In this document: positions 1 to 64,000 of the stretch, piece by piece
How the letters are laid out: the number at the start of each line of letters is the position of its first letter
Numbering within the stretch: the stretch's first letter is position 1
Source: Chloroflexota bacterium
GTDB lineage: Bacteria > Chloroflexota > Anaerolineae > UBA4142
DNA length: 64,000 nucleotides
Direction: 5' to 3'
NCBI GenBank assembly: GCA_016215025.1
Contig: JACRMI010000025.1
Coordinates: 1 to 64,000 of the forward strand
Notes under the pieces: model-generated
What the model was told of the DNA's origin: nothing
Databases searched by the model: none
What the model saw: the letters and a program-made list of their open reading frames with translations, nothing else
Program-made: the position numbers and the translations under genes

Positions 1-245
1 CAAATTGGATTGCGGCTCCTCGATTGGCGATTGACCCATGAACTACCTGTCGCATTTCAATGCACGATGGGTTATTCGGGACAACTGTCGGGTGGCTAGA
101 TATTGTTTTTGTGTCGTACGAAATCGGAATTTACACCAGCACCACGAATTTTCGAGCGTATGGGACGAGCGTCGGTTCGCATATTTTTGCTAACGCAATT
201 ATACGCCACACGGTCACTAATTGCGGTTTGGGATCTATCTCATCT

Positions 246-313
246 GTCATGCTGAGCGAAGCGAAGCATCTCTTTACCACGAGGTTGAGACTCTTCGCTT
301 CGCTCAGAGTGAC
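246..313. repeat. Short palindromic repeat, family A (GTCAT..TGAGCGAAGCGAAG...CTTCGCTTCGCTCAGAGTGAC)
   Basis: Inverted-repeat ends; same word as copies at 1399, 3518, 6775, 13978, 29442 and 60355. Confidence 0.8.
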
Positions 314-349
314 ATTTCAAAAAGCGCAGTTTGTACCCGTGCTCAGTAT

Positions 350-1383
350 AGCTATGTGACCAAGTTGATCGTGCTGTGGAATTTCGATTCCCCGTATCTC
401 TTATGGTTTGGTCTTGCGGCGATGTTGATGATTTTTGTGATGGCACGCCAGCATCGTTCGCTTTTGATTTTTGCGCTGCTGTGGGGACTGCTGAATATTC
501 TGCCGGTGGTTGGATTCCAACGCATAGTCGATCCGCGCTTTCTTTACGCGTCGAGCGTGTCCCCGGCGGTATGGCTCGCGGCGTTCTCGGAGCAAGCCCT
601 GCGCTTTTTGAATCGATGGCGGATTGCACCGTTCCTGGTTTTGTTCGTGTTGAGTTGGATATTCATCGGCAACGGAATGGGCGTGGCGCTCGCTGCAGGC
701 GATTAGGCGGCTGATTCACGCGCCCAACGCGCGCCGTTCCGCGACATCTCACGCTTGCATCCAACATTTCCAGAAGATACGTTTCTTTACATGATAAATT
801 TGCCGGTGAGTCTGCGCAATCTCTCAGGAAGGTTCTATCTGAGATACAGAGACAACGTGTCGATGAGCGAGTTGCTCAACGGCACCAAAGCACAGCCACT
901 TACTATTTCGACGACACGCATAAGCCGATTGAGGTAAGCGTTCAAAAAGAAATAACGATTCGAGTCTCGCCGCCGTTGTCGGTACATTTCACGCCAGGCA
1001 TCGATCTCATCGACTATGAGTTGTCGCGCAATTCGCTCAAGCGCGGCGAGTCGTTAGTGTTAATGTTGTACTGGCAAGCGATGCAGCCGATTGATCGCGA
1101 TTATACCGTGTTCTTGCATTTGGTCGATCAAGATGGAAATATGATTGCGGGCATCGATGGTCAACCGGTGCTGGGGAGATCGCCTACATCGACTTGGAAG
1201 CCCGGCAAGTTGGTCGTCGATGCGATCGTCTTGCCAATCGAAGAAGATGTCGTTGCCAAATCGAATTGTCGATTGGAAATTGGACTCTACCACGCGCCGA
1301 CGATGGAGCGATTGTCGCTCATCGATGCGAATGGTTCGATCCTAAACGATCATGTGATAATCGATTCCATACGGATTCAGTGA
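350..1383 (+). pseudogene. Decayed membrane glycosyltransferase-like (PMT/GT39-type) gene remnant
   Basis: Frame 2 encodes hydrophobic TM-like segments (YLLWFGLAAMLMIFVMARQHRSLLIFALLWGLLNILPVVGF...), meets TAG at 704-706, then continues in the same frame (AADSRAQRAPFRDISRLHPTFPEDTFLYMINLPVSL...). Coding then shifts to frame 1 around 870-900 (YYFDDTHKPIEVSV...SVHFTPGIDLIDYELS...LYWQA...DYTVFLHLVDQDG), resembling the C-terminal domain of large Chloroflexi membrane glycosyltransferase-like proteins. Confidence 0.5.
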
Positions 1384-1398
1384 CTTGCGTCACGCAGT

Positions 1399-1474
1399 GT
1401 CATTCTGAGCCGCGTTTTTTGCGGCGAAATATCTCTTTACATGGAATCAGACCCTTCGCTTCGCTCAGGGTGAC
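1399..1474. repeat. Short palindromic repeat, family A
   Basis: gtcattctgagccgcg...acccttcgcttcgctcagggtgac. Confidence 0.8.
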
Positions 1475-1494
1475 CTGCTGAACGGATTCAGTAA

Positions 1495-3468
1495 GTGAAA
1501 TCTACGCCTTTACCCGAAATTCAAAAAATACTCGATACGCTGCCGACGAATCCCGGCGTTTACTTGATGAAAGATGAACGCGGCGAAATCATTTATGTTG
1601 GCAAAGCGATCAACCTGCGCAATCGCGTCCGCTCATATTTTCATTCGCCGTATGGACACGATGCCAAAACGTGGCGGCTCGTCGAACGCATTCGCAACAT
1701 CGAATTCATCGTTACCGAGTCGGAACTTGAGGCGTTGGTTCTTGAATGCAATCTCATCAAGAAACACAAGCCGCATTTCAACATTCGGCTCAAAGACGAC
1801 AAGCGCTATCCGTACATCAAGGTGACGTGGCAAGAACCGTTCCCCAAAGTTTACGTCACGCGGCGCATGGACAACGATGGCGCGCGCTATTTCGGTCCGT
1901 TCACGGCGGTGTGGGCAGTCCATGAAACGATGGACACGCTGCGCAAGATTTTTCCTTATCTTACGTGCGACCGTGACATCACTGGGAAAGACAAACGCGC
2001 GTGTCTGTATTTCGACATCGGTCTGTGCATTGCGCCATGCATTGGCGCAGCATCGCGCGAAGAGTACCGCGCCATGATTGATCGACTGTGTTTGTTTTTG
2101 CAAGGCAAGTCAGAAGAGGTCACCGCATCGCTTCGTACCAAGCTTGACGAGTCCGTGGCGAAATTGGAGTTTGAGCGCGCAGCGCGTTATCGCGATCAGT
2201 TGCAAGCGATTGCGCGGGTTACCGAGCATCAAAAAGTGGTTTCGCCGGCGATGATCGATCAGGACGTGATTGCGTTTGCGCGCGACGACGGCGATGCGTG
2301 CGTCCAAGTCTTTTTCGTGCGCGGCGGCAAATTGCTCGGTCGCGAATATTTCGTGCTGGAAGGTACAGAAGGCGAGAATGCCGATCAGGTCTTGTCGTCG
2401 TTCGTCAAGCAATTTTACGACGAAGCCGCCTACGTGCCGCCCGAAATCCTCTTGCCAGAAGTCATCGATGAAGCTAAAATCATCGAACAATGGCTCAATC
2501 AGCAGCGCGGTGAAAAGGTTTTGATCAATGTACCGCACAACGGACAAAACCGTGAATTGGTCGATATGGCGGAGGAAAACGCGCGCGCGACATTGACGAG
2601 TCTCAAAGCGCAATGGCTCGCCGACGAAACGCGCCAGATGAGCGCGGTTGCCGAATTGCAAGAGGCGCTCGGCTTGCAGAATCCGCCGTTGCGCATGGAA
2701 TGTTACGACATTTCAAACACGCAGGGAACCAACTCAGTTGGGTCGATGGTTGTGTTCGAGCGCGGTGCGGCGAAAAAGAGCGATTATCGCAAATTCAAGA
2801 TCAAAACCGTTGAAGGTGCAAACGATTTCGCCAGCTTGCAAGAAGTGTTGACGCGGCGGTTCAAGCGATTGGTGGAAGACAGTCAACAGTCGTCAGCCGC
2901 CCGTGAACAGTTAACGGTGAACAGTCAACAGTCAACACGCGAAGCGAACAATGAAAGCGGTCAGCGGTCGGCGGTCGGCGGTCAAGAGAGCAAGCCCAAG
3001 AAGAAAAAAGACACCTTGCCCGGCAAAGACGATTCCTGGAAGCGAATGCCCGACTTGGTTATCATCGACGGCGGCAAGGGACAGTTGAACGCGGCGTACG
3101 ATGTGCTTAAAGGAATCGGCATCGAAGGGGTAAATCTCATCAGTCTTGCCAAGCAAGAAGAAGAAGTCTTTGTGCCGAATCGCCCCGAGTCGCTGCGGTT
3201 GCTCAAGTCGTCGGAGGCGCTCAAGCTTTTGCAGCGTATCCGTGACGAGGCACACCGTTTCGGCATTACGTACCATCGCAAACTGCGTGCCAAAACGGGA
3301 CTCGTGTCGCAACTGGATGCGATCGCCGGCATCGGACCACGACGACGGCGAGCATTGCTCGTGCGCTTTGGATCGCTCGACAAGATTCGCGAAGCGTCCG
3401 TTGAAGAGTTGATGACCGTCGAAGGGATGACCCGTTCGGCGGCGCAAAAGTTGAAAGAACAGTTGTAA
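1495..3468 (+). CDS. uvrC: Excinuclease ABC subunit C
   Basis: GIY-YIG N-terminus (PGVYLMKDERGEIIYVGKAINLRNRVRSYF), PHNGQNRELVDMAEENA, IDGGKGQLNAA, C-terminal HhH (AIAGIGPRRRRALLVRFGSLDKIREASVEEL). GTG start. Confidence 0.97.
   Translation: MKSTPLPEIQKILDTLPTNPGVYLMKDERGEIIYVGKAINLRNRVRSYFHSPYGHDAKTWRLVERIRNIEFIVTESELEALVLECNLIKKHKPHFNIRLKDDKRYPYIKVTWQEPFPKVYVTRRMDNDGARYFGPFTAVWAVHETMDTLRKIFPYLTCDRDITGKDKRACLYFDIGLCIAPCIGAASREEYRAMIDRLCLFLQGKSEEVTASLRTKLDESVAKLEFERAARYRDQLQAIARVTEHQKVVSPAMIDQDVIAFARDDGDACVQVFFVRGGKLLGREYFVLEGTEGENADQVLSSFVKQFYDEAAYVPPEILLPEVIDEAKIIEQWLNQQRGEKVLINVPHNGQNRELVDMAEENARATLTSLKAQWLADETRQMSAVAELQEALGLQNPPLRMECYDISNTQGTNSVGSMVVFERGAAKKSDYRKFKIKTVEGANDFASLQEVLTRRFKRLVEDSQQSSAAREQLTVNSQQSTREANNESGQRSAVGGQESKPKKKKDTLPGKDDSWKRMPDLVIIDGGKGQLNAAYDVLKGIGIEGVNLISLAKQEEEVFVPNRPESLRLLKSSEALKLLQRIRDEAHRFGITYHRKLRAKTGLVSQLDAIAGIGPRRRRALLVRFGSLDKIREASVEELMTVEGMTRSAAQKLKEQL
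2880..2990 (+). repeat. Low-complexity repeat (gtcaacagt / cggtcagcggtcggcggtc) inside the uvrC ORF
   Basis: acagtcaacagtcgtcag...gaacagttaacggtgaacagtcaacagtcaac...gcggtcagcggtcggcggtcggcggtc; encodes Q/S-rich linker DSQQSSAAREQLTVNSQQSTREANNESGQRSAVGGQ. Confidence 0.7.
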
Positions 3469-3517
3469 TAGCAAATGGCAAATTCCAAACTCGCCATTTG
3501 TAACTGACCTTACGCAT

Positions 3518-3593
3518 GTCACCCTGAGCGGAGCGAAGGGTCTCATTCCATGAAAAGAGATTCTTCGCCGCAAAAAGCGCGGCTCAGAATGAC
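3518..3593. repeat. Short palindromic repeat, family A
   Basis: gtcaccctgagcggagcgaagggtctc...ggctcagaatgac. Confidence 0.8.
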
Positions 3594-3620
3594 ACTGTGC
3601 AACGTCATTTTGTAATTCCT

Positions 3621-5396
3621 ATGGATTTACTAGAGCATTTCAAAACTCTATCGATATTTGACCAACTGCGCCGCGAGCAATTGGAATTGCTCGCGGCCCA
3701 GTTCAAGTCGCGGCATTATTTTCCCGGAGAAATTCTCGTCGCGCAAGGCGACCTGGGCAATCGTTTTTTTATTTTCGATGGCGGCGTCGTAAGTCTGCGC
3801 ATGACCGATCCCAATGGCGTCGAGCGCACGGTCGGCGTGCTGCCCGAACCGCCCATCCCAGGTTCTGATCAGCCGCGCAAGAATTACATGGGCGAACAAA
3901 TGATGACGTCGCAAGAAGCATTCGACTATCAAGCGTATGCCGTCACGAATGTCGATGCGCACATCCTTGACCGCGGCGATTTTGACGCGTTGATCAATGC
4001 TCATCCGGACATATTGCGCGACTTGCCGTTTATCGAAAAAGCGGAATATGCGCGAACGCACGGCTTTCGTTGGGTAGAACCGGGGGAGCGAATCACGTCG
4101 GTCTTTCACAAACATTGGTGGGCGATTATTCCCGCATTGGCGCAATTCCTGGTGGCGGTGCTCGTTGCGTGGCTCATCAATCTGGGCGCGGAATTTTTGG
4201 GATTCGGTTTTGGGATTGCGCTGTTTGCCGTCGGTGTTTTATTATCGCTGATTTACTTTCTCATCAAGTTGTACGATTGGCACAATGACCAATATATTGT
4301 GACGACGCGGCGGGTGGCACATGTCGAACGTGAACTCATCGCCGTCGAATTGACCGAAGCGGTTCCGCTCGACAAAGTGATTGGGTCTAAAATCGAACGA
4401 AGCGGCATCTCTGGAATTATTGGCGTAAGCAATGTAGTGATTCAGACGGCGGGTCGGCAAGAAGGCAATGTTAGTTTCAAAGCGGTAAGCGAGGGTCCAG
4501 CGATTGTCAGGCAGGTCGAAGGCGCGCGCATCAGAATTCGCAGCTTGCGCGCCGCCGATCAACGCGAGCGGGAGCGCGAACGCATACAAGCGAAATTGCG
4601 CGAGTATATTTTGCCGCACGTCGTGCAAAAAGAACGCGCAGTCGCGGCTGCCAAAGTCCAGCCGCCACCCCCGCCGCCACCGCCAACGTTTACGCAAAAG
4701 CTGCGTAAATCGATCCATAGCCTGTTCGAGCTTCAATATCAAAGGGACTCGGTCACGACGTGGCGCAAACATTGGATCGTGTTACTCAAGCAAGAGTTGC
4801 AGCCGGTAGCGGCTCTCCTCGTTTTGGACACGGCATTTATTTTTTATGCGCTCACGCCCGATGCCCAGGTCCTCCCATACGGGGGTTATCTCTTGGGCGG
4901 TCTCGTCCTTTTGGCTTTGGCATTGGGCTGGGTCTGGTGGCAATGGGAGGATTGGCGGAATGATACGTATGCGGTCACGTCCACCCAGGTCGTCGATGCC
5001 GAACGTTTGCCGCTCGGCATTCGCGAAAAATCGATTACGGCGCAGCTCGATCAAATCCAGGATGTGCGCGTCGAAGTCCAAGGAATATTGCCGTCGATTT
5101 TAGACTATGGCGATTTACGGATCGAGACGGCGGGACAGGGTAGTCAAATGATTTTTAAATCGATTGCGAATCCGCGCGACGCATCCGAAGAAGTGTTCAA
5201 GCATATCGAGGCGCAGCGGCAGCGTGTGCTCCAACGCGAGATCGATTTGCGCGACCGACTCACGATTGACTCGTTGATCGGTTATGATCGTATTCGCAAA
5301 GAAGAGGAACGCCACCGCAAAGAAGAGGAAGAGTCCAACGCCGCTCGCGTGTTGAATGAAGAAGAAGATGATGATGAAGATAACAATCTGTTGTAG
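3621..5396 (+). CDS. Cyclic nucleotide-binding domain fused to tandem TM/bacterial PH-like (bPH2) domains
   Basis: N-terminal CAP-type fold (HYFPGEILVAQGDLGNRFFIFDGGVVSLR); two TM-pair + PH-like blocks separated by a PPPPPPPP linker. ORF opens at GTG 3597, but ATG 3621 (MDLLEHFKTLSIFDQL) is the likelier start. Confidence 0.8.
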   Translation: MDLLEHFKTLSIFDQLRREQLELLAAQFKSRHYFPGEILVAQGDLGNRFFIFDGGVVSLRMTDPNGVERTVGVLPEPPIPGSDQPRKNYMGEQMMTSQEAFDYQAYAVTNVDAHILDRGDFDALINAHPDILRDLPFIEKAEYARTHGFRWVEPGERITSVFHKHWWAIIPALAQFLVAVLVAWLINLGAEFLGFGFGIALFAVGVLLSLIYFLIKLYDWHNDQYIVTTRRVAHVERELIAVELTEAVPLDKVIGSKIERSGISGIIGVSNVVIQTAGRQEGNVSFKAVSEGPAIVRQVEGARIRIRSLRAADQRERERERIQAKLREYILPHVVQKERAVAAAKVQPPPPPPPPTFTQKLRKSIHSLFELQYQRDSVTTWRKHWIVLLKQELQPVAALLVLDTAFIFYALTPDAQVLPYGGYLLGGLVLLALALGWVWWQWEDWRNDTYAVTSTQVVDAERLPLGIREKSITAQLDQIQDVRVEVQGILPSILDYGDLRIETAGQGSQMIFKSIANPRDASEEVFKHIEAQRQRVLQREIDLRDRLTIDSLIGYDRIRKEEERHRKEEEESNAARVLNEEEDDDEDNNLL

Positions 5397-5402
5397 TCCT
5401 CG

Positions 5403-6755
5403 ATGAACGACTCTATCCCCGTTCGCCTCTTGAAAAAAATCCGTCGCCGCGAACCGATTTGGATTCCGCTGCGGTCGGGTGCATTCCGCGTGATGTCTCG
5501 CCATTGGATCTTGATCATTGCTTGGGTAATCCTCACCGTCTTTGCGTTTCAAACCAGCAGCGAGATTTTTTTCCGACTTTCGTATCTCATCCTCGCATTT
5601 GAAATCGCCTCATTTGCTTGGGCAGTCCATAGCATCGCCACCTTTCGCTTGGAGCGGGATGTGGTGACGCAGCGCACCCAAGTGGGCAAGGTCGCCGAAG
5701 AAAACTTTTTGATTCACAACACCGGTCGCATGCTCAAGGTTTGGTTGGAAATTCGTGACGATTCAGAATTGCCCGCGCACCGAGTGAGCCGGGTGTTGAA
5801 TGGATTACGTGCGGGAGTGCGCTGGAGTTGGACCGTCCGTACCCTCTGTCGGCGGCGCGGACGATTTCGCTTGGGACCGATCACCATCGTGACCGGCGAT
5901 CCATTCGGACTGTTTATTTTGCAGCGTCAACTCAAATCCACGCAATCGGCGATTACCGTTTTTCCGCAAACGATCGATCTGCCCCGGTTTGCGCCTGCGA
6001 TGGGACAGATGTCGGGCGGCGATTCATTGCAGCGCCGCACGCATCACGTCACGACGAACGTTTCCGGCACACGCGAGTATGCGCCCGGTGATTCGTTCAA
6101 TCGTATCCATTGGCGTTCGACGGCACGGCTGGAGCGATTGATCGTGAAAGAGTTTGAGCTTGATCCCAGCGCCGACGTCTGGCTTTATCTTGATATGGAA
6201 CGGACCGCCCAAGCGCGGCTATGGTACGAAGAAGAGATACTCGCACGGGATATTTCATCCGTGTGGTTAACAAATCGTCCGCAAGAAATTCAATTATTGC
6301 CGAGCACCGAAGAATACATGGTGACGATTGCGGCGACCATCGCCAAGTATTATCTAGCCAATCAGCGTGCGCTTGGTTTTGCAGCGTATGGACATGAGCG
6401 CGAAATCGTTCAGCCGGATCGCGGTGAGCGGCAGTTGAATCGATTGCTCGAAGTATTGGCGGTTTTACGTGCGGAAGGAGGAATTCAATTTAGCCAGGTG
6501 CTCGCGCAAGAAGCGACCAAGCTGGGGCGCAACAATACGCTCGTGACGATCACGCCATCGGGTGAATTAACCTGGGTCAAGTCGCTGCGCGAGATCAAGC
6601 GGCGCGGCTTGCGCGTAATCTCGGTGATCGTCGATTCAAATTCGTTTGGCGGGCGCGGCGAAACAGAAGCTGCCGCCGCCGAATTGCTCGCCAGTGGAAT
6701 TCCAACCTACATTGTGCGCGAAGGCGACGATTTGCGCACGGTGCTGTCACAATAA
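5403..6755 (+). CDS. DUF58 domain-containing protein
   Basis: GDPFGLF..., SGTREYAPGDSFNRIHWRSTARLERLIVKEFELDPSADVWLYLD, typical DUF58/vWA-like core after two TM helices. Confidence 0.88.
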   Translation: MNDSIPVRLLKKIRRREPIWIPLRSGAFRVMSRHWILIIAWVILTVFAFQTSSEIFFRLSYLILAFEIASFAWAVHSIATFRLERDVVTQRTQVGKVAEENFLIHNTGRMLKVWLEIRDDSELPAHRVSRVLNGLRAGVRWSWTVRTLCRRRGRFRLGPITIVTGDPFGLFILQRQLKSTQSAITVFPQTIDLPRFAPAMGQMSGGDSLQRRTHHVTTNVSGTREYAPGDSFNRIHWRSTARLERLIVKEFELDPSADVWLYLDMERTAQARLWYEEEILARDISSVWLTNRPQEIQLLPSTEEYMVTIAATIAKYYLANQRALGFAAYGHEREIVQPDRGERQLNRLLEVLAVLRAEGGIQFSQVLAQEATKLGRNNTLVTITPSGELTWVKSLREIKRRGLRVISVIVDSNSFGGRGETEAAAAELLASGIPTYIVREGDDLRTVLSQ

Positions 6756-6774
6756 ATAAAAGTTGTCATTTCGA

Positions 6775-6834
6775 GCGAAGCGAGAAATCTCTCTCTTTTC
6801 GGAGATTTCTCGTCGCTTTGCTCCTCGAAATGAC
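6775..6834. repeat. Short palindromic repeat, family A (GTCATTTCGAGCGAAGCGAGAAATCT...CTCGAAATGAC)
   Basis: Inverted termini GTCATTTCGAG / CTCGAAATGAC. Confidence 0.85.
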
Positions 6835-6846
6835 ATGGAGAAAATA

Positions 6847-7446
6847 ATGGAACAACCGATTGATAATCAACCCCAAGACGTAGTACAGATCATGGCGCAG
6901 ATTCGCGAGCAGTGGCAAGGTGTCATCAACGCGATGGTCGCCGCATGTAACGGAAATACGGAAGCCGCGGCACAACTTGTACCTTTTCTCGACCAAATGT
7001 ACCAAAAAGAGGACTGGCGTCCGCTCATCAACACATTGCGCCGAATCCTAAACGGCGAGCGCGAACCGGAAGCATTGCTCGCCAACATTGACGACACCGA
7101 CATGTTGATCGTCACCGATATTTTGCGCGCGCTCGGCGTCGATCCGCGCGCATTGCCCACGCTGCCGGGGGATGAGCCAGATGACGATGACGGCGAAATG
7201 CTTTCACTGCAAGATTTCTTAGGTCTTGTAACTCAAGCGTGCAAGCCGGATGCGCCTCCCGGTTTGAAAGAGCAATTGCAGAATGCGACCCAGGGAATGC
7301 TTGTTCAACCGGACAATCCGCCAGAGTTGAAACAACTCGCGCGCGTGTTGCAAGCGATTCTTGCAGGTGACCGTAATCCCGATTTGCTCACACTCGATCC
7401 ACAACTCATCGGACCCGTGCGGCAGATTCTCGACGACTTGAAATAA
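6847..7446 (+). CDS. Hypothetical protein, alpha-helical, acidic
   Basis: MEQPIDNQPQDVVQIMAQIREQWQGVINAMVAACNGN...; the ORF extends upstream only through the repeat. Confidence 0.65.
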   Translation: MEQPIDNQPQDVVQIMAQIREQWQGVINAMVAACNGNTEAAAQLVPFLDQMYQKEDWRPLINTLRRILNGEREPEALLANIDDTDMLIVTDILRALGVDPRALPTLPGDEPDDDDGEMLSLQDFLGLVTQACKPDAPPGLKEQLQNATQGMLVQPDNPPELKQLARVLQAILAGDRNPDLLTLDPQLIGPVRQILDDLK

Positions 7447-7559
7447 AATCGCCCGCGAATCGACGCGAATCTCCGTGAATGAAAAATTATCGGGTCATGT
7501 CATGTGTAATAATATTGCCCGCGAATCGACGCTAATCTTCGCGAGTAAAACTATGAATT

Positions 7560-7681
7560 GTCATTGCGAGAAGGCACGCAGCGTGTACATAGGACTGGAT
7601 AGAGCCGAACGATTCGCGTGCCGACGAAGCCGCGTACGCGTCTGTCGTGGTTGGGGATTGCTTCGTCGCTCCGACAATTCC
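7560..7681. repeat. Long palindromic repeat, family A variant (TCATTGCGAGAAGGCACGCAG...GATTGCTTCGTCGCTCCGACAAT)
   Basis: Shares its 5' end with the copy at 11272-11425. Confidence 0.7.
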
Positions 7682-7704
7682 TGGTTTATTCGCGTTCATT
7701 CGCG

Positions 7705-8646
7705 TTATTCGCGGGTAAAATTATTTTCGTTCACAATCAATCGAAAAATATCTGGTCGCGCATAATGCCCCACCGCATCGAAATCGAATTTGGCTTGCAC
7801 AACCTCTGCCAAATCGAGATCGGCGTACAAAATTCCTTCCTCGTCGAACAGCGGCCCCGCGAGCACCTTGCCCATCGGCGAAATAATTGCGCTGCCGCCA
7901 CGACACATCACCTCAGGCACATTGGCTAGTTCTTCGTAACCTGGCAAGTCGGTCGGGTACATCGATTTGTTCGCAAATTGATTGCAGCCAAGCACATAGC
8001 ATCGACCTTCGCACGCAATGTGAACGAGCGTCGATTGCCAGGTATCGCGCGCATCGGCTGTCGGCGCAAGATAAATCTCCACGCCCTTTTGATACATCGC
8101 CGTGCGTGCGAGCGGCATGTAATTCTCCCAGCAAATCAGCCCGCCCACTTTGCCAAACTCGGTATCGACGATGGTCAATGTGCTGCCGTCGCCTTCGCCC
8201 CAAATGAGCCGCTCTGCCGCCGTCGGTTTTAGTTTGCGATGCTTGCCCAGCAATCGACCATCGGGACCGAAATACAACAACGTGCAGTACAGCGTCCCGC
8301 GATTTTTCTCATCGCGTTCGATGACGCCCACGGCGAGATACGCCTTCGCCGCGCGCGCTGCACCGCCGAGTTGTTCTGTCGCGCGGCTAGGCACATCGAC
8401 ACAGTTTTCCCAGTAGCGCTGCCACAGCCGCCGACCATCGAACGTGCGATTGCCAACGGTCACGCCGAAACTGAAACCGCGTGGATACGCTGGGACGAAT
8501 GCTTCGGGAAACAGAATCAGGCGCGCGCCCTGCGATGCGGCGTCCTGGGCAAGCTGGCAAACTTTATCGACGGTTGCTTCGCGATTGAAAAGGACTGGCG
8601 CAGCTTGAACCACCGCGACCTTGACGGTTGCTAGTTGATCGGACAT
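7705..8646 (-). CDS. Nitrilase / carbon-nitrogen hydrolase superfamily protein
   Basis: MSDQLATVKVAVVQAAPVLFNREATVDKVCQLAQDAASQGARLILFPEAFVPAYPRG..., KHRKLKPTAAERLIWGEGDG, GGLICWENYMPLAR: catalytic E/K/C arrangement. Confidence 0.92.
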   Translation of the reverse strand: MSDQLATVKVAVVQAAPVLFNREATVDKVCQLAQDAASQGARLILFPEAFVPAYPRGFSFGVTVGNRTFDGRRLWQRYWENCVDVPSRATEQLGGAARAAKAYLAVGVIERDEKNRGTLYCTLLYFGPDGRLLGKHRKLKPTAAERLIWGEGDGSTLTIVDTEFGKVGGLICWENYMPLARTAMYQKGVEIYLAPTADARDTWQSTLVHIACEGRCYVLGCNQFANKSMYPTDLPGYEELANVPEVMCRGGSAIISPMGKVLAGPLFDEEGILYADLDLAEVVQAKFDFDAVGHYARPDIFRLIVNENNFTRE

Positions 8647-8764
8647 TTGTTTCTCCTTGATTTTGGACGCGGACGAACGCGGACAAACGCGGATTTTTCT
8701 TATGGTCAATGTGGCGATATTGTAGCATAGGGCGGGTGGGCAACCAAGCGAACGCGGAAGGACC

Positions 8765-8840
8765 ACAACGAATTTGGGAAATAACGAATTGCCATATTCC
8801 ACGACGCGCATTAATTCGTTTATTCCTCAATTCGTTGTTG
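8765..8840. repeat. Palindromic repeat, family E (ACAACGAATTTGGGAAATAACGAA...AATTCGTTGTTGT)
   Basis: Second copy at ~30309-30379. Confidence 0.65.
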
Positions 8841-9163
8841 TGCTGTGACTGCCTCAACGAATGACACACGAATAAACGAATCACAGCCTCCCATCCGTTT
8901 ATCCGTTCCGCGCAGCGATCCGTTGAGCATCCGTTTGCCAATTTTGCCTTTCCCCAGCTTCACGGTATAATCCTTTCGCAAGTCTAGTCTTTGACCCGGG
9001 CAGTTCAATACGATTCGCTTCAGAGGGGAAGCGCCGACATGTTTGCTGCGTACGGGAACGATTTGAATAAGCATTGGATGTAAGCACCGGTTGCTTGGCG
9101 TATATTTGCGTCGGCGGCAGATGTTTGTGTTTTTTGAGTTCAAAAAATTGAGGAGGTTTGGTA

Positions 9164-9811
9164 ATGAAGCGAATGTTATCCGCATGGAGAAATGTTCTAA
9201 TCCATCCTGGAGAAGGAGTTTTTGAAAAAGAACTTGCCGATCCCAATGCGACTCTAAGAACTGGAATACAGTGGCTTGGTATAGGAATAACCCTATCTGC
9301 CATATTGAGTGGAATCAGCACATTTTTATATGAATCTTTTTCAACTGCATATGTTGGTACCCGGTCATTTTTAGTGATTTCTTTGTTGGGAAAATTAGGA
9401 ATTACTTTTGATCCATTGAGCATTCGAGATTGGATAAGTTCTCCCATGGCTGGGGGTCTCTTTGCGTTTTTCGTTTTTCTTATTGGAGCTCCTCTCATGC
9501 TTCTAATTGCATTTGTTAGTGCATTTGGCTTAGCAGAGTTACTGGGCGGGAAAGGAAGTTTTTCAAAACAAACTTATGCATTAGCTTTATTCGTTCCCAG
9601 TTTGATGATAATTGCAAATGCTTTAGGCATGTTTCGTCTAATCGGAGTTTGTATGGTCACTCCTGTTCTATGGGTCTTTGCTATTATCTTGTCAATTTTT
9701 GCAATAAAGGTTGTGTATGGTCTTTCAAGAATTAAATCTTCGATTATTGTCGTAACACTTTATCTTGTGATAACCCTGGTAGTTATCATTTTGAATCCAC
9801 CTCGCCTGTAA
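9164..9811 (+). CDS. YIP1-like multi-spanning membrane protein
   Basis: MKRMLSAWRNVLIHPGEGVFEKE... followed by several TM segments; noticeably more AT-rich than neighbours. ORF opens at 9158. Confidence 0.6.
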   Translation: MKRMLSAWRNVLIHPGEGVFEKELADPNATLRTGIQWLGIGITLSAILSGISTFLYESFSTAYVGTRSFLVISLLGKLGITFDPLSIRDWISSPMAGGLFAFFVFLIGAPLMLLIAFVSAFGLAELLGGKGSFSKQTYALALFVPSLMIIANALGMFRLIGVCMVTPVLWVFAIILSIFAIKVVYGLSRIKSSIIVVTLYLVITLVVIILNPPRL

Positions 9812-9896
9812 TAGTCAAAATTGCCTCATCCACACTTCCCACTTTTATGGTAATATATGCCCAATCGAACGAACCCCAACTTACCGCGAGGATAAA

Positions 9897-11267
9897 ATGT
9901 CTTCCCTGAACCAAGCAATCGAATTTGCTCGCTCAAATCACGCGCGCTATCTTTCCGAGTTGAAAGAAATCATGGCAATCCCCAGCGTATCGACGCTGCC
10001 CGCGCATAAAGCCGATATGCAGCGCGCCGCCGAGTGGCTATCGAATCAGCTCACTGGCATGGGATTCAAAAACGTGGCGGTCTTGCCGACCGGCGGTCAT
10101 CCCGTCGTCTACGGCGAATTGCTCAACGCGCCGGGCAAACCGACCGTGCTCATTTACGGTCACTATGACGTTCAGCCCGCCGATCCGCTCAACGAATGGG
10201 TGACACCGCCGTTCGAGCCGACCGTGCGCGGCGATAATATTTACGCGCGCGGCGCATCCGACATGAAGGGGCAGATTCACGGCGCGCTCAAAGCGCTCGA
10301 ATCCTGGGTCAAGAATGGCGGCGTGCCGGTCAATATCAAAGTGATGGTCGAAGGCGAGGAAGAACTTGGCTCGCCCAACCTCGGCGCGTTCATCGCGCAA
10401 AACCGAGACAAACTCAAATGCGATTTCATGCTGAATACCGATTCGGGGATTCTTCGCCCCGATCTGCCGTCGATTGTGTACGGCTTGCGCGGTCTGGCGT
10501 ATTTCGAAATTTGGGTCCACGCGCCCCAGCATGATTTGCATTCAGGATTGTTTGGCGGATCGATTCACAATCCCGCGCAAGCGCTGTGCGAACTTGTCGC
10601 GGGTATGCACGACGCCGATGGTCACATCACCCTCCCAGGATTCTACGACAAGGTAAAAGTCTGGTCCGATGAAGAGCGCGCCGAGCTTGCGCGCGTGCCG
10701 CACTCGGACGATGAATGGCTCAAAATGACGGGCGTCCCCAAACTGTACGGCGAAAAAGGATACACGACGCTTGAGCGATTAGGCACGCGCCCGACTCTCG
10801 AAGTGAACGGCATCCTGTCTGGATTTACCGGCGAAGGAATCAAGACCGTGCTGCCGGCGAAAGCGATGGCGAAAATTTCGATGCGACTTGTGCCATACCA
10901 AGACCCTGCGCAAGTCGAACAGCAATTGAAAGAGTATATGCAGCGCAACGCGCCGCCGACGATTCGATGGGAAGTCAAAGCGATGGGAACCGCGACGCCG
11001 ATGCTCGTCGAGCGTGATACGCCCGGCATGAAGGCAGCGATTGCCGCGCTCAAAGAAACGTTCGGGGTTGAGCCAGTGTTCAAGCTCGAAGGTGGGACCG
11101 TGCCGGTGGTCAACATGGTCAAGAATCAACTCGGCGTCGATTCGGTGCAGCTCGGTTTCGGTTTGCCCGACGATAATTTTCACGGACCGAACGAAAAGTT
11201 GCACTTGCCCAACTACTATCGCGGCATCGAAACCTTCATTCGCTTTTTCGATTTGATTGGACGATGA
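9897..11267 (+). CDS. M20 family metallopeptidase / dipeptidase
   Basis: VLIYGHYDVQPADPLNEWVTPPFEPTVRGDNIYARGASDMKGQ, EGEEELGSPNL, HDLHSGLFGG, NFHGPNEKLHLPNYYRGIE. Confidence 0.95.
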   Translation: MSSLNQAIEFARSNHARYLSELKEIMAIPSVSTLPAHKADMQRAAEWLSNQLTGMGFKNVAVLPTGGHPVVYGELLNAPGKPTVLIYGHYDVQPADPLNEWVTPPFEPTVRGDNIYARGASDMKGQIHGALKALESWVKNGGVPVNIKVMVEGEEELGSPNLGAFIAQNRDKLKCDFMLNTDSGILRPDLPSIVYGLRGLAYFEIWVHAPQHDLHSGLFGGSIHNPAQALCELVAGMHDADGHITLPGFYDKVKVWSDEERAELARVPHSDDEWLKMTGVPKLYGEKGYTTLERLGTRPTLEVNGILSGFTGEGIKTVLPAKAMAKISMRLVPYQDPAQVEQQLKEYMQRNAPPTIRWEVKAMGTATPMLVERDTPGMKAAIAALKETFGVEPVFKLEGGTVPVVNMVKNQLGVDSVQLGFGLPDDNFHGPNEKLHLPNYYRGIETFIRFFDLIGR

Positions 11268-11271
11268 CCTT

Positions 11272-11425
11272 TTCATTGCGAGAAGGCACGCAGTACGATC
11301 GACGCATCAACCAGAGCTAAACGATTCGCGTGACGACGAAGCAAGCTCCGTCTTTGGTGGAGCTTGCTTCGTCGCTCTTTGGGCATTCGATAACGACACT
11401 TGTTCAAATCGCTCCTCGGAATGAC
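11272..11425. repeat. Long palindromic repeat, family A variant
   Basis: tcattgcgagaaggcacgcagtacg...cgctcctcggaatgac. Confidence 0.7.
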
Positions 11426-11532
11426 ATCACAAAAGACGAATCTCCGCTAATTTTGTTTTTTACTGGCGTGATTAGCGCGATACTTGTACCGCTCTGCGTT
11501 TGGTGCAGTGCAGTTGTTCGCGGATTGTTTTT

Positions 11533-11560
11533 TTGCAATACAACCCAACCGCAGTATAAT
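11533..11560 (+). promoter_or_regulatory. Putative sigma70 promoter for galU (TTGCAA-16-TATAAT)
   Basis: ttgcaa at 11533, tataat at 11555, then RBS taggaggaa upstream of ATG 11593. Confidence 0.55.
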
Positions 11561-11592
11561 CGAGCCGTCATCCTTAGGAGGAATTCATCGTC

Positions 11593-12474
11593 ATGACCGA
11601 AATCAACATCGCCGTAGTGCCCGTCGCCGGACTCGGCACGCGGCTCTTGCCTGCCACCAAATCACAGCCGAAAGAAATGTTGCCTGTCGGACGCAAACCT
11701 GTCGTGCAATACGTCGTCGAAGAATTGACGCGCGTCGGCATGAAGCGTTTGCTCTTTGTCACGGGACCCGGCAAAGCATCGATTGAAAATCATTTCGATC
11801 TGAACGGCGAATTGATTCAAAATTTGCGCGAGACCGGCAAAGAAGAATTGCTTTCCGAACTTGCCTTCGAGCGCGCGCCTGTGCAATATTTCTACACCCG
11901 CCAACGCCAACTGCTTGGACTAGGTCATGCGGTCTTGTGCGCCGAGCCGTACGTCGGCGATCAACCCTTCGTCGTCGCGCTCGGCGATTCGATCATCGGC
12001 ATCAACGCGAGCAGCGACATTGTGCGGCGCATGACCGAAGCGTTTGGCGAAAAGAATGCCGATGTGATCGTCGCGTTCGAGCAAGTGCCGATGAGCGAGA
12101 TTCACAACTATGGCGTCGCCAAACCCAGGACCGACGGCGATGTCTTCCAGATCGACGATGTGATCGAAAAGCCCAGCGCCGTCGAAGCGCCGAGCAACCT
12201 GGCGATTGCGGCGCGCTATGTGTTCGCGCCGAAAATTTTTGATGCGATCAAATCGACCAAGCCCGGCAAAGGCGGCGAGATTCAACTCACCGATGCGATT
12301 CGCTTGATCATTCGCAATGGCGGCAAGGTGTACGGCATGAAACTCGTCGGCGCAGAACGTCGCTTTGACATTGGCAATTTCGATTCGTATTTCAGGGCGT
12401 TCGTCGAGTTTGCGCTCGCCGACGAAAAGCACGGCGCAGCCCTGAGAGAATTCGTCAAGCAACTAATTCACTAA
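11593..12474 (+). CDS. galU: UTP--glucose-1-phosphate uridylyltransferase
   Basis: VVPVAGLGTRLLPATKSQPKEMLPVGRKPVVQYVVEEL; LGLGHAVLCAEPYVGDQPFVVALGD. Confidence 0.95.
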   Translation: MTEINIAVVPVAGLGTRLLPATKSQPKEMLPVGRKPVVQYVVEELTRVGMKRLLFVTGPGKASIENHFDLNGELIQNLRETGKEELLSELAFERAPVQYFYTRQRQLLGLGHAVLCAEPYVGDQPFVVALGDSIIGINASSDIVRRMTEAFGEKNADVIVAFEQVPMSEIHNYGVAKPRTDGDVFQIDDVIEKPSAVEAPSNLAIAARYVFAPKIFDAIKSTKPGKGGEIQLTDAIRLIIRNGGKVYGMKLVGAERRFDIGNFDSYFRAFVEFALADEKHGAALREFVKQLIH

Positions 12475-12576
12475 GACCGAATCGTTACACCACAGAAGGA
12501 AAGAAACACGGAATTTCTTATTTTTTCCGTGTCCCTTCGGTCGGTGGGGAAAAACACATTTTCGCAAAGGCATTCT

Positions 12577-13593
12577 ATGAACATCATTCGTAAACGCGCG
12601 TATGCGCGCGCCGCATTGCTCGGCAATCCATCCGATGGTTACAACGGCAAAACGATTTCGGTGATCGTGCGCAATTTTCGCGCCGAGGTGGTCTTGTACG
12701 AATGGGACACGGTCGAGATTGTGCTGGCGGAAGATGATCGCGCGCGCTTTAGTTCGATTTACGATTTGGCGAAAGATGTCAAGCTGCACGGCTATTACGG
12801 CGGCATTCGGCTCATCAAGGCGACGATCAAACGCTTTGTCGATTATTGCGAACGCAAGGGGATTCAACTCCACGACAAGAATTTTTCCGTTCGATACGAA
12901 ACGAATATTCCGCGCCAGGTCGGCATGGCGGGTTCGAGTGGACTCATCACCGCGACGCTGCGCTGCTTGATGGAATTTTACGGCGTCGCTATTCCGCGCG
13001 AGGTGCAGCCTAGTCTCGTGCTCGCCGTGGAAAACGAAGACCTGGGAATTGCCGGTGGTTTGCAAGACCGCGTGATTCAAGTGTACGAAGGTGTCGTCTT
13101 CATGGATTTTTCCCAAGACTGCGAACGCATCGTCGATGGTTATAAAACGTACGCATACGAACCTCTCGATCCTGCGCTTTTGCCGCAACTCTACATCGCG
13201 TATTCCGTTTCGCTTGCTGAGCCGACCGAAGTTTTTCACAACGATATTCGCGGACGTTACAGTCGTGGCGAAGAACTCGTCGTCAATGCGATGACGCACT
13301 GTGCTGAACTTGCGGCAAGTGGACGGAATGCGTTGCTCTCACGCGACTATGATCTCTTGGCGAAATTGATGGACGAAAATTTCGATACGCGGCGCAGTTT
13401 CTACAATCTTGCGCCGTGGCAGGTTCAAATGATCGAAGAAGCGCGCGCGTGCGGCGCGAGTGCGAACTTTGCTGGGTCTGGCGGTGCCATCATCGGCGCT
13501 TATCAAAACGAAGCCATGTACGAGCGCATCTGCAACAACATGGCGGCGATTGGCTGCCAAACGGTGAAACCGCTCATAGCGGCTGGCAAATAG
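12577..13593 (+). CDS. GHMP kinase, glucuronokinase-like
   Basis: MNIIRKRAYARAALLGNPSDGYNGKTISVIVRNFRAEVVL..., TNIPRQVGMAGSSGLITATLRCLM, AGGLQDRVIQVYEGVVFMDFS, SANFAGSGGAIIG; closely resembles remembered plant glucuronokinase motifs. Confidence 0.88.
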   Translation: MNIIRKRAYARAALLGNPSDGYNGKTISVIVRNFRAEVVLYEWDTVEIVLAEDDRARFSSIYDLAKDVKLHGYYGGIRLIKATIKRFVDYCERKGIQLHDKNFSVRYETNIPRQVGMAGSSGLITATLRCLMEFYGVAIPREVQPSLVLAVENEDLGIAGGLQDRVIQVYEGVVFMDFSQDCERIVDGYKTYAYEPLDPALLPQLYIAYSVSLAEPTEVFHNDIRGRYSRGEELVVNAMTHCAELAASGRNALLSRDYDLLAKLMDENFDTRRSFYNLAPWQVQMIEEARACGASANFAGSGGAIIGAYQNEAMYERICNNMAAIGCQTVKPLIAAGK

Positions 13594-13671
13594 CAAATAG
13601 CGGCTGGCAGATGGCAGATGGCGGTTGGCTATACGCTATCTGCCATCTGCTTTTTTCTGAAAGAATAACTT

Positions 13672-16413
13672 GTGGTGCGCATCCTTCAATTTGATTCAGC
13701 GAATGCTTCGCTCGATAACGCCGGCGGCAAAGGCGCGAACCTCGTGCACATGACGCGCGCCGGTTTTCCTGTTCCCGGCGGATTCATCATTGCCACGCAA
13801 GCGTATCGCGATTTTGTAAATGCGAATGCGCTCAGCGAAAAAATCGCAACGATTCTAAACACACTCCAAGCCGATAACCCCGACGCGCTCGAAGCCGCAT
13901 CGACGACGATTCGCAACCTGTTCGCCAAAGGCACAATGCCAGCAGAACTTGCGCGCGAAATTGTGTCTTCATATCTGGTCATTTCGAGCGAAGCGAGAAA
14001 TCTCTCTCCCAATCAAAGAGATTTCTTAGTCGTTCCACTCCCTCGAAATGACAGTATTCCCGTCGCCGTGCGGTCATCGGCAACTGCAGAAGATTTGCCA
14101 GAGTTGTCGTTCGCGGGACAACAAGACACATACCTCAACATCATCGGCGAAGAAAATTTGTTGCACGCGGTCGTCAATTGCTGGAGCAGTCTGTGGACGG
14201 CGCGCGCTATCGGTTATCGCGCACGAAATAATATTCCTCAGAACGAAACCGCGCTCGCGGTGATTGTGCAAGCGATGGTGCAGAGCGAAGCATCGGGCGT
14301 GATGTTCACGGCGAATCCGCTCACCGGCTTGCGCACGCAAATTGTGATCGATGCAACGCTTGGCTTGGGCGAGGTGCTCGTGTCAGGTCAAGTCGAGCCA
14401 GACAATTACATCGTCGATATTTCAAGCAAATCGATCATCGAAAAAACGCTCGGCGCAAAAGCGATTGCGATTCGTAGTAAAGCCGATGGCGGAACGGTTA
14501 CCCAAGACCAAAATGCGGCACAGAAACAGGCACTGCCCGACGCGCAGATTCTCGAACTGGCAGAACTCGGTCGGCGAGTAGCAGAGGAATATAAATTCCC
14601 GCAAGACATCGAATGGGCGTGGGCAAACGGCAAACTGTATTTGCTGCAATCGCGCGCGATCACGTCGCTGTATCCTTTGCCCGAAGGTGTCACACCCGAA
14701 GACTTGCGTGTGATGTTTTCGTTCGGCGCAGTCCAAGGCATGCTCGATCCGCTGACGCCGCTCGGACGGGATGTGTTTCGTGTGGCGTTCTCCGGGGGTG
14801 CAGCGCTTTTCGGTTCTCATGTGAGCTATCTTGAACAACGTGTTGCACACATCGCGGGTGAACGTCTTTGGATCGATTTTACTGCTGTCGCGCGTAGTCC
14901 GATTGGTCATCGCATCCTGCCCGCGTTGTTCAATTACCTCGAAGCAGGCGGACGCGGCGCGCTGATCGAATTGCTCAACGATCCGCGATTGCAGCCCGGA
15001 GAACACCACGCGAAATTATCGATCCTGTTCAGCATTGCACAATTCGTATTGCCGGTGATTGCGCAAATTTTCCGCAATTGGCTGAATCCCGATCATCGTC
15101 CGGAGGAAATACTGACGACGACGGATCGCGGCATCGCAGAATTGCAGGCGCGTAGTGAATCGATCACGGGTACGCGCGAAGAAAAGTTACAGCAGCGCGT
15201 TCAACTCTTTGCTAATCTTGCACGTACGTTTCCGGATCATCTTTTGCCCATCGCGTTTGGTCTGGCGTCGGGGATGGCAGCGTTTAACATCCTCGTGCAA
15301 AATGCCAAGCACGCGACAGGCAGCGATCAACTTGCGCTTGCCATCGTGCGCGGCGTGCCGCATAACGTGACAACCGAAATGGATTTGGCGTTGTGGCAAA
15401 CAGCAAAAACGATTCGCGCCGACGACGCATCGCAACGTGAGTTGTCGAATCGACCGGCGCAAGACCTCGCGCGCGATTATCGCGCGGGCAAATTGCCCAT
15501 CATCGCACAGAACGCCGCCGCAAAATTTTTGCGACGATACGGAATGCGCGGAATTGCCGAAATCGATTTGGGGCGCGCGCGTTGGAACGAAGATCCGACG
15601 CCGGTCTTTCAATCGCTTGCCAGTTATCTGAAAATCGAGAATGAGGCGATGGCTCCGGATGTCGTCATTGCGTCGAGCGCACGACGCGCGGAGGAAGCTG
15701 CCAAAGAACTCGAAGCTGCGGTGCGCAAAACGCATCTCGGCGCGCTCAAAGCGCGCATCGTTCGATTTGCGGTCCGGCGCACGCGCGCGTTTATCGGTCT
15801 ACGTGAAGCACCCAAGTTCCATGCCATTCGACGAATGGGCATCATTCGCAGTGCGTTGCTCGCATCGGGCAAGGATTTTGTTGACACAGGTATGCTGAAT
15901 CAGGCAGACGACGTGTTCTTTCTATCGTTCGAGGAATTGCAAGCGTTCGCAGGCGGCGAATCGCGCGATTGGAAAAGGATTGTTGCCAATCATCGTGCGG
16001 TATTTGCGCGCGAAAAAATGCGGCGACAGATTCCGCGCTTGCTTTTGAGCGACGGTCGTGCGATTTACGAAGGTATGAGTGACGCGAACATGGCGAGTGG
16101 AAGTTTACGCGGTAGTCCCGTTTCGCCCGGCGTCGTCGAAGGCAACGCGCATATCGTTTTCGATCCGCACAACGCGCAACTTGTTCCCGGCGAAATCCTC
16201 GTGTGCCCGGGAACCGATCCCGCGTGGACGCCATTGTTTTTATCGGCAGGGGGATTGGTGATGGAAGTCGGCGGGCTGATGACGCACGGCGCGGTGGTTG
16301 CACGCGAATACGGAATTCCAGCGGTCGTCGGAGTCAATCGGGCGACGACGCGTTTGCAAACGGGGCAAAAAATTCGTGTGAATGGTACAACAGGAGTAAT
16401 TGAGTTGCTGTAA
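13672..16413 (+). CDS. PEP-utilizing dikinase-type enzyme, rifampicin-phosphotransferase-like architecture (ATP-grasp / central / C-terminal swivelling His domain)
   Basis: NAGGKGANLVHMTRAGFPVPGGFIIATQAYRDFV; VAVRSSATAEDLPELSFAGQQDTYLNI; C-terminal GGLVMEVGGLMTHGAVVAREYGIPAVVGVNRATTRLQTGQKIRVNG. GTG start. Confidence 0.85.
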   Translation: MVRILQFDSANASLDNAGGKGANLVHMTRAGFPVPGGFIIATQAYRDFVNANALSEKIATILNTLQADNPDALEAASTTIRNLFAKGTMPAELAREIVSSYLVISSEARNLSPNQRDFLVVPLPRNDSIPVAVRSSATAEDLPELSFAGQQDTYLNIIGEENLLHAVVNCWSSLWTARAIGYRARNNIPQNETALAVIVQAMVQSEASGVMFTANPLTGLRTQIVIDATLGLGEVLVSGQVEPDNYIVDISSKSIIEKTLGAKAIAIRSKADGGTVTQDQNAAQKQALPDAQILELAELGRRVAEEYKFPQDIEWAWANGKLYLLQSRAITSLYPLPEGVTPEDLRVMFSFGAVQGMLDPLTPLGRDVFRVAFSGGAALFGSHVSYLEQRVAHIAGERLWIDFTAVARSPIGHRILPALFNYLEAGGRGALIELLNDPRLQPGEHHAKLSILFSIAQFVLPVIAQIFRNWLNPDHRPEEILTTTDRGIAELQARSESITGTREEKLQQRVQLFANLARTFPDHLLPIAFGLASGMAAFNILVQNAKHATGSDQLALAIVRGVPHNVTTEMDLALWQTAKTIRADDASQRELSNRPAQDLARDYRAGKLPIIAQNAAAKFLRRYGMRGIAEIDLGRARWNEDPTPVFQSLASYLKIENEAMAPDVVIASSARRAEEAAKELEAAVRKTHLGALKARIVRFAVRRTRAFIGLREAPKFHAIRRMGIIRSALLASGKDFVDTGMLNQADDVFFLSFEELQAFAGGESRDWKRIVANHRAVFAREKMRRQIPRLLLSDGRAIYEGMSDANMASGSLRGSPVSPGVVEGNAHIVFDPHNAQLVPGEILVCPGTDPAWTPLFLSAGGLVMEVGGLMTHGAVVAREYGIPAVVGVNRATTRLQTGQKIRVNGTTGVIELL
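13978..14052. repeat. Family A palindromic repeat inserted in frame inside the PEP-utilizing enzyme CDS
   Basis: 75 bp = 25 codons; termini GTCATTTCGAG/CTCGAAATGAC; encodes VISSEARNLSPNQRDFLVVPLPRND. Confidence 0.9.
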
Positions 16414-16438
16414 AATCAAATAGGCGAGTTGAAAAACC

Positions 16439-16693
16439 TTATCTGGTGCTTTCAAGTAGGATGGTTTTTTCCCTTAATTCTTCATACAAGAAGCGATATT
16501 TTTTGTATGCGCGTAGCGGCATTGCGGTCGTCGATACGCCGGCAAGGACAATTAAAGCATCGATGAGAAAGGTCACTAGAAACGTTCCTAATGTTATGCC
16601 GTGATTAAAGAATAAAATGGTTATGCTGGCACAAGCAATTATCACTGGTAATCCAACACCAATCTTAAAAATGATGGGAACGGTAATTTCCAT
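16439..16693 (-). CDS. Small hypothetical membrane protein
   Basis: MEITVPIIFKIGVGLPVIIACASITILFFNHGITLGTFLVTFLIDALIVL... two TM segments; upstream ORF extension matches the repeat tggacgcggatgaacgcag. Confidence 0.5.
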   Translation of the reverse strand: MEITVPIIFKIGVGLPVIIACASITILFFNHGITLGTFLVTFLIDALIVLAGVSTTAMPLRAYKKYRFLYEELREKTILLESTR

Positions 16694-16745
16694 AGGCCAA
16701 TTCCGAGGTTGGAGAAGTTTTAATCTGCGTTCATCCGCGTCCAAT

Positions 16746-18731
16746 TCATTTCAAGTATTTGGCAAACCAAGCCACAATTCGCTCTAAGCGCTCTTTGCGA
16801 TGCTTCGGCTTGCCACTGCGCGACAACTCGTGCGTCTCATCGGGAAAGCGCACAAACTCAGTTGGTACGCCTAGCTTTTTTAGCGCGATGTAAAATTGCT
16901 CGCCCTGTTCAATCGGGCAGCGGAAATCTTTTTCGCTGTGCAGAATCAACGTCGGTGTTTTGCAATTTGCTACGTGCGCAATCGGCGAATGGGTGAGATA
17001 TTCGCTGGCGTTGTTCCATGGCTCGCCGCCGACGTACCACTCACTCGCGAAAAAGTGTCCAATGTCGCTCGTGCCGTAGAATGAATACCAATTATTCAGC
17101 GCGCGCATCGATACCGCCGCTTTGAATCGATCCGTGTGCGTGACGATCCAACTCGTCATATAGCCGCCATACGACCCGCCCGCCACGCCGTTGCGCTTTT
17201 CATCGATCCATTTGTATTTCCTGAGCGCGAATTCCCACACTGCCATGATGTCGCGATAATCGCGCCCGCCCCAATCCTTGCCAATACATTTCGCAAACTC
17301 TTGTCCATAGCCCGCACTACCGCGTGGATTACAAAATACGACGGCGTATCCTTGCGCGCACAAAACTTGAAACTCGTGGAAGAAGGTTTCGCCATACGAG
17401 CTGTGCGGGCCGCCGTGAATCTGCAGCACGGCTGGGAATTTTCTCCCAGGTTTCCAATTCAGCGGTTTCATCAGCCAACCTTCGATGGCGGTGCCTTCGT
17501 TCATCACGACAAATTTTTCTGGCTTGGACAATTGCACATCGACGAGTAAATCGGCATTGACATTTGTTATTTTCTTCGTCGCGCCAGCAACCGTCGATAC
17601 GAAAACGTCGTTGGGATTCGTTGGAGTGCTGGCAACAAACGCAAATCGATTGGCTGTGCGCGAGTACGAATAACCGATGATGTGCTGATCGCCATGCGTG
17701 ACTGGCTTGACTATGCCTCCGTTTGATCCAACCGAATAAGTGTTGCTCGTCCCGCATTCTGTCGCCAGAAAATAAATCGTCTTGCCATCTTTTGACCAAG
17801 CGGGTGTTGGCGGCATGTGATCGGCGGAGCGCAGATCGGTTGCGAGTGCGCTGCCCAGCGTTCGATCAAATCCTTTCGACACTGGAATCGCTTTGCCGCC
17901 GCGCGATGGCATCACATAGATACGTGCTTCAGTGACAGTGGCGTATTCATTCTCGTGACCAAAGAACGCGATCAGTTTTCCATCGGGCGACCACGCTGGC
18001 GCGATGGCGGGACCTTTGCGGCGAGTCAAGCGTTTGAGTGCGCCGCCCTTTGCCGGCACAGACCACAAATCGTTCCAGGGTTGTTCATCTGCTTTGGCAG
18101 ACCGATTAGCGGCGAACACCAGCGTCTTGCTGTCGGGCGACCACGCTGGCGAGCCGTGATTGTACATACCTCGCGTCAGTTGTTGCGATATGCCATCAGC
18201 TATTTGCAATACGCAGATTTGTCGCCACCCGTAATCCCAGAATCCTTCGTCGTTCGATTTGTAATTGAGCCGCGTGTACGATTTCGCGTCCGAGTCGTCG
18301 CGCTGTTCGTTGGCGTGTTTCGTTTCCTTCGTAATCACTTTCGACGTGAACGCGATCATCGTCCCATCGGGTGACCACACGGGTGCGCTCGGTTTATTCG
18401 CATCGTCGGTCAAGCGAAGCGCTTCGCCGCCGTCGATGGAGATGCGATAGAGTTGGTCTTTCTTCTCCTTGTCGCGGTCCGATGCGAATGCGATCCATTT
18501 TCCGTCGGGGGACCAACGCGGCGAGCGATCCTTGCCCTCGCCGAAAGTGAATTGGCGCGCAGGCGTGGAGCCGTCGCTCGGCACGAGCCAAATGTGCGCG
18601 CTGTACTTGTCGCCTTCGAGGTCTGGCGTGGTCAACACGAACGCGACCGTTTTACCGTCGGGCGAGATTTGCGCGTCGGATACGAGTTTGATTTTGAACA
18701 GATCGTCAATTGCGATGGGATGCTTGGACAT
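16746..18731 (-). CDS. S9 family prolyl oligopeptidase / acylaminoacyl-peptidase
   Basis: WD40-like/TolB beta-propeller repeats (SPRWSPDGKWIAF) plus alpha/beta hydrolase: GVAGGSYGGYMTSWIVTHTDRFKAAVSMRA, HSEKDFRCPIEQGEQFY, DETHELSRSG. Confidence 0.95.
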   Translation of the reverse strand: MSKHPIAIDDLFKIKLVSDAQISPDGKTVAFVLTTPDLEGDKYSAHIWLVPSDGSTPARQFTFGEGKDRSPRWSPDGKWIAFASDRDKEKKDQLYRISIDGGEALRLTDDANKPSAPVWSPDGTMIAFTSKVITKETKHANEQRDDSDAKSYTRLNYKSNDEGFWDYGWRQICVLQIADGISQQLTRGMYNHGSPAWSPDSKTLVFAANRSAKADEQPWNDLWSVPAKGGALKRLTRRKGPAIAPAWSPDGKLIAFFGHENEYATVTEARIYVMPSRGGKAIPVSKGFDRTLGSALATDLRSADHMPPTPAWSKDGKTIYFLATECGTSNTYSVGSNGGIVKPVTHGDQHIIGYSYSRTANRFAFVASTPTNPNDVFVSTVAGATKKITNVNADLLVDVQLSKPEKFVVMNEGTAIEGWLMKPLNWKPGRKFPAVLQIHGGPHSSYGETFFHEFQVLCAQGYAVVFCNPRGSAGYGQEFAKCIGKDWGGRDYRDIMAVWEFALRKYKWIDEKRNGVAGGSYGGYMTSWIVTHTDRFKAAVSMRALNNWYSFYGTSDIGHFFASEWYVGGEPWNNASEYLTHSPIAHVANCKTPTLILHSEKDFRCPIEQGEQFYIALKKLGVPTEFVRFPDETHELSRSGKPKHRKERLERIVAWFAKYLK

Positions 18732-18815
18732 TGGAGTTCCTTTTTGACCACAGAGGACACAGAGAGCACAGAGAAAATTTATTATCTGCGTTCATCCGCG
18801 TTCATCGGCGTCCAA

Positions 18816-20723
18816 TTATTTTTTCTGACTTGTTAACTCTTCCAATCGATCCACATAACGCGCAAAGACGCCGAACGTGGTTTCGACCGGCGCAGGTGTA
18901 GTGAGATCGACTCCGGCTTGTTTCAGAATGCTGAGCGGGAAATCCGAGCCGCCGGATTTCAAAAAGCCAAGATATTTTTCTACCGCGCCATCCTTGCCCG
19001 CCAAAATATTTTCCGATAGCGCATGAGCGGCAGAAATTCCAGTGGCGTATTGGTACACGTAGAAATTCGAATAGAGATGCGTGGGGAATTGCGCCCACGT
19101 GATGCCCACGCGCTCGCGGTCGATCACCACGTCGCTGCCGTACGCTTCGCTGAACAAATCGGCAAGCAGATCGGTCATGTTCTGCGCGGTCAACGCCTGT
19201 CCGCGTTCGATGCGCTCGTGGATTTCAAGTTCAAAGCGGGCGAGGGTTGGCATGATGAAAAAGTAACGATGAAAATTCGACATCGCTTCTTCGATCACGG
19301 CAATCTCGAAATCCGCTGCTGTCATTGCGAGGAGCGGTGTTTGCGACGAAGCAATCCCCAACGTAGATGGAGATTGCTTCGTTGCTTCGCTTCTCGCAAT
19401 GACATTTGCGTTCTTCAACAGATACGCTCGCACCATCGCTTGATTGAAATTCGAGGCGGTCTCGGCGAGAAATAGTCCATAGTAGCGATACACAAATGGC
19501 TGGGTCTTTTGCGTGAAATATTTGTGCATCGAGTGACCCAGCTCGTGCGCAAGTGTGCTCATCGAAAATAGATCGTCGTTGTAACTCATCAGAATGAACG
19601 GCTGCGTTCCAGGCACGCCCGTCGAGAACGCACCCGCGCGTTTGCCTTTGTTCGGATAAATGTCCACCCAACGTTGTTCCAAACATCCACGACGCAATGT
19701 CCTGACATATTCTTCACCCAACGGTTGCATCCCCGCGCAAATCCAATCGACCGCTTGCGTGAACTCGACGCGCGGTTCTGCATTGGTCAAAGGCGCTTTT
19801 TCGTCATAGATCTGCAGCGTATCATAGCCAAGCGCGCGCTTGCGAATCTTCCAGTAGCGATGCCAGGTGGGCAGATTGGCGCGAAAGGTTTTGATGAGAT
19901 TGTGGAACACGTCGAGTGGAATGTGATTCGGCGCAAGCGCGGCTTCCAGCGACGATTCGTATTTGCGTGCGCGCATTCTGAACACGTCTTGCTTGACGCC
20001 GGACGCAAGCGCGTTTGCCATGGTGTTCTTGTGCGCGAGGTACGCATCGGCGTAATTTTCGAACGCGGTGTGGCGAACAGTGCGGTCGGGATGCGTGCGT
20101 AGCGCGCCTATCGATCCTTGCGTGATTTCAAATGTGTCACCCGCATCGTTAGACGCAGGCGTAGGTTTCAAATCGGCGTCGGCAAGAACGCCGTGCGTGG
20201 CCGCCGCCGTGCGAAACGCGTCATTGACCTGGCTCAAGAGTTCTTCGACCTCGGCGGAACGCACGTGCGCGGCGCGCTGCTCCAATCGATCAACGTAATG
20301 CGCGTAGATGGCAAGGCGCGGCTCGGATTCGGCGTCCACCGTCCACGCGCGCAATTTGTCGAAACCGATGGCGAGCAACTCCGGTTCGGCGAACGACATT
20401 GCAGCGCCGACGCGCGCCGCCAGTCCACGCGCGCGATCGTTGAGTGCCGCCGCTGCTTGATCGGTTGTATCGACTGTGTGCTTCATGCTGGCGTAAAGCA
20501 CAACCTTGCCCGCGCGAAATTCAATCGCTTCGCTCGCGGCGAAAAAATCGGCGAGCATTGTTGCGTTGTCGGCAAGGTGTCCGCGGAAGCGCACAAGCGA
20601 TGATAGGTCGTTGCCGACGGCGTTGAATTCATTTTCCCAAGCGGCATCGTTAGGAAAAATCGATTCGGCGTTCCAAGTGTGTGCGAGGGGAATGTCTTGG
20701 CGAAGCTGCACAAAATTTGACAT
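18816..20723 (-). CDS. pepF: M3 family oligoendopeptidase F
   Basis: [71 protein letters not shown] (MSNFVQL) at 20723. Confidence 0.93.
19321..19403. repeat. Family A palindromic repeat inside the pepF CDS, reading frame preserved
   Basis: GTCATTGCGAG...CTCGCAATGAC; adds [29 protein letters not shown] to PepF. Confidence 0.88.
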
Positions 20724-20755
20724 TATTATTTTCTCCCGATCAAAAATTCGCATTT

Positions 20756-20818
20756 TACCACGAAGACACCAAGACACAAAGAAATTAATCCTTTGTGTCT
20801 TCGTGCCTTGGTGGTTAA
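20756..20818. repeat. Palindromic repeat, family G (ACCACGAAGACACCAAGACACAAAG...CTTTGTGTCTTCGTGCCTTGGTGGT)
   Basis: Inverted repeat; related half-site ccacagaggacacagagagcacagag near 18748. Confidence 0.75.
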
Positions 20819-20819
20819 A

Positions 20820-22178
20820 TTACTTTTCTTTCGCGCGTATTCTACTCCCAAACCTAAACCACGCAATCTTGCCATCGGCGTCTCGCAAGAACTCGCCTTG
20901 CAAATCCTTCGACCAGCCGTCGAGCGCGAGGATGCGGTCTGAGCCGATAAAAACAAAATGCGATGGCGGTGGCGTGGGACCCGGCGGCGAATCTTTTTTC
21001 GGGAATCCACCTTTCGGTGTCGTGTTCATCACTAAATTTCCATTTTCGATTTTCAGATCGATGTCGGCAAGCGCGCTTGTGTATCGTCCCGCATATTCGG
21101 CAAGCTGCGCGTCGGTCATTGCGATCGGAGTGCGTTTGGTGTCAGAGATGCCGAGAAAATGTTCGAGCGCCCAGCGCGTCAGCTTGTTGTGTAACTCGAC
21201 GCCGCGATTGCTATTCGTCAAAATCGTGATCGCAAATTTGTGCGACGGCACGAAGATGAATGCCGACATTTGTCCATTCGTCGCGCCGCCGTGACGCAGA
21301 ATTGGCGTGGTGCGCGCATCGCGAATGAAAAATGAAATGCCCATCTTTTCGCCGAGCGCCGCATCGGTTTGCGGCGTTTGCATCTGCGCCAACGCTTCAC
21401 GCGACAAGAGCGGCGAACCATCGCCCATGAGATAACGCGCGTATCGTAATTGATCTTTCACCGTCGATGCAATTCCACCGACGCAATTTCCTGTGCGCGC
21501 AATGGGCCACGGTCGCGCAACCTGGGGCTGGTCGTCGATGACGTTGTGTCCGACGGCAAAGCGATACGTCATCACGTCTTTCGGAAAGATGAACGACATT
21601 TTGAGATCGAGCGGATCAAGAACATATTCCTTGAGCGCAGCTTCGTACGTTTTGCCTGTGATCACTTCGATCACGCGACCCGCGACGCCAAAGCCCGCGT
21701 TGTTGTACGACCAAATCGTACCGAGCGGCGTCAGTTGCGGCAACTCGACCATCGCGGCGACGTATTTCGCCAGCGCGTCGTCGCCATCGCCCAGGTCGTC
21801 GAAATAATCGCCGAGCCAGCCGCCGGTATGCGTGAGCAAGTGGCGCATGGTCACGCGCGCGGCAACGTCTTCATCGCGCAGCCGAAAATTGGGTAAATAC
21901 TGTCGAATCGGTGCATCGAGATCGAGTTTGCCCATTTCGACGAGACGCATCGCGAGCGTGGCCGTGAACGTTTTTGTCGTCGAGCCAATTTGGAACAGCG
22001 TGTCGGCATCGACGGGCAGTGGATGATCGACGTTCGTCACGCCAAAGCCGGCGGTGAATTCTTCGCCATCGCGCATCACGCCAACGGCGACACCTGGGAC
22101 GTGATAGTACGCCATCGCGCTGACGATTTGTTCGCCAAGCAAGCGAAAATCGGGATCGGAAATTTCGTTGAGATTCAT
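20820..22178 (-). CDS. Beta-lactamase family (class C-like) serine hydrolase
   Basis: FQIGSTTKTFTATLAMRLVEMGKLDLDAPIRQYLPNFRL, SXXK and YNN (IWSYNNAGFGVAGRVIE) motifs. Confidence 0.93.
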   Translation of the reverse strand: MNLNEISDPDFRLLGEQIVSAMAYYHVPGVAVGVMRDGEEFTAGFGVTNVDHPLPVDADTLFQIGSTTKTFTATLAMRLVEMGKLDLDAPIRQYLPNFRLRDEDVAARVTMRHLLTHTGGWLGDYFDDLGDGDDALAKYVAAMVELPQLTPLGTIWSYNNAGFGVAGRVIEVITGKTYEAALKEYVLDPLDLKMSFIFPKDVMTYRFAVGHNVIDDQPQVARPWPIARTGNCVGGIASTVKDQLRYARYLMGDGSPLLSREALAQMQTPQTDAALGEKMGISFFIRDARTTPILRHGGATNGQMSAFIFVPSHKFAITILTNSNRGVELHNKLTRWALEHFLGISDTKRTPIAMTDAQLAEYAGRYTSALADIDLKIENGNLVMNTTPKGGFPKKDSPPGPTPPPSHFVFIGSDRILALDGWSKDLQGEFLRDADGKIAWFRFGSRIRAKEK

Positions 22179-22229
22179 GTGTCACCTTTTTCCCCGTGAG
22201 TCACGCGATGCGTGAAGATTCGCGGGAGA

Positions 22230-22808
22230 TTATTTGTTTACTCGCCGCGCGCGGATTTGATGTTGAATGCTCAGCACCACACACGCAAATGCGCCGCCGA
22301 GAACAAACCAACTGCTCACGGTCAAACCGATCAAGAGATAAAGGACGGCGAAGACAAACAACTCCGCTGCCGACATTTTGTACGTCGTCCATTTGCTGTA
22401 GCCAACCATGCCTTGGACCGCATTCGGTTGCGCCGCCAGTTTGAACATCGTGATGTTACGCCAGTGCCGAATGTGAACGACCGCTTCGCGCAGTATCAAT
22501 CCGCCGAGCAGAAAGACGTAGAACTCTGGCATCTTCAAAACACGGACGCTGAGAAACCAAATGAGACCTATCAGGATGCTGGACAAAACGACAATGGCAA
22601 AGAAACGTGGGCTGAAGAGCCGTAGGTTATCGACATCCTTTTGAAAGGTTGGAGTCAATTCATAGCTGCCTTGAATTGAAAGATGTTCTTTGCCGTGCGC
22701 GAGATACAATCGCGCGCCATAGATCGTGAGGTAGTAATCGCCCACATAGATCATGCACCAACCGATCAAAGCAAAGATGATATTATCGATGAAGATTTGC
22801 TCCAGCAT
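22230..22808 (-). CDS. Hypothetical membrane protein
   Basis: 192-aa ORF with about 4 hydrophobic segments (FAIVVLSSILIGLIWFLSV, LFVFAVLYLLIGLTVSSWFVLGGAFACVVL). Confidence 0.65.
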   Translation of the reverse strand: MLEQIFIDNIIFALIGWCMIYVGDYYLTIYGARLYLAHGKEHLSIQGSYELTPTFQKDVDNLRLFSPRFFAIVVLSSILIGLIWFLSVRVLKMPEFYVFLLGGLILREAVVHIRHWRNITMFKLAAQPNAVQGMVGYSKWTTYKMSAAELFVFAVLYLLIGLTVSSWFVLGGAFACVVLSIQHQIRARRVNK

Positions 22809-22817
22809 GCAAAGACC

Positions 22818-23846
22818 TCAAGAATGATGATGATCGATCTGGTCGTACGTGCCGCCGAAAACCAGGTCTTTGATTTCGTCGCTTGCTAGAAAGTCGTGCG
22901 GAAAACCCAACTCGATCTTGCTAACGTCGTCGAGGCGTTTCATCTGCGCGTCGCTCAACGCAAACGCGACGCATTTCAAATTGTCTTGTGCTTGCGCCAG
23001 CGTGCGCGCGCCGATAATGGGAATGACGACGCCGGGTTGCTGACGCACCCAGTTGAATGCAACCTGGGAAGGCGTGCTGCCGATTTCGTCTGCGACTTTG
23101 ATGACCTCGGCAGCGATAGCCAGCTTACGATCATTGGCGCTGCTCCACAATGTGCCGCGATCCTTTTCCGATGCGGTTCCGCGATTGAACTTGCCCGACA
23201 GCACGCCGTTGCCTAGCACGCTGAACGCCGCCACGCCAATGCCGAGCGCGTGCGCCATGGGCAGCAACTCGCGTTCGCCGTCGCGTTGGACGAGACTGTA
23301 CGGAATCTGCAAGCCGATGAACGACGACCAGCCGCGCAATTCGGCGAGGGTGTTCGCGCGCGCAATTGCCCATGCAGGCGCATCGGATACGCCGATGTAG
23401 AGTACCTTGCCTGCGCGCACCATGTCGTCGAGCGCACGCATGATTTCATCGACGGGCGTGATAAAATCCCAGGCATGAACCCAGTAGAGATCGACGTACT
23501 CGGTGTTCAAGCGTTTCAAGCTGGCGTGCAGCGATTGCATCATGTTCTTGCGCTGATTGCCCGCTGCGTTTGGATCGTCACGGCGCGTGAACAAGGTGTA
23601 CTTGGTCGTCACGACAAAATGCTCGCGGTCCGACGCGATGAATTCGCCAATAAACTTTTCGGCGGTGCCTTCGGTGTAGCGATTCGCCGTATCGATGAAA
23701 TTGCCGCCGGAGTTGGCATACGCATCGAAGATTTGCTGCGACACCGATTTTGATGCGCCCCAGCCCCATTCTTCGCCGAACGTCATCGTGCCAAGCGCCA
23801 GTTCGGACACGCGCAAGCCACTCTTACCCAGTAATTTATATCGCAT
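22818..23846 (-). CDS. Aldo/keto reductase
   Basis: MRYKLLGKSGLRVSELALGTMTFGEEW, GGNFIDTANRYTEGTAEKFIGEF, LNTEYVDLYWVHAWD, PIIGARTLAQAQDNL. Confidence 0.95.
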   Translation of the reverse strand: MRYKLLGKSGLRVSELALGTMTFGEEWGWGASKSVSQQIFDAYANSGGNFIDTANRYTEGTAEKFIGEFIASDREHFVVTTKYTLFTRRDDPNAAGNQRKNMMQSLHASLKRLNTEYVDLYWVHAWDFITPVDEIMRALDDMVRAGKVLYIGVSDAPAWAIARANTLAELRGWSSFIGLQIPYSLVQRDGERELLPMAHALGIGVAAFSVLGNGVLSGKFNRGTASEKDRGTLWSSANDRKLAIAAEVIKVADEIGSTPSQVAFNWVRQQPGVVIPIIGARTLAQAQDNLKCVAFALSDAQMKRLDDVSKIELGFPHDFLASDEIKDLVFGGTYDQIDHHHS

Positions 23847-23919
23847 GGTGTCTCCAGCACATTTGTTGATTTCTGATTTCGGCATAGAATACTCTCACAC
23901 TTGAAAAAGGGCAACTACT

Positions 23920-24429
23920 ATGGAACCTCTTCTCGCGGGTCTCTTTGTTTTCGGTATGCGTCTCACCGACATGTCGCTTGATACATTGCGCTTGCTGTTC
24001 ACGATGCGTGGGCGTAAATTGCTTTCGGGCTTTATCGGCACGATCCAAGCGACCGTATTCATCCTTGCCGTAAGCGCGGTGCTGAGCGGTCCACTCAATC
24101 CGTTCACCGTCGTTGGTTATGCGTTGGGATTCGGCTCCGGCGTGGTTTTTGGCATGTTCGTTGAGGAACGGTTGGCGATTGGTTATGCCATGCTGCGCGT
24201 CTATTCCACCGCCAGCGGACATGCGATTGCAGAAGCGCTGCGCGCGGCGGGACACGCTGTTACCGAAATTCAAGCGCGCGGCAAAGAAGGACAGATGATC
24301 GTCGTCAATTGCGTCATTTCGCGACGGAACATTTCTGCGGTGCGGAATGTCATCGATGGGGTGGACGCGAACGCGTTCGTAACGATCGATCAGGCGCAAT
24401 CACTTCAGCGCGGATATTTTCGACATTAA
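23920..24429 (+). CDS. UPF0316-like membrane protein (DUF5698/DUF2179)
   Basis: MRLTDMSLDTLRLLFTMRGRKLLSGFIGTIQATVFILAVSAVL...; C-terminal cytosolic DUF2179-like domain. Confidence 0.8.
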   Translation: MEPLLAGLFVFGMRLTDMSLDTLRLLFTMRGRKLLSGFIGTIQATVFILAVSAVLSGPLNPFTVVGYALGFGSGVVFGMFVEERLAIGYAMLRVYSTASGHAIAEALRAAGHAVTEIQARGKEGQMIVVNCVISRRNISAVRNVIDGVDANAFVTIDQAQSLQRGYFRH

Positions 24430-24436
24430 TGAAAAA

Positions 24437-24471
24437 GACCTGACAGGTTTCCAGAAACCTGTCAGGTCTTT
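24437..24471. terminator. Bidirectional hairpin between convergent genes; also a family B repeat (GACCTGACAGGTTT..AAACCTGTCAGGTC)
   Basis: aaaaagacctgacaggtttccagaaacctgtcaggtctttt, perfect long stem with A and T tracts. Confidence 0.8.
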
Positions 24472-24476
24472 TGTAT

Positions 24477-25136
24477 TTATGGTTTCTTGACCCACTGACA
24501 ATTGCCCCAGTCGCCTTTTTTGACGAACACAATGCCGAGGTTGTACACCTGCCCAACATACGTCACGTTATTGTGGGTAAATTCAAATTCATCGGTCTGC
24601 GGATAGCCAAGATTTTTCGTTTCGGCGAATTTGTAGAGAGCGCCGTCGGTGTTGATCGGCATCCATGTTAGTTTCTTTGCGGCGGTAATCGCGGCAGTCG
24701 ATGCATCGGTGGGTTGAGGTTGCGTGCCGCCACCGCTTGACTTGGCAAAGGTCAAAAGATAGTTGACATGATGCTTTTCCGGCAGCCCCATCCCGGTGAC
24801 CAGGTCGCTCTTGCCCTGGTCTTCGACATACGCAAAATAGGGACCATTCAACAGCGTAATGTCGAGATTGGCAAACATCGGATAATTCGCTTGCCCGTTC
24901 GCATCGGTTTGCATTTTGGCAGGTTTGTGCGGATCGGAGGGGTCTTGCGGATAATCGACCACGCACGTCACGCCCGGCATGGGCTTGCCCGCGCTGTCGA
25001 GTACCGTGAAGAAAATGTGATGTTGCCCCCCGGACTGTTGGTCGTCTTGATACTGCACGACAGTCAAATCCCAGGTTGCGTTCGCCGTTTCTTTTGCGAC
25101 GATGCCCAACTTGGTCAGACGTGGATCGAATTGCAT
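24477..25136 (-). CDS. Ig-like/carbohydrate-binding-like domain + shared C-terminal YPQTDEF module
   Basis: MQFDPRLTKLGIVAKETANATWDLTVVQYQ...SAGKPMPGVTCVVDYP... + C-terminal AAKKLTWMPINTDGALYKFAETKNLGYPQTDEFEF...YVGQVYNLGIVFVKKGDWGN. Confidence 0.75.
   Translation of the reverse strand: MQFDPRLTKLGIVAKETANATWDLTVVQYQDDQQSGGQHHIFFTVLDSAGKPMPGVTCVVDYPQDPSDPHKPAKMQTDANGQANYPMFANLDITLLNGPYFAYVEDQGKSDLVTGMGLPEKHHVNYLLTFAKSSGGGTQPQPTDASTAAITAAKKLTWMPINTDGALYKFAETKNLGYPQTDEFEFTHNNVTYVGQVYNLGIVFVKKGDWGNCQWVKKP
24480..24695 (-). repeat. Shared C-terminal module, copy A (72 aa)
   Basis: AAITAAKKLTWMPINTDGALYKFAETKNLGYPQTDEFEFTHNNVTYVGQVYNLGIVFVKKGDWGNCQWVKKP. Confidence 0.9.
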
Positions 25137-25194
25137 GGTTTCCTCCGGGTAGAGCAAATTTCCAATTTGCCAATGGTCAAATTGGAAATTTGTC

Positions 25195-25971
25195 CTACAT
25201 TGGTTTCTTCATCCAAAGCACATTACCCCAATCGCCTTTTTTGACAAAGACAATGCCGAGATTGTAGACCTGTCCCACGTAGGTTGCGCCTCCGCTGGTA
25301 AATTCATATTCATCCGTCTGCGGATATCCCAGGTTTTGCGCTTCTGCGAAATTGTAGAGCGCGCTGTCGGTATTGATCGGCATCCAAGTCAATTTGCGTG
25401 CCGCCTGAATCGCCGCGGCATCTGCGACAATGCGATCCCATTCGACATTAGGACCGGGGCAACTTGGTTTATCGACCGGATCGATTTCAAAGTGACCCAC
25501 CAAGGTCCGATGCGCGACGTACGTCAATTGAAATTGATCGGAGAGCCAAAGCTGCAGGCGCATGTTCGCATCGTACATGTCGCTCGTCCACTTGTCTTGC
25601 GGCATGCCTTCGTGTTCGATGCTGACGGTGTACCAATTGGGATTGTCGGGCGGGGTGAGGTCTTGCCACGATGGCTGCACAATATTGTTATGCGGACAAA
25701 TCCACTGTTGGTTTTGAGCATCCCAGCGCAAACCATTGGCAAATGCCGTGTCATTCACCGAAACGTACTGCTCAATGGTGCCATTCTTACCGATACAAAA
25801 GTGGGCGGAGGCACCGCGCGTTGGATCGTTGAAGGTTGGAAAAACGCCGGGCAGATTTCCAGCGGCGATGTGCAGCACGACCGCTTTGACCGGTCTGCCG
25901 TTGCGTCCCTTCATGAAATTATCTGCGACGATCGGTCGCTTGGTTGCGAATGGACACCAATCGATTGCCAT
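25195..25971 (-). CDS. N-acetylmuramoyl-L-alanine amidase (Amidase_2-like) + shared C-terminal YPQTDEF module
   Basis: VVLHIAAGNLPGVFPTFNDPTRGASAHFCIGKNGTIEQYVSVNDTAFANG, YTVSIEHEG, HRTLVGHFEIDPVDKPSCPGP, plus module; no signal peptide. Confidence 0.88.
   Translation of the reverse strand: MAIDWCPFATKRPIVADNFMKGRNGRPVKAVVLHIAAGNLPGVFPTFNDPTRGASAHFCIGKNGTIEQYVSVNDTAFANGLRWDAQNQQWICPHNNIVQPSWQDLTPPDNPNWYTVSIEHEGMPQDKWTSDMYDANMRLQLWLSDQFQLTYVAHRTLVGHFEIDPVDKPSCPGPNVEWDRIVADAAAIQAARKLTWMPINTDSALYNFAEAQNLGYPQTDEYEFTSGGATYVGQVYNLGIVFVKKGDWGNVLWMKKPM
25198..25416 (-). repeat. Shared C-terminal module, copy B (73 aa)
   Basis: AAIQAARKLTWMPINTDSALYNFAEAQNLGYPQTDEYEFTSGGATYVGQVYNLGIVFVKKGDWGNVLWMKKPM. 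Confidence 0.9.
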
Positions 25972-26010
25972 AATGATCTCCTGTAGGGCAAACGCTTGCG
26001 CGAATTTGCC

Positions 26011-27099
26011 CTACGTCGGTTTCTTCATCCAAAGCACGTTGCCCCAATCGCCTTTTTTGACGAAGACGATGCCGAGGTTGTAGACCTGTCCGACATATGT
26101 CGCGCCGCCACTGGTGAATTCAAACTCATCGGTCTGCGGATAACCCAGGTTTTGTTCTTCTGCAAATTTGTAGAGCGCGCCATCGGTGTTGATCGGCATC
26201 AATTTCAATTTCTTCGCCGCCGCAATCGCCGCCGAAGCGGCTGGATCGGCAATTGCGTTGATGACGACGGGCGCAGGCGCGCCGCCTTGTGCCATGTAAT
26301 CGCGAATCTGATTTGCATTCGCTATGCCAAACGAGCCGCGCTTGCCCCAGGGCGATGTGGCGAAAATTGCCGCGCCGATTACGTAATCGTCCTTTTGCAT
26401 TTCTTTATCGTACCAACTCAACGTCGCTACGTAACCGGCTTCGTCGGTGTAAAACGTCCAGCCTTGCTGCGCATCATTTGGATCGGGCAGAACGCCGCCA
26501 TCGATGCCGGTTTCGGTGATGACGACTTGCTTGCGCGCATCGGGTGGCAATGCATCTATCGCGCGTCGATAGCGCAAGCAGAGCCACGACGAATTCTGCT
26601 CCATCGTTCGCGCGCTGTACTCGTGGAGCGAAAGCAGATCGCAATGCCGCAATCCTTCCGCGAGTGCAGGCCAATATTCGAGTTCGGGGTTGCCGGTGGC
26701 GAAGGAGTACGCGCACGAAACGAGCTTCGCGTCGCGCATCAAATCGCCCCAGCGCACGTGGAAACGCGAGAGTGCCTGCGCTGCCTCGTTCGACTGGACC
26801 ACCGATTCATTGTAACCCATCCACGCATCGTAGATGCCGCGCATCTTTTCGGCATCTGGTTTCATGCGTTGAAAAAATTGTTCGGCGCGACTCTCTGGGT
26901 TATCGATAAAAATCTGTTCGCCATCGTCGACGTAATGACGACCGATGACGAAGGTGTTCGGTGAAACTTGCTTGAGCTGACGCCACATATCGGCGTTGTG
27001 ATCCATCGAGAGGGCGATGCGTGGCTGCGCGCGTTTAAAATAATCGACGGCGTCAAAACCGCCGAAGGTAATGATGTAGACACCGAGTTTGGATTTCAT
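26011..27099 (-). CDS. Glycoside hydrolase clan GH-A-like protein + shared C-terminal YPQTDEF module
   Basis: DAWMGYNESVVQS (NE-type acid/base), LSLHEYSARTM, KQVVITETGIDGG (nucleophile-like E), plus module; no signal peptide. Confidence 0.75.
   Translation of the reverse strand: MKSKLGVYIITFGGFDAVDYFKRAQPRIALSMDHNADMWRQLKQVSPNTFVIGRHYVDDGEQIFIDNPESRAEQFFQRMKPDAEKMRGIYDAWMGYNESVVQSNEAAQALSRFHVRWGDLMRDAKLVSCAYSFATGNPELEYWPALAEGLRHCDLLSLHEYSARTMEQNSSWLCLRYRRAIDALPPDARKQVVITETGIDGGVLPDPNDAQQGWTFYTDEAGYVATLSWYDKEMQKDDYVIGAAIFATSPWGKRGSFGIANANQIRDYMAQGGAPAPVVINAIADPAASAAIAAAKKLKLMPINTDGALYKFAEEQNLGYPQTDEFEFTSGGATYVGQVYNLGIVFVKKGDWGNVLWMKKPT
26014..26232 (-). repeat. Shared C-terminal module, copy C (73 aa)
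   Basis: AAIAAAKKLKLMPINTDGALYKFAEEQNLGYPQTDEFEFTSGGATYVGQVYNLGIVFVKKGDWGNVLWMKKPT. Confidence 0.9.
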
Positions 27100-27170
27100 G
27101 GATGCGCTTTCTCCCTCTCCTGTTCGACGGTCGCGAAGCGTGTCGAACGGGAGAGGGTTGGGGTGAGGGC

Positions 27171-28418
27171 TTACATTCCGGCTGGCTTGTTCACAAACTT
27201 GACGTTGCCCCAGTCGCCTTTTTTGACGTAGACAATGCCGAGATTGTAAACTTGACCGACATAGGCATCCGTTCCGACGAGAAATTCAAATTCGTCGGTC
27301 TGCGGATAACCCAGGTTTTTGTTCAGCGCAAATTTGTAGAGCGCGCCATCCGTGTTGATCGGCATCCATTTTAGTTTTTTCGCCGCCGCCAAGGCAGCGA
27401 TTGACCTGGGATCGTTTGCAGGCAACGGTTGTGGAGGCGGCGGAGGTGGCGGAGGCGTTGGCGTTGTCCAGCGCACCTTGTAATTGTTTTGCAACGCTGC
27501 TTGAAAATCGGCTTTGATGCCATTCTTATCGGAAATGCTCCACAGCGCGTTGCCGGTTTGCCAGCGAAAAAGACACAGGGCTTGAATCGGCTGATTCGCG
27601 GTGACGGCATTCCAATCGTTGATCTCTTTGAACGCCGCTTGCACCCAACCAATGTTGCGATCTTGCCACCAATCGGGATCGGCAGGTTGGGTCTCAGTGA
27701 TAAATACCGGCGCTGTTCGCAACGACGTTGGAATCACAGCCATGAAATCGCGATAGGTGCGAAAGTGTTTGCGATACGCGCCAAACGGTGCGCCCATTTT
27801 TTCTTCGCTGGTGATGAAGGCTGCATCCATCCCATGCGTGTAGGTGTGAATCGCAATTGAGTCCGGCGGAGCTTGGCGCGCGATGCATTGATTCAGCGTG
27901 TCTTTGAAATATTGCACCCAATCGCCGTTGGCGTTACCGGCGTACGTCGTTTGATTGTTCCAGGGCGCGGGCGCAGAGGGGACGACCCAGTCGAGGTTAT
28001 GCCCAGGCAATTTTTTGATCGCCGCGCGAACCTTGGCAAAGCATTGCGCGTACAACGTTGGTGTGATCACCTCGCCGCCTTGTCCGCCGCTGTTGCCCGG
28101 ACGTTCCCAGGGGCTGTTTGTTTCGTTGCCAATGACCCAAACCTTGACGCCGTTGGATCCGGCGACAAAACTCGCGCACTGTTGCGCAAACTGATCATAC
28201 TGAGAGGAGTTGGGAATGGTACCGGCGTCGTTGTAGCCGTTGTTCAATCGAACAATGACGCCAAAACCCTGATTGGCTAAACCCGAAAAATCGCCTGATT
28301 GGTCAGGGGGATTGACCTGGACGGAGACGAAAATCCATCCGGGCTTGTTCGCGTTGAGGAAGAGTTGTTCGGCACCGGGGTCATGCATGCCGAAGATGTA
28401 CGAAGGGAACTGGGGCAT
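27171..28418 (-). CDS. Glycoside hydrolase-like (clan GH-A-like) protein + Pro-rich linker + shared C-terminal YPQTDEF module
   Basis: VKVWVIGNETNSPWERP, SIAIHTYTHG, APVFITETQPADPDWW, TPTPPPPPPPPQPLP linker, then module; RBS gaggagat before ATG. Confidence 0.8.
   Translation of the reverse strand: MPQFPSYIFGMHDPGAEQLFLNANKPGWIFVSVQVNPPDQSGDFSGLANQGFGVIVRLNNGYNDAGTIPNSSQYDQFAQQCASFVAGSNGVKVWVIGNETNSPWERPGNSGGQGGEVITPTLYAQCFAKVRAAIKKLPGHNLDWVVPSAPAPWNNQTTYAGNANGDWVQYFKDTLNQCIARQAPPDSIAIHTYTHGMDAAFITSEEKMGAPFGAYRKHFRTYRDFMAVIPTSLRTAPVFITETQPADPDWWQDRNIGWVQAAFKEINDWNAVTANQPIQALCLFRWQTGNALWSISDKNGIKADFQAALQNNYKVRWTTPTPPPPPPPPQPLPANDPRSIAALAAAKKLKWMPINTDGALYKFALNKNLGYPQTDEFEFLVGTDAYVGQVYNLGIVYVKKGDWGNVKFVNKPAGM
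27174..27398 (-). repeat. Shared C-terminal module, copy D (75 aa)
   Basis: AALAAAKKLKWMPINTDGALYKFALNKNLGYPQTDEFEFLVGTDAYVGQVYNLGIVYVKKGDWGNVKFVNKPAGM. Confidence 0.9.
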
Positions 28419-28476
28419 TGCGTTATCTCCTCGTAAGGCGGGAATCGTAGTGTTTATGGTCGATCAGATTGATTCG

Positions 28477-28505
28477 ATTTTAATGCGAGACAGGGTGAGT
28501 GTCAA
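28477..28505 (-). promoter_or_regulatory. Putative strong sigma70 promoter for the four-gene shared-module operon (TTGACA-17-TAAAAT)
   Basis: Minus strand ttgaca ctcaccctgtctcgcat taaaat, upstream of ATG 28418. Confidence 0.75.
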
Positions 28506-28521
28506 GAGGGATTCAAAAACC

Positions 28522-28554
28522 AAGCCCGCCAGGGGCGTCCATCCTGGCGGGCTT
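28522..28554 (-). terminator. Rho-independent terminator of the LysM-cupredoxin gene
   Basis: AAGCCCGCCAGG atggacgcc CCTGGCGGGCTT ggttttt on the minus strand. Confidence 0.8.
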
Positions 28555-28571
28555 ATCAATCGATGGTGTAA

Positions 28572-29405
28572 CTACTGCGTCACGACGACGATGCCCGTCA
28601 TCGTGGTCGGATGAATGCGGCAATAGTATCCAAAGGTGCCGGGCGTCGTAAATGTAAATTGAAACGTCTGTCCTGGGTTCATCGCACCCGAATCGAACAT
28701 ATTGGATGGCGCGTTGGGCGCGCCGCTCGTTACGGTGTGCTCCATTCCATTCGTTTCAGTATTGCGCCAAACAACGGTCGTGCCAACTTTGACAGTGATC
28801 GATTGCGGACTGTATACCGTGTTTTGCATGGTAACATTTGCCGTGTCAGGTCTCGGCGTTGGCGTTGGTCCCGGTATCGATGTGGGAAAGGGTTGCGGCG
28901 ATGGATAACCAGAAGGAATGATCAATCGCATCCCGGCGAAAATCAAATTGGGATTCGGAATGTGGTTTGCAATCATCAACGCATAGACCGAAGTACGGAA
29001 GCGTAACGCGATGCGCGTTAACGTATCGCCAAATTGCACGATGTAGGTCCCGTGCGGCGATGGTGGGACATAACCGCCCGGAATGAATAGAACCATTCCG
29101 ACGAAGATGTAATTTGGATTGAAGATGCGATTGACGCTCATCAATGCATTCACCGAAACGCCAAAGCGACGTGCGATACCGTATAGCGTATCGCCCGGCT
29201 GCACGACGTATCGCGACAGTGTACCGGAACTCGACGGTGCATATTGCCCCGGCATGAACATTGGCTGAACGTTGGGCATGAATCCACCGGGGTTGCCGTA
29301 TGGTCCTTGAGCCAGGGTGGTCGTTGGCACGAAGACGACGAGCAGCGCAAAAACAAACGCCGCGATGAGAACACACGGCGAGAAATTGACAAGTCTTGCT
29401 TTCAT
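28572..29405 (-). CDS. Secreted protein: two LysM domains + plastocyanin-like cupredoxin
   Basis: Signal peptide MKARLVNFSPCVLIAAFVFALLVVFVPTTTLAQG; LysM YVVQPGDTLYGIARRFGVSVNALMSVNRIFNPNYIFVGMVLFIP and YIVQFGDTLTRIALRF...; cupredoxin ligands EHTVTSG...YYCRIHPTTM. Confidence 0.92.
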   Translation of the reverse strand: MKARLVNFSPCVLIAAFVFALLVVFVPTTTLAQGPYGNPGGFMPNVQPMFMPGQYAPSSSGTLSRYVVQPGDTLYGIARRFGVSVNALMSVNRIFNPNYIFVGMVLFIPGGYVPPSPHGTYIVQFGDTLTRIALRFRTSVYALMIANHIPNPNLIFAGMRLIIPSGYPSPQPFPTSIPGPTPTPRPDTANVTMQNTVYSPQSITVKVGTTVVWRNTETNGMEHTVTSGAPNAPSNMFDSGAMNPGQTFQFTFTTPGTFGYYCRIHPTTMTGIVVVTQ

Positions 29406-29441
29406 CGGTAATTACCTCCTCCGACGGTAACTACTCAGCGT

Positions 29442-29534
29442 GTCATTTCGAGGAGCGATTGCGCCATCTGTGATGGCGATGCGACGAGAAATCTCCTTCT
29501 ACAAGAAGAGATTTCTCGCTCCGCTCGAAATGAC
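29442..29534. repeat. Short palindromic repeat, family A
   Basis: gtcatttcgaggagcgattgcg...ctcgctccgctcgaaatgac. Confidence 0.85.
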
Positions 29535-29549
29535 AGAGAGACCTGGTAG

Positions 29550-30224
29550 TTACCTCCGATGTTTTTTCGGCGGACGCTTGATCGTCCGTTTATTCTCTTC
29601 GATTAGGATCGCACGGACAGGTGCACCATCGCCATCCTTGATCTTCAACGGCAAGCAAGCGAGAACATATTCTCCGGGTTTTACGTTGGACAAATCCAAT
29701 CCTTCGACGATGATAATGCTTGCACCCAACAACGTGCGATGCGTGCGCGGCTCACTCGCGTCGAATAATTCTGCGCTGAGGTAATCAATGCCGACTAGTT
29801 TGACGCCGCGCTCGACGAACCACTGCGCCGCATCCCAAGCAAATCCGACGTAATTGGTCTGAAAGCCGGGTTGCTGCCACAGTTCGGCGTTGCGTGTTCT
29901 AAATAATATACGCACCGCGCGCTTGGAAAGTTTGGCGCGGTCTAAATCCTTCGCCGTGATTGCCTTTTCGACGTGTGACATATCGACGACGAGGGCAGGT
30001 CCATACAACGTGTCCAAATCGAGTTGATCGACGGTCTTGCCACCGGGGATAAAATGAATCGGCGGATCGAGGTGCGTGCCGGTGTGATCGCCAAACGACA
30101 ACTGCGATACATTCGCTGCATCACCTTTAGCGATTTGACTCATTGGCACGATGCTCACAGCGGGATCGCCCGGATAGACCGGCATCGATGGGGAGATGGG
30201 AATGGAAATGTCGTAGATTTTCAT
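29550..30224 (-). CDS. Cyclase family protein (arylformamidase/kynurenine formamidase-like)
   Basis: MKIYDISIPISPSMPVYPGDPAVS..., FGDHTGTHLDPPIHFIPGGKTVDQ, GIDYLSAE. Confidence 0.93.
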   Translation of the reverse strand: MKIYDISIPISPSMPVYPGDPAVSIVPMSQIAKGDAANVSQLSFGDHTGTHLDPPIHFIPGGKTVDQLDLDTLYGPALVVDMSHVEKAITAKDLDRAKLSKRAVRILFRTRNAELWQQPGFQTNYVGFAWDAAQWFVERGVKLVGIDYLSAELFDASEPRTHRTLLGASIIIVEGLDLSNVKPGEYVLACLPLKIKDGDGAPVRAILIEENKRTIKRPPKKHRR

Positions 30225-30308
30225 GTTAGCTCCTGTCGGACAAATTTCCAATTTGTCCCACTCGTTCGCATTATACGCTCTTGGAATTACGTTGGCAATT
30301 GCAAAATC

Positions 30309-30379
30309 ACAACAACGAATTTGGAAATAAACGAAAAATAAAATCCATACAATTCGCTGTTTTCTGAATTCGTTGTTAT
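30309..30379. repeat. Palindromic repeat, family E
   Basis: acaacgaatttggaaataaacgaa...tgaattcgttgttat; pairs with 8765-8840. Confidence 0.65.
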
Positions 30380-30473
30380 CCCTCGGGTCAAATCATTGAC
30401 ACGTCTGGGATTGTATGGTACAGTCTCGCCATCTTGAATGTGCGACGCACATAGATCACCGAACAGAGAAATT

Positions 30474-31271
30474 ATGAATACGCTTTCAATTGCACTCGCT
30501 CAAATCGATCTCGTGCTTGGGGACCCAGCGCAGAATTTTGCAAACGTGTGTGCGAAAATTATTGAAGCGAAATCGCGTGGCGCAGACATTATCGTTTTGC
30601 CCGAACTGTGGAGCACGGCGTACGATTTGGAACACGCAGCTACACACGCTTCAGAACTGACCGTTGGCATGTTCGTCAAGATTGCGCAAGCCGCACACGA
30701 TAATCAAATCGCGGTTGTCGGCTCGCTGATGGAAATGCGCAACGGTCGGGTTTATAACACGGCAGCGCTAATCGATTCCCATGGCGCGCAACTGGGCGTG
30801 TATCGCAAACTTCATCTTGTGCCGATGCTCGACGAGGACAAGTTTCTGATTGGCGGCGATGAAGCCCAAGTCTTTGATGCGCCATTCGGCAGATTTGCAC
30901 TCGGCATTTGCTACGACATGCGTTTTCCCGAACTGTGGCGACATTACGCGGTGAACGGTGCGCGCATTGCGTTTGCCCCCGCTGAATGGCCCCAACGTCG
31001 CGTGGCACACTGGCGCGCGTTGCTGCCTGCGCGTGCAATCGAGAATCAAATGTTCATGATCGGCTGCAATCGCGTTGGCACAAGCAAAGGCGAAACCTTC
31101 GGCGGGCATTCGATGATCGTCAATCCTTGGGGCGAGATTTTGGTCGAGGGCGATGATCGCGAAGCATTGCTCATCGCGCAAATCGATCTCGCCCAGGTTG
31201 AGGAGATGCGAGCAAAGGTACCCGTGTTTAGAGATCGAAGACCAGATGTTTACAGCAAGTGGAATTCATAA
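30474..31271 (+). CDS. Carbon-nitrogen hydrolase family (omega-amidase-like)
   Basis: MNTLSIALAQIDLVLGDPAQNFANV, VLPELWSTAYDLE, YRKLHLVPMLDEDKFLIGGDE, LGICYDMRFPELWRHYA. Confidence 0.93.
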   Translation: MNTLSIALAQIDLVLGDPAQNFANVCAKIIEAKSRGADIIVLPELWSTAYDLEHAATHASELTVGMFVKIAQAAHDNQIAVVGSLMEMRNGRVYNTAALIDSHGAQLGVYRKLHLVPMLDEDKFLIGGDEAQVFDAPFGRFALGICYDMRFPELWRHYAVNGARIAFAPAEWPQRRVAHWRALLPARAIENQMFMIGCNRVGTSKGETFGGHSMIVNPWGEILVEGDDREALLIAQIDLAQVEEMRAKVPVFRDRRPDVYSKWNS

Positions 31272-31322
31272 CGACGGAACACGCAATACGAAATACGTGG
31301 TGCGTATTCCGTTTGAAAGACA

Positions 31323-32288
31323 ATGATGTTGAACTCAATTACGGACGTCGATGGTATTTTGGTTGGTCATCACACCGATTTGCAAAATGGGACTGGCTGC
31401 ACAGTGATTCTTTGCCCGCCCGATGGCGCGATTGCGGGTGTCGATGTGCGCGGACCTGCGCCTGCCACACGCGAAACGGATTTGCTTCGCCCCGGACATT
31501 TGGTCGAGCGTGTGAATGCAATTGTTCTCACGGGCGGTAGTGCCTTTGGATTGGATGCAGCGAGCGGCGTGATGAGATTCCTCGAAGAGAAAAAAATGGG
31601 ATACGATACCGGTGTTGCGCGCGTCCCCATCGTTCCCGCCGCCGCGATTTTCGATCTTGCGTTCGGCAACGCAAATGTGCGCCCAACCGCCGACGATGGT
31701 TATCGCGCTTGTGTCGCCGCGAAGAATAATGCGACCGAGCAAGGCAATGTTGGCGCAGGAACCGGTGCATCGGTGGGGCATCTCATGGGCGCAAAGCAGG
31801 TGACGAAAGGCGGACTCGGCACGGCGAGCCAAAAAATCGGCAAAGACATCGTCGTCGGTGCAATCGTCGTCGTGAATTCTTTCGGCGACGTAGTCGAGCC
31901 AAACACCGGTGAGATTCTCGCCGGCGCGCGCAAGCCCGCCGTGAGTGGCTGGGTCAACTCAGGCGATGCGATCAAGAACGGAATCACGCAAACGATTCTG
32001 TCGCGCACCCATACGACGATTGGCGTCGTCGCGACAAATGCTGCGTTGACCAAAGAAGAAGCGAACCTCGTCGCGATGATGGCGCACGACGGATTCGCCC
32101 GCGCGATTCGTCCTGCTCATGCGCTTTTTGATGGCGACGCATTGTTTGCGCTGAGCGTCGGCAGAAAACAGGGCGACGTGAATGCGATTGGGCACACGGC
32201 TTCCGAAGTTGTCGCGCAAGCGATTGTGAATGCAGTGAATGCGGCGGAAACGCTGCACGGCATACCAGCAAGAAAAGACCTCAAGTAA
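31323..32288 (+). CDS. P1 family peptidase (DmpA/BapA-like)
   Basis: ITDVDGILVGHHTDLQNGTGCTVILCPPDGAIAGVDVRGPAPATRETDLL; LTGGSAFGLDAASGVMRFLEEKKMGYDTG; GNVGAGTGASVGHLMG. Confidence 0.92.
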   Translation: MMLNSITDVDGILVGHHTDLQNGTGCTVILCPPDGAIAGVDVRGPAPATRETDLLRPGHLVERVNAIVLTGGSAFGLDAASGVMRFLEEKKMGYDTGVARVPIVPAAAIFDLAFGNANVRPTADDGYRACVAAKNNATEQGNVGAGTGASVGHLMGAKQVTKGGLGTASQKIGKDIVVGAIVVVNSFGDVVEPNTGEILAGARKPAVSGWVNSGDAIKNGITQTILSRTHTTIGVVATNAALTKEEANLVAMMAHDGFARAIRPAHALFDGDALFALSVGRKQGDVNAIGHTASEVVAQAIVNAVNAAETLHGIPARKDLK

Positions 32289-32372
32289 TTTTGGATTTTA
32301 GATTTGCGATTTTGGATTCACCATTTGACGGGGAGGGGTTGTCAATCCAAAATCTAAAATCGGAAATTGGAA

Positions 32373-33152
32373 ATGGCAACGATTCTTTTATTCGACATTG
32401 GCAACACTCACATTTCGCTCGGCGCATATCGCGGCGACGAACTCGTTTCGACTTGGCGCATCACGACGCGTGTGGACGGCACACCCGACGAGTATGCGGT
32501 GATGCTTCGATCACTCTTTAGACAAAAAGGCGCGAACGGAATTGCATTCGATGGCAGCGCGATTGCATCATCAGTGCCGCCGCTCGTATCGACGTTTGCG
32601 GAATTGTGCGAAAAGCATCTGGGTTTGAGACCCGTTATCGTCGGTCCCGGCGTCAAGACCGGGTTGAACATTCGCACCGATTCGCCGCGCGAGGTGGGCG
32701 CTGATCGCATTGCGAATGCCGTTGCGGTGAAAAAACTTTATGGCGTGCCAGCCATCGTCATCGATTTCAGTCCACTGGCGACCATCTTCGATGCGTTGAG
32801 CGATGCAGGTGATTATCTCGGTACGGCTATCGCGCCTGGTCTGACGACCTCCGCCGATGCGTTATTCATGCACGCGGCGCAATTGCCGCGAGTTGAACTC
32901 GCCGCGCCCGCATCGAAAAGTCCAATCGGTAAAAACACAGTTGCTTCGGTCCAAGCCGGATTGATTTATGGCTACGTCGCGCTTGTGGAAGGAATGATCG
33001 CGCGGGTGAAAAAAGAACTGGGCGCACGTGCGCGTGTGATCGGCACCGGAGAAATGGTGAATCTAATCGCCGTTGAGACAAAAGCAATTGATGTAGTAGA
33101 CGAAGGGTTAACGTTGAAGGGGCTAAAGATGATTTATGAGATGAATGTATAA
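32373..33152 (+). CDS. coaX: Type III pantothenate kinase-like (CoaX) protein with altered motifs
   Basis: MATILLFDIGNTHISLGAY, GVKTGLNIRTDSPREVGADRIANAVA, AIAPGLTTSADALFMHAAQLPRVEL, IGKNTVASVQAGLIYGYVALVEG; motif deviations noted under findings. Confidence 0.85.
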   Translation: MATILLFDIGNTHISLGAYRGDELVSTWRITTRVDGTPDEYAVMLRSLFRQKGANGIAFDGSAIASSVPPLVSTFAELCEKHLGLRPVIVGPGVKTGLNIRTDSPREVGADRIANAVAVKKLYGVPAIVIDFSPLATIFDALSDAGDYLGTAIAPGLTTSADALFMHAAQLPRVELAAPASKSPIGKNTVASVQAGLIYGYVALVEGMIARVKKELGARARVIGTGEMVNLIAVETKAIDVVDEGLTLKGLKMIYEMNV

Positions 33153-34070
33153 ATGAAAACTCAACTCATCATCAATCCTACCTCCGCGCGCGGCGTCATG
33201 CAAAAGCGTTGGCATGAGGTCGAGGCGATACTGCGTGCAGAAGGTTTTGAATATCAAGCGGTGTTCACCGAACACAAGGGACACGCTACGCAACTCGCTC
33301 GCGCCGCACTTGAAGCTGGCTTTGATCTGATCGTCGTTGTTGGCGGCGATGGGACAACGTACGAGGTTGTGAATGGAATGCTCGATGCAGATGGTCGTGC
33401 CATTAATCCGAACGCCGCATTGGGCATTATCACGAGCGGCACGGGCGCAGACTTTGTGCGCAGCGTCGGCATTCCGGGCGACACTCTTGCTTCGGCAAGG
33501 CAACTGGCGCGCGCGACAACCACGCGGCCGCTCGATATCGGCGAAATCGTGTACTGCGTCGATGGCAAAGAGACGCGCACTTTTTTTGCGAACGTCGCGG
33601 GCATGGGCTTTGACGCCGAGGTGATCGAACGCACCGAGCGTGGCGGCAAACATGCGGGCGGGACGATTCCGTATCTCACGACCCTCCTCAGCACGATTTC
33701 GTCTTATCGCAACAAAGAGGTCGTCGTGAAAATCAATGACCGAAAAATCGAAGGCGTCATGAATTCGGTCGTCGTTTGCAATGGCAAGTACTTTGGCGGC
33801 GGCATGATGATTAGTCCCAATTCAAAAATTGACGATGGAAAATTCCACGTCATCACTCTTGGCAATTTTGGTACGTTTGAAGTGATGCTGAACACGCCGC
33901 GATTGTATAATGGCACGATTCTCACACATCCCAAAGTGTCAGAGTATCAAGCGAAAACTGTGGCGGTCGAATCGAAACAGCGAATGTTGATCCAAGCCGA
34001 CGGCGAGTTGGTGGGACCGGGGCCGGCGACGTTTCGCATTCTGCCAGCAGCGTTGAAACTGCGCGCATAG
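33153..34070 (+). CDS. Diacylglycerol kinase family lipid kinase (YegS/BmrU-like)
   Basis: MKTQLIINPTSARG, DLIVVVGGDGTTYEVVNGML, LGIITSGTGADFVRS, IQADGELVGPGPATFRILPAALKL. Confidence 0.94.
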   Translation: MKTQLIINPTSARGVMQKRWHEVEAILRAEGFEYQAVFTEHKGHATQLARAALEAGFDLIVVVGGDGTTYEVVNGMLDADGRAINPNAALGIITSGTGADFVRSVGIPGDTLASARQLARATTTRPLDIGEIVYCVDGKETRTFFANVAGMGFDAEVIERTERGGKHAGGTIPYLTTLLSTISSYRNKEVVVKINDRKIEGVMNSVVVCNGKYFGGGMMISPNSKIDDGKFHVITLGNFGTFEVMLNTPRLYNGTILTHPKVSEYQAKTVAVESKQRMLIQADGELVGPGPATFRILPAALKLRA

Positions 34071-34133
34071 GTCAAGTTCCCCCAAATTCCCCAGAGTTCT
34101 TCCGAGGGATTTAGGGGAACTCAGAGGAACTCT

Positions 34134-35360
34134 GTGACTCCAACGATTACTCTCAAACCTGGCAAAGAAAAACCTCTTCTCGCGCATCATCCTTGGATTT
34201 TCTCCGGCGCGATTGCGCGCGCGGATGACGCACATGATGGCGACACGGTCGATGTTCGCGATGCGGCGGGACGCTTTATCGCGCGTGGATATTACAATTC
34301 GCGGTCGCAGATCGCTGTGCGACTATGGACATGGAACGATGAGCCAATCGACAGCGCGTTTTTCCGCAAGCGCATCGTCAATGCGATTGATTTACGCCAG
34401 TCATTGATCGAAACGGATGCGACAAATGCGTATCGCATCGTCAACGCGGAAAGCGATTTTCTGCCTGGCTTGATCATGGATCGCTACTCCGATTTTGTCG
34501 TGTTGCAATTTCTGACACTGGGTGTTGAGCAACGCAAAAATGAAATCGTCGAATTGGTTCAAGAAATTCTGGAACCTGAGGGCATCTACGAGCGCAGTGA
34601 TGTGGACGTGCGCGAAAAAGAGGGGCTGCAATCAGTTGTTGGCAGCTTGCGAGGAGCGGAACCGACGGAATTGATCGAGATTCAAGAAAACGATTCGCGA
34701 TTGTTGGTGGACGTGAGACGCGGACACAAGACAGGGTTTTATCTTGATCAACGCGAGAATCGCAAACGAGTGGCAAAAGACCTGACAGGTTTCATCGGCT
34801 CCGTAGGAGCCGCAAAGCCTGTCAGGTCTCCGGAGATTCTGAACGTCTTTTCTTACAGTGGCGGTTTTTCAGTTTATGCGTGTGCGGCAAATGAAACGGC
34901 ACGCGTTATCAATCTGGATGCGTCGGGCGATGCGTTGACGCTGGCGCGCGAGAATATGCGCTTGAATGGTTGCGACGAGCGCGGCGAATTTGTCGATGGT
35001 GATGCGTTTCTGGTTCTACGCAAATATCGGGACATGGGAAAATCGTTTGATGCGATCATCCTCGACCCGCCGAAATTTGTTCATGCGCAATCGCAATTGC
35101 ATTCTGGATTGCGCGGTTACAAGGACATCAATTTGCTTGCGTTTAAATTATGCAAGCCCGGTGGAATCCTCGCCACATTTTCATGTTCTGGTCAGGTGAG
35201 CGCAGAATTATTTCAAAAGGTTGTTTTTGAAGCAGCAACCGATGCCAAGCGCGATGCACAAATCATTGCGAAACTTTCGCAATCACCCGACCATCCGATT
35301 TTACTTTCGTTCCCTGAGTCGGAATATCTCAAAGGAATTATTTGTCATGTGGTCGCCTAG
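34134..35360 (+). CDS. rlmI: Class I SAM-dependent rRNA methyltransferase, RlmI family
   Basis: KPLLAHHPWIFSGAI (PUA), GHKTGFYLDQRENRKRVAKDL, ILNVFSYSGGFSVYACA, FDAIILDPPKFVHAQSQL. Confidence 0.9.
   Translation: MTPTITLKPGKEKPLLAHHPWIFSGAIARADDAHDGDTVDVRDAAGRFIARGYYNSRSQIAVRLWTWNDEPIDSAFFRKRIVNAIDLRQSLIETDATNAYRIVNAESDFLPGLIMDRYSDFVVLQFLTLGVEQRKNEIVELVQEILEPEGIYERSDVDVREKEGLQSVVGSLRGAEPTELIEIQENDSRLLVDVRRGHKTGFYLDQRENRKRVAKDLTGFIGSVGAAKPVRSPEILNVFSYSGGFSVYACAANETARVINLDASGDALTLARENMRLNGCDERGEFVDGDAFLVLRKYRDMGKSFDAIILDPPKFVHAQSQLHSGLRGYKDINLLAFKLCKPGGILATFSCSGQVSAELFQKVVFEAATDAKRDAQIIAKLSQSPDHPILLSFPESEYLKGIICHVVA
34778..34829. repeat. Family B palindromic repeat in frame inside the rlmI-like CDS
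   Basis: agacctgacaggtttcatcggctccgtaggagccgcaaagcctgtcaggtct; nested inverted repeats; encodes ~17 extra residues (DLTGFIGSVGAAKPVRS). Confidence 0.85.
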
Positions 35361-35400
35361 TCTTGTAGTCGATTGACTATTTGACGAATCGACTATATGT

Positions 35401-37419
35401 CTATGAGACTATCCGACTACGCGACTTGGACCTCCAGCGCCAGATCAAAATCCCCGCGCCGATCAATTCAATTCCCGCTACGATAATTCCCACGCGCTCC
35501 GGTCGCCAGCTTGACGGCGACCATTCGAGTGTACGCGCGCCACATGCATCGACCCGCGCTTCGTCTGTGCCTGCTCGATACGTGACGCGTCCCAACGCCA
35601 ATGCATTTTGCCAGCCACGCTGCGCGTACGAAAGCAGCGCGCGCTTGAGTTGCGCTTCGACATCGTTTGGGGATGCTACATCCAATGATGAGAGATTTTT
35701 CAAAATGTCGCTGATTTGCAAATTGAATTCATTACACGCCGACGAAAGATCAAGGTCTTCGCGATAGCGGATTGTGTGTGTAAAGAGTTCATCCGCCTCG
35801 CTCCATTCGACATTATCGGGGGCGATAACGGCGCGCAGTAGCGCCCAGTCGGCGCGACTCGGTAACAGTCGGGCGAGCGCATCCAACTTGGTGGCAAGTT
35901 CCGCGCGGCTGTTGAAAGCGACATTGATGACGAGCGCAACATTCGAGCCATCACTTGCGAGGTTTGCATCGACGCCTGCTTGCCGCAGTTGCGCAATAGT
36001 GCCACTCGCGGCGTTTTGCATTTCGGCGACAGAAAAATACGGCGCAAGCGAAAAAATCATTGAGCGCGATTGCGACGACGTGGTGACTTCGGCGCGGGTC
36101 ACGTAAAACAAAGGCGGCGAAAATTGCGTCATGAATTTATCGCCGAGTGCGGCACGTGCTTTGGTCGATGCCGTCGCCGCGTCGCTTTGATCGATCAACG
36201 CACGCCCCCAGGCAAGGTTCAATGCGCGTCGTTGCGTGTTCATTCTCTCAGTCGTGAACAGCGGACCCGCGCCATTAGGCGCGAGGGTACTGGCTTTATC
36301 GAAATAGGTTGACGCGTTGGCGAAATCTTGGCGCGTCTGCGCATCGACGCCGAGATAAAAATAATCTTCGGCGAGTTGCTTGCGCACAGTGGCATCATTC
36401 GCGGCAAGTGATTCCCATTGCGCAACCGCCAGCGACAAGTAAGCGGGATTGCGTGGACCTGCTGCAGGACCTGCGCGCGATTCGTAAATCGCACCCAACG
36501 CTTGCCGCGCTGTGCGATTGTTGGCGTCGAGGCGGACAGCGGTTTCCAATTCGGCGACGGCTTGCATGGCGAAACTATCGCGGCGGGGGGAATCGGCGGC
36601 GGCGAGTTGACGCAGCAGGTTGCCCAGATTCGCGTGCGCATTCGCATCGTTTGCATTTTGTTGCGCGACGCGGCGCTTGGTGTTCAAGTCGCTCCAGACC
36701 GACGGTCGCAAAATGGTGAGCGATGGATTCGAGACGGGTTCTTTGTTGGTGAATCGCCACGTGATACTTGATCCGTCGAATTCGGGATTGGGTGGATCGT
36801 ACGCGACGATTTGCTCAAGCGTGGTCGATTCGGGGAAATTTATGGTGAGACGCGCGCTACCGATGCTGCCCTTCCAATCGGTTGCCGATGTGAGTCCATA
36901 ATAAAATCGTGGCATCGCGCTATCGCCCAGGTCTTGCGCGAAATCGAATCGAACGGTTTTCTTGTCGTCGGTGTCGAGTGGAACCGTAAACGTGTACCAA
37001 TCGACAGAGCGAACCACCCCGCCGACTTTCAAATCCGCCTTGCCACGATTGATCGTTCTAACTCTAGTCCCATCGATGCTAACGGAAAAATTATTGAATC
37101 GACTGGGATCGAAGGTGTATTGATCGCCGCCCCATGCTGGAAAGCCAACCGGTGCGACGGTGTCAGATACACGATCGGTGTTATGCAGTTTGAATGTGGA
37201 ATAACCGCTGATGATCGTGTGCCCATTGATTTCGATGAGGTCCGCGTCCAACGTCAGCGCGACGAGTTCAACCGACAAATCGCGTTGCTGAGGAACGAGT
37301 GCGACGGGAACAAAAATCGGTGCGGGAGATTGAGCCAGGGTAGTGGGGATGGCGCTCAACGCGAGCGCGATGAAAAGAATGCTGGACGCAAAAAGGAGAC
37401 GACTAGTCGATAACTTCAT
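35401..37419 (-). CDS. Secreted/membrane-anchored protein with TPR-like repeats
   Basis: N-terminal signal (LLFASSILFIALALSAIPTTLAQ), TPR-like region (ANAHANLGNLLRQLAA...), C-terminal TM IIVAGIELIGAGILIWRW. Confidence 0.75.
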   Translation of the reverse strand: MKLSTSRLLFASSILFIALALSAIPTTLAQSPAPIFVPVALVPQQRDLSVELVALTLDADLIEINGHTIISGYSTFKLHNTDRVSDTVAPVGFPAWGGDQYTFDPSRFNNFSVSIDGTRVRTINRGKADLKVGGVVRSVDWYTFTVPLDTDDKKTVRFDFAQDLGDSAMPRFYYGLTSATDWKGSIGSARLTINFPESTTLEQIVAYDPPNPEFDGSSITWRFTNKEPVSNPSLTILRPSVWSDLNTKRRVAQQNANDANAHANLGNLLRQLAAADSPRRDSFAMQAVAELETAVRLDANNRTARQALGAIYESRAGPAAGPRNPAYLSLAVAQWESLAANDATVRKQLAEDYFYLGVDAQTRQDFANASTYFDKASTLAPNGAGPLFTTERMNTQRRALNLAWGRALIDQSDAATASTKARAALGDKFMTQFSPPLFYVTRAEVTTSSQSRSMIFSLAPYFSVAEMQNAASGTIAQLRQAGVDANLASDGSNVALVINVAFNSRAELATKLDALARLLPSRADWALLRAVIAPDNVEWSEADELFTHTIRYREDLDLSSACNEFNLQISDILKNLSSLDVASPNDVEAQLKRALLSYAQRGWQNALALGRVTYRAGTDEARVDACGARTLEWSPSSWRPERVGIIVAGIELIGAGILIWRWRSKSRSRIVS

Positions 37420-37440
37420 TCGAGTTGAAGGGAAGTGGAA

Positions 37441-38688
37441 TCAAAACAAGCGCGCCGATCGTCGTGGTTCATTCAAGGGTAGGACCAATGTAACCGTGGT
37501 GCCTTTGCCTGGCTCGCTGTCGATGGTTAACTTGCCGTGGCAAAGTTCCGCGCGCTCTTTCATGTTGAGGAGACCCAGGTTGCCGCGTTGCGCGTACGCC
37601 TCTTCGACGCTTACCACATCGAACCCGCGTCCGTCGTCGCGCACGCTGAGTGTAAGCGATTCGCTGCTCTTTTTCACGGCAATCGTAACCGTTTCGGCGT
37701 GGGCGTGTTTTTTGGCATTGCCCACCGCCTCTTGAATGATCGAAAACGCAGCGCCTTCGACCTTTGGCTCGAACCGAATCTTGGAAGCGTCGGTGTCGAG
37801 TTGCAATTTCAAATTGGTATCGCCACTTTGCCGTTCGACGTAAATTTGAATGGCGGCGCAAATGCCTTGAGTTTCCAATGCGACCGGACGCAAATCGAAC
37901 AACATGTTGCGAACTTGGTGCAATGCCTGGGTCGAAAGGCGTTCGAGTTCGGCAAGCTCTGCTTCGGCGCGCGCAGGTTCGCGTTCGATGACTTGCTTAA
38001 GAAAGCGCAAGCCCATAATCACCGCAGACAAAAGTTGCGAAGGTCCGTCATGTAATTCACGCGCCAACTCGTGACGAACTTCTTCTTCGACGGCGAGCAA
38101 GCGGTCACGTTCGGCAACCACTTGTTGATACAAGCGCGCATTTTCGATGAGCACGGCGGATTGACCGGCGAAGGCGAGCAACAAGTCTTGATCGTCGGGG
38201 TTGAATTTCTCGCCCGATTTTTTATTGATAATTTCGATGACGCCGATGCAGCGATTTTTGTAGATGAGTGGTGCAGCGACCATCGCCGTCGTGCGGAATT
38301 TGAAATTACGGTCGATGCGATTGAGGAAACGGGGATCGATGGCGGCGTCGTGAACGATCACCGGACGCTTGCGTGAAAATACCCAACCCGCAATGCCTTC
38401 ATCGCTCTTGATACGTTTGTTGCGGAGGACTTTGCCGCTGCCGCCTTGCACGACTTGGAAAACGAGTTCCTTCTGAGCAGGATCGTACAGTAAAAGAGAA
38501 CCGGCGCTGGCGCGCATGACATCGACGGCTGAAGACAGGATTAATGCGAGAAGTCGATTGAGTCCTAGTTCAGACGAAAAAGTCAGAGCAACTTCTTGCA
38601 ACGCTTCGAGCGCGGCTATTCGTTGTTCTAAATTGGAAAGGGTAGTGGCTTTATCTTCTGCGTGTGTACGCGATGAGGCTTTGGGCAT
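37441..38688 (-). CDS. GAF domain sensor histidine kinase (HisKA_3/NarX-like)
   Basis: GAF N-terminus; ELARELHDGPSQLLSAVIMGLRFL (H-box), ALHQVRNMLFDLRP, LSVRDDGRGFD, GNLGLLNMKERAELCHGKLTIDSEPGKGTTVTLVLPL. Confidence 0.94.
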   Translation of the reverse strand: MPKASSRTHAEDKATTLSNLEQRIAALEALQEVALTFSSELGLNRLLALILSSAVDVMRASAGSLLLYDPAQKELVFQVVQGGSGKVLRNKRIKSDEGIAGWVFSRKRPVIVHDAAIDPRFLNRIDRNFKFRTTAMVAAPLIYKNRCIGVIEIINKKSGEKFNPDDQDLLLAFAGQSAVLIENARLYQQVVAERDRLLAVEEEVRHELARELHDGPSQLLSAVIMGLRFLKQVIEREPARAEAELAELERLSTQALHQVRNMLFDLRPVALETQGICAAIQIYVERQSGDTNLKLQLDTDASKIRFEPKVEGAAFSIIQEAVGNAKKHAHAETVTIAVKKSSESLTLSVRDDGRGFDVVSVEEAYAQRGNLGLLNMKERAELCHGKLTIDSEPGKGTTVTLVLPLNEPRRSARLF

Positions 38689-38691
38689 AGA

Positions 38692-40374
38692 TTACAAAGT
38701 TGCAGTGAGCGGCGGACGCGGTCGGGGCGCCAAACGCTGCCGAATGTTGGCGATTTGCTCGCGAGCGGCTTCTTCGCCACGTTTGATAATCTCGCCGTAC
38801 TTGTCATATTCCATCGTACCGTATCGTTCAATGTCGGGTTGAATCAAAACATCCACGGCGCCCATGCGCGATTTGATGATTTCGCTTTCCATGATTTCCA
38901 TCGCGCCCATCAAGATGCCGACCACATTCGGCAGCTTGCCCTCGCGTTTCAATTCACGACGATGCAGGCGCTCTTCCAACCCAGGAATAACATTGCTGGC
39001 CAGAATGATGCTGATACCTTTATCGACCAGCAGTTGAGTGGGCACCGGATTGACCGAACCCCCATCGATCAAATAGCGTCCGGCGACGTGGGCAGGTTCG
39101 AGAATGCCGATGACGCTCATGCTGGCGCGCATCGCTTCCGCGACCGGACCGCGATCAAAAACGATTTCTTCGCCGGAGACCAAATCGGTGGCGACAATAT
39201 ACAACGGGATGGATAATTGATCAAACGATTTATTCTTGACCCACTTGCGCAAATAGTTCAAGACCATGTCGCCTTTGATGAGACCCGAACGCGGCGGAAG
39301 CCGAAAATCCCAATAACGAAAACCGGTGAGAAAACTGTATTGCCGTTGAACGCCAGCCGAAAATTGAATCATCTCGTCGACGGTTCGCCCGGCGGCATAC
39401 ATTGCGCCAAAAATTGCGCCTGCGCTCGTGCCCGCGATCATGTCGATGGGAATGCTTTCTTCTTCGAGAACGCGAAGCACGCCGATGTGGGCCATCCCGC
39501 GTGCGTTACCGCTTGACAACGCGATCCCGACAAGGCGTTGACAGATGCGACGGGCGGTGCGACGTAGCGCGGCATCATTATCTTCAGTGCGCCAGAATCC
39601 TTTCGACATGGTCGTGCGAAGCCAGTTCGGTTCTTTGCCGCCGATTTGCAACGTGATGTCTGCCAGTTCCATCGCTTTGAGGGTCAGTGGAGTTTCGTAG
39701 GGTGCGACAGACAAGAATACCCAGTAGTATTGCTCGACCAATTTACTCAAGCGATTGGCGAGTCCTTCGGGATCAAGAATGTTGTCGCCACGCACGAGGC
39801 GAACATGCGCGAGCTGTAAGGTGATGGGATCAAGTGTTGTATTTGCCAAGCCGCCCAAATCGAGAATATAAACATCTTCGCCGGTGACTTGGGCGAGATG
39901 ACGTGCTAACGTGGGGGCAGCAGTCCCTAGAATGGTTACGATGTTGAATTCATCGCGCACCGTCGCGGCGGTGTTCGAGCGCACAAGACGGCGTCCCAAT
40001 TCCTGGGTCATCAAGACGGCGATTTGGGGATGCGTCTCTAAGAGTTCGTCGAGGTCATTCTTGCGGAGGACAAGCAAATCAGCGTCGATAACGACGCGCG
40101 CGGTAGCCGAGCGGCGATCACCGAGCAGAACAGCCATTTCGCCAAAAAAATTACCGGGACCGAGATAATTAAAGATTTTTTCCTGGCTTGCTTTTTCCGA
40201 TACAATCTTGATCTGCCCACTTTCGATCAAGTACATGCAATCGCCAGGTTCATCTTCCAAAAAGACGGCAGCGCCTTTGTGATAATGCTCGCGCTGCAAG
40301 CGACGCGAAATTGCCTCGAGAACGTTATCGTCGAGGTCAGAAAAGAAGGGAATTGTACGTAGGTTGTGCTTCAT
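38692..40374 (-). CDS. Cyclic nucleotide-binding domain + patatin-like phospholipase
   Basis: CAP-type N-terminus (GDCMYLIESGQIKIVSEKAS...GPGNFFGEMAVLLGDRRSATARV); patatin GNARGMAHIGVLRVLEEESIPIDMIAGTSAGAIFGAMYAAG and RYLIDGGSVNPVP (Ser/Asp dyad). Confidence 0.93.
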   Translation of the reverse strand: MKHNLRTIPFFSDLDDNVLEAISRRLQREHYHKGAAVFLEDEPGDCMYLIESGQIKIVSEKASQEKIFNYLGPGNFFGEMAVLLGDRRSATARVVIDADLLVLRKNDLDELLETHPQIAVLMTQELGRRLVRSNTAATVRDEFNIVTILGTAAPTLARHLAQVTGEDVYILDLGGLANTTLDPITLQLAHVRLVRGDNILDPEGLANRLSKLVEQYYWVFLSVAPYETPLTLKAMELADITLQIGGKEPNWLRTTMSKGFWRTEDNDAALRRTARRICQRLVGIALSSGNARGMAHIGVLRVLEEESIPIDMIAGTSAGAIFGAMYAAGRTVDEMIQFSAGVQRQYSFLTGFRYWDFRLPPRSGLIKGDMVLNYLRKWVKNKSFDQLSIPLYIVATDLVSGEEIVFDRGPVAEAMRASMSVIGILEPAHVAGRYLIDGGSVNPVPTQLLVDKGISIILASNVIPGLEERLHRRELKREGKLPNVVGILMGAMEIMESEIIKSRMGAVDVLIQPDIERYGTMEYDKYGEIIKRGEEAAREQIANIRQRLAPRPRPPLTATL

Positions 40375-40383
40375 TCCAGAAAA

Positions 40384-43300
40384 CTATCCGCCTTGTCCGG
40401 CAGGGTTCAAACGGGGTAAACCGTCAAGTTCAGCGCGAGCGCGCTGTTGTTCAACTTTGGCACCGAGTCGATCAAAAGTAACCAGCGCTTGTTCTAACGT
40501 CGTGCGCGCTAGCGCCAAGTTGCCTTGATCGCGGTAAAGGATTGCCAATTGATATTGGGATTTGGCAAGTTCAAACTGACTTTTGAGGGCGGTCAAAATA
40601 CTGAGACTGCGCTCGATGCAGTCCATCGCTTTGGGCAAGTCATGCTGATGCTGGGCGATATTCGCTAATGTGCGCAAGCCCTTGCTTTCGATGAGCTTTC
40701 TGCCGATTTCACTTGCCAGCGATTTGGCTTGATCGGCAAAAGTCTGCGCCGTGTCGAGTTGTCCTAGACCCAGATAAGCTTCGGCGAGGTGCCATTGCGC
40801 TTCGGCAATGCGTTCCTTAGACCCCATATCGGTCGCAATACTAATGGAACGCTTTAAATCACGGATGGCTCGATCAAATTCCTTTTGTAGGATTTTGACG
40901 TGCGCCAAGTTGATGAGCGCAAAGCACGTGATATTTCCGTGCTTGATTTTTTCGCCGGTGGCAAGCGCATGTTCGCCATAGTTTATGGCTTTGGAAAAAT
41001 CGCCGCGTTCGCTATACAACTCACAGAGGTTTGTATTATTGCGCGCGATGCCTTCAATATCGCCTATTTTTTGCCTAATGTCAAGTGAGCGCTCTAGATG
41101 CTCAAGTGCCTGGTCCCATTGCCCTTGTTCCCATTCGATGACGGCCATGTTGTTGTACGAGTTGCTGACGCCTTGCTGGTCACCGATACGTTCACGCAGC
41201 TTGAGACCTTTTTCCGCATATGCCGTAGCGCGCGCCCAATCGCCTTTGCGATTGAATTGCGCAACGAGACGATTATAGACGGATGCCATCTCGTTGTAAT
41301 GTTCAGTGCCTTCGACGATCTGCAACGTGCGCATCGCCCAATCGTAGGCGCGATCAAATTCCCCGCGTCGATACTCGACCCAGCCTATGTCGTTGTAGGT
41401 TCGCACATGCTCCGCTGATTTAGGATCGGGATCTTGCTCTAGTTCTTTGAGTGCATTTTCCAGCCAACGTAACGCTTCAATGTAATCACCGCGACGCTCA
41501 CATACGCGTCCGATGCAGCGCATGATTTCTGCATTCTTGCGGCAAGTCTCTAGCGATTTGCCTGTGGACCGAACGATTTCTAATGCGATCAGGTATGAAG
41601 TCGTTGCGCCTGGGTAATCGCCGGTAAAGGTCTGCACTGAGCCAAGCCCGGTGTACACATCGATCTTTTGTTGCAAAGTGGGATTAGTCTTCGTGAGAAA
41701 ACTTGCTGCCTGTTGATAATGGTGTAAGGCTTGCTCGTTCGCGAATTGATCGGAGGCATGTTGTCCAGCTCTAATCAGATAGGGCAGAGCATGTTCCCAA
41801 TCCTTGCTTTCCGCATAGTGGAATGCCAACGCTTCAATGTGTTCATCGATCCTATCGCGGAACAGCGCTTCAATGGCGTTAGCAATTTTTTGATGTAAAT
41901 ATTCCCGGCGGCGGACCAGCAAACTGTTGTAGACGGTTTCTTGGATTAGGATGTTGGTAAAACGATATTCCGGATAACTGCCGTCACTAACCCGATTCAC
42001 CAACTGGCGCTCCTGGAGTTCTTGCATATCATCTTGCAAGCTTCGGGCATTTTCAATGACGTTGTTTAAGAGCCGATACGAAAAATCGCGACCAATCACG
42101 GCAGCGCATTGAAGAGCTTGGCGTCCACCTTCCCCCAGGTGGTCGACGCGCGTCATAATCAAACCTTGAAGTGTCGTCGGGACTTGGAGTTCGTCGAGAT
42201 TGGCATCGGGCAGAACTTGCCATCGGTCGGCATTCCGTCGAATAATACCGTGATCGATGAGCATTCGAATAATTTCTTCCAAGTAGAAGGGGTTGCCTTC
42301 AGCACGCTGTAAGATCAATTGATTCAGCGTTTCGGGCAATTCATGAATCGTTAACAGCAGATCGACCAAAGCAAAACTATCAGCCTGAGAAAGTGGTGCA
42401 AGCGGAATGTAAGTAAAGTTTTCTCCATACATCTCGTTGCCAAGTTTTCGAATCTGAGTCTCGGCGCTTCCGTCACCCGGACGTGAATTGCAATAAACTA
42501 TCAGGGGTACATTTTCGACGGTTGGCAACAAGAATTTCAGCAACTCTAATGATACATTATCGATCCAGTGAATGTCTTCAAAGATGAGAACGAGCGGTTT
42601 CTCCTGTGCTTGAGCGGTGAGTAATTCACGGATGGCGATAAACGTTTGCTGTTGCAATTGCGGAGGTGCCAAGTGACGAATCCGTGCCACCATTTCTTTG
42701 TCGAAAATTCGAATGGAGAAAAGGTGCTCGATGTAGGGCAATACTCGGGCAGCATCGACGGATGGCAACAGGTTCTCGATGTAGCGTTCGATTTTCTCTC
42801 TCGCGATTTCTTCGGAATCGTTGTCCGCTAATTGAAAAAGCCCGCGCAAAATATCGAGAAAGACACCGTAAGCTGATTGACCGTATGAAAGGCATGTGCC
42901 CTCTAATACCGTGGTCCACTTGTTGGCAAGATAACCTTTGAGTTCACTGCTGAGACGGGACTTGCCAATGCCGGCGTTGCCAGTCACCAAAACAATCTGC
43001 CCCCGGCGGTGAGTGGTCAGTTCGTCAATCACCATGCGGACTTGAGCGAATTCCTCCGCGCGCCCGACCATCGGAGCGGCAAGTCCAGGAATACCGCGAA
43101 CTCGCCCGGCAACCTGGCGCAAGGTGAGTGCTTCAAAAATCTCGACCGGCTCAATCCGATTCTTGACGCGGATCGAACCCAACTCGCGAAACTCAAAGAG
43201 AGGTTTAGTCGCTTCGTACACTGAACGACTGACGAGAACCGAACCTGGCTCGGCAACACTTTGCAAACGCGAGGCTACATTCACTGTGTCGCCCAGCGCA

Positions 43301-43932
43301 GTGTACTCCATTCGCAGGTCAGACCCAATGCTGCCAACAACAACCGTCCCTGTATGCAGTCCAATTCGAACCCGGAGAGAAATTCCCAAACGTGGTTCAA
43401 GGTCGGCATTGATGCGCTTGAGAGCATCTTGCATTCCCAACGCGGCGCGGATCGCACGCGCCGGATCGTCTTCGTGCGCAATCGGTGCACCGAAGAGTGC
43501 CATGATGCCATCGCCCATCACTTTGTCGATGGTGCCTTCGTGTTTGTAGATTTCTTCGGTGAAGGCTTTGAGGGTGTTATCGATAAATTCGTAGACTTGT
43601 TCGGGGTCGAGTTTTTCGGAGATGGCGGTAAAGCCGCTGATATCGGAGAAAAGTACAGTCACATTGCGGCGTTCACCTTCGATCTGCTTGCCGACGCTTG
43701 AGATTTTTTGGGCAAGCGCGTCGGGCATGGCAATTGGCTGACGTCCTTCAGAACTGGGGGAATGCTCCGAAGTTGTGGCTAGCTTGGCTCCGCAATTTCC
43801 ACAAAACTTGAAATTGACTGGAGAACGAAAGCCGCAATTAGTACACGTTCGAGTCAACGGAGCGGTGCATTGACTGCAACTTGGCGCTCCAAGTGGATTC
43901 TCACTGCCGCACTGAGGACACTGTATCGTCAT
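40384..43932 (-). CDS. Class III adenylate/guanylate cyclase + AAA ATPase + TPR protein, N-terminal zinc ribbons
   Basis: IQCPQCGSENPLGAPSCSQCTAPLTRTCTNCGFRSPVNFKFCGNCGAKL; VTVLFSDISGFTAISEKLD, IDKVMGDGIMALFGAP, MEYTALGDTVNVASRLQ; LVTGNAGIGKSRLSSEL; many C-terminal TPRs. Confidence 0.94.
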   Translation of the reverse strand: MTIQCPQCGSENPLGAPSCSQCTAPLTRTCTNCGFRSPVNFKFCGNCGAKLATTSEHSPSSEGRQPIAMPDALAQKISSVGKQIEGERRNVTVLFSDISGFTAISEKLDPEQVYEFIDNTLKAFTEEIYKHEGTIDKVMGDGIMALFGAPIAHEDDPARAIRAALGMQDALKRINADLEPRLGISLRVRIGLHTGTVVVGSIGSDLRMEYTALGDTVNVASRLQSVAEPGSVLVSRSVYEATKPLFEFRELGSIRVKNRIEPVEIFEALTLRQVAGRVRGIPGLAAPMVGRAEEFAQVRMVIDELTTHRRGQIVLVTGNAGIGKSRLSSELKGYLANKWTTVLEGTCLSYGQSAYGVFLDILRGLFQLADNDSEEIAREKIERYIENLLPSVDAARVLPYIEHLFSIRIFDKEMVARIRHLAPPQLQQQTFIAIRELLTAQAQEKPLVLIFEDIHWIDNVSLELLKFLLPTVENVPLIVYCNSRPGDGSAETQIRKLGNEMYGENFTYIPLAPLSQADSFALVDLLLTIHELPETLNQLILQRAEGNPFYLEEIIRMLIDHGIIRRNADRWQVLPDANLDELQVPTTLQGLIMTRVDHLGEGGRQALQCAAVIGRDFSYRLLNNVIENARSLQDDMQELQERQLVNRVSDGSYPEYRFTNILIQETVYNSLLVRRREYLHQKIANAIEALFRDRIDEHIEALAFHYAESKDWEHALPYLIRAGQHASDQFANEQALHHYQQAASFLTKTNPTLQQKIDVYTGLGSVQTFTGDYPGATTSYLIALEIVRSTGKSLETCRKNAEIMRCIGRVCERRGDYIEALRWLENALKELEQDPDPKSAEHVRTYNDIGWVEYRRGEFDRAYDWAMRTLQIVEGTEHYNEMASVYNRLVAQFNRKGDWARATAYAEKGLKLRERIGDQQGVSNSYNNMAVIEWEQGQWDQALEHLERSLDIRQKIGDIEGIARNNTNLCELYSERGDFSKAINYGEHALATGEKIKHGNITCFALINLAHVKILQKEFDRAIRDLKRSISIATDMGSKERIAEAQWHLAEAYLGLGQLDTAQTFADQAKSLASEIGRKLIESKGLRTLANIAQHQHDLPKAMDCIERSLSILTALKSQFELAKSQYQLAILYRDQGNLALARTTLEQALVTFDRLGAKVEQQRARAELDGLPRLNPAGQGG

Positions 43933-44002
43933 CGCTTCTTTGGGATTTGGTAGGGAGTCTCTGACATTATACTCTACAATACAATCGCGGCAAATAGGAA
44001 AA

Positions 44003-44033
44003 AAGGCAACTCGTTATAGAGCGAGTTGCCTTT
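44003..44033 (-). terminator. Rho-independent terminator downstream of the small secreted protein gene
   Basis: Minus strand AAAGGCAACTCGCTCTATAACGAGTTGCCTTTTTT. Confidence 0.85.
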
Positions 44034-44053
44034 CACTTTCCGCTTGAACTCGA

Positions 44054-44443
44054 TCAGCGAACAAAAAACACAAATACCACGAGTTTGCCGTTGTTCTTTC
44101 TAGTCTGCACTTCTTTACCGTAGGATGCGGTAATGGTCGGCGTACTGGCTTTGCTGCCATCCACCCATACGGTCATCAAATGGTCAACAGGACCTTCTTT
44201 GACGTTGGTGATGAGGTGTGGTGCTGGTGAGGGAGTCTTGCATTTGCCAGCCTTTTGATCGCCGTACTTGGCATCATCTGGCACAACAACCTTGATGGCG
44301 GACGGTTGTGCGGCGTCCACGAGCAGCCAAGTGCCATTCACGCAAAGCGCTGGATCGTCAAAATCCATCCCCGCTGAGACGATCGGAATGGCGAACATCA
44401 ACAGTGCGACGGCTAGGGCGGAAACGAAAAGCATCTTTTTCAT
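44054..44443 (-). CDS. Small secreted protein, unknown function (riboswitch-controlled?)
   Basis: Signal peptide MKKMLFVSALAVALLMFAIPIVSAG; RBS-like agagagg upstream; discrete terminator and promoter. Confidence 0.8.
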   Translation of the reverse strand: MKKMLFVSALAVALLMFAIPIVSAGMDFDDPALCVNGTWLLVDAAQPSAIKVVVPDDAKYGDQKAGKCKTPSPAPHLITNVKEGPVDHLMTVWVDGSKASTPTITASYGKEVQTRKNNGKLVVFVFFVR

Positions 44444-44560
44444 CTCGACCTCTCTTTTCCCTTGAGGGAATCCGGAATGCCAAGCCTGAAAATTCCTGGG
44501 CAGAAATCAAATGCCTGTCGTTACCGCTTGACGGAACAGACAGGCTTGGAATCATCTATT

Positions 44561-44648
44561 CCTTCGGCGGCTGGGCGATCGTGGCACATCAGTGCTTTAG
44601 ACCCTTAGCTTTGCGTCCCTTTTTTTCAAAAGGTTTGCCTTTATCGTT
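44561..44648 (-). ncRNA. Cyclic di-GMP-I (GEMM) riboswitch aptamer-like leader
   Basis: Minus strand cgataaaGGCAAACCttttgaaaaaaaGGGACGCAAAGCtaaggGTCTAAAgcactgatgtgccacgatcgcccaGCCGCCGAaggaa: contains the hallmark GGCAAACC, GGGACGCAAAGC and terminal GCC(G)CCGA elements in order. Confidence 0.82.
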
Positions 44649-44673
44649 TGTAATAGCTTTGATTTCTGACCTA

Positions 44674-44702
44674 ATAATACAATCCCCAGACGTAACCAGC
44701 AA
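44674..44702 (-). promoter_or_regulatory. Putative sigma70 promoter for the riboswitch transcript (TTGCTG-17-TATTAT)
   Basis: Minus strand ttgctg gttacgtctggggattg tattat, ~26 nt before the aptamer. Confidence 0.65.
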
Positions 44703-44718
44703 TAGGACTCTGGTACTT

Positions 44719-45564
44719 TTAGGTGATAGACTTGAGCAGTCTCACGGATTGGCATGTTGGACAGAAATGCGTACCACGTTGACCAACAACGGTTTTTTCT
44801 ATCACCGTGCCACAGCGGCGACAGGGACGTTCTTCCTGATCGAACACGCGCAAGCTCTCGACAAATCTGCCGCTCATTCCATTGACCCGTTTATACATCA
44901 CGTCGATACTTGTCCCGCCTACAGCAATAGCTCCGGTCAAGACTTTGCGAATCGCCCGATATAATCGCGCGCGTTCGTCTTGCGTCAACGATTCGGCTCG
45001 TCGCAGCGGATGCAAGCGCGCGTACCATAAGGATTCGTCGGCATAGATGTTACCGATACCGGCGATAAAGGTTTGATTCAGCAATAATGGTTTCAAGTTT
45101 CCGCGCCGTGTTTCAAACAAGCGATGAAATTCTCGCAGTGAAATATCCAAAGGTTCGGGTCCCAATTTGCCGACGACTTGATCCGGATCATCCACCAACC
45201 ACATGCGCCCGAACTTGCGTGGGTCGCGAAAGCGCAGTTCTAGCCCATTGTCGAGTTGAAAGCAAACGTGCATGTGTTTGTCACGCCGGATTCTTTGCTC
45301 GTCGATGCAAAACCCGCCGGTCATACGAAGGTGAACCAACAAGTATTTCCGATCCTTACTTTTCGAGTGCAGATGAAATACCAAATGCTTCCCACGACGT
45401 GTTAATGCAGTGATTTTGTAACCGCGAATTTGTTTTACGAACGCTGTGGCGCTCGGTATGGCAACCGTACGCTTCCATCGAACGGTTGCGCCAGTGATTG
45501 TGCGTCCAAGCAAATGTGGTCGCAAATCGCGGACTGCGGTTTCGACTTCAGGAAGTTCAGGCAT
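44719..45564 (-). CDS. mutM: Formamidopyrimidine-DNA glycosylase
   Basis: MPELPEVETAVRDLRPHLLGRTI, FIAGIGNIYADESLWYARLHPLR, zinc finger CRRCGTVIEKTVVGQRGTHFCPTCQ. Confidence 0.96.
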   Translation of the reverse strand: MPELPEVETAVRDLRPHLLGRTITGATVRWKRTVAIPSATAFVKQIRGYKITALTRRGKHLVFHLHSKSKDRKYLLVHLRMTGGFCIDEQRIRRDKHMHVCFQLDNGLELRFRDPRKFGRMWLVDDPDQVVGKLGPEPLDISLREFHRLFETRRGNLKPLLLNQTFIAGIGNIYADESLWYARLHPLRRAESLTQDERARLYRAIRKVLTGAIAVGGTSIDVMYKRVNGMSGRFVESLRVFDQEERPCRRCGTVIEKTVVGQRGTHFCPTCQSVRLLKSIT

Positions 45565-46744
45565 CGGTTTTCTCTTTATTCATGTCGAATAATTTCCCAA
45601 AATTATGTCCAGGCGTAATATCGCCCATGATCACCGGATGCTGCGCGCCAGTACAGCTCGGCAAATTGCCGGGGCGACTATGAATCGTTTCGTATGCCAT
45701 GACCGCAAACAGCACTGCTTCCTTTGCGTCCGGCGTAAGCCCGAGTGCATCGTGTTGATAAACTTTTGTCGGCGAAACACGCGCGCGGATCATTTCCACA
45801 AGCGTCGGATTTTTCGCGCCGCCTCCGGCGAGATAAATTTCATCGATTGGCGAGGGCGAAAAATCACGATACGCCCGCGCGATGGATTCAGCCGTGAAGG
45901 CTGTCGCCGTTGCAACGAGGTCTGCGCCGGTCAATGTAAGTGCTTGGCCGCGTTTCCACAACTCTGCGCCAAACTGCGTGCCGAACAATTCACGCCCCGT
46001 TGTTTTGGGCGGAAGCATATGCAAGTACGGCTGCTCCATCAATTCGTCGAGCAATTTTTCATTCACGCGACCACTTGCGGCAAGTTTTCCATCGCGGTCA
46101 AATGTCAATGTGCCATCGGTTGCACGTCCGGCACAATAATCGATGAGCATATTGCCAGGTCCCGTGTCAAACGCAATCGCTTGTTCAGTCGATGAAAGCG
46201 GCGGCAAAAATGTTACGTTGCCAATGCCGCCGATGTTTTGAATTGCGCGCAACTTGGTCGCATGTCGAAAAAACAACCAATCGAGAAAACTTACGAGCGG
46301 CGCGCCATGACCACCGGCAGCAACATCGCGCGCGCGCAGGTTGCTGATCGTCGTAATGCCCGTTCGCTCTGCAATGACTGCGGCTTCGCCGATTTGCATC
46401 GTCGCGCCAACCTTTTCCTTTATCGGCGGCTCGTGCCACACCGTTTGCCCATGCGACCCGATGAGCGCCACGTCAGCCAGTTTGAGATTGGCGGCGGCGA
46501 TGACGGCAAGCGCAGCGTTCGCAAATGCCTCGCCGATATCGGCATTCAAACGGCAGAGCTGGTCCACCGAACTCGATTCGGGTCGAAATGCGGCAAAGAT
46601 TCTTTCGCGCAATTCGCTTGAATGCGGCATGGTGATATGCTTGAGCAATTTCCATTCCAAACGCGGTGGCTCGCCGTTCAATTCGACAACGGCCGCATCA
46701 ATCCCATCTGCGGATGTGCCTGAAATCAATCCGACAACAATCAT
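45557..46744 (-). CDS. anmK: Anhydro-N-acetylmuramic acid kinase
   Basis: VVGLISGTSADGIDAAVVEL, IGSHGQTVWHEPP, FDTGPGNMLIDYC, EIYLAGGGAKNPTLVEMIRARV. Confidence 0.95.
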   Translation of the reverse strand: MIVVGLISGTSADGIDAAVVELNGEPPRLEWKLLKHITMPHSSELRERIFAAFRPESSSVDQLCRLNADIGEAFANAALAVIAAANLKLADVALIGSHGQTVWHEPPIKEKVGATMQIGEAAVIAERTGITTISNLRARDVAAGGHGAPLVSFLDWLFFRHATKLRAIQNIGGIGNVTFLPPLSSTEQAIAFDTGPGNMLIDYCAGRATDGTLTFDRDGKLAASGRVNEKLLDELMEQPYLHMLPPKTTGRELFGTQFGAELWKRGQALTLTGADLVATATAFTAESIARAYRDFSPSPIDEIYLAGGGAKNPTLVEMIRARVSPTKVYQHDALGLTPDAKEAVLFAVMAYETIHSRPGNLPSCTGAQHPVIMGDITPGHNFGKLFDMNKEKTDA

Positions 46745-46817
46745 TGTTTCTCCAAAGAGTTACGCGTGATGAGTGACGGGTGTCATGCTGAGCGAAGTTG
46801 AAGCATCTCGTCACTGG

Positions 46818-47327
46818 TCACTTGTTACTCACTACTCCGTGTTGTTTCCAATAAATCAACTCATTCACGCCTTGCACAACATAATCTTCTAGTTTGCCGG
46901 ACTCGCGATATCCGAGGCGTTGGTAAAATCTCTGTGCATCGATGTTGAAATCCGAGACAAGCAAAAACAAATCGCAGTGCTGCGCAAAAACGTTTTGTTC
47001 GGCGAATGCCATTAGCGCGCGACCGACCCCATGCCCTCGTTCACCGGGGCGCACGCCGATGAGTTGAACATAGCCGCTTCGGCTAAATGCACCGCGTTCG
47101 ACGAGCCAAATGAAGCCGACAACATCGTCTGCGCGTTCGGCGACGAAGATTTTTGCCCCTTCGGCAATGCCATCGCGCAATCGTTTGCTCATCGATTCTT
47201 CGGTGACGCCGTAACGTTGCCACAATGGCGTCGCCGCAACCCAGGATGCGATGTCAGCAACATCAGCGTACGCGAGCAGACGAATTGTGATTTGTTCAGC
47301 GGTCGGTGGTCGTCGGTCGTCGGTCAT
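46818..47327 (-). CDS. GNAT family N-acetyltransferase
   Basis: YVQLIGVRPGERGHGVGRALMAFAEQNVFAQHCDLFLLVSDFNIDAQRFYQRLGYRESGKLEDYV; ATG overlaps the upstream permease stop. Confidence 0.9.
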   Translation of the reverse strand: MTDDRRPPTAEQITIRLLAYADVADIASWVAATPLWQRYGVTEESMSKRLRDGIAEGAKIFVAERADDVVGFIWLVERGAFSRSGYVQLIGVRPGERGHGVGRALMAFAEQNVFAQHCDLFLLVSDFNIDAQRFYQRLGYRESGKLEDYVVQGVNELIYWKQHGVVSNK

Positions 47328-48169
47328 GATCTTAACCGCGGATCAAGTGCGTCGCGCAAGCCGTCGCCCAGCAAATTAAAGCCGAGCACGCCAAGCATGA
47401 TTGCCAAGCCGGGAAACACCGCCATCCACGGTGCAATCTCCATCAGTTTGCGACTATCGCTCAACATGCTGCCCCACGACGGCGCAGGCGGAATCGTTCC
47501 TAGTCCAAGAAAACTCAGCCCCGCTTCGGTCAACATTGCCCATGACAGCGCAAGCGTGATTTGCACGATAATAGGCGCGATCGCATTCGGCAAAATATGG
47601 CGAAGCAAGATGCGGGGATGATGCAAACCCGTCGCGCGTGCTGCTTCGACGAATTCCATCGACTTGAGCGACAGCACCGGTCCGCGCGCGACTCGGGCGA
47701 AGATCGGCGTATAGACAACGGAGATGGCAAGAATCGTATTAGCTGCGCCCGGTCCGAGTGCGGCTACAATCGTTAGCGCGAGCAGAATTGCCGGGAACGC
47801 AAAGAACAAATCCATCACGCGCATAATGATGTTATCGACAAGCCCGCCAATATAACCTGCCGTCATTCCTAATGCCGAACCCACTGCGCACGCCATCGCA
47901 ACTGAAAGTAGCGCGACGCGCAGTGAATTGGTCGCGCCGTGCATCAAGCGACTGAGAATGTCGCGCCCAAATTCATCGGTGCCAAGCAAATAGGGTAGGT
48001 TCGGCGCAAGCAATCGATCCTTCGCATGTTGTTCGATGGGCGAGTACGGCGCGAGAACCGCAGCAAATAGTGCGACAAGCACGTATGTCCAAACCAGCAC
48101 AACTCCAATTTGTGCGCTGCGATAGCGCAGAAATCGTTTTAGCGTTTGAAATCGTGAAGGTTTATTCAT
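47324..48169 (-). CDS. Peptide/nickel-type ABC transporter permease (DppC family)
   Basis: YLLGTDEFGRDILSRLMHGATNSLRVALLSV; EAARATGLHHPRILLRHILPNAIAPIIVQ. Confidence 0.94.
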   Translation of the reverse strand: MNKPSRFQTLKRFLRYRSAQIGVVLVWTYVLVALFAAVLAPYSPIEQHAKDRLLAPNLPYLLGTDEFGRDILSRLMHGATNSLRVALLSVAMACAVGSALGMTAGYIGGLVDNIIMRVMDLFFAFPAILLALTIVAALGPGAANTILAISVVYTPIFARVARGPVLSLKSMEFVEAARATGLHHPRILLRHILPNAIAPIIVQITLALSWAMLTEAGLSFLGLGTIPPAPSWGSMLSDSRKLMEIAPWMAVFPGLAIMLGVLGFNLLGDGLRDALDPRLRS

Positions 48170-49115
48170 AGCGAATGCGTGGATTGACAAAGGCGTATGC
48201 CATGTCTGCAATCAGATTAATCAAAACGAAATTAAAGGCGATGAAAATTATCGTGCCTTGAACAATTGCGTAATCGCGCTGACCAATTGCGGTTAGCAAC
48301 AACCGACCGATGCCGGGCAGCGCAAAGACTTCTTCCACAATAATTGCCCCACCGAACAGATATCCGGTTTCCAAGCCGATAATCGTAATTACCGGAATGA
48401 GTGCGTTTTTGAGACAATGTCCAACGATAACGGCTTGTTCGCGCAGTCCTTTGCCGCGCGCCGTACGCGTATAATCCTGTCGCAATTCTTCCAACAACGA
48501 TGAACGCATAGTCCGCATGACCGATGCGCTAAAGGCGAATCCTAATGTGAACGCAGGAAAAATCAATTGTTGTAAATTTTTGATCGGGTCTTTGGTTAAA
48601 GCAGTATAGTCTCCAGAAGTGGGGAGAATGCCAAACACGACTGACAAAACGAGAATGATGAGCGTGCCCATCCAAAAATTTGGCAACGCGAGTCCGACCA
48701 GCGCAAATAATCGCCCGGCGATGTCGAGCCAGGAATCGCGCTTGACGGCGGCGACGATGCCAATTGGAATGCCGATCATCAAAGCGATAATCATCGCTAG
48801 AATTGCCAACTCGAAGGTGAGCGGAAAGCGCGCGAGGATTTCAGGCAAGACCGGAAGCCCGCTGCGCGTCGAGTAACCAAAATCGCCGCGCAAGGCCGAC
48901 GTGAGCCAAATCCAGTATTGTTCAGGCAAGGGTTTGTCGAGACCAAAGTAGGCGCGCAGCGCAGCCATTTGCGCATCGGTCAGCTTGAACGAAGTTCCGA
49001 TCATTGCATTGATCGCATCGCCGGGAATAAGTCGCATCACGAGGAAAACGATGAGCGATATGCCGAGGAGCGTCGGAATGAACGCGATGAGGCGTTGAGC
49101 CAAATACCTTTGCAT
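48162..49115 (-). CDS. Peptide/nickel-type ABC transporter permease (DppB family)
   Basis: MQRYLAQRLIAFIPTLLGISLIVFLVMRLIPGDA; ARGKGLREQAVIVGHCLKNALIPVITIIGLETGYLFGGAIIVEEVFALPGIGRLL. Confidence 0.95.
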   Translation of the reverse strand: MQRYLAQRLIAFIPTLLGISLIVFLVMRLIPGDAINAMIGTSFKLTDAQMAALRAYFGLDKPLPEQYWIWLTSALRGDFGYSTRSGLPVLPEILARFPLTFELAILAMIIALMIGIPIGIVAAVKRDSWLDIAGRLFALVGLALPNFWMGTLIILVLSVVFGILPTSGDYTALTKDPIKNLQQLIFPAFTLGFAFSASVMRTMRSSLLEELRQDYTRTARGKGLREQAVIVGHCLKNALIPVITIIGLETGYLFGGAIIVEEVFALPGIGRLLLTAIGQRDYAIVQGTIIFIAFNFVLINLIADMAYAFVNPRIRYE

Positions 49116-49117
49116 GT

Positions 49118-49212
49118 CAGTAAACGGTGAACAGCTTTCAGTATCCAGTGTTCAGTATTCAGTCGTCAATATACGGCGACTGAATACTGATTACTGAATA
49201 CTGATTACTGGT
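49118..49212. repeat. Low-complexity/palindromic repeat of cagt/ttcagtattcagt/ctgaatactgattact words
   Basis: cagtaaacggtgaacagctttcagtatccagtgttcagtattcagt...ggcgactgaatactgattactgaatactgattact. Confidence 0.7.
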
Positions 49213-49213
49213 T

Positions 49214-50899
49214 TTACTTGTCGAGCCAGGCTTCGCGCAGATAGATCAGCGAGCCATTGGACAGCGGAGTGAAACCTTTGACGAACGGTTGCCCAACTCG
49301 ATATTCATAACCAACGTAGAGCCATGTCCACGGCGCAGCGTCGGTGAGTTTCTTTTGAATCTCGGCGTAAATGGGTTTGCGTTTTTCCGGATCAGCAATC
49401 GCGCGACCTTGATCCAACAAAGCGTTGATTTCGGGACTGTTGTAGGCGGCAACGTTGTTCAAATTTCCGGTGCTGTGCCAGTATCGATAGAACATCACAT
49501 CGGGGTCAGGATTGCCACCGTTAAGAGCTACGGCTGCATCGAAATCGGCTTTGAGCCAACGATCGACATACACGCTCAACTCGAGCGTTTCGATGGTGGT
49601 CTCAATACCAACTTTTTTCAACTGGGCTTGAATGTTCTGCGCTTCGGCGACGGCGGTGGGCGGTTCGCCAGTCGCGGCGATAATGGTAAATTTTACGCCG
49701 GTCGCCTTACCGGCTTCGGTGAGTAGTTGCTTGGCTTTGGCTTCGTCCTTTTTGTAGCAGGTCAAATCATTCAGATTCGCGCTGTAAAAAGGCGCGGTGG
49801 CCGGCGCAGTCACCTGACCTTCGCCGAGCGATGCGGTATCGAGAACTTCTTGGCGATCAATTGCACACGAAATGGCTTGGCGCACTTTGAGGTCGGTGAA
49901 AACTGGTCGCTTGGCATTCAACTGCAAGACGTGATACGCAAGAGCGGATGCGCGCGAAATGCTTAGCGTGCTGCTCGCTGCACCCGCACGAATTGCAACG
50001 CGCGGGTCGTTGATGAGCGCCCAGTCAAGCGTCTTGGCGCGTAAGCCCGCCAAAATGGATGACTCGTCCGGAATCGTGCGCCATTCGATGCCATCCAGGC
50101 GTGGCAACCCAGGAATCCAAAAATCCTTGGATGCTTTCATTGTGAACGTTTGATCCGGCGTCCACTTGTCGATGGTGAATGCGCCAGTTCCGACATCGAC
50201 TTTGGCGGGATCCGCACCACCACTCACTTGCTTTTTGTTGATGATCGCCGCATTTGGATTCGTCATCGACGAAAGAATCGCAGAGTTTGGCGCTTTGAGC
50301 GTAAAGACAATCGTGTTCGCATCCGGGGTGTCCATCTTGTCGATACCGGTAAACGACGAACGCGCTGCCGCGCCGGTCTTTTCGTCGAGAATGCGTTCGA
50401 ACGAGAATTTCACATCGTCCGACGTCATCGGATCGCCGTTATGGAATTTCACATTCTTGCGGAGTGTGACGGTGAGTGTCTTGCCATCTTCGGACCACTT
50501 CCACGACTCGGCAAGATTGGGAACGATTTTCAAATCCTTGTCGAAAGCAAAGAGCGGATCGTAAATCAATTCCAACATTCGGAAGGACGCAAAGGCGGTT
50601 TGTTTATGGGGGTCAAGTCCGGTTGCGTCTGCGGCGCGCGCGGCGATCAGCGTGCCACCTTTCTTCGGTGCGGCAGTCGGCGCGGGAGTTGCGGTCACAA
50701 CGACAGGAACCTGGACTTGGACCGTCTGCGGTACTGGAACTTGGACGGTTTGTTGAACGGGGACTTGGACGGTCTGGGGAACCGGAACCTGGACCGTCTG
50801 TTGAACGATCACCGGGGCAGGGGTCGGCGCGGGCGCGCAAGAGACCGCGGCAACTACGGCGATGACCAAGAGCGTAACCAGCAGCGAAATTCGCTTCAT
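49214..50899 (-). CDS. ABC transporter substrate-binding lipoprotein (peptide-type, SBP family 5)
   Basis: Lipobox MKRISLLVTLLVIAVVAAVSCAP; KFHNGDPMTSDDVKFSFERILDEKTGA; repetitive QVPVPQTVQVPVQQTVQVPVPQTVQ linker. Confidence 0.93.
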   Translation of the reverse strand: MKRISLLVTLLVIAVVAAVSCAPAPTPAPVIVQQTVQVPVPQTVQVPVQQTVQVPVPQTVQVQVPVVVTATPAPTAAPKKGGTLIAARAADATGLDPHKQTAFASFRMLELIYDPLFAFDKDLKIVPNLAESWKWSEDGKTLTVTLRKNVKFHNGDPMTSDDVKFSFERILDEKTGAAARSSFTGIDKMDTPDANTIVFTLKAPNSAILSSMTNPNAAIINKKQVSGGADPAKVDVGTGAFTIDKWTPDQTFTMKASKDFWIPGLPRLDGIEWRTIPDESSILAGLRAKTLDWALINDPRVAIRAGAASSTLSISRASALAYHVLQLNAKRPVFTDLKVRQAISCAIDRQEVLDTASLGEGQVTAPATAPFYSANLNDLTCYKKDEAKAKQLLTEAGKATGVKFTIIAATGEPPTAVAEAQNIQAQLKKVGIETTIETLELSVYVDRWLKADFDAAVALNGGNPDPDVMFYRYWHSTGNLNNVAAYNSPEINALLDQGRAIADPEKRKPIYAEIQKKLTDAAPWTWLYVGYEYRVGQPFVKGFTPLSNGSLIYLREAWLDK

Positions 50900-51077
50900 G
50901 GAATCTTCTCCTCTATGAGCTAATTCAATCGAACGTCGATTGACCTGGCGGAGGTCATTAGCAATGCTAAAGAATCGCCAGTCCTCCTTTTCGATTTCAT
51001 GCACCGCGATTGTATGCTCTTGCCTGATGTTTGTCAACGGAGTTCGGGCGAATCATTCGCTTGATCTCAGCAAAAAA

Positions 51078-51109
51078 ATCCAGGTTTCCTTTTGCAAAGA
51101 AACCTGGAT
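51078..51109 (-). terminator. Rho-independent terminator of the RRM gene
   Basis: Minus strand atccaggtttctttgcaaaaggaaacctggat followed by ttttttt. Confidence 0.85.
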
Positions 51110-51122
51110 CATCAGTGTCTGT

Positions 51123-51491
51123 TTAGAAGCGACCGCCGCTGCGACCGCCACCACCACCGCCGCCGCGACCACCGCGACCGCCGCGACCACCACCGCCGCC
51201 GCCACCGCGATAACCGCCACCACCGCCACCGCTGCGTTCTTCACGCGGGCGAGCGATGCTAACTGTCATCGGTCGGCCATCGAGTTCATAGTTGTTGAAC
51301 AATTGAATGGCTTTGGCTGCTTCAGCCGCTCCCACCATTTCGATGAAACCGAAACCTTTGGGACGACGAGTTTCGCGATCGAGGATCAGCGAGACTTCTT
51401 TCACTTCCCCTGCTTGGGCGAAGAGCTGGCGCAGGTCGTCCTCTGACACGTTGTAGGACAGATTGCCTACATACAATTTTGCTTCCGACAC
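51123..51491 (-). CDS. RRM RNA-binding protein with Gly/Arg-rich (RGG) tail
   Basis: (V)SEAKLYVGNLSYNVSEDDLRQLFAQAGEVKEVSLILDRETRRPKGFGFIEM (RNP1/RNP2); tail GGGGGGYRGGGGGGGRGGRGGRGG; GTG start preceded by aaaggagg. Confidence 0.93.
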   Translation of the reverse strand: MSEAKLYVGNLSYNVSEDDLRQLFAQAGEVKEVSLILDRETRRPKGFGFIEMVGAAEAAKAIQLFNNYELDGRPMTVSIARPREERSGGGGGGYRGGGGGGGRGGRGGRGGGGGGGRSGGRF

Positions 51492-51563
51492 GGAAAGCCT
51501 CCTTTGGGAATGGAAACAATGCTCCAGCTCTGCGCTTTTGCAATTTGTTCCTGAGTCGTCAGG

Positions 51564-51598
51564 AAAAAAGCCGCCCCGGTACCGATACCGAGCGGCTT
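51564..51598 (-). terminator. Intrinsic-terminator/attenuator-like hairpin in the RRM gene 5' leader
   Basis: Minus strand AAGCCGC t CGGTA tcgg TACCG gg GCGGCTTTTTT, between predicted promoter and RBS. Confidence 0.7.
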
Positions 51599-51632
51599 GA
51601 CAAAACCAATTCGGCTGTCTCTGACAGGCCAC

Positions 51633-51661
51633 ACTATAACATGAATTACCAGGTTAGTCAA
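51633..51661 (-). promoter_or_regulatory. Putative sigma70 promoter for the RRM gene (TTGACT-17-TATAGT)
   Basis: Minus strand ttgact aacctggtaattcatgt tatagt. Confidence 0.75.
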
Positions 51662-51687
51662 CCGACTTTTCAGAAATGCGATGCACG

Positions 51688-51696
51688 TGGTATAAT
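51688..51696 (+). promoter_or_regulatory. Extended -10 element (TGGTATAAT) for the dus gene
   Basis: tggtataat 8 nt upstream of ATG 51704; divergent from the RRM promoter. Confidence 0.55.
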
Positions 51697-51703
51697 CAAT
51701 ACT

Positions 51704-52756
51704 ATGTTAGACCTGATGAAAAACCTAACAGAGTTCAGCGGCTCCGAAAGGAGCCGCGATCTGTCACGTCTGAAAACGCTTCCTAAATTTTACATTCGTG
51801 AAATTCCCATCTTTGGCGATCTGATTCTTGCGCCGATGGATGGCTATTCCGATATGCCGTTTCGTTTGCTCTGTCACGAACTTGGCTCGGCGATTTCCTA
51901 CACCGAATTTATTAACGTCGATAGCTTGCACGGGCGTGTGCCCAATCAAGTCATGGCACGCAAATTGCGCTTCGATTCAAGCGAATATCCGCGTACGATT
52001 CAAATCTACGGGCACGACGAAGACCGTTTGGTCGAGGTGGCACAGCGCATGGAAGCGGAGTATGCGCCGACCATAATCGATTTGAATATGGGCTGCTACG
52101 TCAAAAAGATCGCCGAGCGTGGCGCAGGGTCTGGCATGCTGCGCGATCCAGAAAAAATTGGCAGGGTTTTTTCTCGGCTTACGCATTGCCTGCGTGTGCC
52201 CGTCACCGGCAAGATTCGTTTGGGTTGGGATGAAGACACTCGCAACTATATCGAGGTCGCCAAAATCTTGGAAGATAACGGCGCGAGTTTGATCGCCGTT
52301 CACGCGCGGACGAAAAAGCAGGGCTATACTGGCGAAGCGGATTGGAACGCCATCACAGAAATCAAGCAAGCGGTCAAGATTCCCGTCATCGGCAACGGCG
52401 ATGTTAAGACGGTCGCCGATATCGATCAAATCAAAGCGCAAACCGGCTGCGATGGCGTCATGATTGGGCGGGGAGCAATCGGCAACCCCTGGATATTTTC
52501 GCGGAAAGACCGGAGAGACGTAACGCCTGAAGAGAAAATCGCGTTGATGCGCCGCCACGTTGCGCTCAATGCCGATTTTTACGGTGATCGACTTGGTTTG
52601 GTTTTGTTTCGCAAACATGCCGTGCGCTATATTCAAAAACTGGTCGATGGCGACGACTTGCGCTTGCCGCTCACGCATTGCTCTGCCCAATTGGAGTTCG
52701 AGCGCATCATCAGCGAATTTGAGCAAGTGCATGAAATTGCTCGATTGACTGACTAA
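51704..52756 (+). CDS. dus: tRNA-dihydrouridine synthase
   Basis: LILAPMDGYSDMPFRLLCHELGSAISYTEFIN, IIDLNMGCYVKKIAERGAGSGMLRDP, IGNGDVKTVADIDQIKAQTGCDGVMIGRGAIGNPWIF. N-terminus start uncertain. Confidence 0.95.
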   Translation: MLDLMKNLTEFSGSERSRDLSRLKTLPKFYIREIPIFGDLILAPMDGYSDMPFRLLCHELGSAISYTEFINVDSLHGRVPNQVMARKLRFDSSEYPRTIQIYGHDEDRLVEVAQRMEAEYAPTIIDLNMGCYVKKIAERGAGSGMLRDPEKIGRVFSRLTHCLRVPVTGKIRLGWDEDTRNYIEVAKILEDNGASLIAVHARTKKQGYTGEADWNAITEIKQAVKIPVIGNGDVKTVADIDQIKAQTGCDGVMIGRGAIGNPWIFSRKDRRDVTPEEKIALMRRHVALNADFYGDRLGLVLFRKHAVRYIQKLVDGDDLRLPLTHCSAQLEFERIISEFEQVHEIARLTD

Positions 52757-52784
52757 ATTTGCAGTTTTGGGAAACTAGGTCTAA

Positions 52785-52813
52785 TTGACAGTCCGTTCAA
52801 CTTGTGATAGCAT
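52785..52813 (+). promoter_or_regulatory. Putative sigma70 promoter for the roadblock gene (TTGACA-17-TAGCAT)
   Basis: ttgaca gtccgttcaacttgtga tagcat. Confidence 0.65.
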
Positions 52814-52860
52814 ATCACTCGTAATCAAGCTAGGATAATTGAACGTCAAAGGAGACTGAT

Positions 52861-53235
52861 ATGGATCAGAAATCGCGTTCAGAAAAATTGGTTACCCGCC
52901 TCCGCGATTTTCGTTCATCGATCCCGGATGTGGAAGCGTCAGCAGTTGTTAGCGCGGACGGTCTCATCGTTGCTTCTGACCTGCCCGCAGGTGTGGAAGA
53001 GGATCGCGTTTCTGCTATGTCAGCCGCGATGCTTTCCTTGGGCGACCGGATCGCCTCTGAGCTGCGACGGGGTGAGTTGGATCAGGTTTATATTCACGGA
53101 GAGAATGGCTATGTCGTTTTGATGGCAGCCGGTGAAGAAGCCGTTTTGACAGTGCTGGCACGGCGCGAAGCGAAATTAGGTTTGATTCTCTACGACATGA
53201 AAAAAGCCGCCGCCGATATTTCGGCGATGATCTAA
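52861..53235 (+). CDS. Roadblock/LC7 domain protein
   Basis: IPDVEASAVVSADGLIVASDLPAGVEEDRVSAMSAAMLSLGDRIASELRRGELDQVYIHGENGYVVLMAAG; RBS aaaggaga. Confidence 0.9.
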   Translation: MDQKSRSEKLVTRLRDFRSSIPDVEASAVVSADGLIVASDLPAGVEEDRVSAMSAAMLSLGDRIASELRRGELDQVYIHGENGYVVLMAAGEEAVLTVLARREAKLGLILYDMKKAAADISAMI

Positions 53236-53366
53236 CCCAGGACGAGTATCAAAAATCAGCGATTCAAAAAGACACGGAGCTTCACCGCCCCGTGTTTTTA
53301 TTGTGTAGGGGCGGGGTTATCTCGCCCAAGAGAAGGGCGGGTGGAACCTGCCCCTACAAGGAATAA

Positions 53367-54995
<1,629 letters not shown>

Positions 54996-54998
54996 TGT

Positions 54999-55030
54999 CA
55001 AGACCGACGTACGTCGGTCTTTTCTTTTTT
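54999..55030 (+). terminator. Rho-independent terminator after pyrG
   Basis: aagaccgacgtacgtcggtctttt ctttttt. Confidence 0.85.
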
Positions 55031-55042
55031 TAAGGAAGTGTA

Positions 55043-55071
55043 TTGGCAAAAAAAAATAATCGTGATAGAAT
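55043..55071 (+). promoter_or_regulatory. Putative promoter for the HEAT gene (TTGGCA-17-TAGAAT)
   Basis: ttggca aaaaaaaataatcgtga tagaat. Confidence 0.6.
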
Positions 55072-55109
55072 ATGAGTGAAGGGTTCCTACGGATGGAGGG
55101 ACAGCGATT

Positions 55110-56054
55110 ATGCCATCACCCAAAATGACAAAACGAGATAAATTAGCTTGGCTGGCGGACCTCGAGGAGGGTTACCGCCCATTCGATAAACATGCACTGA
55201 CGTTGTTGCGTTCGCTAATGGACGACGCAGACGCCGAGGTTCGCGCTGAAGCGATTGCTTGTCTGTGGGACGACCCCGACCCACGGTGGATCGACGTATT
55301 GATGAAAAAAGTTGAATCCGATCCACATGCCGAAGTTCGTGCCCATGCAATCTCCGCGTTAGGGCGCTATGTGTACGAAGGACAAGTTGCCGAAATCGAC
55401 GATTGGGCGACGCCCGTTTTTGAAATATCGCAAAAGGATTACAAGCGCGTGATCGAATTTCTTTTTCGTATCGCGCAAGACCCGGATGAAGCAGTCGGCG
55501 CGCGGCGTTATGCGATTGAGGCGCTCGCCTTTTGTTCGGAGGATTCTGCGGTATTCGAATTGATCGATTGGGCGTATCATCAACGCGACCGACGCTTTAA
55601 GGTGAGCGCGCTATTTGCGATGGCGCGTCACGGCGATCCGCGCTGGACGGAGTACATTCTCGCCGAACTACATTCTCACGATTCGCAAATTCAGTACGAA
55701 GCGGTGCGTGCCGCCGGTGAGTTGGGTTTGCGCGAAGCGACGGACACGCTGATCGAATTTGCGCGTGGCAAAGGATTGCGCAAGCCTTTGAGACTCCTCT
55801 CGATTTATGCCCTCGGCGAAACCGGGGACGAACGCGCGATGCCGGTGTTAGAGCAGTTGGCACGTTCACGTGATCGTGACATTCGCGATGTGGCGCGTGA
55901 AGCTATCGACGAATGGCGCGCGGTGGCAGAGATGGAACAAATGGCGGATGATGCCTTGGACGACATGGAATCACCCGATATCGAAGATTATTACGATGTC
56001 GATGCCATGCCGGATATCTGGGATACCGAAATCGGAGCGTTTTCTAAAAACTAA
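55110..56054 (+). CDS. HEAT repeat domain protein
   Basis: Repeated DADAEVRAEAIACLWD / DPHAEVRAHAISALGRYV / DSQIQYEAVRAAGELG / ERAMPVLEQLARSRDRDIRDVAREAID. Confidence 0.9.
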   Translation: MPSPKMTKRDKLAWLADLEEGYRPFDKHALTLLRSLMDDADAEVRAEAIACLWDDPDPRWIDVLMKKVESDPHAEVRAHAISALGRYVYEGQVAEIDDWATPVFEISQKDYKRVIEFLFRIAQDPDEAVGARRYAIEALAFCSEDSAVFELIDWAYHQRDRRFKVSALFAMARHGDPRWTEYILAELHSHDSQIQYEAVRAAGELGLREATDTLIEFARGKGLRKPLRLLSIYALGETGDERAMPVLEQLARSRDRDIRDVAREAIDEWRAVAEMEQMADDALDDMESPDIEDYYDVDAMPDIWDTEIGAFSKN

Positions 56055-56057
56055 ACA

Positions 56058-56090
56058 ACGCGGCAGGGCAAAAACCTGCCGCGATTTTTT
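56058..56090 (+). terminator. Rho-independent terminator after the HEAT gene
   Basis: cggcagggcaaaaacctgccgcgatttttt. Confidence 0.8.
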
Positions 56091-56224
56091 ATGATCGATA
56101 TTTCTCAGAGTTGGTCCTTCGCTGTTGGCGCACCAGCAGCGAAATAAGAATTTCGATGATGTGGGGCAAATTCCCAATTTGCCAGGCAAGTTGGAAACTT
56201 GCACTACTTTTTTAGGGGAGAAAA

Positions 56225-56935
56225 ATGAGTTACCTTTCACCGACCACACCAATCCAATACGTTGCTGAAATCAAGCATGTCAAAGAGGTTACTCTCTATG
56301 GCGTTGCAAATCTCGAGTTCTGGCAGAATTGTTTAAAACCAGAAAATCTGATTCCGTTTCAAGAAGATGGCAAAGCCCACTTGTTTATTAGCGCGACGGA
56401 ACTCGTTTATATGGGCATCAAATTCCGCGAAGTCTCTTTTTCGGTCTATGTCGCCGACCCTAAGGAGGTTAGCAAGCATGGCGGATTCTATCTCATCCAC
56501 GCGTTCAACTCATCACGGCTGTTTGCATTTTCGGAACGAACCATGTTCCAAACGCCTTATTATCATGGAACGATTCAAGTCAAGGCATCTATTCCATCCG
56601 AATTCAAATTAATGGATGCAAGTGATGTAGCGCTGAAAGCAAAAATGTCGGGAGTTGTTCCTTGTTCCAAAAGTGAAAACGAACTGTGGGAAGGGCCGAT
56701 TTTTCTACCCAAGTATATAAGCAAAGGAAATTCTTCGGGCGGGGTTTTCTACGCCAAGCTGGGCGGCTTGACCGAGACGTATCCATTTTCACCATCGATG
56801 GATACGCTGGAGTTCAAGCCAACGCAGAATGCTGACGTTATCCGTTGGCTCGTCGAGTCCAAGTTTATGGTGAAAGAATGGCGCGTCCGCCAAGATGCGG
56901 AACATGCCAAGTCGAAGACGTACAGACGGGACTAG
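56225..56935 (+). CDS. Hypothetical protein (236 aa)
   Basis: Long ORF with RBS-like ggggag upstream; MSYLSPTTPIQYVAEIKHVKEVTLYGVANLEFWQ... Confidence 0.7.
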   Translation: MSYLSPTTPIQYVAEIKHVKEVTLYGVANLEFWQNCLKPENLIPFQEDGKAHLFISATELVYMGIKFREVSFSVYVADPKEVSKHGGFYLIHAFNSSRLFAFSERTMFQTPYYHGTIQVKASIPSEFKLMDASDVALKAKMSGVVPCSKSENELWEGPIFLPKYISKGNSSGGVFYAKLGGLTETYPFSPSMDTLEFKPTQNADVIRWLVESKFMVKEWRVRQDAEHAKSKTYRRD

Positions 56936-57040
56936 ATTATTGGTTTGGGTTTTAACCAGCAATGATGTTTGACGGTCATGGTTTTCCAAGTTATACTTGG
57001 AACCGAATCTACAAACGCGGTGATTCAGATTAGAGGAATT

Positions 57041-57424
57041 ATGGACACCATCTCAAACGAGCAGCTTTACTCAGAAATAACCAATATCAAAAAAGAACTG
57101 GAACAAATCCGCGAGACGGTAGCGCAGTATCAGATTGTCAAGCCTGCGCATCCGTATATCGTCAAGATGCCTGGCTATCAAGGCGGCGAACCAATGGTAT
57201 CCAGTGCGCATGTGACCGTGCGAACTATCGTTGAGCAAAGGCGGATAGGCACAACACCTGAAGAATTCATCGAGGGACATCCACCGATGACGCTTGCTGA
57301 ATATTATGACGCGCTCAGTTACTATTACGATCATACAGAAGAGATTGAGCAGATCATTGCAGAGAATAATGCCGCGCTTGAACGTGTGAAAGAACTATCA
57401 AAACGGCTCGCCAAGAAATCCTAA
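57041..57424 (+). CDS. DUF433-like protein (putative antitoxin partner)
   Basis: HPYIVKMPGYQGGEPMVSSAHVTVRTIVEQRRIGTTPEEFIEGHPPMTLAEYYDALSYYYDH; RBS gagg; followed by a DUF5615-like ORF. Confidence 0.75.
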   Translation: MDTISNEQLYSEITNIKKELEQIRETVAQYQIVKPAHPYIVKMPGYQGGEPMVSSAHVTVRTIVEQRRIGTTPEEFIEGHPPMTLAEYYDALSYYYDHTEEIEQIIAENNAALERVKELSKRLAKKS

Positions 57425-57449
57425 AGCGGTTTTATCGATACTGAATCGG

Positions 57450-57836
57450 TTGCTGACCATGCTTCTTAAAGAGACACGGTTGTTTATCGCATTATTCACA
57501 GATGCTGATGTTGGTAAAGAGTTGGCAAAACAATTGCGAAAGCGTGGTTACGATGCAATATCTGCTCTTGAGACAGGAAGGTATAAACCATCAGACGAAG
57601 AGCAATGGGATTATGCAATTTCTGAACAACGCACGATCCTTACATTCAATACCAGAGACTTTGAACCATTGTTCAAAAAATACTGAGATGCTGGCAAGGA
57701 ACACTACGGTGTCATCGTCTCTGATCAACTTCCAATCGGAGAACTCCTGCGACGCACCATCAAATTGCTCAACTCGGTGACGGCAGACGAGATGAGAAAC
57801 AATATCAAGTATCTTGGCGAATTTGCCGAGAGATGA
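57450..57836 (+). pseudogene. DUF5615 (PIN-like) toxin interrupted by an in-frame TGA at 57684-57686
   Basis: ...ILTFNTRDFEPLFKKY*DAGKEHYGVIVSDQLPIGELLRRTIKLLNSVTADEMRNNIKYLGEFAER*: same-frame continuation has the conserved family C-terminal part. Confidence 0.8.
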
Positions 57837-57844
57837 CTTGAAAC

Positions 57845-57898
57845 AGAGACCTTCCAGGTTTCCTCGGCTCCTTCGGAGCTGCAGAACCTGGAAGGCCT
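57845..57898. repeat. Family B-like palindromic repeat (ccttccaggtttcctcggctccttcggagctgcagaacctggaagg)
   Basis: Outer CCTTCCAGGTT/AACCTGGAAGG with inner ggctcc/ggagct, same nested layout as 34778-34829. Confidence 0.8.
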
Positions 57899-57984
57899 TG
57901 CATTTTAGCCAACTCGGTTTACCGAGTCTTCATTTCTACTAACCGCGCGTTTTCAATGTGGGGCGATTATTATGTTTCCCAAGA

Positions 57985-58248
57985 TCATGGCAAGATTTCA
58001 ACAATCAGGGTATCACTGAATCCTGACATCCCGCATGGATAAGCTGTTCTTCTACAGTTAGGATCATCGTAGACTTCGATCTTGGTTTTTCCAGTAGAGC
58101 GTGGTGACCACGACCATGCCCAATCATCTATTGAAGGTTGCTTCGGATTGATAGATAAATCAAGCTTTAGAAATTCAGAATCAAAGGTGATTTGCCATTC
58201 ATATTCATAACGTGTGGCTGGCGTTTGACCAAAACGCCATTCTCGCAT
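57985..58248 (-). CDS. Hypothetical, probably a truncated secreted-domain fragment
   Basis: MREWRFGQTPATRYEYEWQITFDSEFLKLDLSINPKQPSIDDWAWSWSPRSTGKTKIEVYDDPNC...: composition looks coding, no signal peptide, abuts the ffh start. Confidence 0.4.
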   Translation of the reverse strand: MREWRFGQTPATRYEYEWQITFDSEFLKLDLSINPKQPSIDDWAWSWSPRSTGKTKIEVYDDPNCRRTAYPCGMSGFSDTLIVEILP

Positions 58249-58262
58249 AAAATAGCGCCATT

Positions 58263-59591
58263 GTGTTTGATAGCTTATCTGAGAAACTAAACGCGGTTTT
58301 CAAAAAACTGAGCGGCAAGGGCAAATTGTCCGAAGCCGACGTGGATGCGGCTTTACGTGAGGTCCGCCTTGCGCTACTGGAGGCGGATGTTAATTTCAAA
58401 GTCGTCAAAGACTTTTTGACTCGCGTCCGCGAACGAGCTATCGGCGAAGAAGTCATGCGCTCGCTGTCACCCGCGCAGACCGTCATCAAAATCGTCAACG
58501 AAGAACTCATCAAGACGCTCGGCGAGCCAGCCAAGATCGATTTGTCCGGTGAGCCGCCGCATGTCGTTATGCTCATTGGTCTGCAAGGGGCGGGCAAGAC
58601 GACCACTGCTGCGAAACTTGCGCTGCAATTACGCAAGCATCAGCAAAAGCCGTTGCTCGTCGCAGCGGACACGCGCCGACCTGCCGCGATTCAACAATTA
58701 CAAACCCTCGGCACGCAACTGGATATTCCGGTTCACGCCGAAGCAACTACGGTTCCACCGCCGACTATCTGCGGAAACGCCGTCAAGCGCGCCAGCGATG
58801 GCGCGTACAGCGTCGTCTTGCTTGACACGGCGGGTCGTCTGCACATTGACGACGAACTTATGCACGAACTCGAAGAGGTCAAGTCAAAAGCAAAACCGCA
58901 AGAAATTCTGCTTGTGGTTGATGCGATGACCGGGCAAGAGGCAGTGCGCGTTGCCGATGAATTTCACAAGCGCGTCGGATTGACTGGGCTAATCCTCACC
59001 AAAGTCGATGGCGATGCGCGCGGCGGCGCTGCACTTTCGGTACGATCAGTGACCGGTGTGCCGATCAAGTATCTCGCAGTCGGCGAAAAGCTTGACCAAC
59101 TCGAACAATTCTTTCCGGATCGATTAGCTTCACGCATCCTGGGTATGGGCGACGTCCTCACGCTCATCGAAAAGGCGCAGGAGAATTTTGATCAAGAGAA
59201 AGCGCAAAAGGCGGCGGAAAAACTTCTCAGCGCGAAATTCACGTTCGAAGATTTTCTCGAACAATTGCAAGCGATCAAAAAGATGGGACCGCTGTCGCAA
59301 TTGTTGGGAATGGTGCCGGGTCTGAGTCAGGTCACCAAGGACATGTCGCCCGATGTGACTGACAAACAGATGAAGCGCATCGAAGCGATCATCAACTCGA
59401 TGACGCACGAAGAGCGCGTAAACCCGGATGTCCTCAACGGCTCGCGCCGCAAGCGTATCGCCACGGGAAGTGGCACGACCGTCCAAGAAGTCAATCAATT
59501 AATGAGTCAATTCAAACAAATGCAGCGCATGATGCAGCAATTAAAGAGCGGCAAAATGCGAGGCATGTTCCCGGGATTTCCGGGGCTTTAA
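58263..59591 (+). CDS. ffh: Signal recognition particle protein Ffh
   Basis: MFDSLSEKLNAVFKKLSGKGKLSEADVDAALREVRLALLEADVNFKVVKDF; MLIGLQGAGKTTTAAKLA; DTAGRLHIDDELMHEL; C-terminal M-domain. Confidence 0.97.
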   Translation: MFDSLSEKLNAVFKKLSGKGKLSEADVDAALREVRLALLEADVNFKVVKDFLTRVRERAIGEEVMRSLSPAQTVIKIVNEELIKTLGEPAKIDLSGEPPHVVMLIGLQGAGKTTTAAKLALQLRKHQQKPLLVAADTRRPAAIQQLQTLGTQLDIPVHAEATTVPPPTICGNAVKRASDGAYSVVLLDTAGRLHIDDELMHELEEVKSKAKPQEILLVVDAMTGQEAVRVADEFHKRVGLTGLILTKVDGDARGGAALSVRSVTGVPIKYLAVGEKLDQLEQFFPDRLASRILGMGDVLTLIEKAQENFDQEKAQKAAEKLLSAKFTFEDFLEQLQAIKKMGPLSQLLGMVPGLSQVTKDMSPDVTDKQMKRIEAIINSMTHEERVNPDVLNGSRRKRIATGSGTTVQEVNQLMSQFKQMQRMMQQLKSGKMRGMFPGFPGL

Positions 59592-59695
59592 TTATCAAGT
59601 TCTTCTGAGTTCCTTTATTTCCTCTAGTTCCTTCATGCAAGGGAACTGAAGGAACTGAGGGAACTCTGTGGAACCAATGAACACAAGGAGTTCAC

Positions 59696-60025
59696 GTGTC
59701 TGTCAAAATTCGTCTTTCCCGTTTCGGCTCCAAGAAGCAACCCACGTACCGCGTCGTCGTTGCGGAAGAACGCAGCAAACGCGATGGTCGTATCGTGGAA
59801 AAGATCGGTTACTACGATCCACGCCACGAGCCATCCACCGTCGTTCTAAACGAAGAACGCACCAAGTACTGGCTTGGCGTTGGCGCGCGTCCAACCGAAG
59901 CGATGGGTCCGCTCTTGAAGCAAGCCGGCATCAGCGACAAGTACGTCAAGCAACATGCCGCGCGCAAGTCCAAATCCGCTGCTAAAGAAGAAGGCGAGAA
60001 AAAGCCGGAAGCCCCTGTGGCCTAG
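59696..60025 (+). CDS. rpsP: 30S ribosomal protein S16
   Basis: MSVKIRLSRFGSKKQPTYRVVVAEERSKRDGRIVEKIGYYDPRHEP. Confidence 0.97.
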   Translation: MSVKIRLSRFGSKKQPTYRVVVAEERSKRDGRIVEKIGYYDPRHEPSTVVLNEERTKYWLGVGARPTEAMGPLLKQAGISDKYVKQHAARKSKSAAKEEGEKKPEAPVA

Positions 60026-60112
60026 TCCGATAGTGCAATAGTGCGATAGTTGTTTTCATGCGACACAACTATCGCACTAACGAACTATCTCACTATTGCA
60101 CTTGGAGAACTC

Positions 60113-60346
60113 ATGGATCTCAAAGGTCTCGTCGAATATATTGCTCAAGCGCTTGTAGAAAATCCCAACCAGGTCCAAGTCGATGTCGTCGAAAGCGCGA
60201 GTGCGATCACGTTAGAATTGCACGTCGCGCAGGATGACATGGGACGCGTGATCGGTAAGAGTGGACGGATTGCGAATGCGATTCGGACGCTTGTTCGCGT
60301 GGCAGCTATGCGCGAAGGCAAGCGCGTCAATCTGGAAATTGTGTAA
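60113..60346 (+). CDS. khpA: KH domain RNA-binding protein
   Basis: MDLKGLVEYIAQALVENPNQVQVDVVESASAITLELHVAQDDMGRVIGKSGRIANAIRTLVRVAA. Confidence 0.95.
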   Translation: MDLKGLVEYIAQALVENPNQVQVDVVESASAITLELHVAQDDMGRVIGKSGRIANAIRTLVRVAAMREGKRVNLEIV

Positions 60347-60354
60347 CCGTCTTC

Positions 60355-60422
60355 GTCATTCCGAGCGAAGCGAAGAATCTAGTTCGTCATAGAACGAGAC
60401 CCTTCGCTTCGCTCAGGGTGAC
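60355..60422. repeat. Short palindromic repeat, family A
   Basis: gtcattccgagcgaagcgaagaatct...acccttcgcttcgctcagggtgac. Confidence 0.85.
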
Positions 60423-60433
60423 ATTTTAATTTT

Positions 60434-60937
60434 ATGGATAAACCTCGCTATCTTATCATCGCCCGCGTATTAAAACCCTGGGGTGTGCGCGGCGAAATCA
60501 AATGCGAAATCCTCACCGAATTTCCTGATCGTTTCGCGTCGCTCCAGACAGTCTATGTGGGAGATGACGCGAAATCTTTTTCGGTCGAACACTCGCATCT
60601 GCACAGTGGCTCGGTGTTGCTCAAGCTCAAAGGCATCGACACGCCGGAGGTTGCCGCGAAACTGCGCGATGAACTGGTTCACGTTGCGGTGGAAGATGCA
60701 GTCGAGTTGCCACAAGGCAAGGTATATCTTTATCAACTGATCGGTATGAAGGTGCGAACGGTGGAAGGACAGCCGCTCGGTCAAATCACCGAAGTTCTCG
60801 ACACCGGCGCGAATGATGTCTATGTCGTCAAGGACGATGCGCGCGAAATACTTTTACCCGCCATACCGGATGTCATCCAAGAAATAAATCTTGAAACCGG
60901 CGAAATGGTTATCAAGTTGATGGAAGGTCTGACGTAG
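60434..60937 (+). CDS. rimM: Ribosome maturation factor RimM
   Basis: YLIIARVLKPWGVRGEIKCEILTEFPDRF; LIGMKVRTVEGQPLGQITEVLDTGANDVYVVKDDAREILLPAIPDVI. Confidence 0.95.
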   Translation: MDKPRYLIIARVLKPWGVRGEIKCEILTEFPDRFASLQTVYVGDDAKSFSVEHSHLHSGSVLLKLKGIDTPEVAAKLRDELVHVAVEDAVELPQGKVYLYQLIGMKVRTVEGQPLGQITEVLDTGANDVYVVKDDAREILLPAIPDVIQEINLETGEMVIKLMEGLT

Positions 60938-60976
60938 AGCGCACGATGGTGCGCTCTAAATTATTACGAGGCAGAC

Positions 60977-61312
60977 ATGATCAGCAAAGCGAACGCAGAA
61001 CATTACACCTGGGGAAACAATTGCGATGGTTGGCGGCTCGTGAATCGAATGGACTTGAGCGTGATTCACGAATGTATGCCGCCTGGGACAAGCGAGGTGC
61101 GCCATTACCATCAGACCGCGCGCCAATTCTTTTTCGTCTTGTCCGGCGTTGCAACTTTGGAGATCGACGGCCAGCGCGAGTTGCTTCATGCGCAGCAAGG
61201 GGTAGAGGTTGCGCCGAGCGTACCACATCAGATGATGAATGAATCAGAGAACGCAACGGAGTTTATCGTCATCTCTCATCCAACGACGCAAGGTGACCGT
61301 GTGAACGCCTAG
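60977..61312 (+). CDS. Cupin domain protein
   Basis: VIHECMPPGTSEVRHYHQTARQFFFVLSGVATLEIDGQRELLHAQQGVEVAPSVPHQMMN. Confidence 0.92.
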   Translation: MISKANAEHYTWGNNCDGWRLVNRMDLSVIHECMPPGTSEVRHYHQTARQFFFVLSGVATLEIDGQRELLHAQQGVEVAPSVPHQMMNESENATEFIVISHPTTQGDRVNA

Positions 61313-61516
61313 GGGCCGATAAAGTCGGAATCAGGCGATTGAAATCGCAGCAACAACGTCACCAAGTCTGCCTTCGCAGACTCGCGAAGCGTCTAATCCG
61401 CATAGGCGGATTTCGTGACGCGAAGTGGTTGCCGCGAATTTATTCGCCGTTTTACCTTGACAATCCCTAGTCAACGTGGTATCTTTCCACCAGATTACCA
61501 CAGGAGTCACATCGCG

Positions 61517-62650
61517 GTGACTGACACGCGTTACTGGATCGCCTTTAATCTAGTCCCGCATATTGGTCCTGCCAAAACGCAACGTCTCCTCGACCGTTTT
61601 GGCGATCTCAAGGCGGCGTGGCATGCCAGCCATTTTGAACTTGCAACGGCTGGATTAGACAAACGCGCCTACGATAGTTTGTTGGAAACCCGCCAGAAAA
61701 TCAATCTCGATGTCGAGTTGGAAAAAATTGCCCGTGCGGGTGTGCGCGTGGTGACTCTGGATGCCCCCACTTATCCGCGCCTCCTCAAAAACATCTCCAA
61801 TCCTCCCTGTGTGCTGTACGTTAAAGGTGATATCATCTCCGATGACGAATGGGCAGTTGCTGTGGTTGGCACACGCCGCGCAAGCGTTTACGGCAAAGAA
61901 GTGACGCACCGCATCGTCACCGATCTAGCGCGCAATCACGTGACGATTGTGAGCGGACTCGCGCGCGGAATCGATGCCGAAGCGCACCGGGCAGCGCTTG
62001 AAGCGCACGGACGGACCATCGCCGTGCTAGGTTCAGGTGTCGATGTAATTTATCCCCCCGAGCATAAAGCGCTTGCCGAAGACATTCTCAAACACGGCGC
62101 GCTCATTAGCGAATATCCACTTGGCACAAAACCCGAAGCCGGAAATTTTCCGCCGCGAAATCGAATCATCAGTGGTTTATCGCTGGGGACGCTCATCGTC
62201 GAAGGCGACGAAAGCACCGGCGCGCGCATCACGATCGAAGATGCGTTGGAGCAGGGACGTGAGACATTCGCGGTGCCGGGGAATATTTATCATCGCGAAT
62301 CGCGCGGCACGAACAAGATGATTCAGCGCGGCGAGGTCAAACTTGTCACATGTGCGCTGGATATTTTAGAAGAACTCAATCTGACGATGGTTGAAGCACA
62401 GCAGCAAGTGCAGGCGGTCTTGCCCGAAAACGAAACTGAATCAACCTTACTGAAAATTCTTTCCACCGAGCCGATTCATATCGATGAGCTAGGACGTCAG
62501 ACAGCGATACCTATTTCGATGGTGTCGAGTACGTTGACGATGATGGAACTCAAGGGCTTGGTTCGCCAAGTTGGCGGCATGAAGTACGTAATGGCACGAG
62601 AGAACGAAGAAAAGTACAAAACAATGCCAAATGAGCAAATGAACAAATGA
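61517..62650 (+). CDS. dprA: DNA-processing protein DprA
   Basis: YWIAFNLVPHIGPAKTQRLLDRFGD; AVVGTRRASVYGKEV; IVSGLARGIDAEAHRAAL; FPPRNRIISGLSLGTLIVEGDESTGARITIEDALEQGRETFAVPGN. GTG start likely at 61517. Confidence 0.95.
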   Translation: MTDTRYWIAFNLVPHIGPAKTQRLLDRFGDLKAAWHASHFELATAGLDKRAYDSLLETRQKINLDVELEKIARAGVRVVTLDAPTYPRLLKNISNPPCVLYVKGDIISDDEWAVAVVGTRRASVYGKEVTHRIVTDLARNHVTIVSGLARGIDAEAHRAALEAHGRTIAVLGSGVDVIYPPEHKALAEDILKHGALISEYPLGTKPEAGNFPPRNRIISGLSLGTLIVEGDESTGARITIEDALEQGRETFAVPGNIYHRESRGTNKMIQRGEVKLVTCALDILEELNLTMVEAQQQVQAVLPENETESTLLKILSTEPIHIDELGRQTAIPISMVSSTLTMMELKGLVRQVGGMKYVMARENEEKYKTMPNEQMNK

Positions 62651-62695
62651 CAAATGGCTCAGAGGCAATCTCTAATTTCCAACCAGGAACTAGCA

Positions 62696-63790
62696 ATGCC
62701 ACAAAACAAAAAAACAAATTCCATTTACGCACTAATTCTTGCAGGCGGCACCGGTACGCGCCTCTGGCCCCGGAGTCGCAAGATGCGCCCAAAGCAGTTG
62801 CTGCCGCTGATTTCATCACGTACGATGTTGCAAGAGACCGTGGATCGCATTTTGCCGCTTATTCATGCCGATCATGTTTTCATTGTGACAAATGCAGGGT
62901 ACACGAAAGAAACCCGCCAGCAATTGCCCAACGTGCCACCTGAAAATGTTATCGGCGAGATTGAAGGACATGGAACTGCGCCGTCGATTGGTCTGGGCGG
63001 GCTGTACATCGACAAGCTGGATCCGGATGCGATAATGATTTCGCTTCATGCGGATCACTTTATCGCGCATCCCGCCGATTTTCGCAGAGCGTTGGCGAAC
63101 GCAGCTCAAGTCGCGCGCGAAGGTTATCTCGTCACGCTGGGTATCAAACCGAGTCATCCCGAAACTGGCTATGGTTACATCCATCGTGGCGAACTGGTTG
63201 AGCAAGCGGGTGATCAACCCGTCTATCGGGTAGCGCAATTTCTGGAAAAACCCGACGCGGCAACCGCGGCGCGTTTTGTCGAAAGTGGTGAGTATTATTG
63301 GAACAGCGGCATCTTTGCGTGGAAGCTGACTACCTTGTGGGAAGAGTACGATCATTACCAATCCAAGTTATGCGCGCAATTGCGTACAATTGCCAAGGAC
63401 CTGGGCACGCGCAAAGAGAAATCGACGCTCAAGCGAGTTTGGGACAAGATCGCGAACGAAACGATTGACGTCGGCATCATGGAAAAATCGCAACGCGTCG
63501 TGACATTACCTATCGACGTGGGCTGGAGCGATGTTGGTTCCTGGGCAACGCTGCTCGATTTGTTGCCGGCGAATCGGGAGAACAATGTGGTCGTCGGTGA
63601 ACACATCGGTGTCGATACAACTTCGACGTTGGTCTACAGTCCGAATCGTCTAATCGCAACAGTTGGCTTGAGAGACATGATCGTGGTCGATGCAGGCGAT
63701 GCGATTTTGGTGTGCCCCAAAGATCGGGCGCAACAAGTCAAGCACTTGGTCGATGCGTTGAAAAAGAACAACAAACACAAGTACTTGTAA
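62696..63790 (+). CDS. manC: Mannose-1-phosphate guanylyltransferase
   Basis: YALILAGGTGTRLWPRSRKMRPKQLLPL; GYGYIHRGELVE; VAQFLEKPDAATAARFVESGEYYWNSGIFAWK; DVGWSDVGSW. Confidence 0.93.
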   Translation: MPQNKKTNSIYALILAGGTGTRLWPRSRKMRPKQLLPLISSRTMLQETVDRILPLIHADHVFIVTNAGYTKETRQQLPNVPPENVIGEIEGHGTAPSIGLGGLYIDKLDPDAIMISLHADHFIAHPADFRRALANAAQVAREGYLVTLGIKPSHPETGYGYIHRGELVEQAGDQPVYRVAQFLEKPDAATAARFVESGEYYWNSGIFAWKLTTLWEEYDHYQSKLCAQLRTIAKDLGTRKEKSTLKRVWDKIANETIDVGIMEKSQRVVTLPIDVGWSDVGSWATLLDLLPANRENNVVVGEHIGVDTTSTLVYSPNRLIATVGLRDMIVVDAGDAILVCPKDRAQQVKHLVDALKKNNKHKYL

Positions 63791-63832
63791 GCGTTTGAAA
63801 GATCGTCACCCGAAAAGGCATTAGGAAAAGTA

Positions 63833-63858
63833 GGATGTTCAGCGTTCGCTGAACATCC
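63833..63858. repeat. Palindrome ggatgttcagcgttcgctgaacatcc
   Basis: Near-perfect inverted repeat between manC and the next ORF. Confidence 0.7.
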
Positions 63859-63878
63859 GCTAATTTTGAGGGAATGCG

Positions 63879-64000
63879 ATGGCGGATATACAACTCAACC
63901 CGGAGAAAATTCTGGGGCATGAATTTGAATATGCTCAAGCGACCGCTGAGCAAGCGCAAGATGATCGCACGGCGATCATGAATCTGTATTTGCTACTCGT
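63879..64000 (+). CDS. Partial hypothetical CDS running off the window
   Basis: MADIQLNPEKILGHEFEYAQATAEQAQDDRTAIMNLYLLL...; RBS-like gagggaa upstream. Confidence 0.55.
   Translation, partial: MADIQLNPEKILGHEFEYAQATAEQAQDDRTAIMNLYLLL

Follow-up and report, generated by a model that had tools for sequence, protein, structure and literature searches.

The window, a stretch of 64,000 nucleotides from a Chloroflexota (Anaerolineae) genome, contains four consecutive minus-strand ORFs spanning 24477-28418. Each of them ends in a common module, as the original prediction had claimed, and both the ORFs and the modules were confirmed. The gene set and its surrounding signals are as follows.

27171-28418, minus strand: gene 1, 415 aa, predicted GH clan A (β/α)8 barrel, Pro-rich linker, and module
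26011-27099, minus strand: gene 2, 362 aa, putative GH clan A-type domain (NE and ITETG motifs) and module
25195-25971, minus strand: gene 3, 258 aa, Amidase_2 N-acetylmuramoyl-L-alanine amidase and module
24477-25136, minus strand: gene 4, 219 aa, predicted transthyretin/Ig-like β-sandwich and module
28477-28505, minus strand: candidate promoter upstream of gene 1, sigma-70-like TTGACA-N17-TAAAAT, with 11 of 12 consensus bases
24433-24472, no strand assigned: terminator-like hairpin 3' of gene 4, 18-bp stem
25149-25198, no strand assigned: palindrome at the junction of genes 3 and 4, 21-nt arms
25983-26014, no strand assigned: palindrome at the stop codon of gene 2, 10-nt arms
27114-27158, no strand assigned: palindrome at the junction of genes 1 and 2, about 14-nt arms

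The intergenic spacings were measured as 71, 39, and 58 nt, which bears out the tight spacing noted earlier, and the Shine–Dalgarno sites are good; together with the sigma-70-like promoter, these features fit a single operon for the four genes. The promoter lies directly after a terminator-like hairpin (28522-28554) of a LysM/cupredoxin gene. Its match to the consensus is real, but such sites were no commoner in the region than in shuffled sequences (3 found, 3.4 expected). The terminal hairpin that had been proposed to close the operon is likewise real, but the same hairpin occurs six times in the genome and so may belong to a repeat element instead of serving specifically as the terminator of this operon; palindromes are also found at all three gene junctions of the set.

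We then considered the N-terminal domains, which had been described as two GH clan A-like proteins with NE and ITE(T) motifs, an Amidase_2-like amidase, and an Ig-like domain, all unrelated to one another. The assignments for genes 1, 3, and 4 held, and gene 2 encodes a putative clan A-type domain. The model of the gene 1 product (mean pLDDT 86.6) shows a barrel, and the nearest solved structures were mostly clan A glycosidases (GH26, GH128, GH53, and GH5), with which it would share the fold and two catalytic Glu residues; it differs from them in having no Pfam family match and only about 8–17% identity to the solved structures. The catalytic-type residues are Glu99 (IGNE) and Glu242 (ITETQ), and Asn98-Glu99 and Glu242 were invariant in 16 of 16 sequences. 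The modeled TIM barrel, with a putative acid/base Glu after Asn and a putative nucleophile Glu near strand 7, fits clan A. The gene 2 product carries NE and ITETG motifs, and an hhalign comparison of its N-terminal domain with that of gene 1 gave an E-value of 1.3e-6 over 72 columns (score 51.9 versus at most 29.4 for 20 shuffles). Judged by this profile comparison, the gene 2 domain is a remote homolog of the gene 1 barrel, and the description of the N-termini as unrelated therefore fails for this pair. The gene 3 product matched Amidase_2 in Pfam (E = 4e-16), and the expected zinc ligands, His34, His160, and Cys171, were invariant in all nine sequences; it also matched endolysin PHROGs and was closest to endolysins. 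The N-terminal domain of gene 4 is predicted to have a transthyretin/Ig-like β-sandwich shape, a resemblance at the level of the fold only.

The modules occupy the following positions.

27183-27398, minus strand: LGFP-like module of gene 1; modeled helix 359–366 and strands 377–381, 384–391, 394–399, and 407–410
26014-26232, minus strand: LGFP-like module of gene 2
25201-25416, minus strand: LGFP-like module of gene 3
24480-24695, minus strand: LGFP-like module of gene 4; modeled helix 166–173 and strands 184–188, 191–198, 201–206, and 214–217

The module is common to all four proteins, but the wording "almost identical" was a little strong for protein identities of 78–89%: the modules of genes 1, 3, and 4 are 79%, 89%, and 83% identical to that of gene 2, respectively, and the four are 78–88% identical in the alignment. 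At the DNA level, they are 80–85% identical, the similarity beginning sharply at the 5' boundary of the module and, in genes 2 and 3, extending 8 nt beyond the stop codon. A fifth module elsewhere in the genome is diverged and almost stand-alone (84 aa). In a module tree, which was built from 63 columns and has low resolution, the modules of genes 2, 3, and 4 formed a supported clade (98/87), and those of a second family grouped by partner domain. For the lineage of the window, these sequence relationships fit copying of the module within the operon, or gene conversion there, in agreement with the duplication or homogenization suggested at first; for the second family, they would fit vertical descent of the modules.

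None of the window modules reached a family in Pfam, PHROG, or NCBIfam. Among 26 diverse module members, LGFP was the commonest Pfam lead (three members, best E = 0.011), although it was subthreshold. No window module exceeded the gathering cut-off of Pfam LGFP (PF08310), the best single-module E-value being 0.011, and the same model touched modules in relatives below its cut-off. We also made an independent LGFP profile from nothing but ten lysins of Gordonia, Rhodococcus, and Nocardia phages, which gave 55 matches over 2,289 ORFs. Fifty of these were module ORFs, in which 55 of 63 domain matches fell inside the module. Direct alignment of the module with LGFP by hhalign scored 27.2 (E = 7e-6), whereas none of 60 column-shuffled controls exceeded 15.2 and the reversed LGFP profile reached no more than 16.0. 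The structure models of genes 1 and 4 agree in showing the module as one helix with four strands (pLDDT about 66–91), and the topology of MytA-type LGFP domains, a helix and an antiparallel sheet, is the same as that predicted here (PMC11299179). These domains bind peptidoglycan-arabinogalactan in pull-downs (PMC11299179), and by analogy the module probably binds the wall. The LG-F-P motif appears as LGYP, LGNP, or LGSP in the window and most relatives and as LQDQ in the second family. Against solved structures, the module profile gave only spurious matches (designed repeats and SWIB); an SWIB identity, suggested by two members (E = 0.044), was dropped, and a broad module alignment (A1) was too divergent for the collection scan. 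In Foldseek with the gene 4 model, the sandwich domain dominated the matches, and none of them paired the module with an LGFP chain of solved structure, for which PMC9671378 cites PDB 6SX4.

The module is thus, in terms of profile similarity beyond shuffles and predicted fold, a divergent LGFP-like and probably wall-binding domain, which we do not file in PF08310 because no module passed the cut-off that was applied. A wall-targeting or wall-binding role and an LGFP-type comparison had been suggested at the outset, and both lines of evidence agree with them. It had also been foreseen that the module might turn out to be an already described wall-binding family with known export. Relatedness to LGFP goes part of the way, but the module stays below the family cut-off and has no known export route.

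To describe the distribution of the module, we used 199 related genomes. It is present in 45, among them every one of the 14 sampled from the window's family (its own genome included) and all six from the next family in the order. The named matches were all from Chloroflexota, mostly Anaerolineae metagenome-assembled genomes. The carrier genes in relatives occur as an operon or scattered, and in the second family they lie scattered among housekeeping genes, each still with its module. In Anaerolineae, the module nearly always stands at the C-terminus of its protein, which is of the GH, amidase, M23, or Ig-like kind; the M23 peptidases are found in L056, L061, and L066. GH and amidase domains are fused with two or four modules in L039, L045, and L048 (2–4 copies per chain), and L038 combines amidase, module, Ig, and module. 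From these fusions and the common tag, we argue for a joint action of the products. In other Chloroflexota families, three module repeats follow one amidase domain or lie between two, and in some proteins they precede an M23 domain; the examples examined had no evident signal and chromosomal, nonphage neighbors.

A constant C-terminal position therefore describes the majority of the Anaerolineae proteins seen and fails for the phylum as a whole, where internal and tandem copies and copies between amidases occur. Since the module can be internal, in tandem, or ahead of M23, it is a binding repeat and not an obligate C-terminal tag. This result bears on the idea of a type IX-like export signal at the C-terminus, with which the module would send signal-less cargo out through a Chloroflexota machine not yet known. 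Such a signal would look much like this module, which sits C-terminally on signal-less proteins of very different kinds and is conserved from one family to another. However, a strictly C-terminal export domain is not what we found: besides being internal in L038, in tandem (2–4 copies) in L039, L045, and L048, between two amidase domains or N-terminal to M23 in other families, and similar to LGFP wall-binding repeats, the module is carried by L074, a GH99 protein with a clear Sec-type signal, and by L064, a type II membrane-anchored protein. In these two cases, the signal and the anchor place the module outside the cell membrane. We therefore consider the export-signal explanation unlikely, and the delivery tag of the original prediction is not supported on the same grounds.

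The absence of signal peptides from the four proteins, by contrast with the delivery role, was confirmed. A hydropathy test with 12-residue windows, which is not a trained predictor, detected no signal-like N-terminus in these proteins or in about 70 homologs; the highest value among the homologs was about 2.4, whereas two signal-bearing controls gave 2.8 and 3.3. No upstream alternative start of the four window ORFs adds a signal peptide. By hydropathy, the proteins fit an endolysin layout, signal-less with a catalytic domain and a C-terminal module that would bind the wall. The lack of signals could also suit enzymes that stay in the cytoplasm and recycle peptidoglycan or act on storage glycans, and AmpD is a cytoplasmic Amidase_2 protein; however, the AmpD-type similarity of gene 3 was weak (E = 5e-11, far under the cut-off), its amidase is closest to endolysins, every member has LGFP-like binding repeats, and the M23 endopeptidases of the set act on the polymeric wall. 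A recycling or storage role thus appears improbable. Even less probable are secreted scavenging enzymes for predation or necromass feeding, which would leave living cells by nonclassical export and bind foreign walls. The breadth of activities (glycosidases, amidase, and endopeptidase) would be useful for such feeding, but there is no known export route, and signals are absent in all the homologs although the neighboring LysM protein has a Sec-type signal.

Phage sequences contain related building blocks. The viral contig L130, from a siphophage, has an Ig+module gene in its tail region, shortly after the tape-measure gene and two minor-tail/distal-tail genes, and it is the only phage contig with the module itself; a tblastn search with the module found no match in phage and plasmid records. 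Three further phage contigs have the Ig-like domain without the module, close to genes for terminase or portal proteins, and in one instance it is joined to an endolysin-like region. Actinophages are already known to encode lysins with LGFP, and the lysins of Gordonia and Rhodococcus phages carry their LGFP repeats C-terminally (PMC9671378, PMC3314691). A lytic route of delivery is plausible because phage relatives exist, and the endolysin-like mode is the likeliest one because the set combines enzymes that cut the wall with a module of the wall-binding type and has relatives in phages. Clan A glycosidases are unusual in lysins, which counts against this reading.

The Ig+module gene of L130 and the Ig domains of the other phage contigs could also point to a decaying prophage or a phage satellite remnant with its lysis region. 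A phage endolysin would be encoded beside a holin within a phage genome. At the window locus, however, no phage genes were recognized, no holin was found adjoining it, and the neighbors in relatives are housekeeping genes, such as those for DNA polymerase III alpha, thymidylate synthase, and glycosyltransferases. The set is universal in two families, and its active sites are invariant. A prophage origin of the loci is disfavored by these neighbors, and we regard it as quite unlikely. The remaining explanation, in which a contractile injection system or tailocin would carry the proteins as hydrolase cargo or use them to pierce the wall, draws on the sheath genes of some relatives in the class; delivery by a contractile tail is disfavored because no sheath gene was found in the genome of the window or in most cassette-carrying family members, and no tail genes adjoin the locus. 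This explanation seems very improbable.

We favor, with somewhat better than even confidence, a domesticated and vertically kept envelope-hydrolase set of the endolysin type, with the module as its wall-binding part and exit by lysis or nonclassical passage. In this mechanism, each protein would join a catalytic or adhesive N-terminal domain to one LGFP-like wall-binding domain, and the module would hold all four proteins on the same envelope polymer for a joint attack. The proteins would be made and accumulated in the cytoplasm without a signal and would reach the wall only upon cell lysis, or by holin-like or other nonclassical passage, like phage lysins. The building blocks would be common with phage lysis and tail proteins, while the genes, with catalytic residues intact, would be inherited vertically in bacteria; wall binding, joint action, exit by lysis, and the direction of exchange between phage and host are what we infer from this pattern. 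More tentatively, the set may represent a phylum-wide, host-encoded Chloroflexota lysin system, in which signal-less hydrolases with the LGFP-like module serve programmed or altruistic lysis or use an unknown export route, independently of prophages and with operon copies kept alike by gene conversion.

What is new here is an unannotated LGFP-like branch across Chloroflexota and a host-kept multigene set that shares an LGFP-like module and systematically lacks export signals. In the open-access papers that we searched, we found no report linking LGFP with Chloroflexota lysins, and the one co-mention of LGFP and Chloroflexota was a virome paper (PMC5017753). Signal-less murein hydrolases kept by selection across families, with no prophage, raise the question of how the wall is reached; lysis as a regular trait and an unknown export path are the options. 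With the module, an LGFP-like branch that had no annotation until now can be searched for, which should help to trace the wall polymer and the lysins of a phylum with poorly understood envelopes.

Compared with known systems, the module resembles the LGFP repeat PF08310 of Corynebacterium PS1/MytA and actinophage lysin A in its predicted helix and antiparallel sheet, its LG-x-P motif (in the window and most relatives) and G-x-(I/V)-Y motif, its profile–profile match, and its connection to cell-wall enzymes, often in tandem. It differs in length (about 63–72 versus 54 aa), in falling below the Pfam cut-off, in being single-copy in most Anaerolineae proteins, and in an additional C-terminal GDWGN strand; the LG-x-P motif is lost in the second family (LQDQ). 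Similar to the modular endolysins of phages of Gram-positive hosts (e.g., Gordonia phage LysA, Ami-2A with LGFP), the proteins are signal-less and place an N-terminal amidase, peptidase, or glycosidase before a C-terminal domain of the wall-binding type. Unlike such endolysins, the set is chromosomal and vertically kept, has no adjoining holin that we could find, includes clan A glycosidases, and distributes its activities over four proteins with one common module. One C-terminal module shared by different enzymes also recalls cellulosome dockerins and type IX C-terminal domains, but no scaffold or secretion machine was identified for the set, and its module can be internal or in tandem.

Palindromes were found in the window at all gene junctions of the four-gene operon and at the operon end, and they could be repeats of the REP type, places where the mRNA is processed, or sites at which modules are exchanged by recombination.

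24433-24472, palindrome at the operon end
25149-25198, palindrome at a gene junction
25983-26014, palindrome at a gene junction
27114-27158, palindrome at a gene junction

The operon-end palindrome has six copies with exact arms in the genome. The gene upstream of the operon is listed with two sites lying elsewhere.

28575-29405, gene whose product carries a Sec-type signal, a pair of LysM domains and, at the C-terminus, a cupredoxin domain
L053:3192-3443, fifth, diverged module on contig 46 of the same genome
L130:6226-6846, site in the module-bearing phage

The LysM/cupredoxin product has an unusual architecture, that of a wall-bound copper protein. The fifth module occupies a short ORF (84 aa) that contains little else and has additional cysteines. 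In the phage, the module gene is directly followed by one encoding an HD-GYP-like protein (HD_5, E 7e-44), possibly a nucleotide-signal hydrolase. Proteins in other families of the phylum (L163-L168 and L170) combine Amidase_2 with three LGFP-like repeats, often with a second Amidase_2 domain; they have no evident signal, and some are encoded on single-contig chromosomes.

A further palindromic repeat (GTCATTGCGAGAAGCGAAGC...GCTCCTCGCAATGAC) lies within a peptidase gene.

19310-19405, minus strand, palindromic repeat within the M3 peptidase gene (18816-20777)

It appears to be an in-frame insertion adding approximately 30 residues to this oligoendopeptidase, and similar cores occur at three other sites in the genome. 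In this apparent in-frame insertion, the repeat resembles the Rickettsia palindromic elements.
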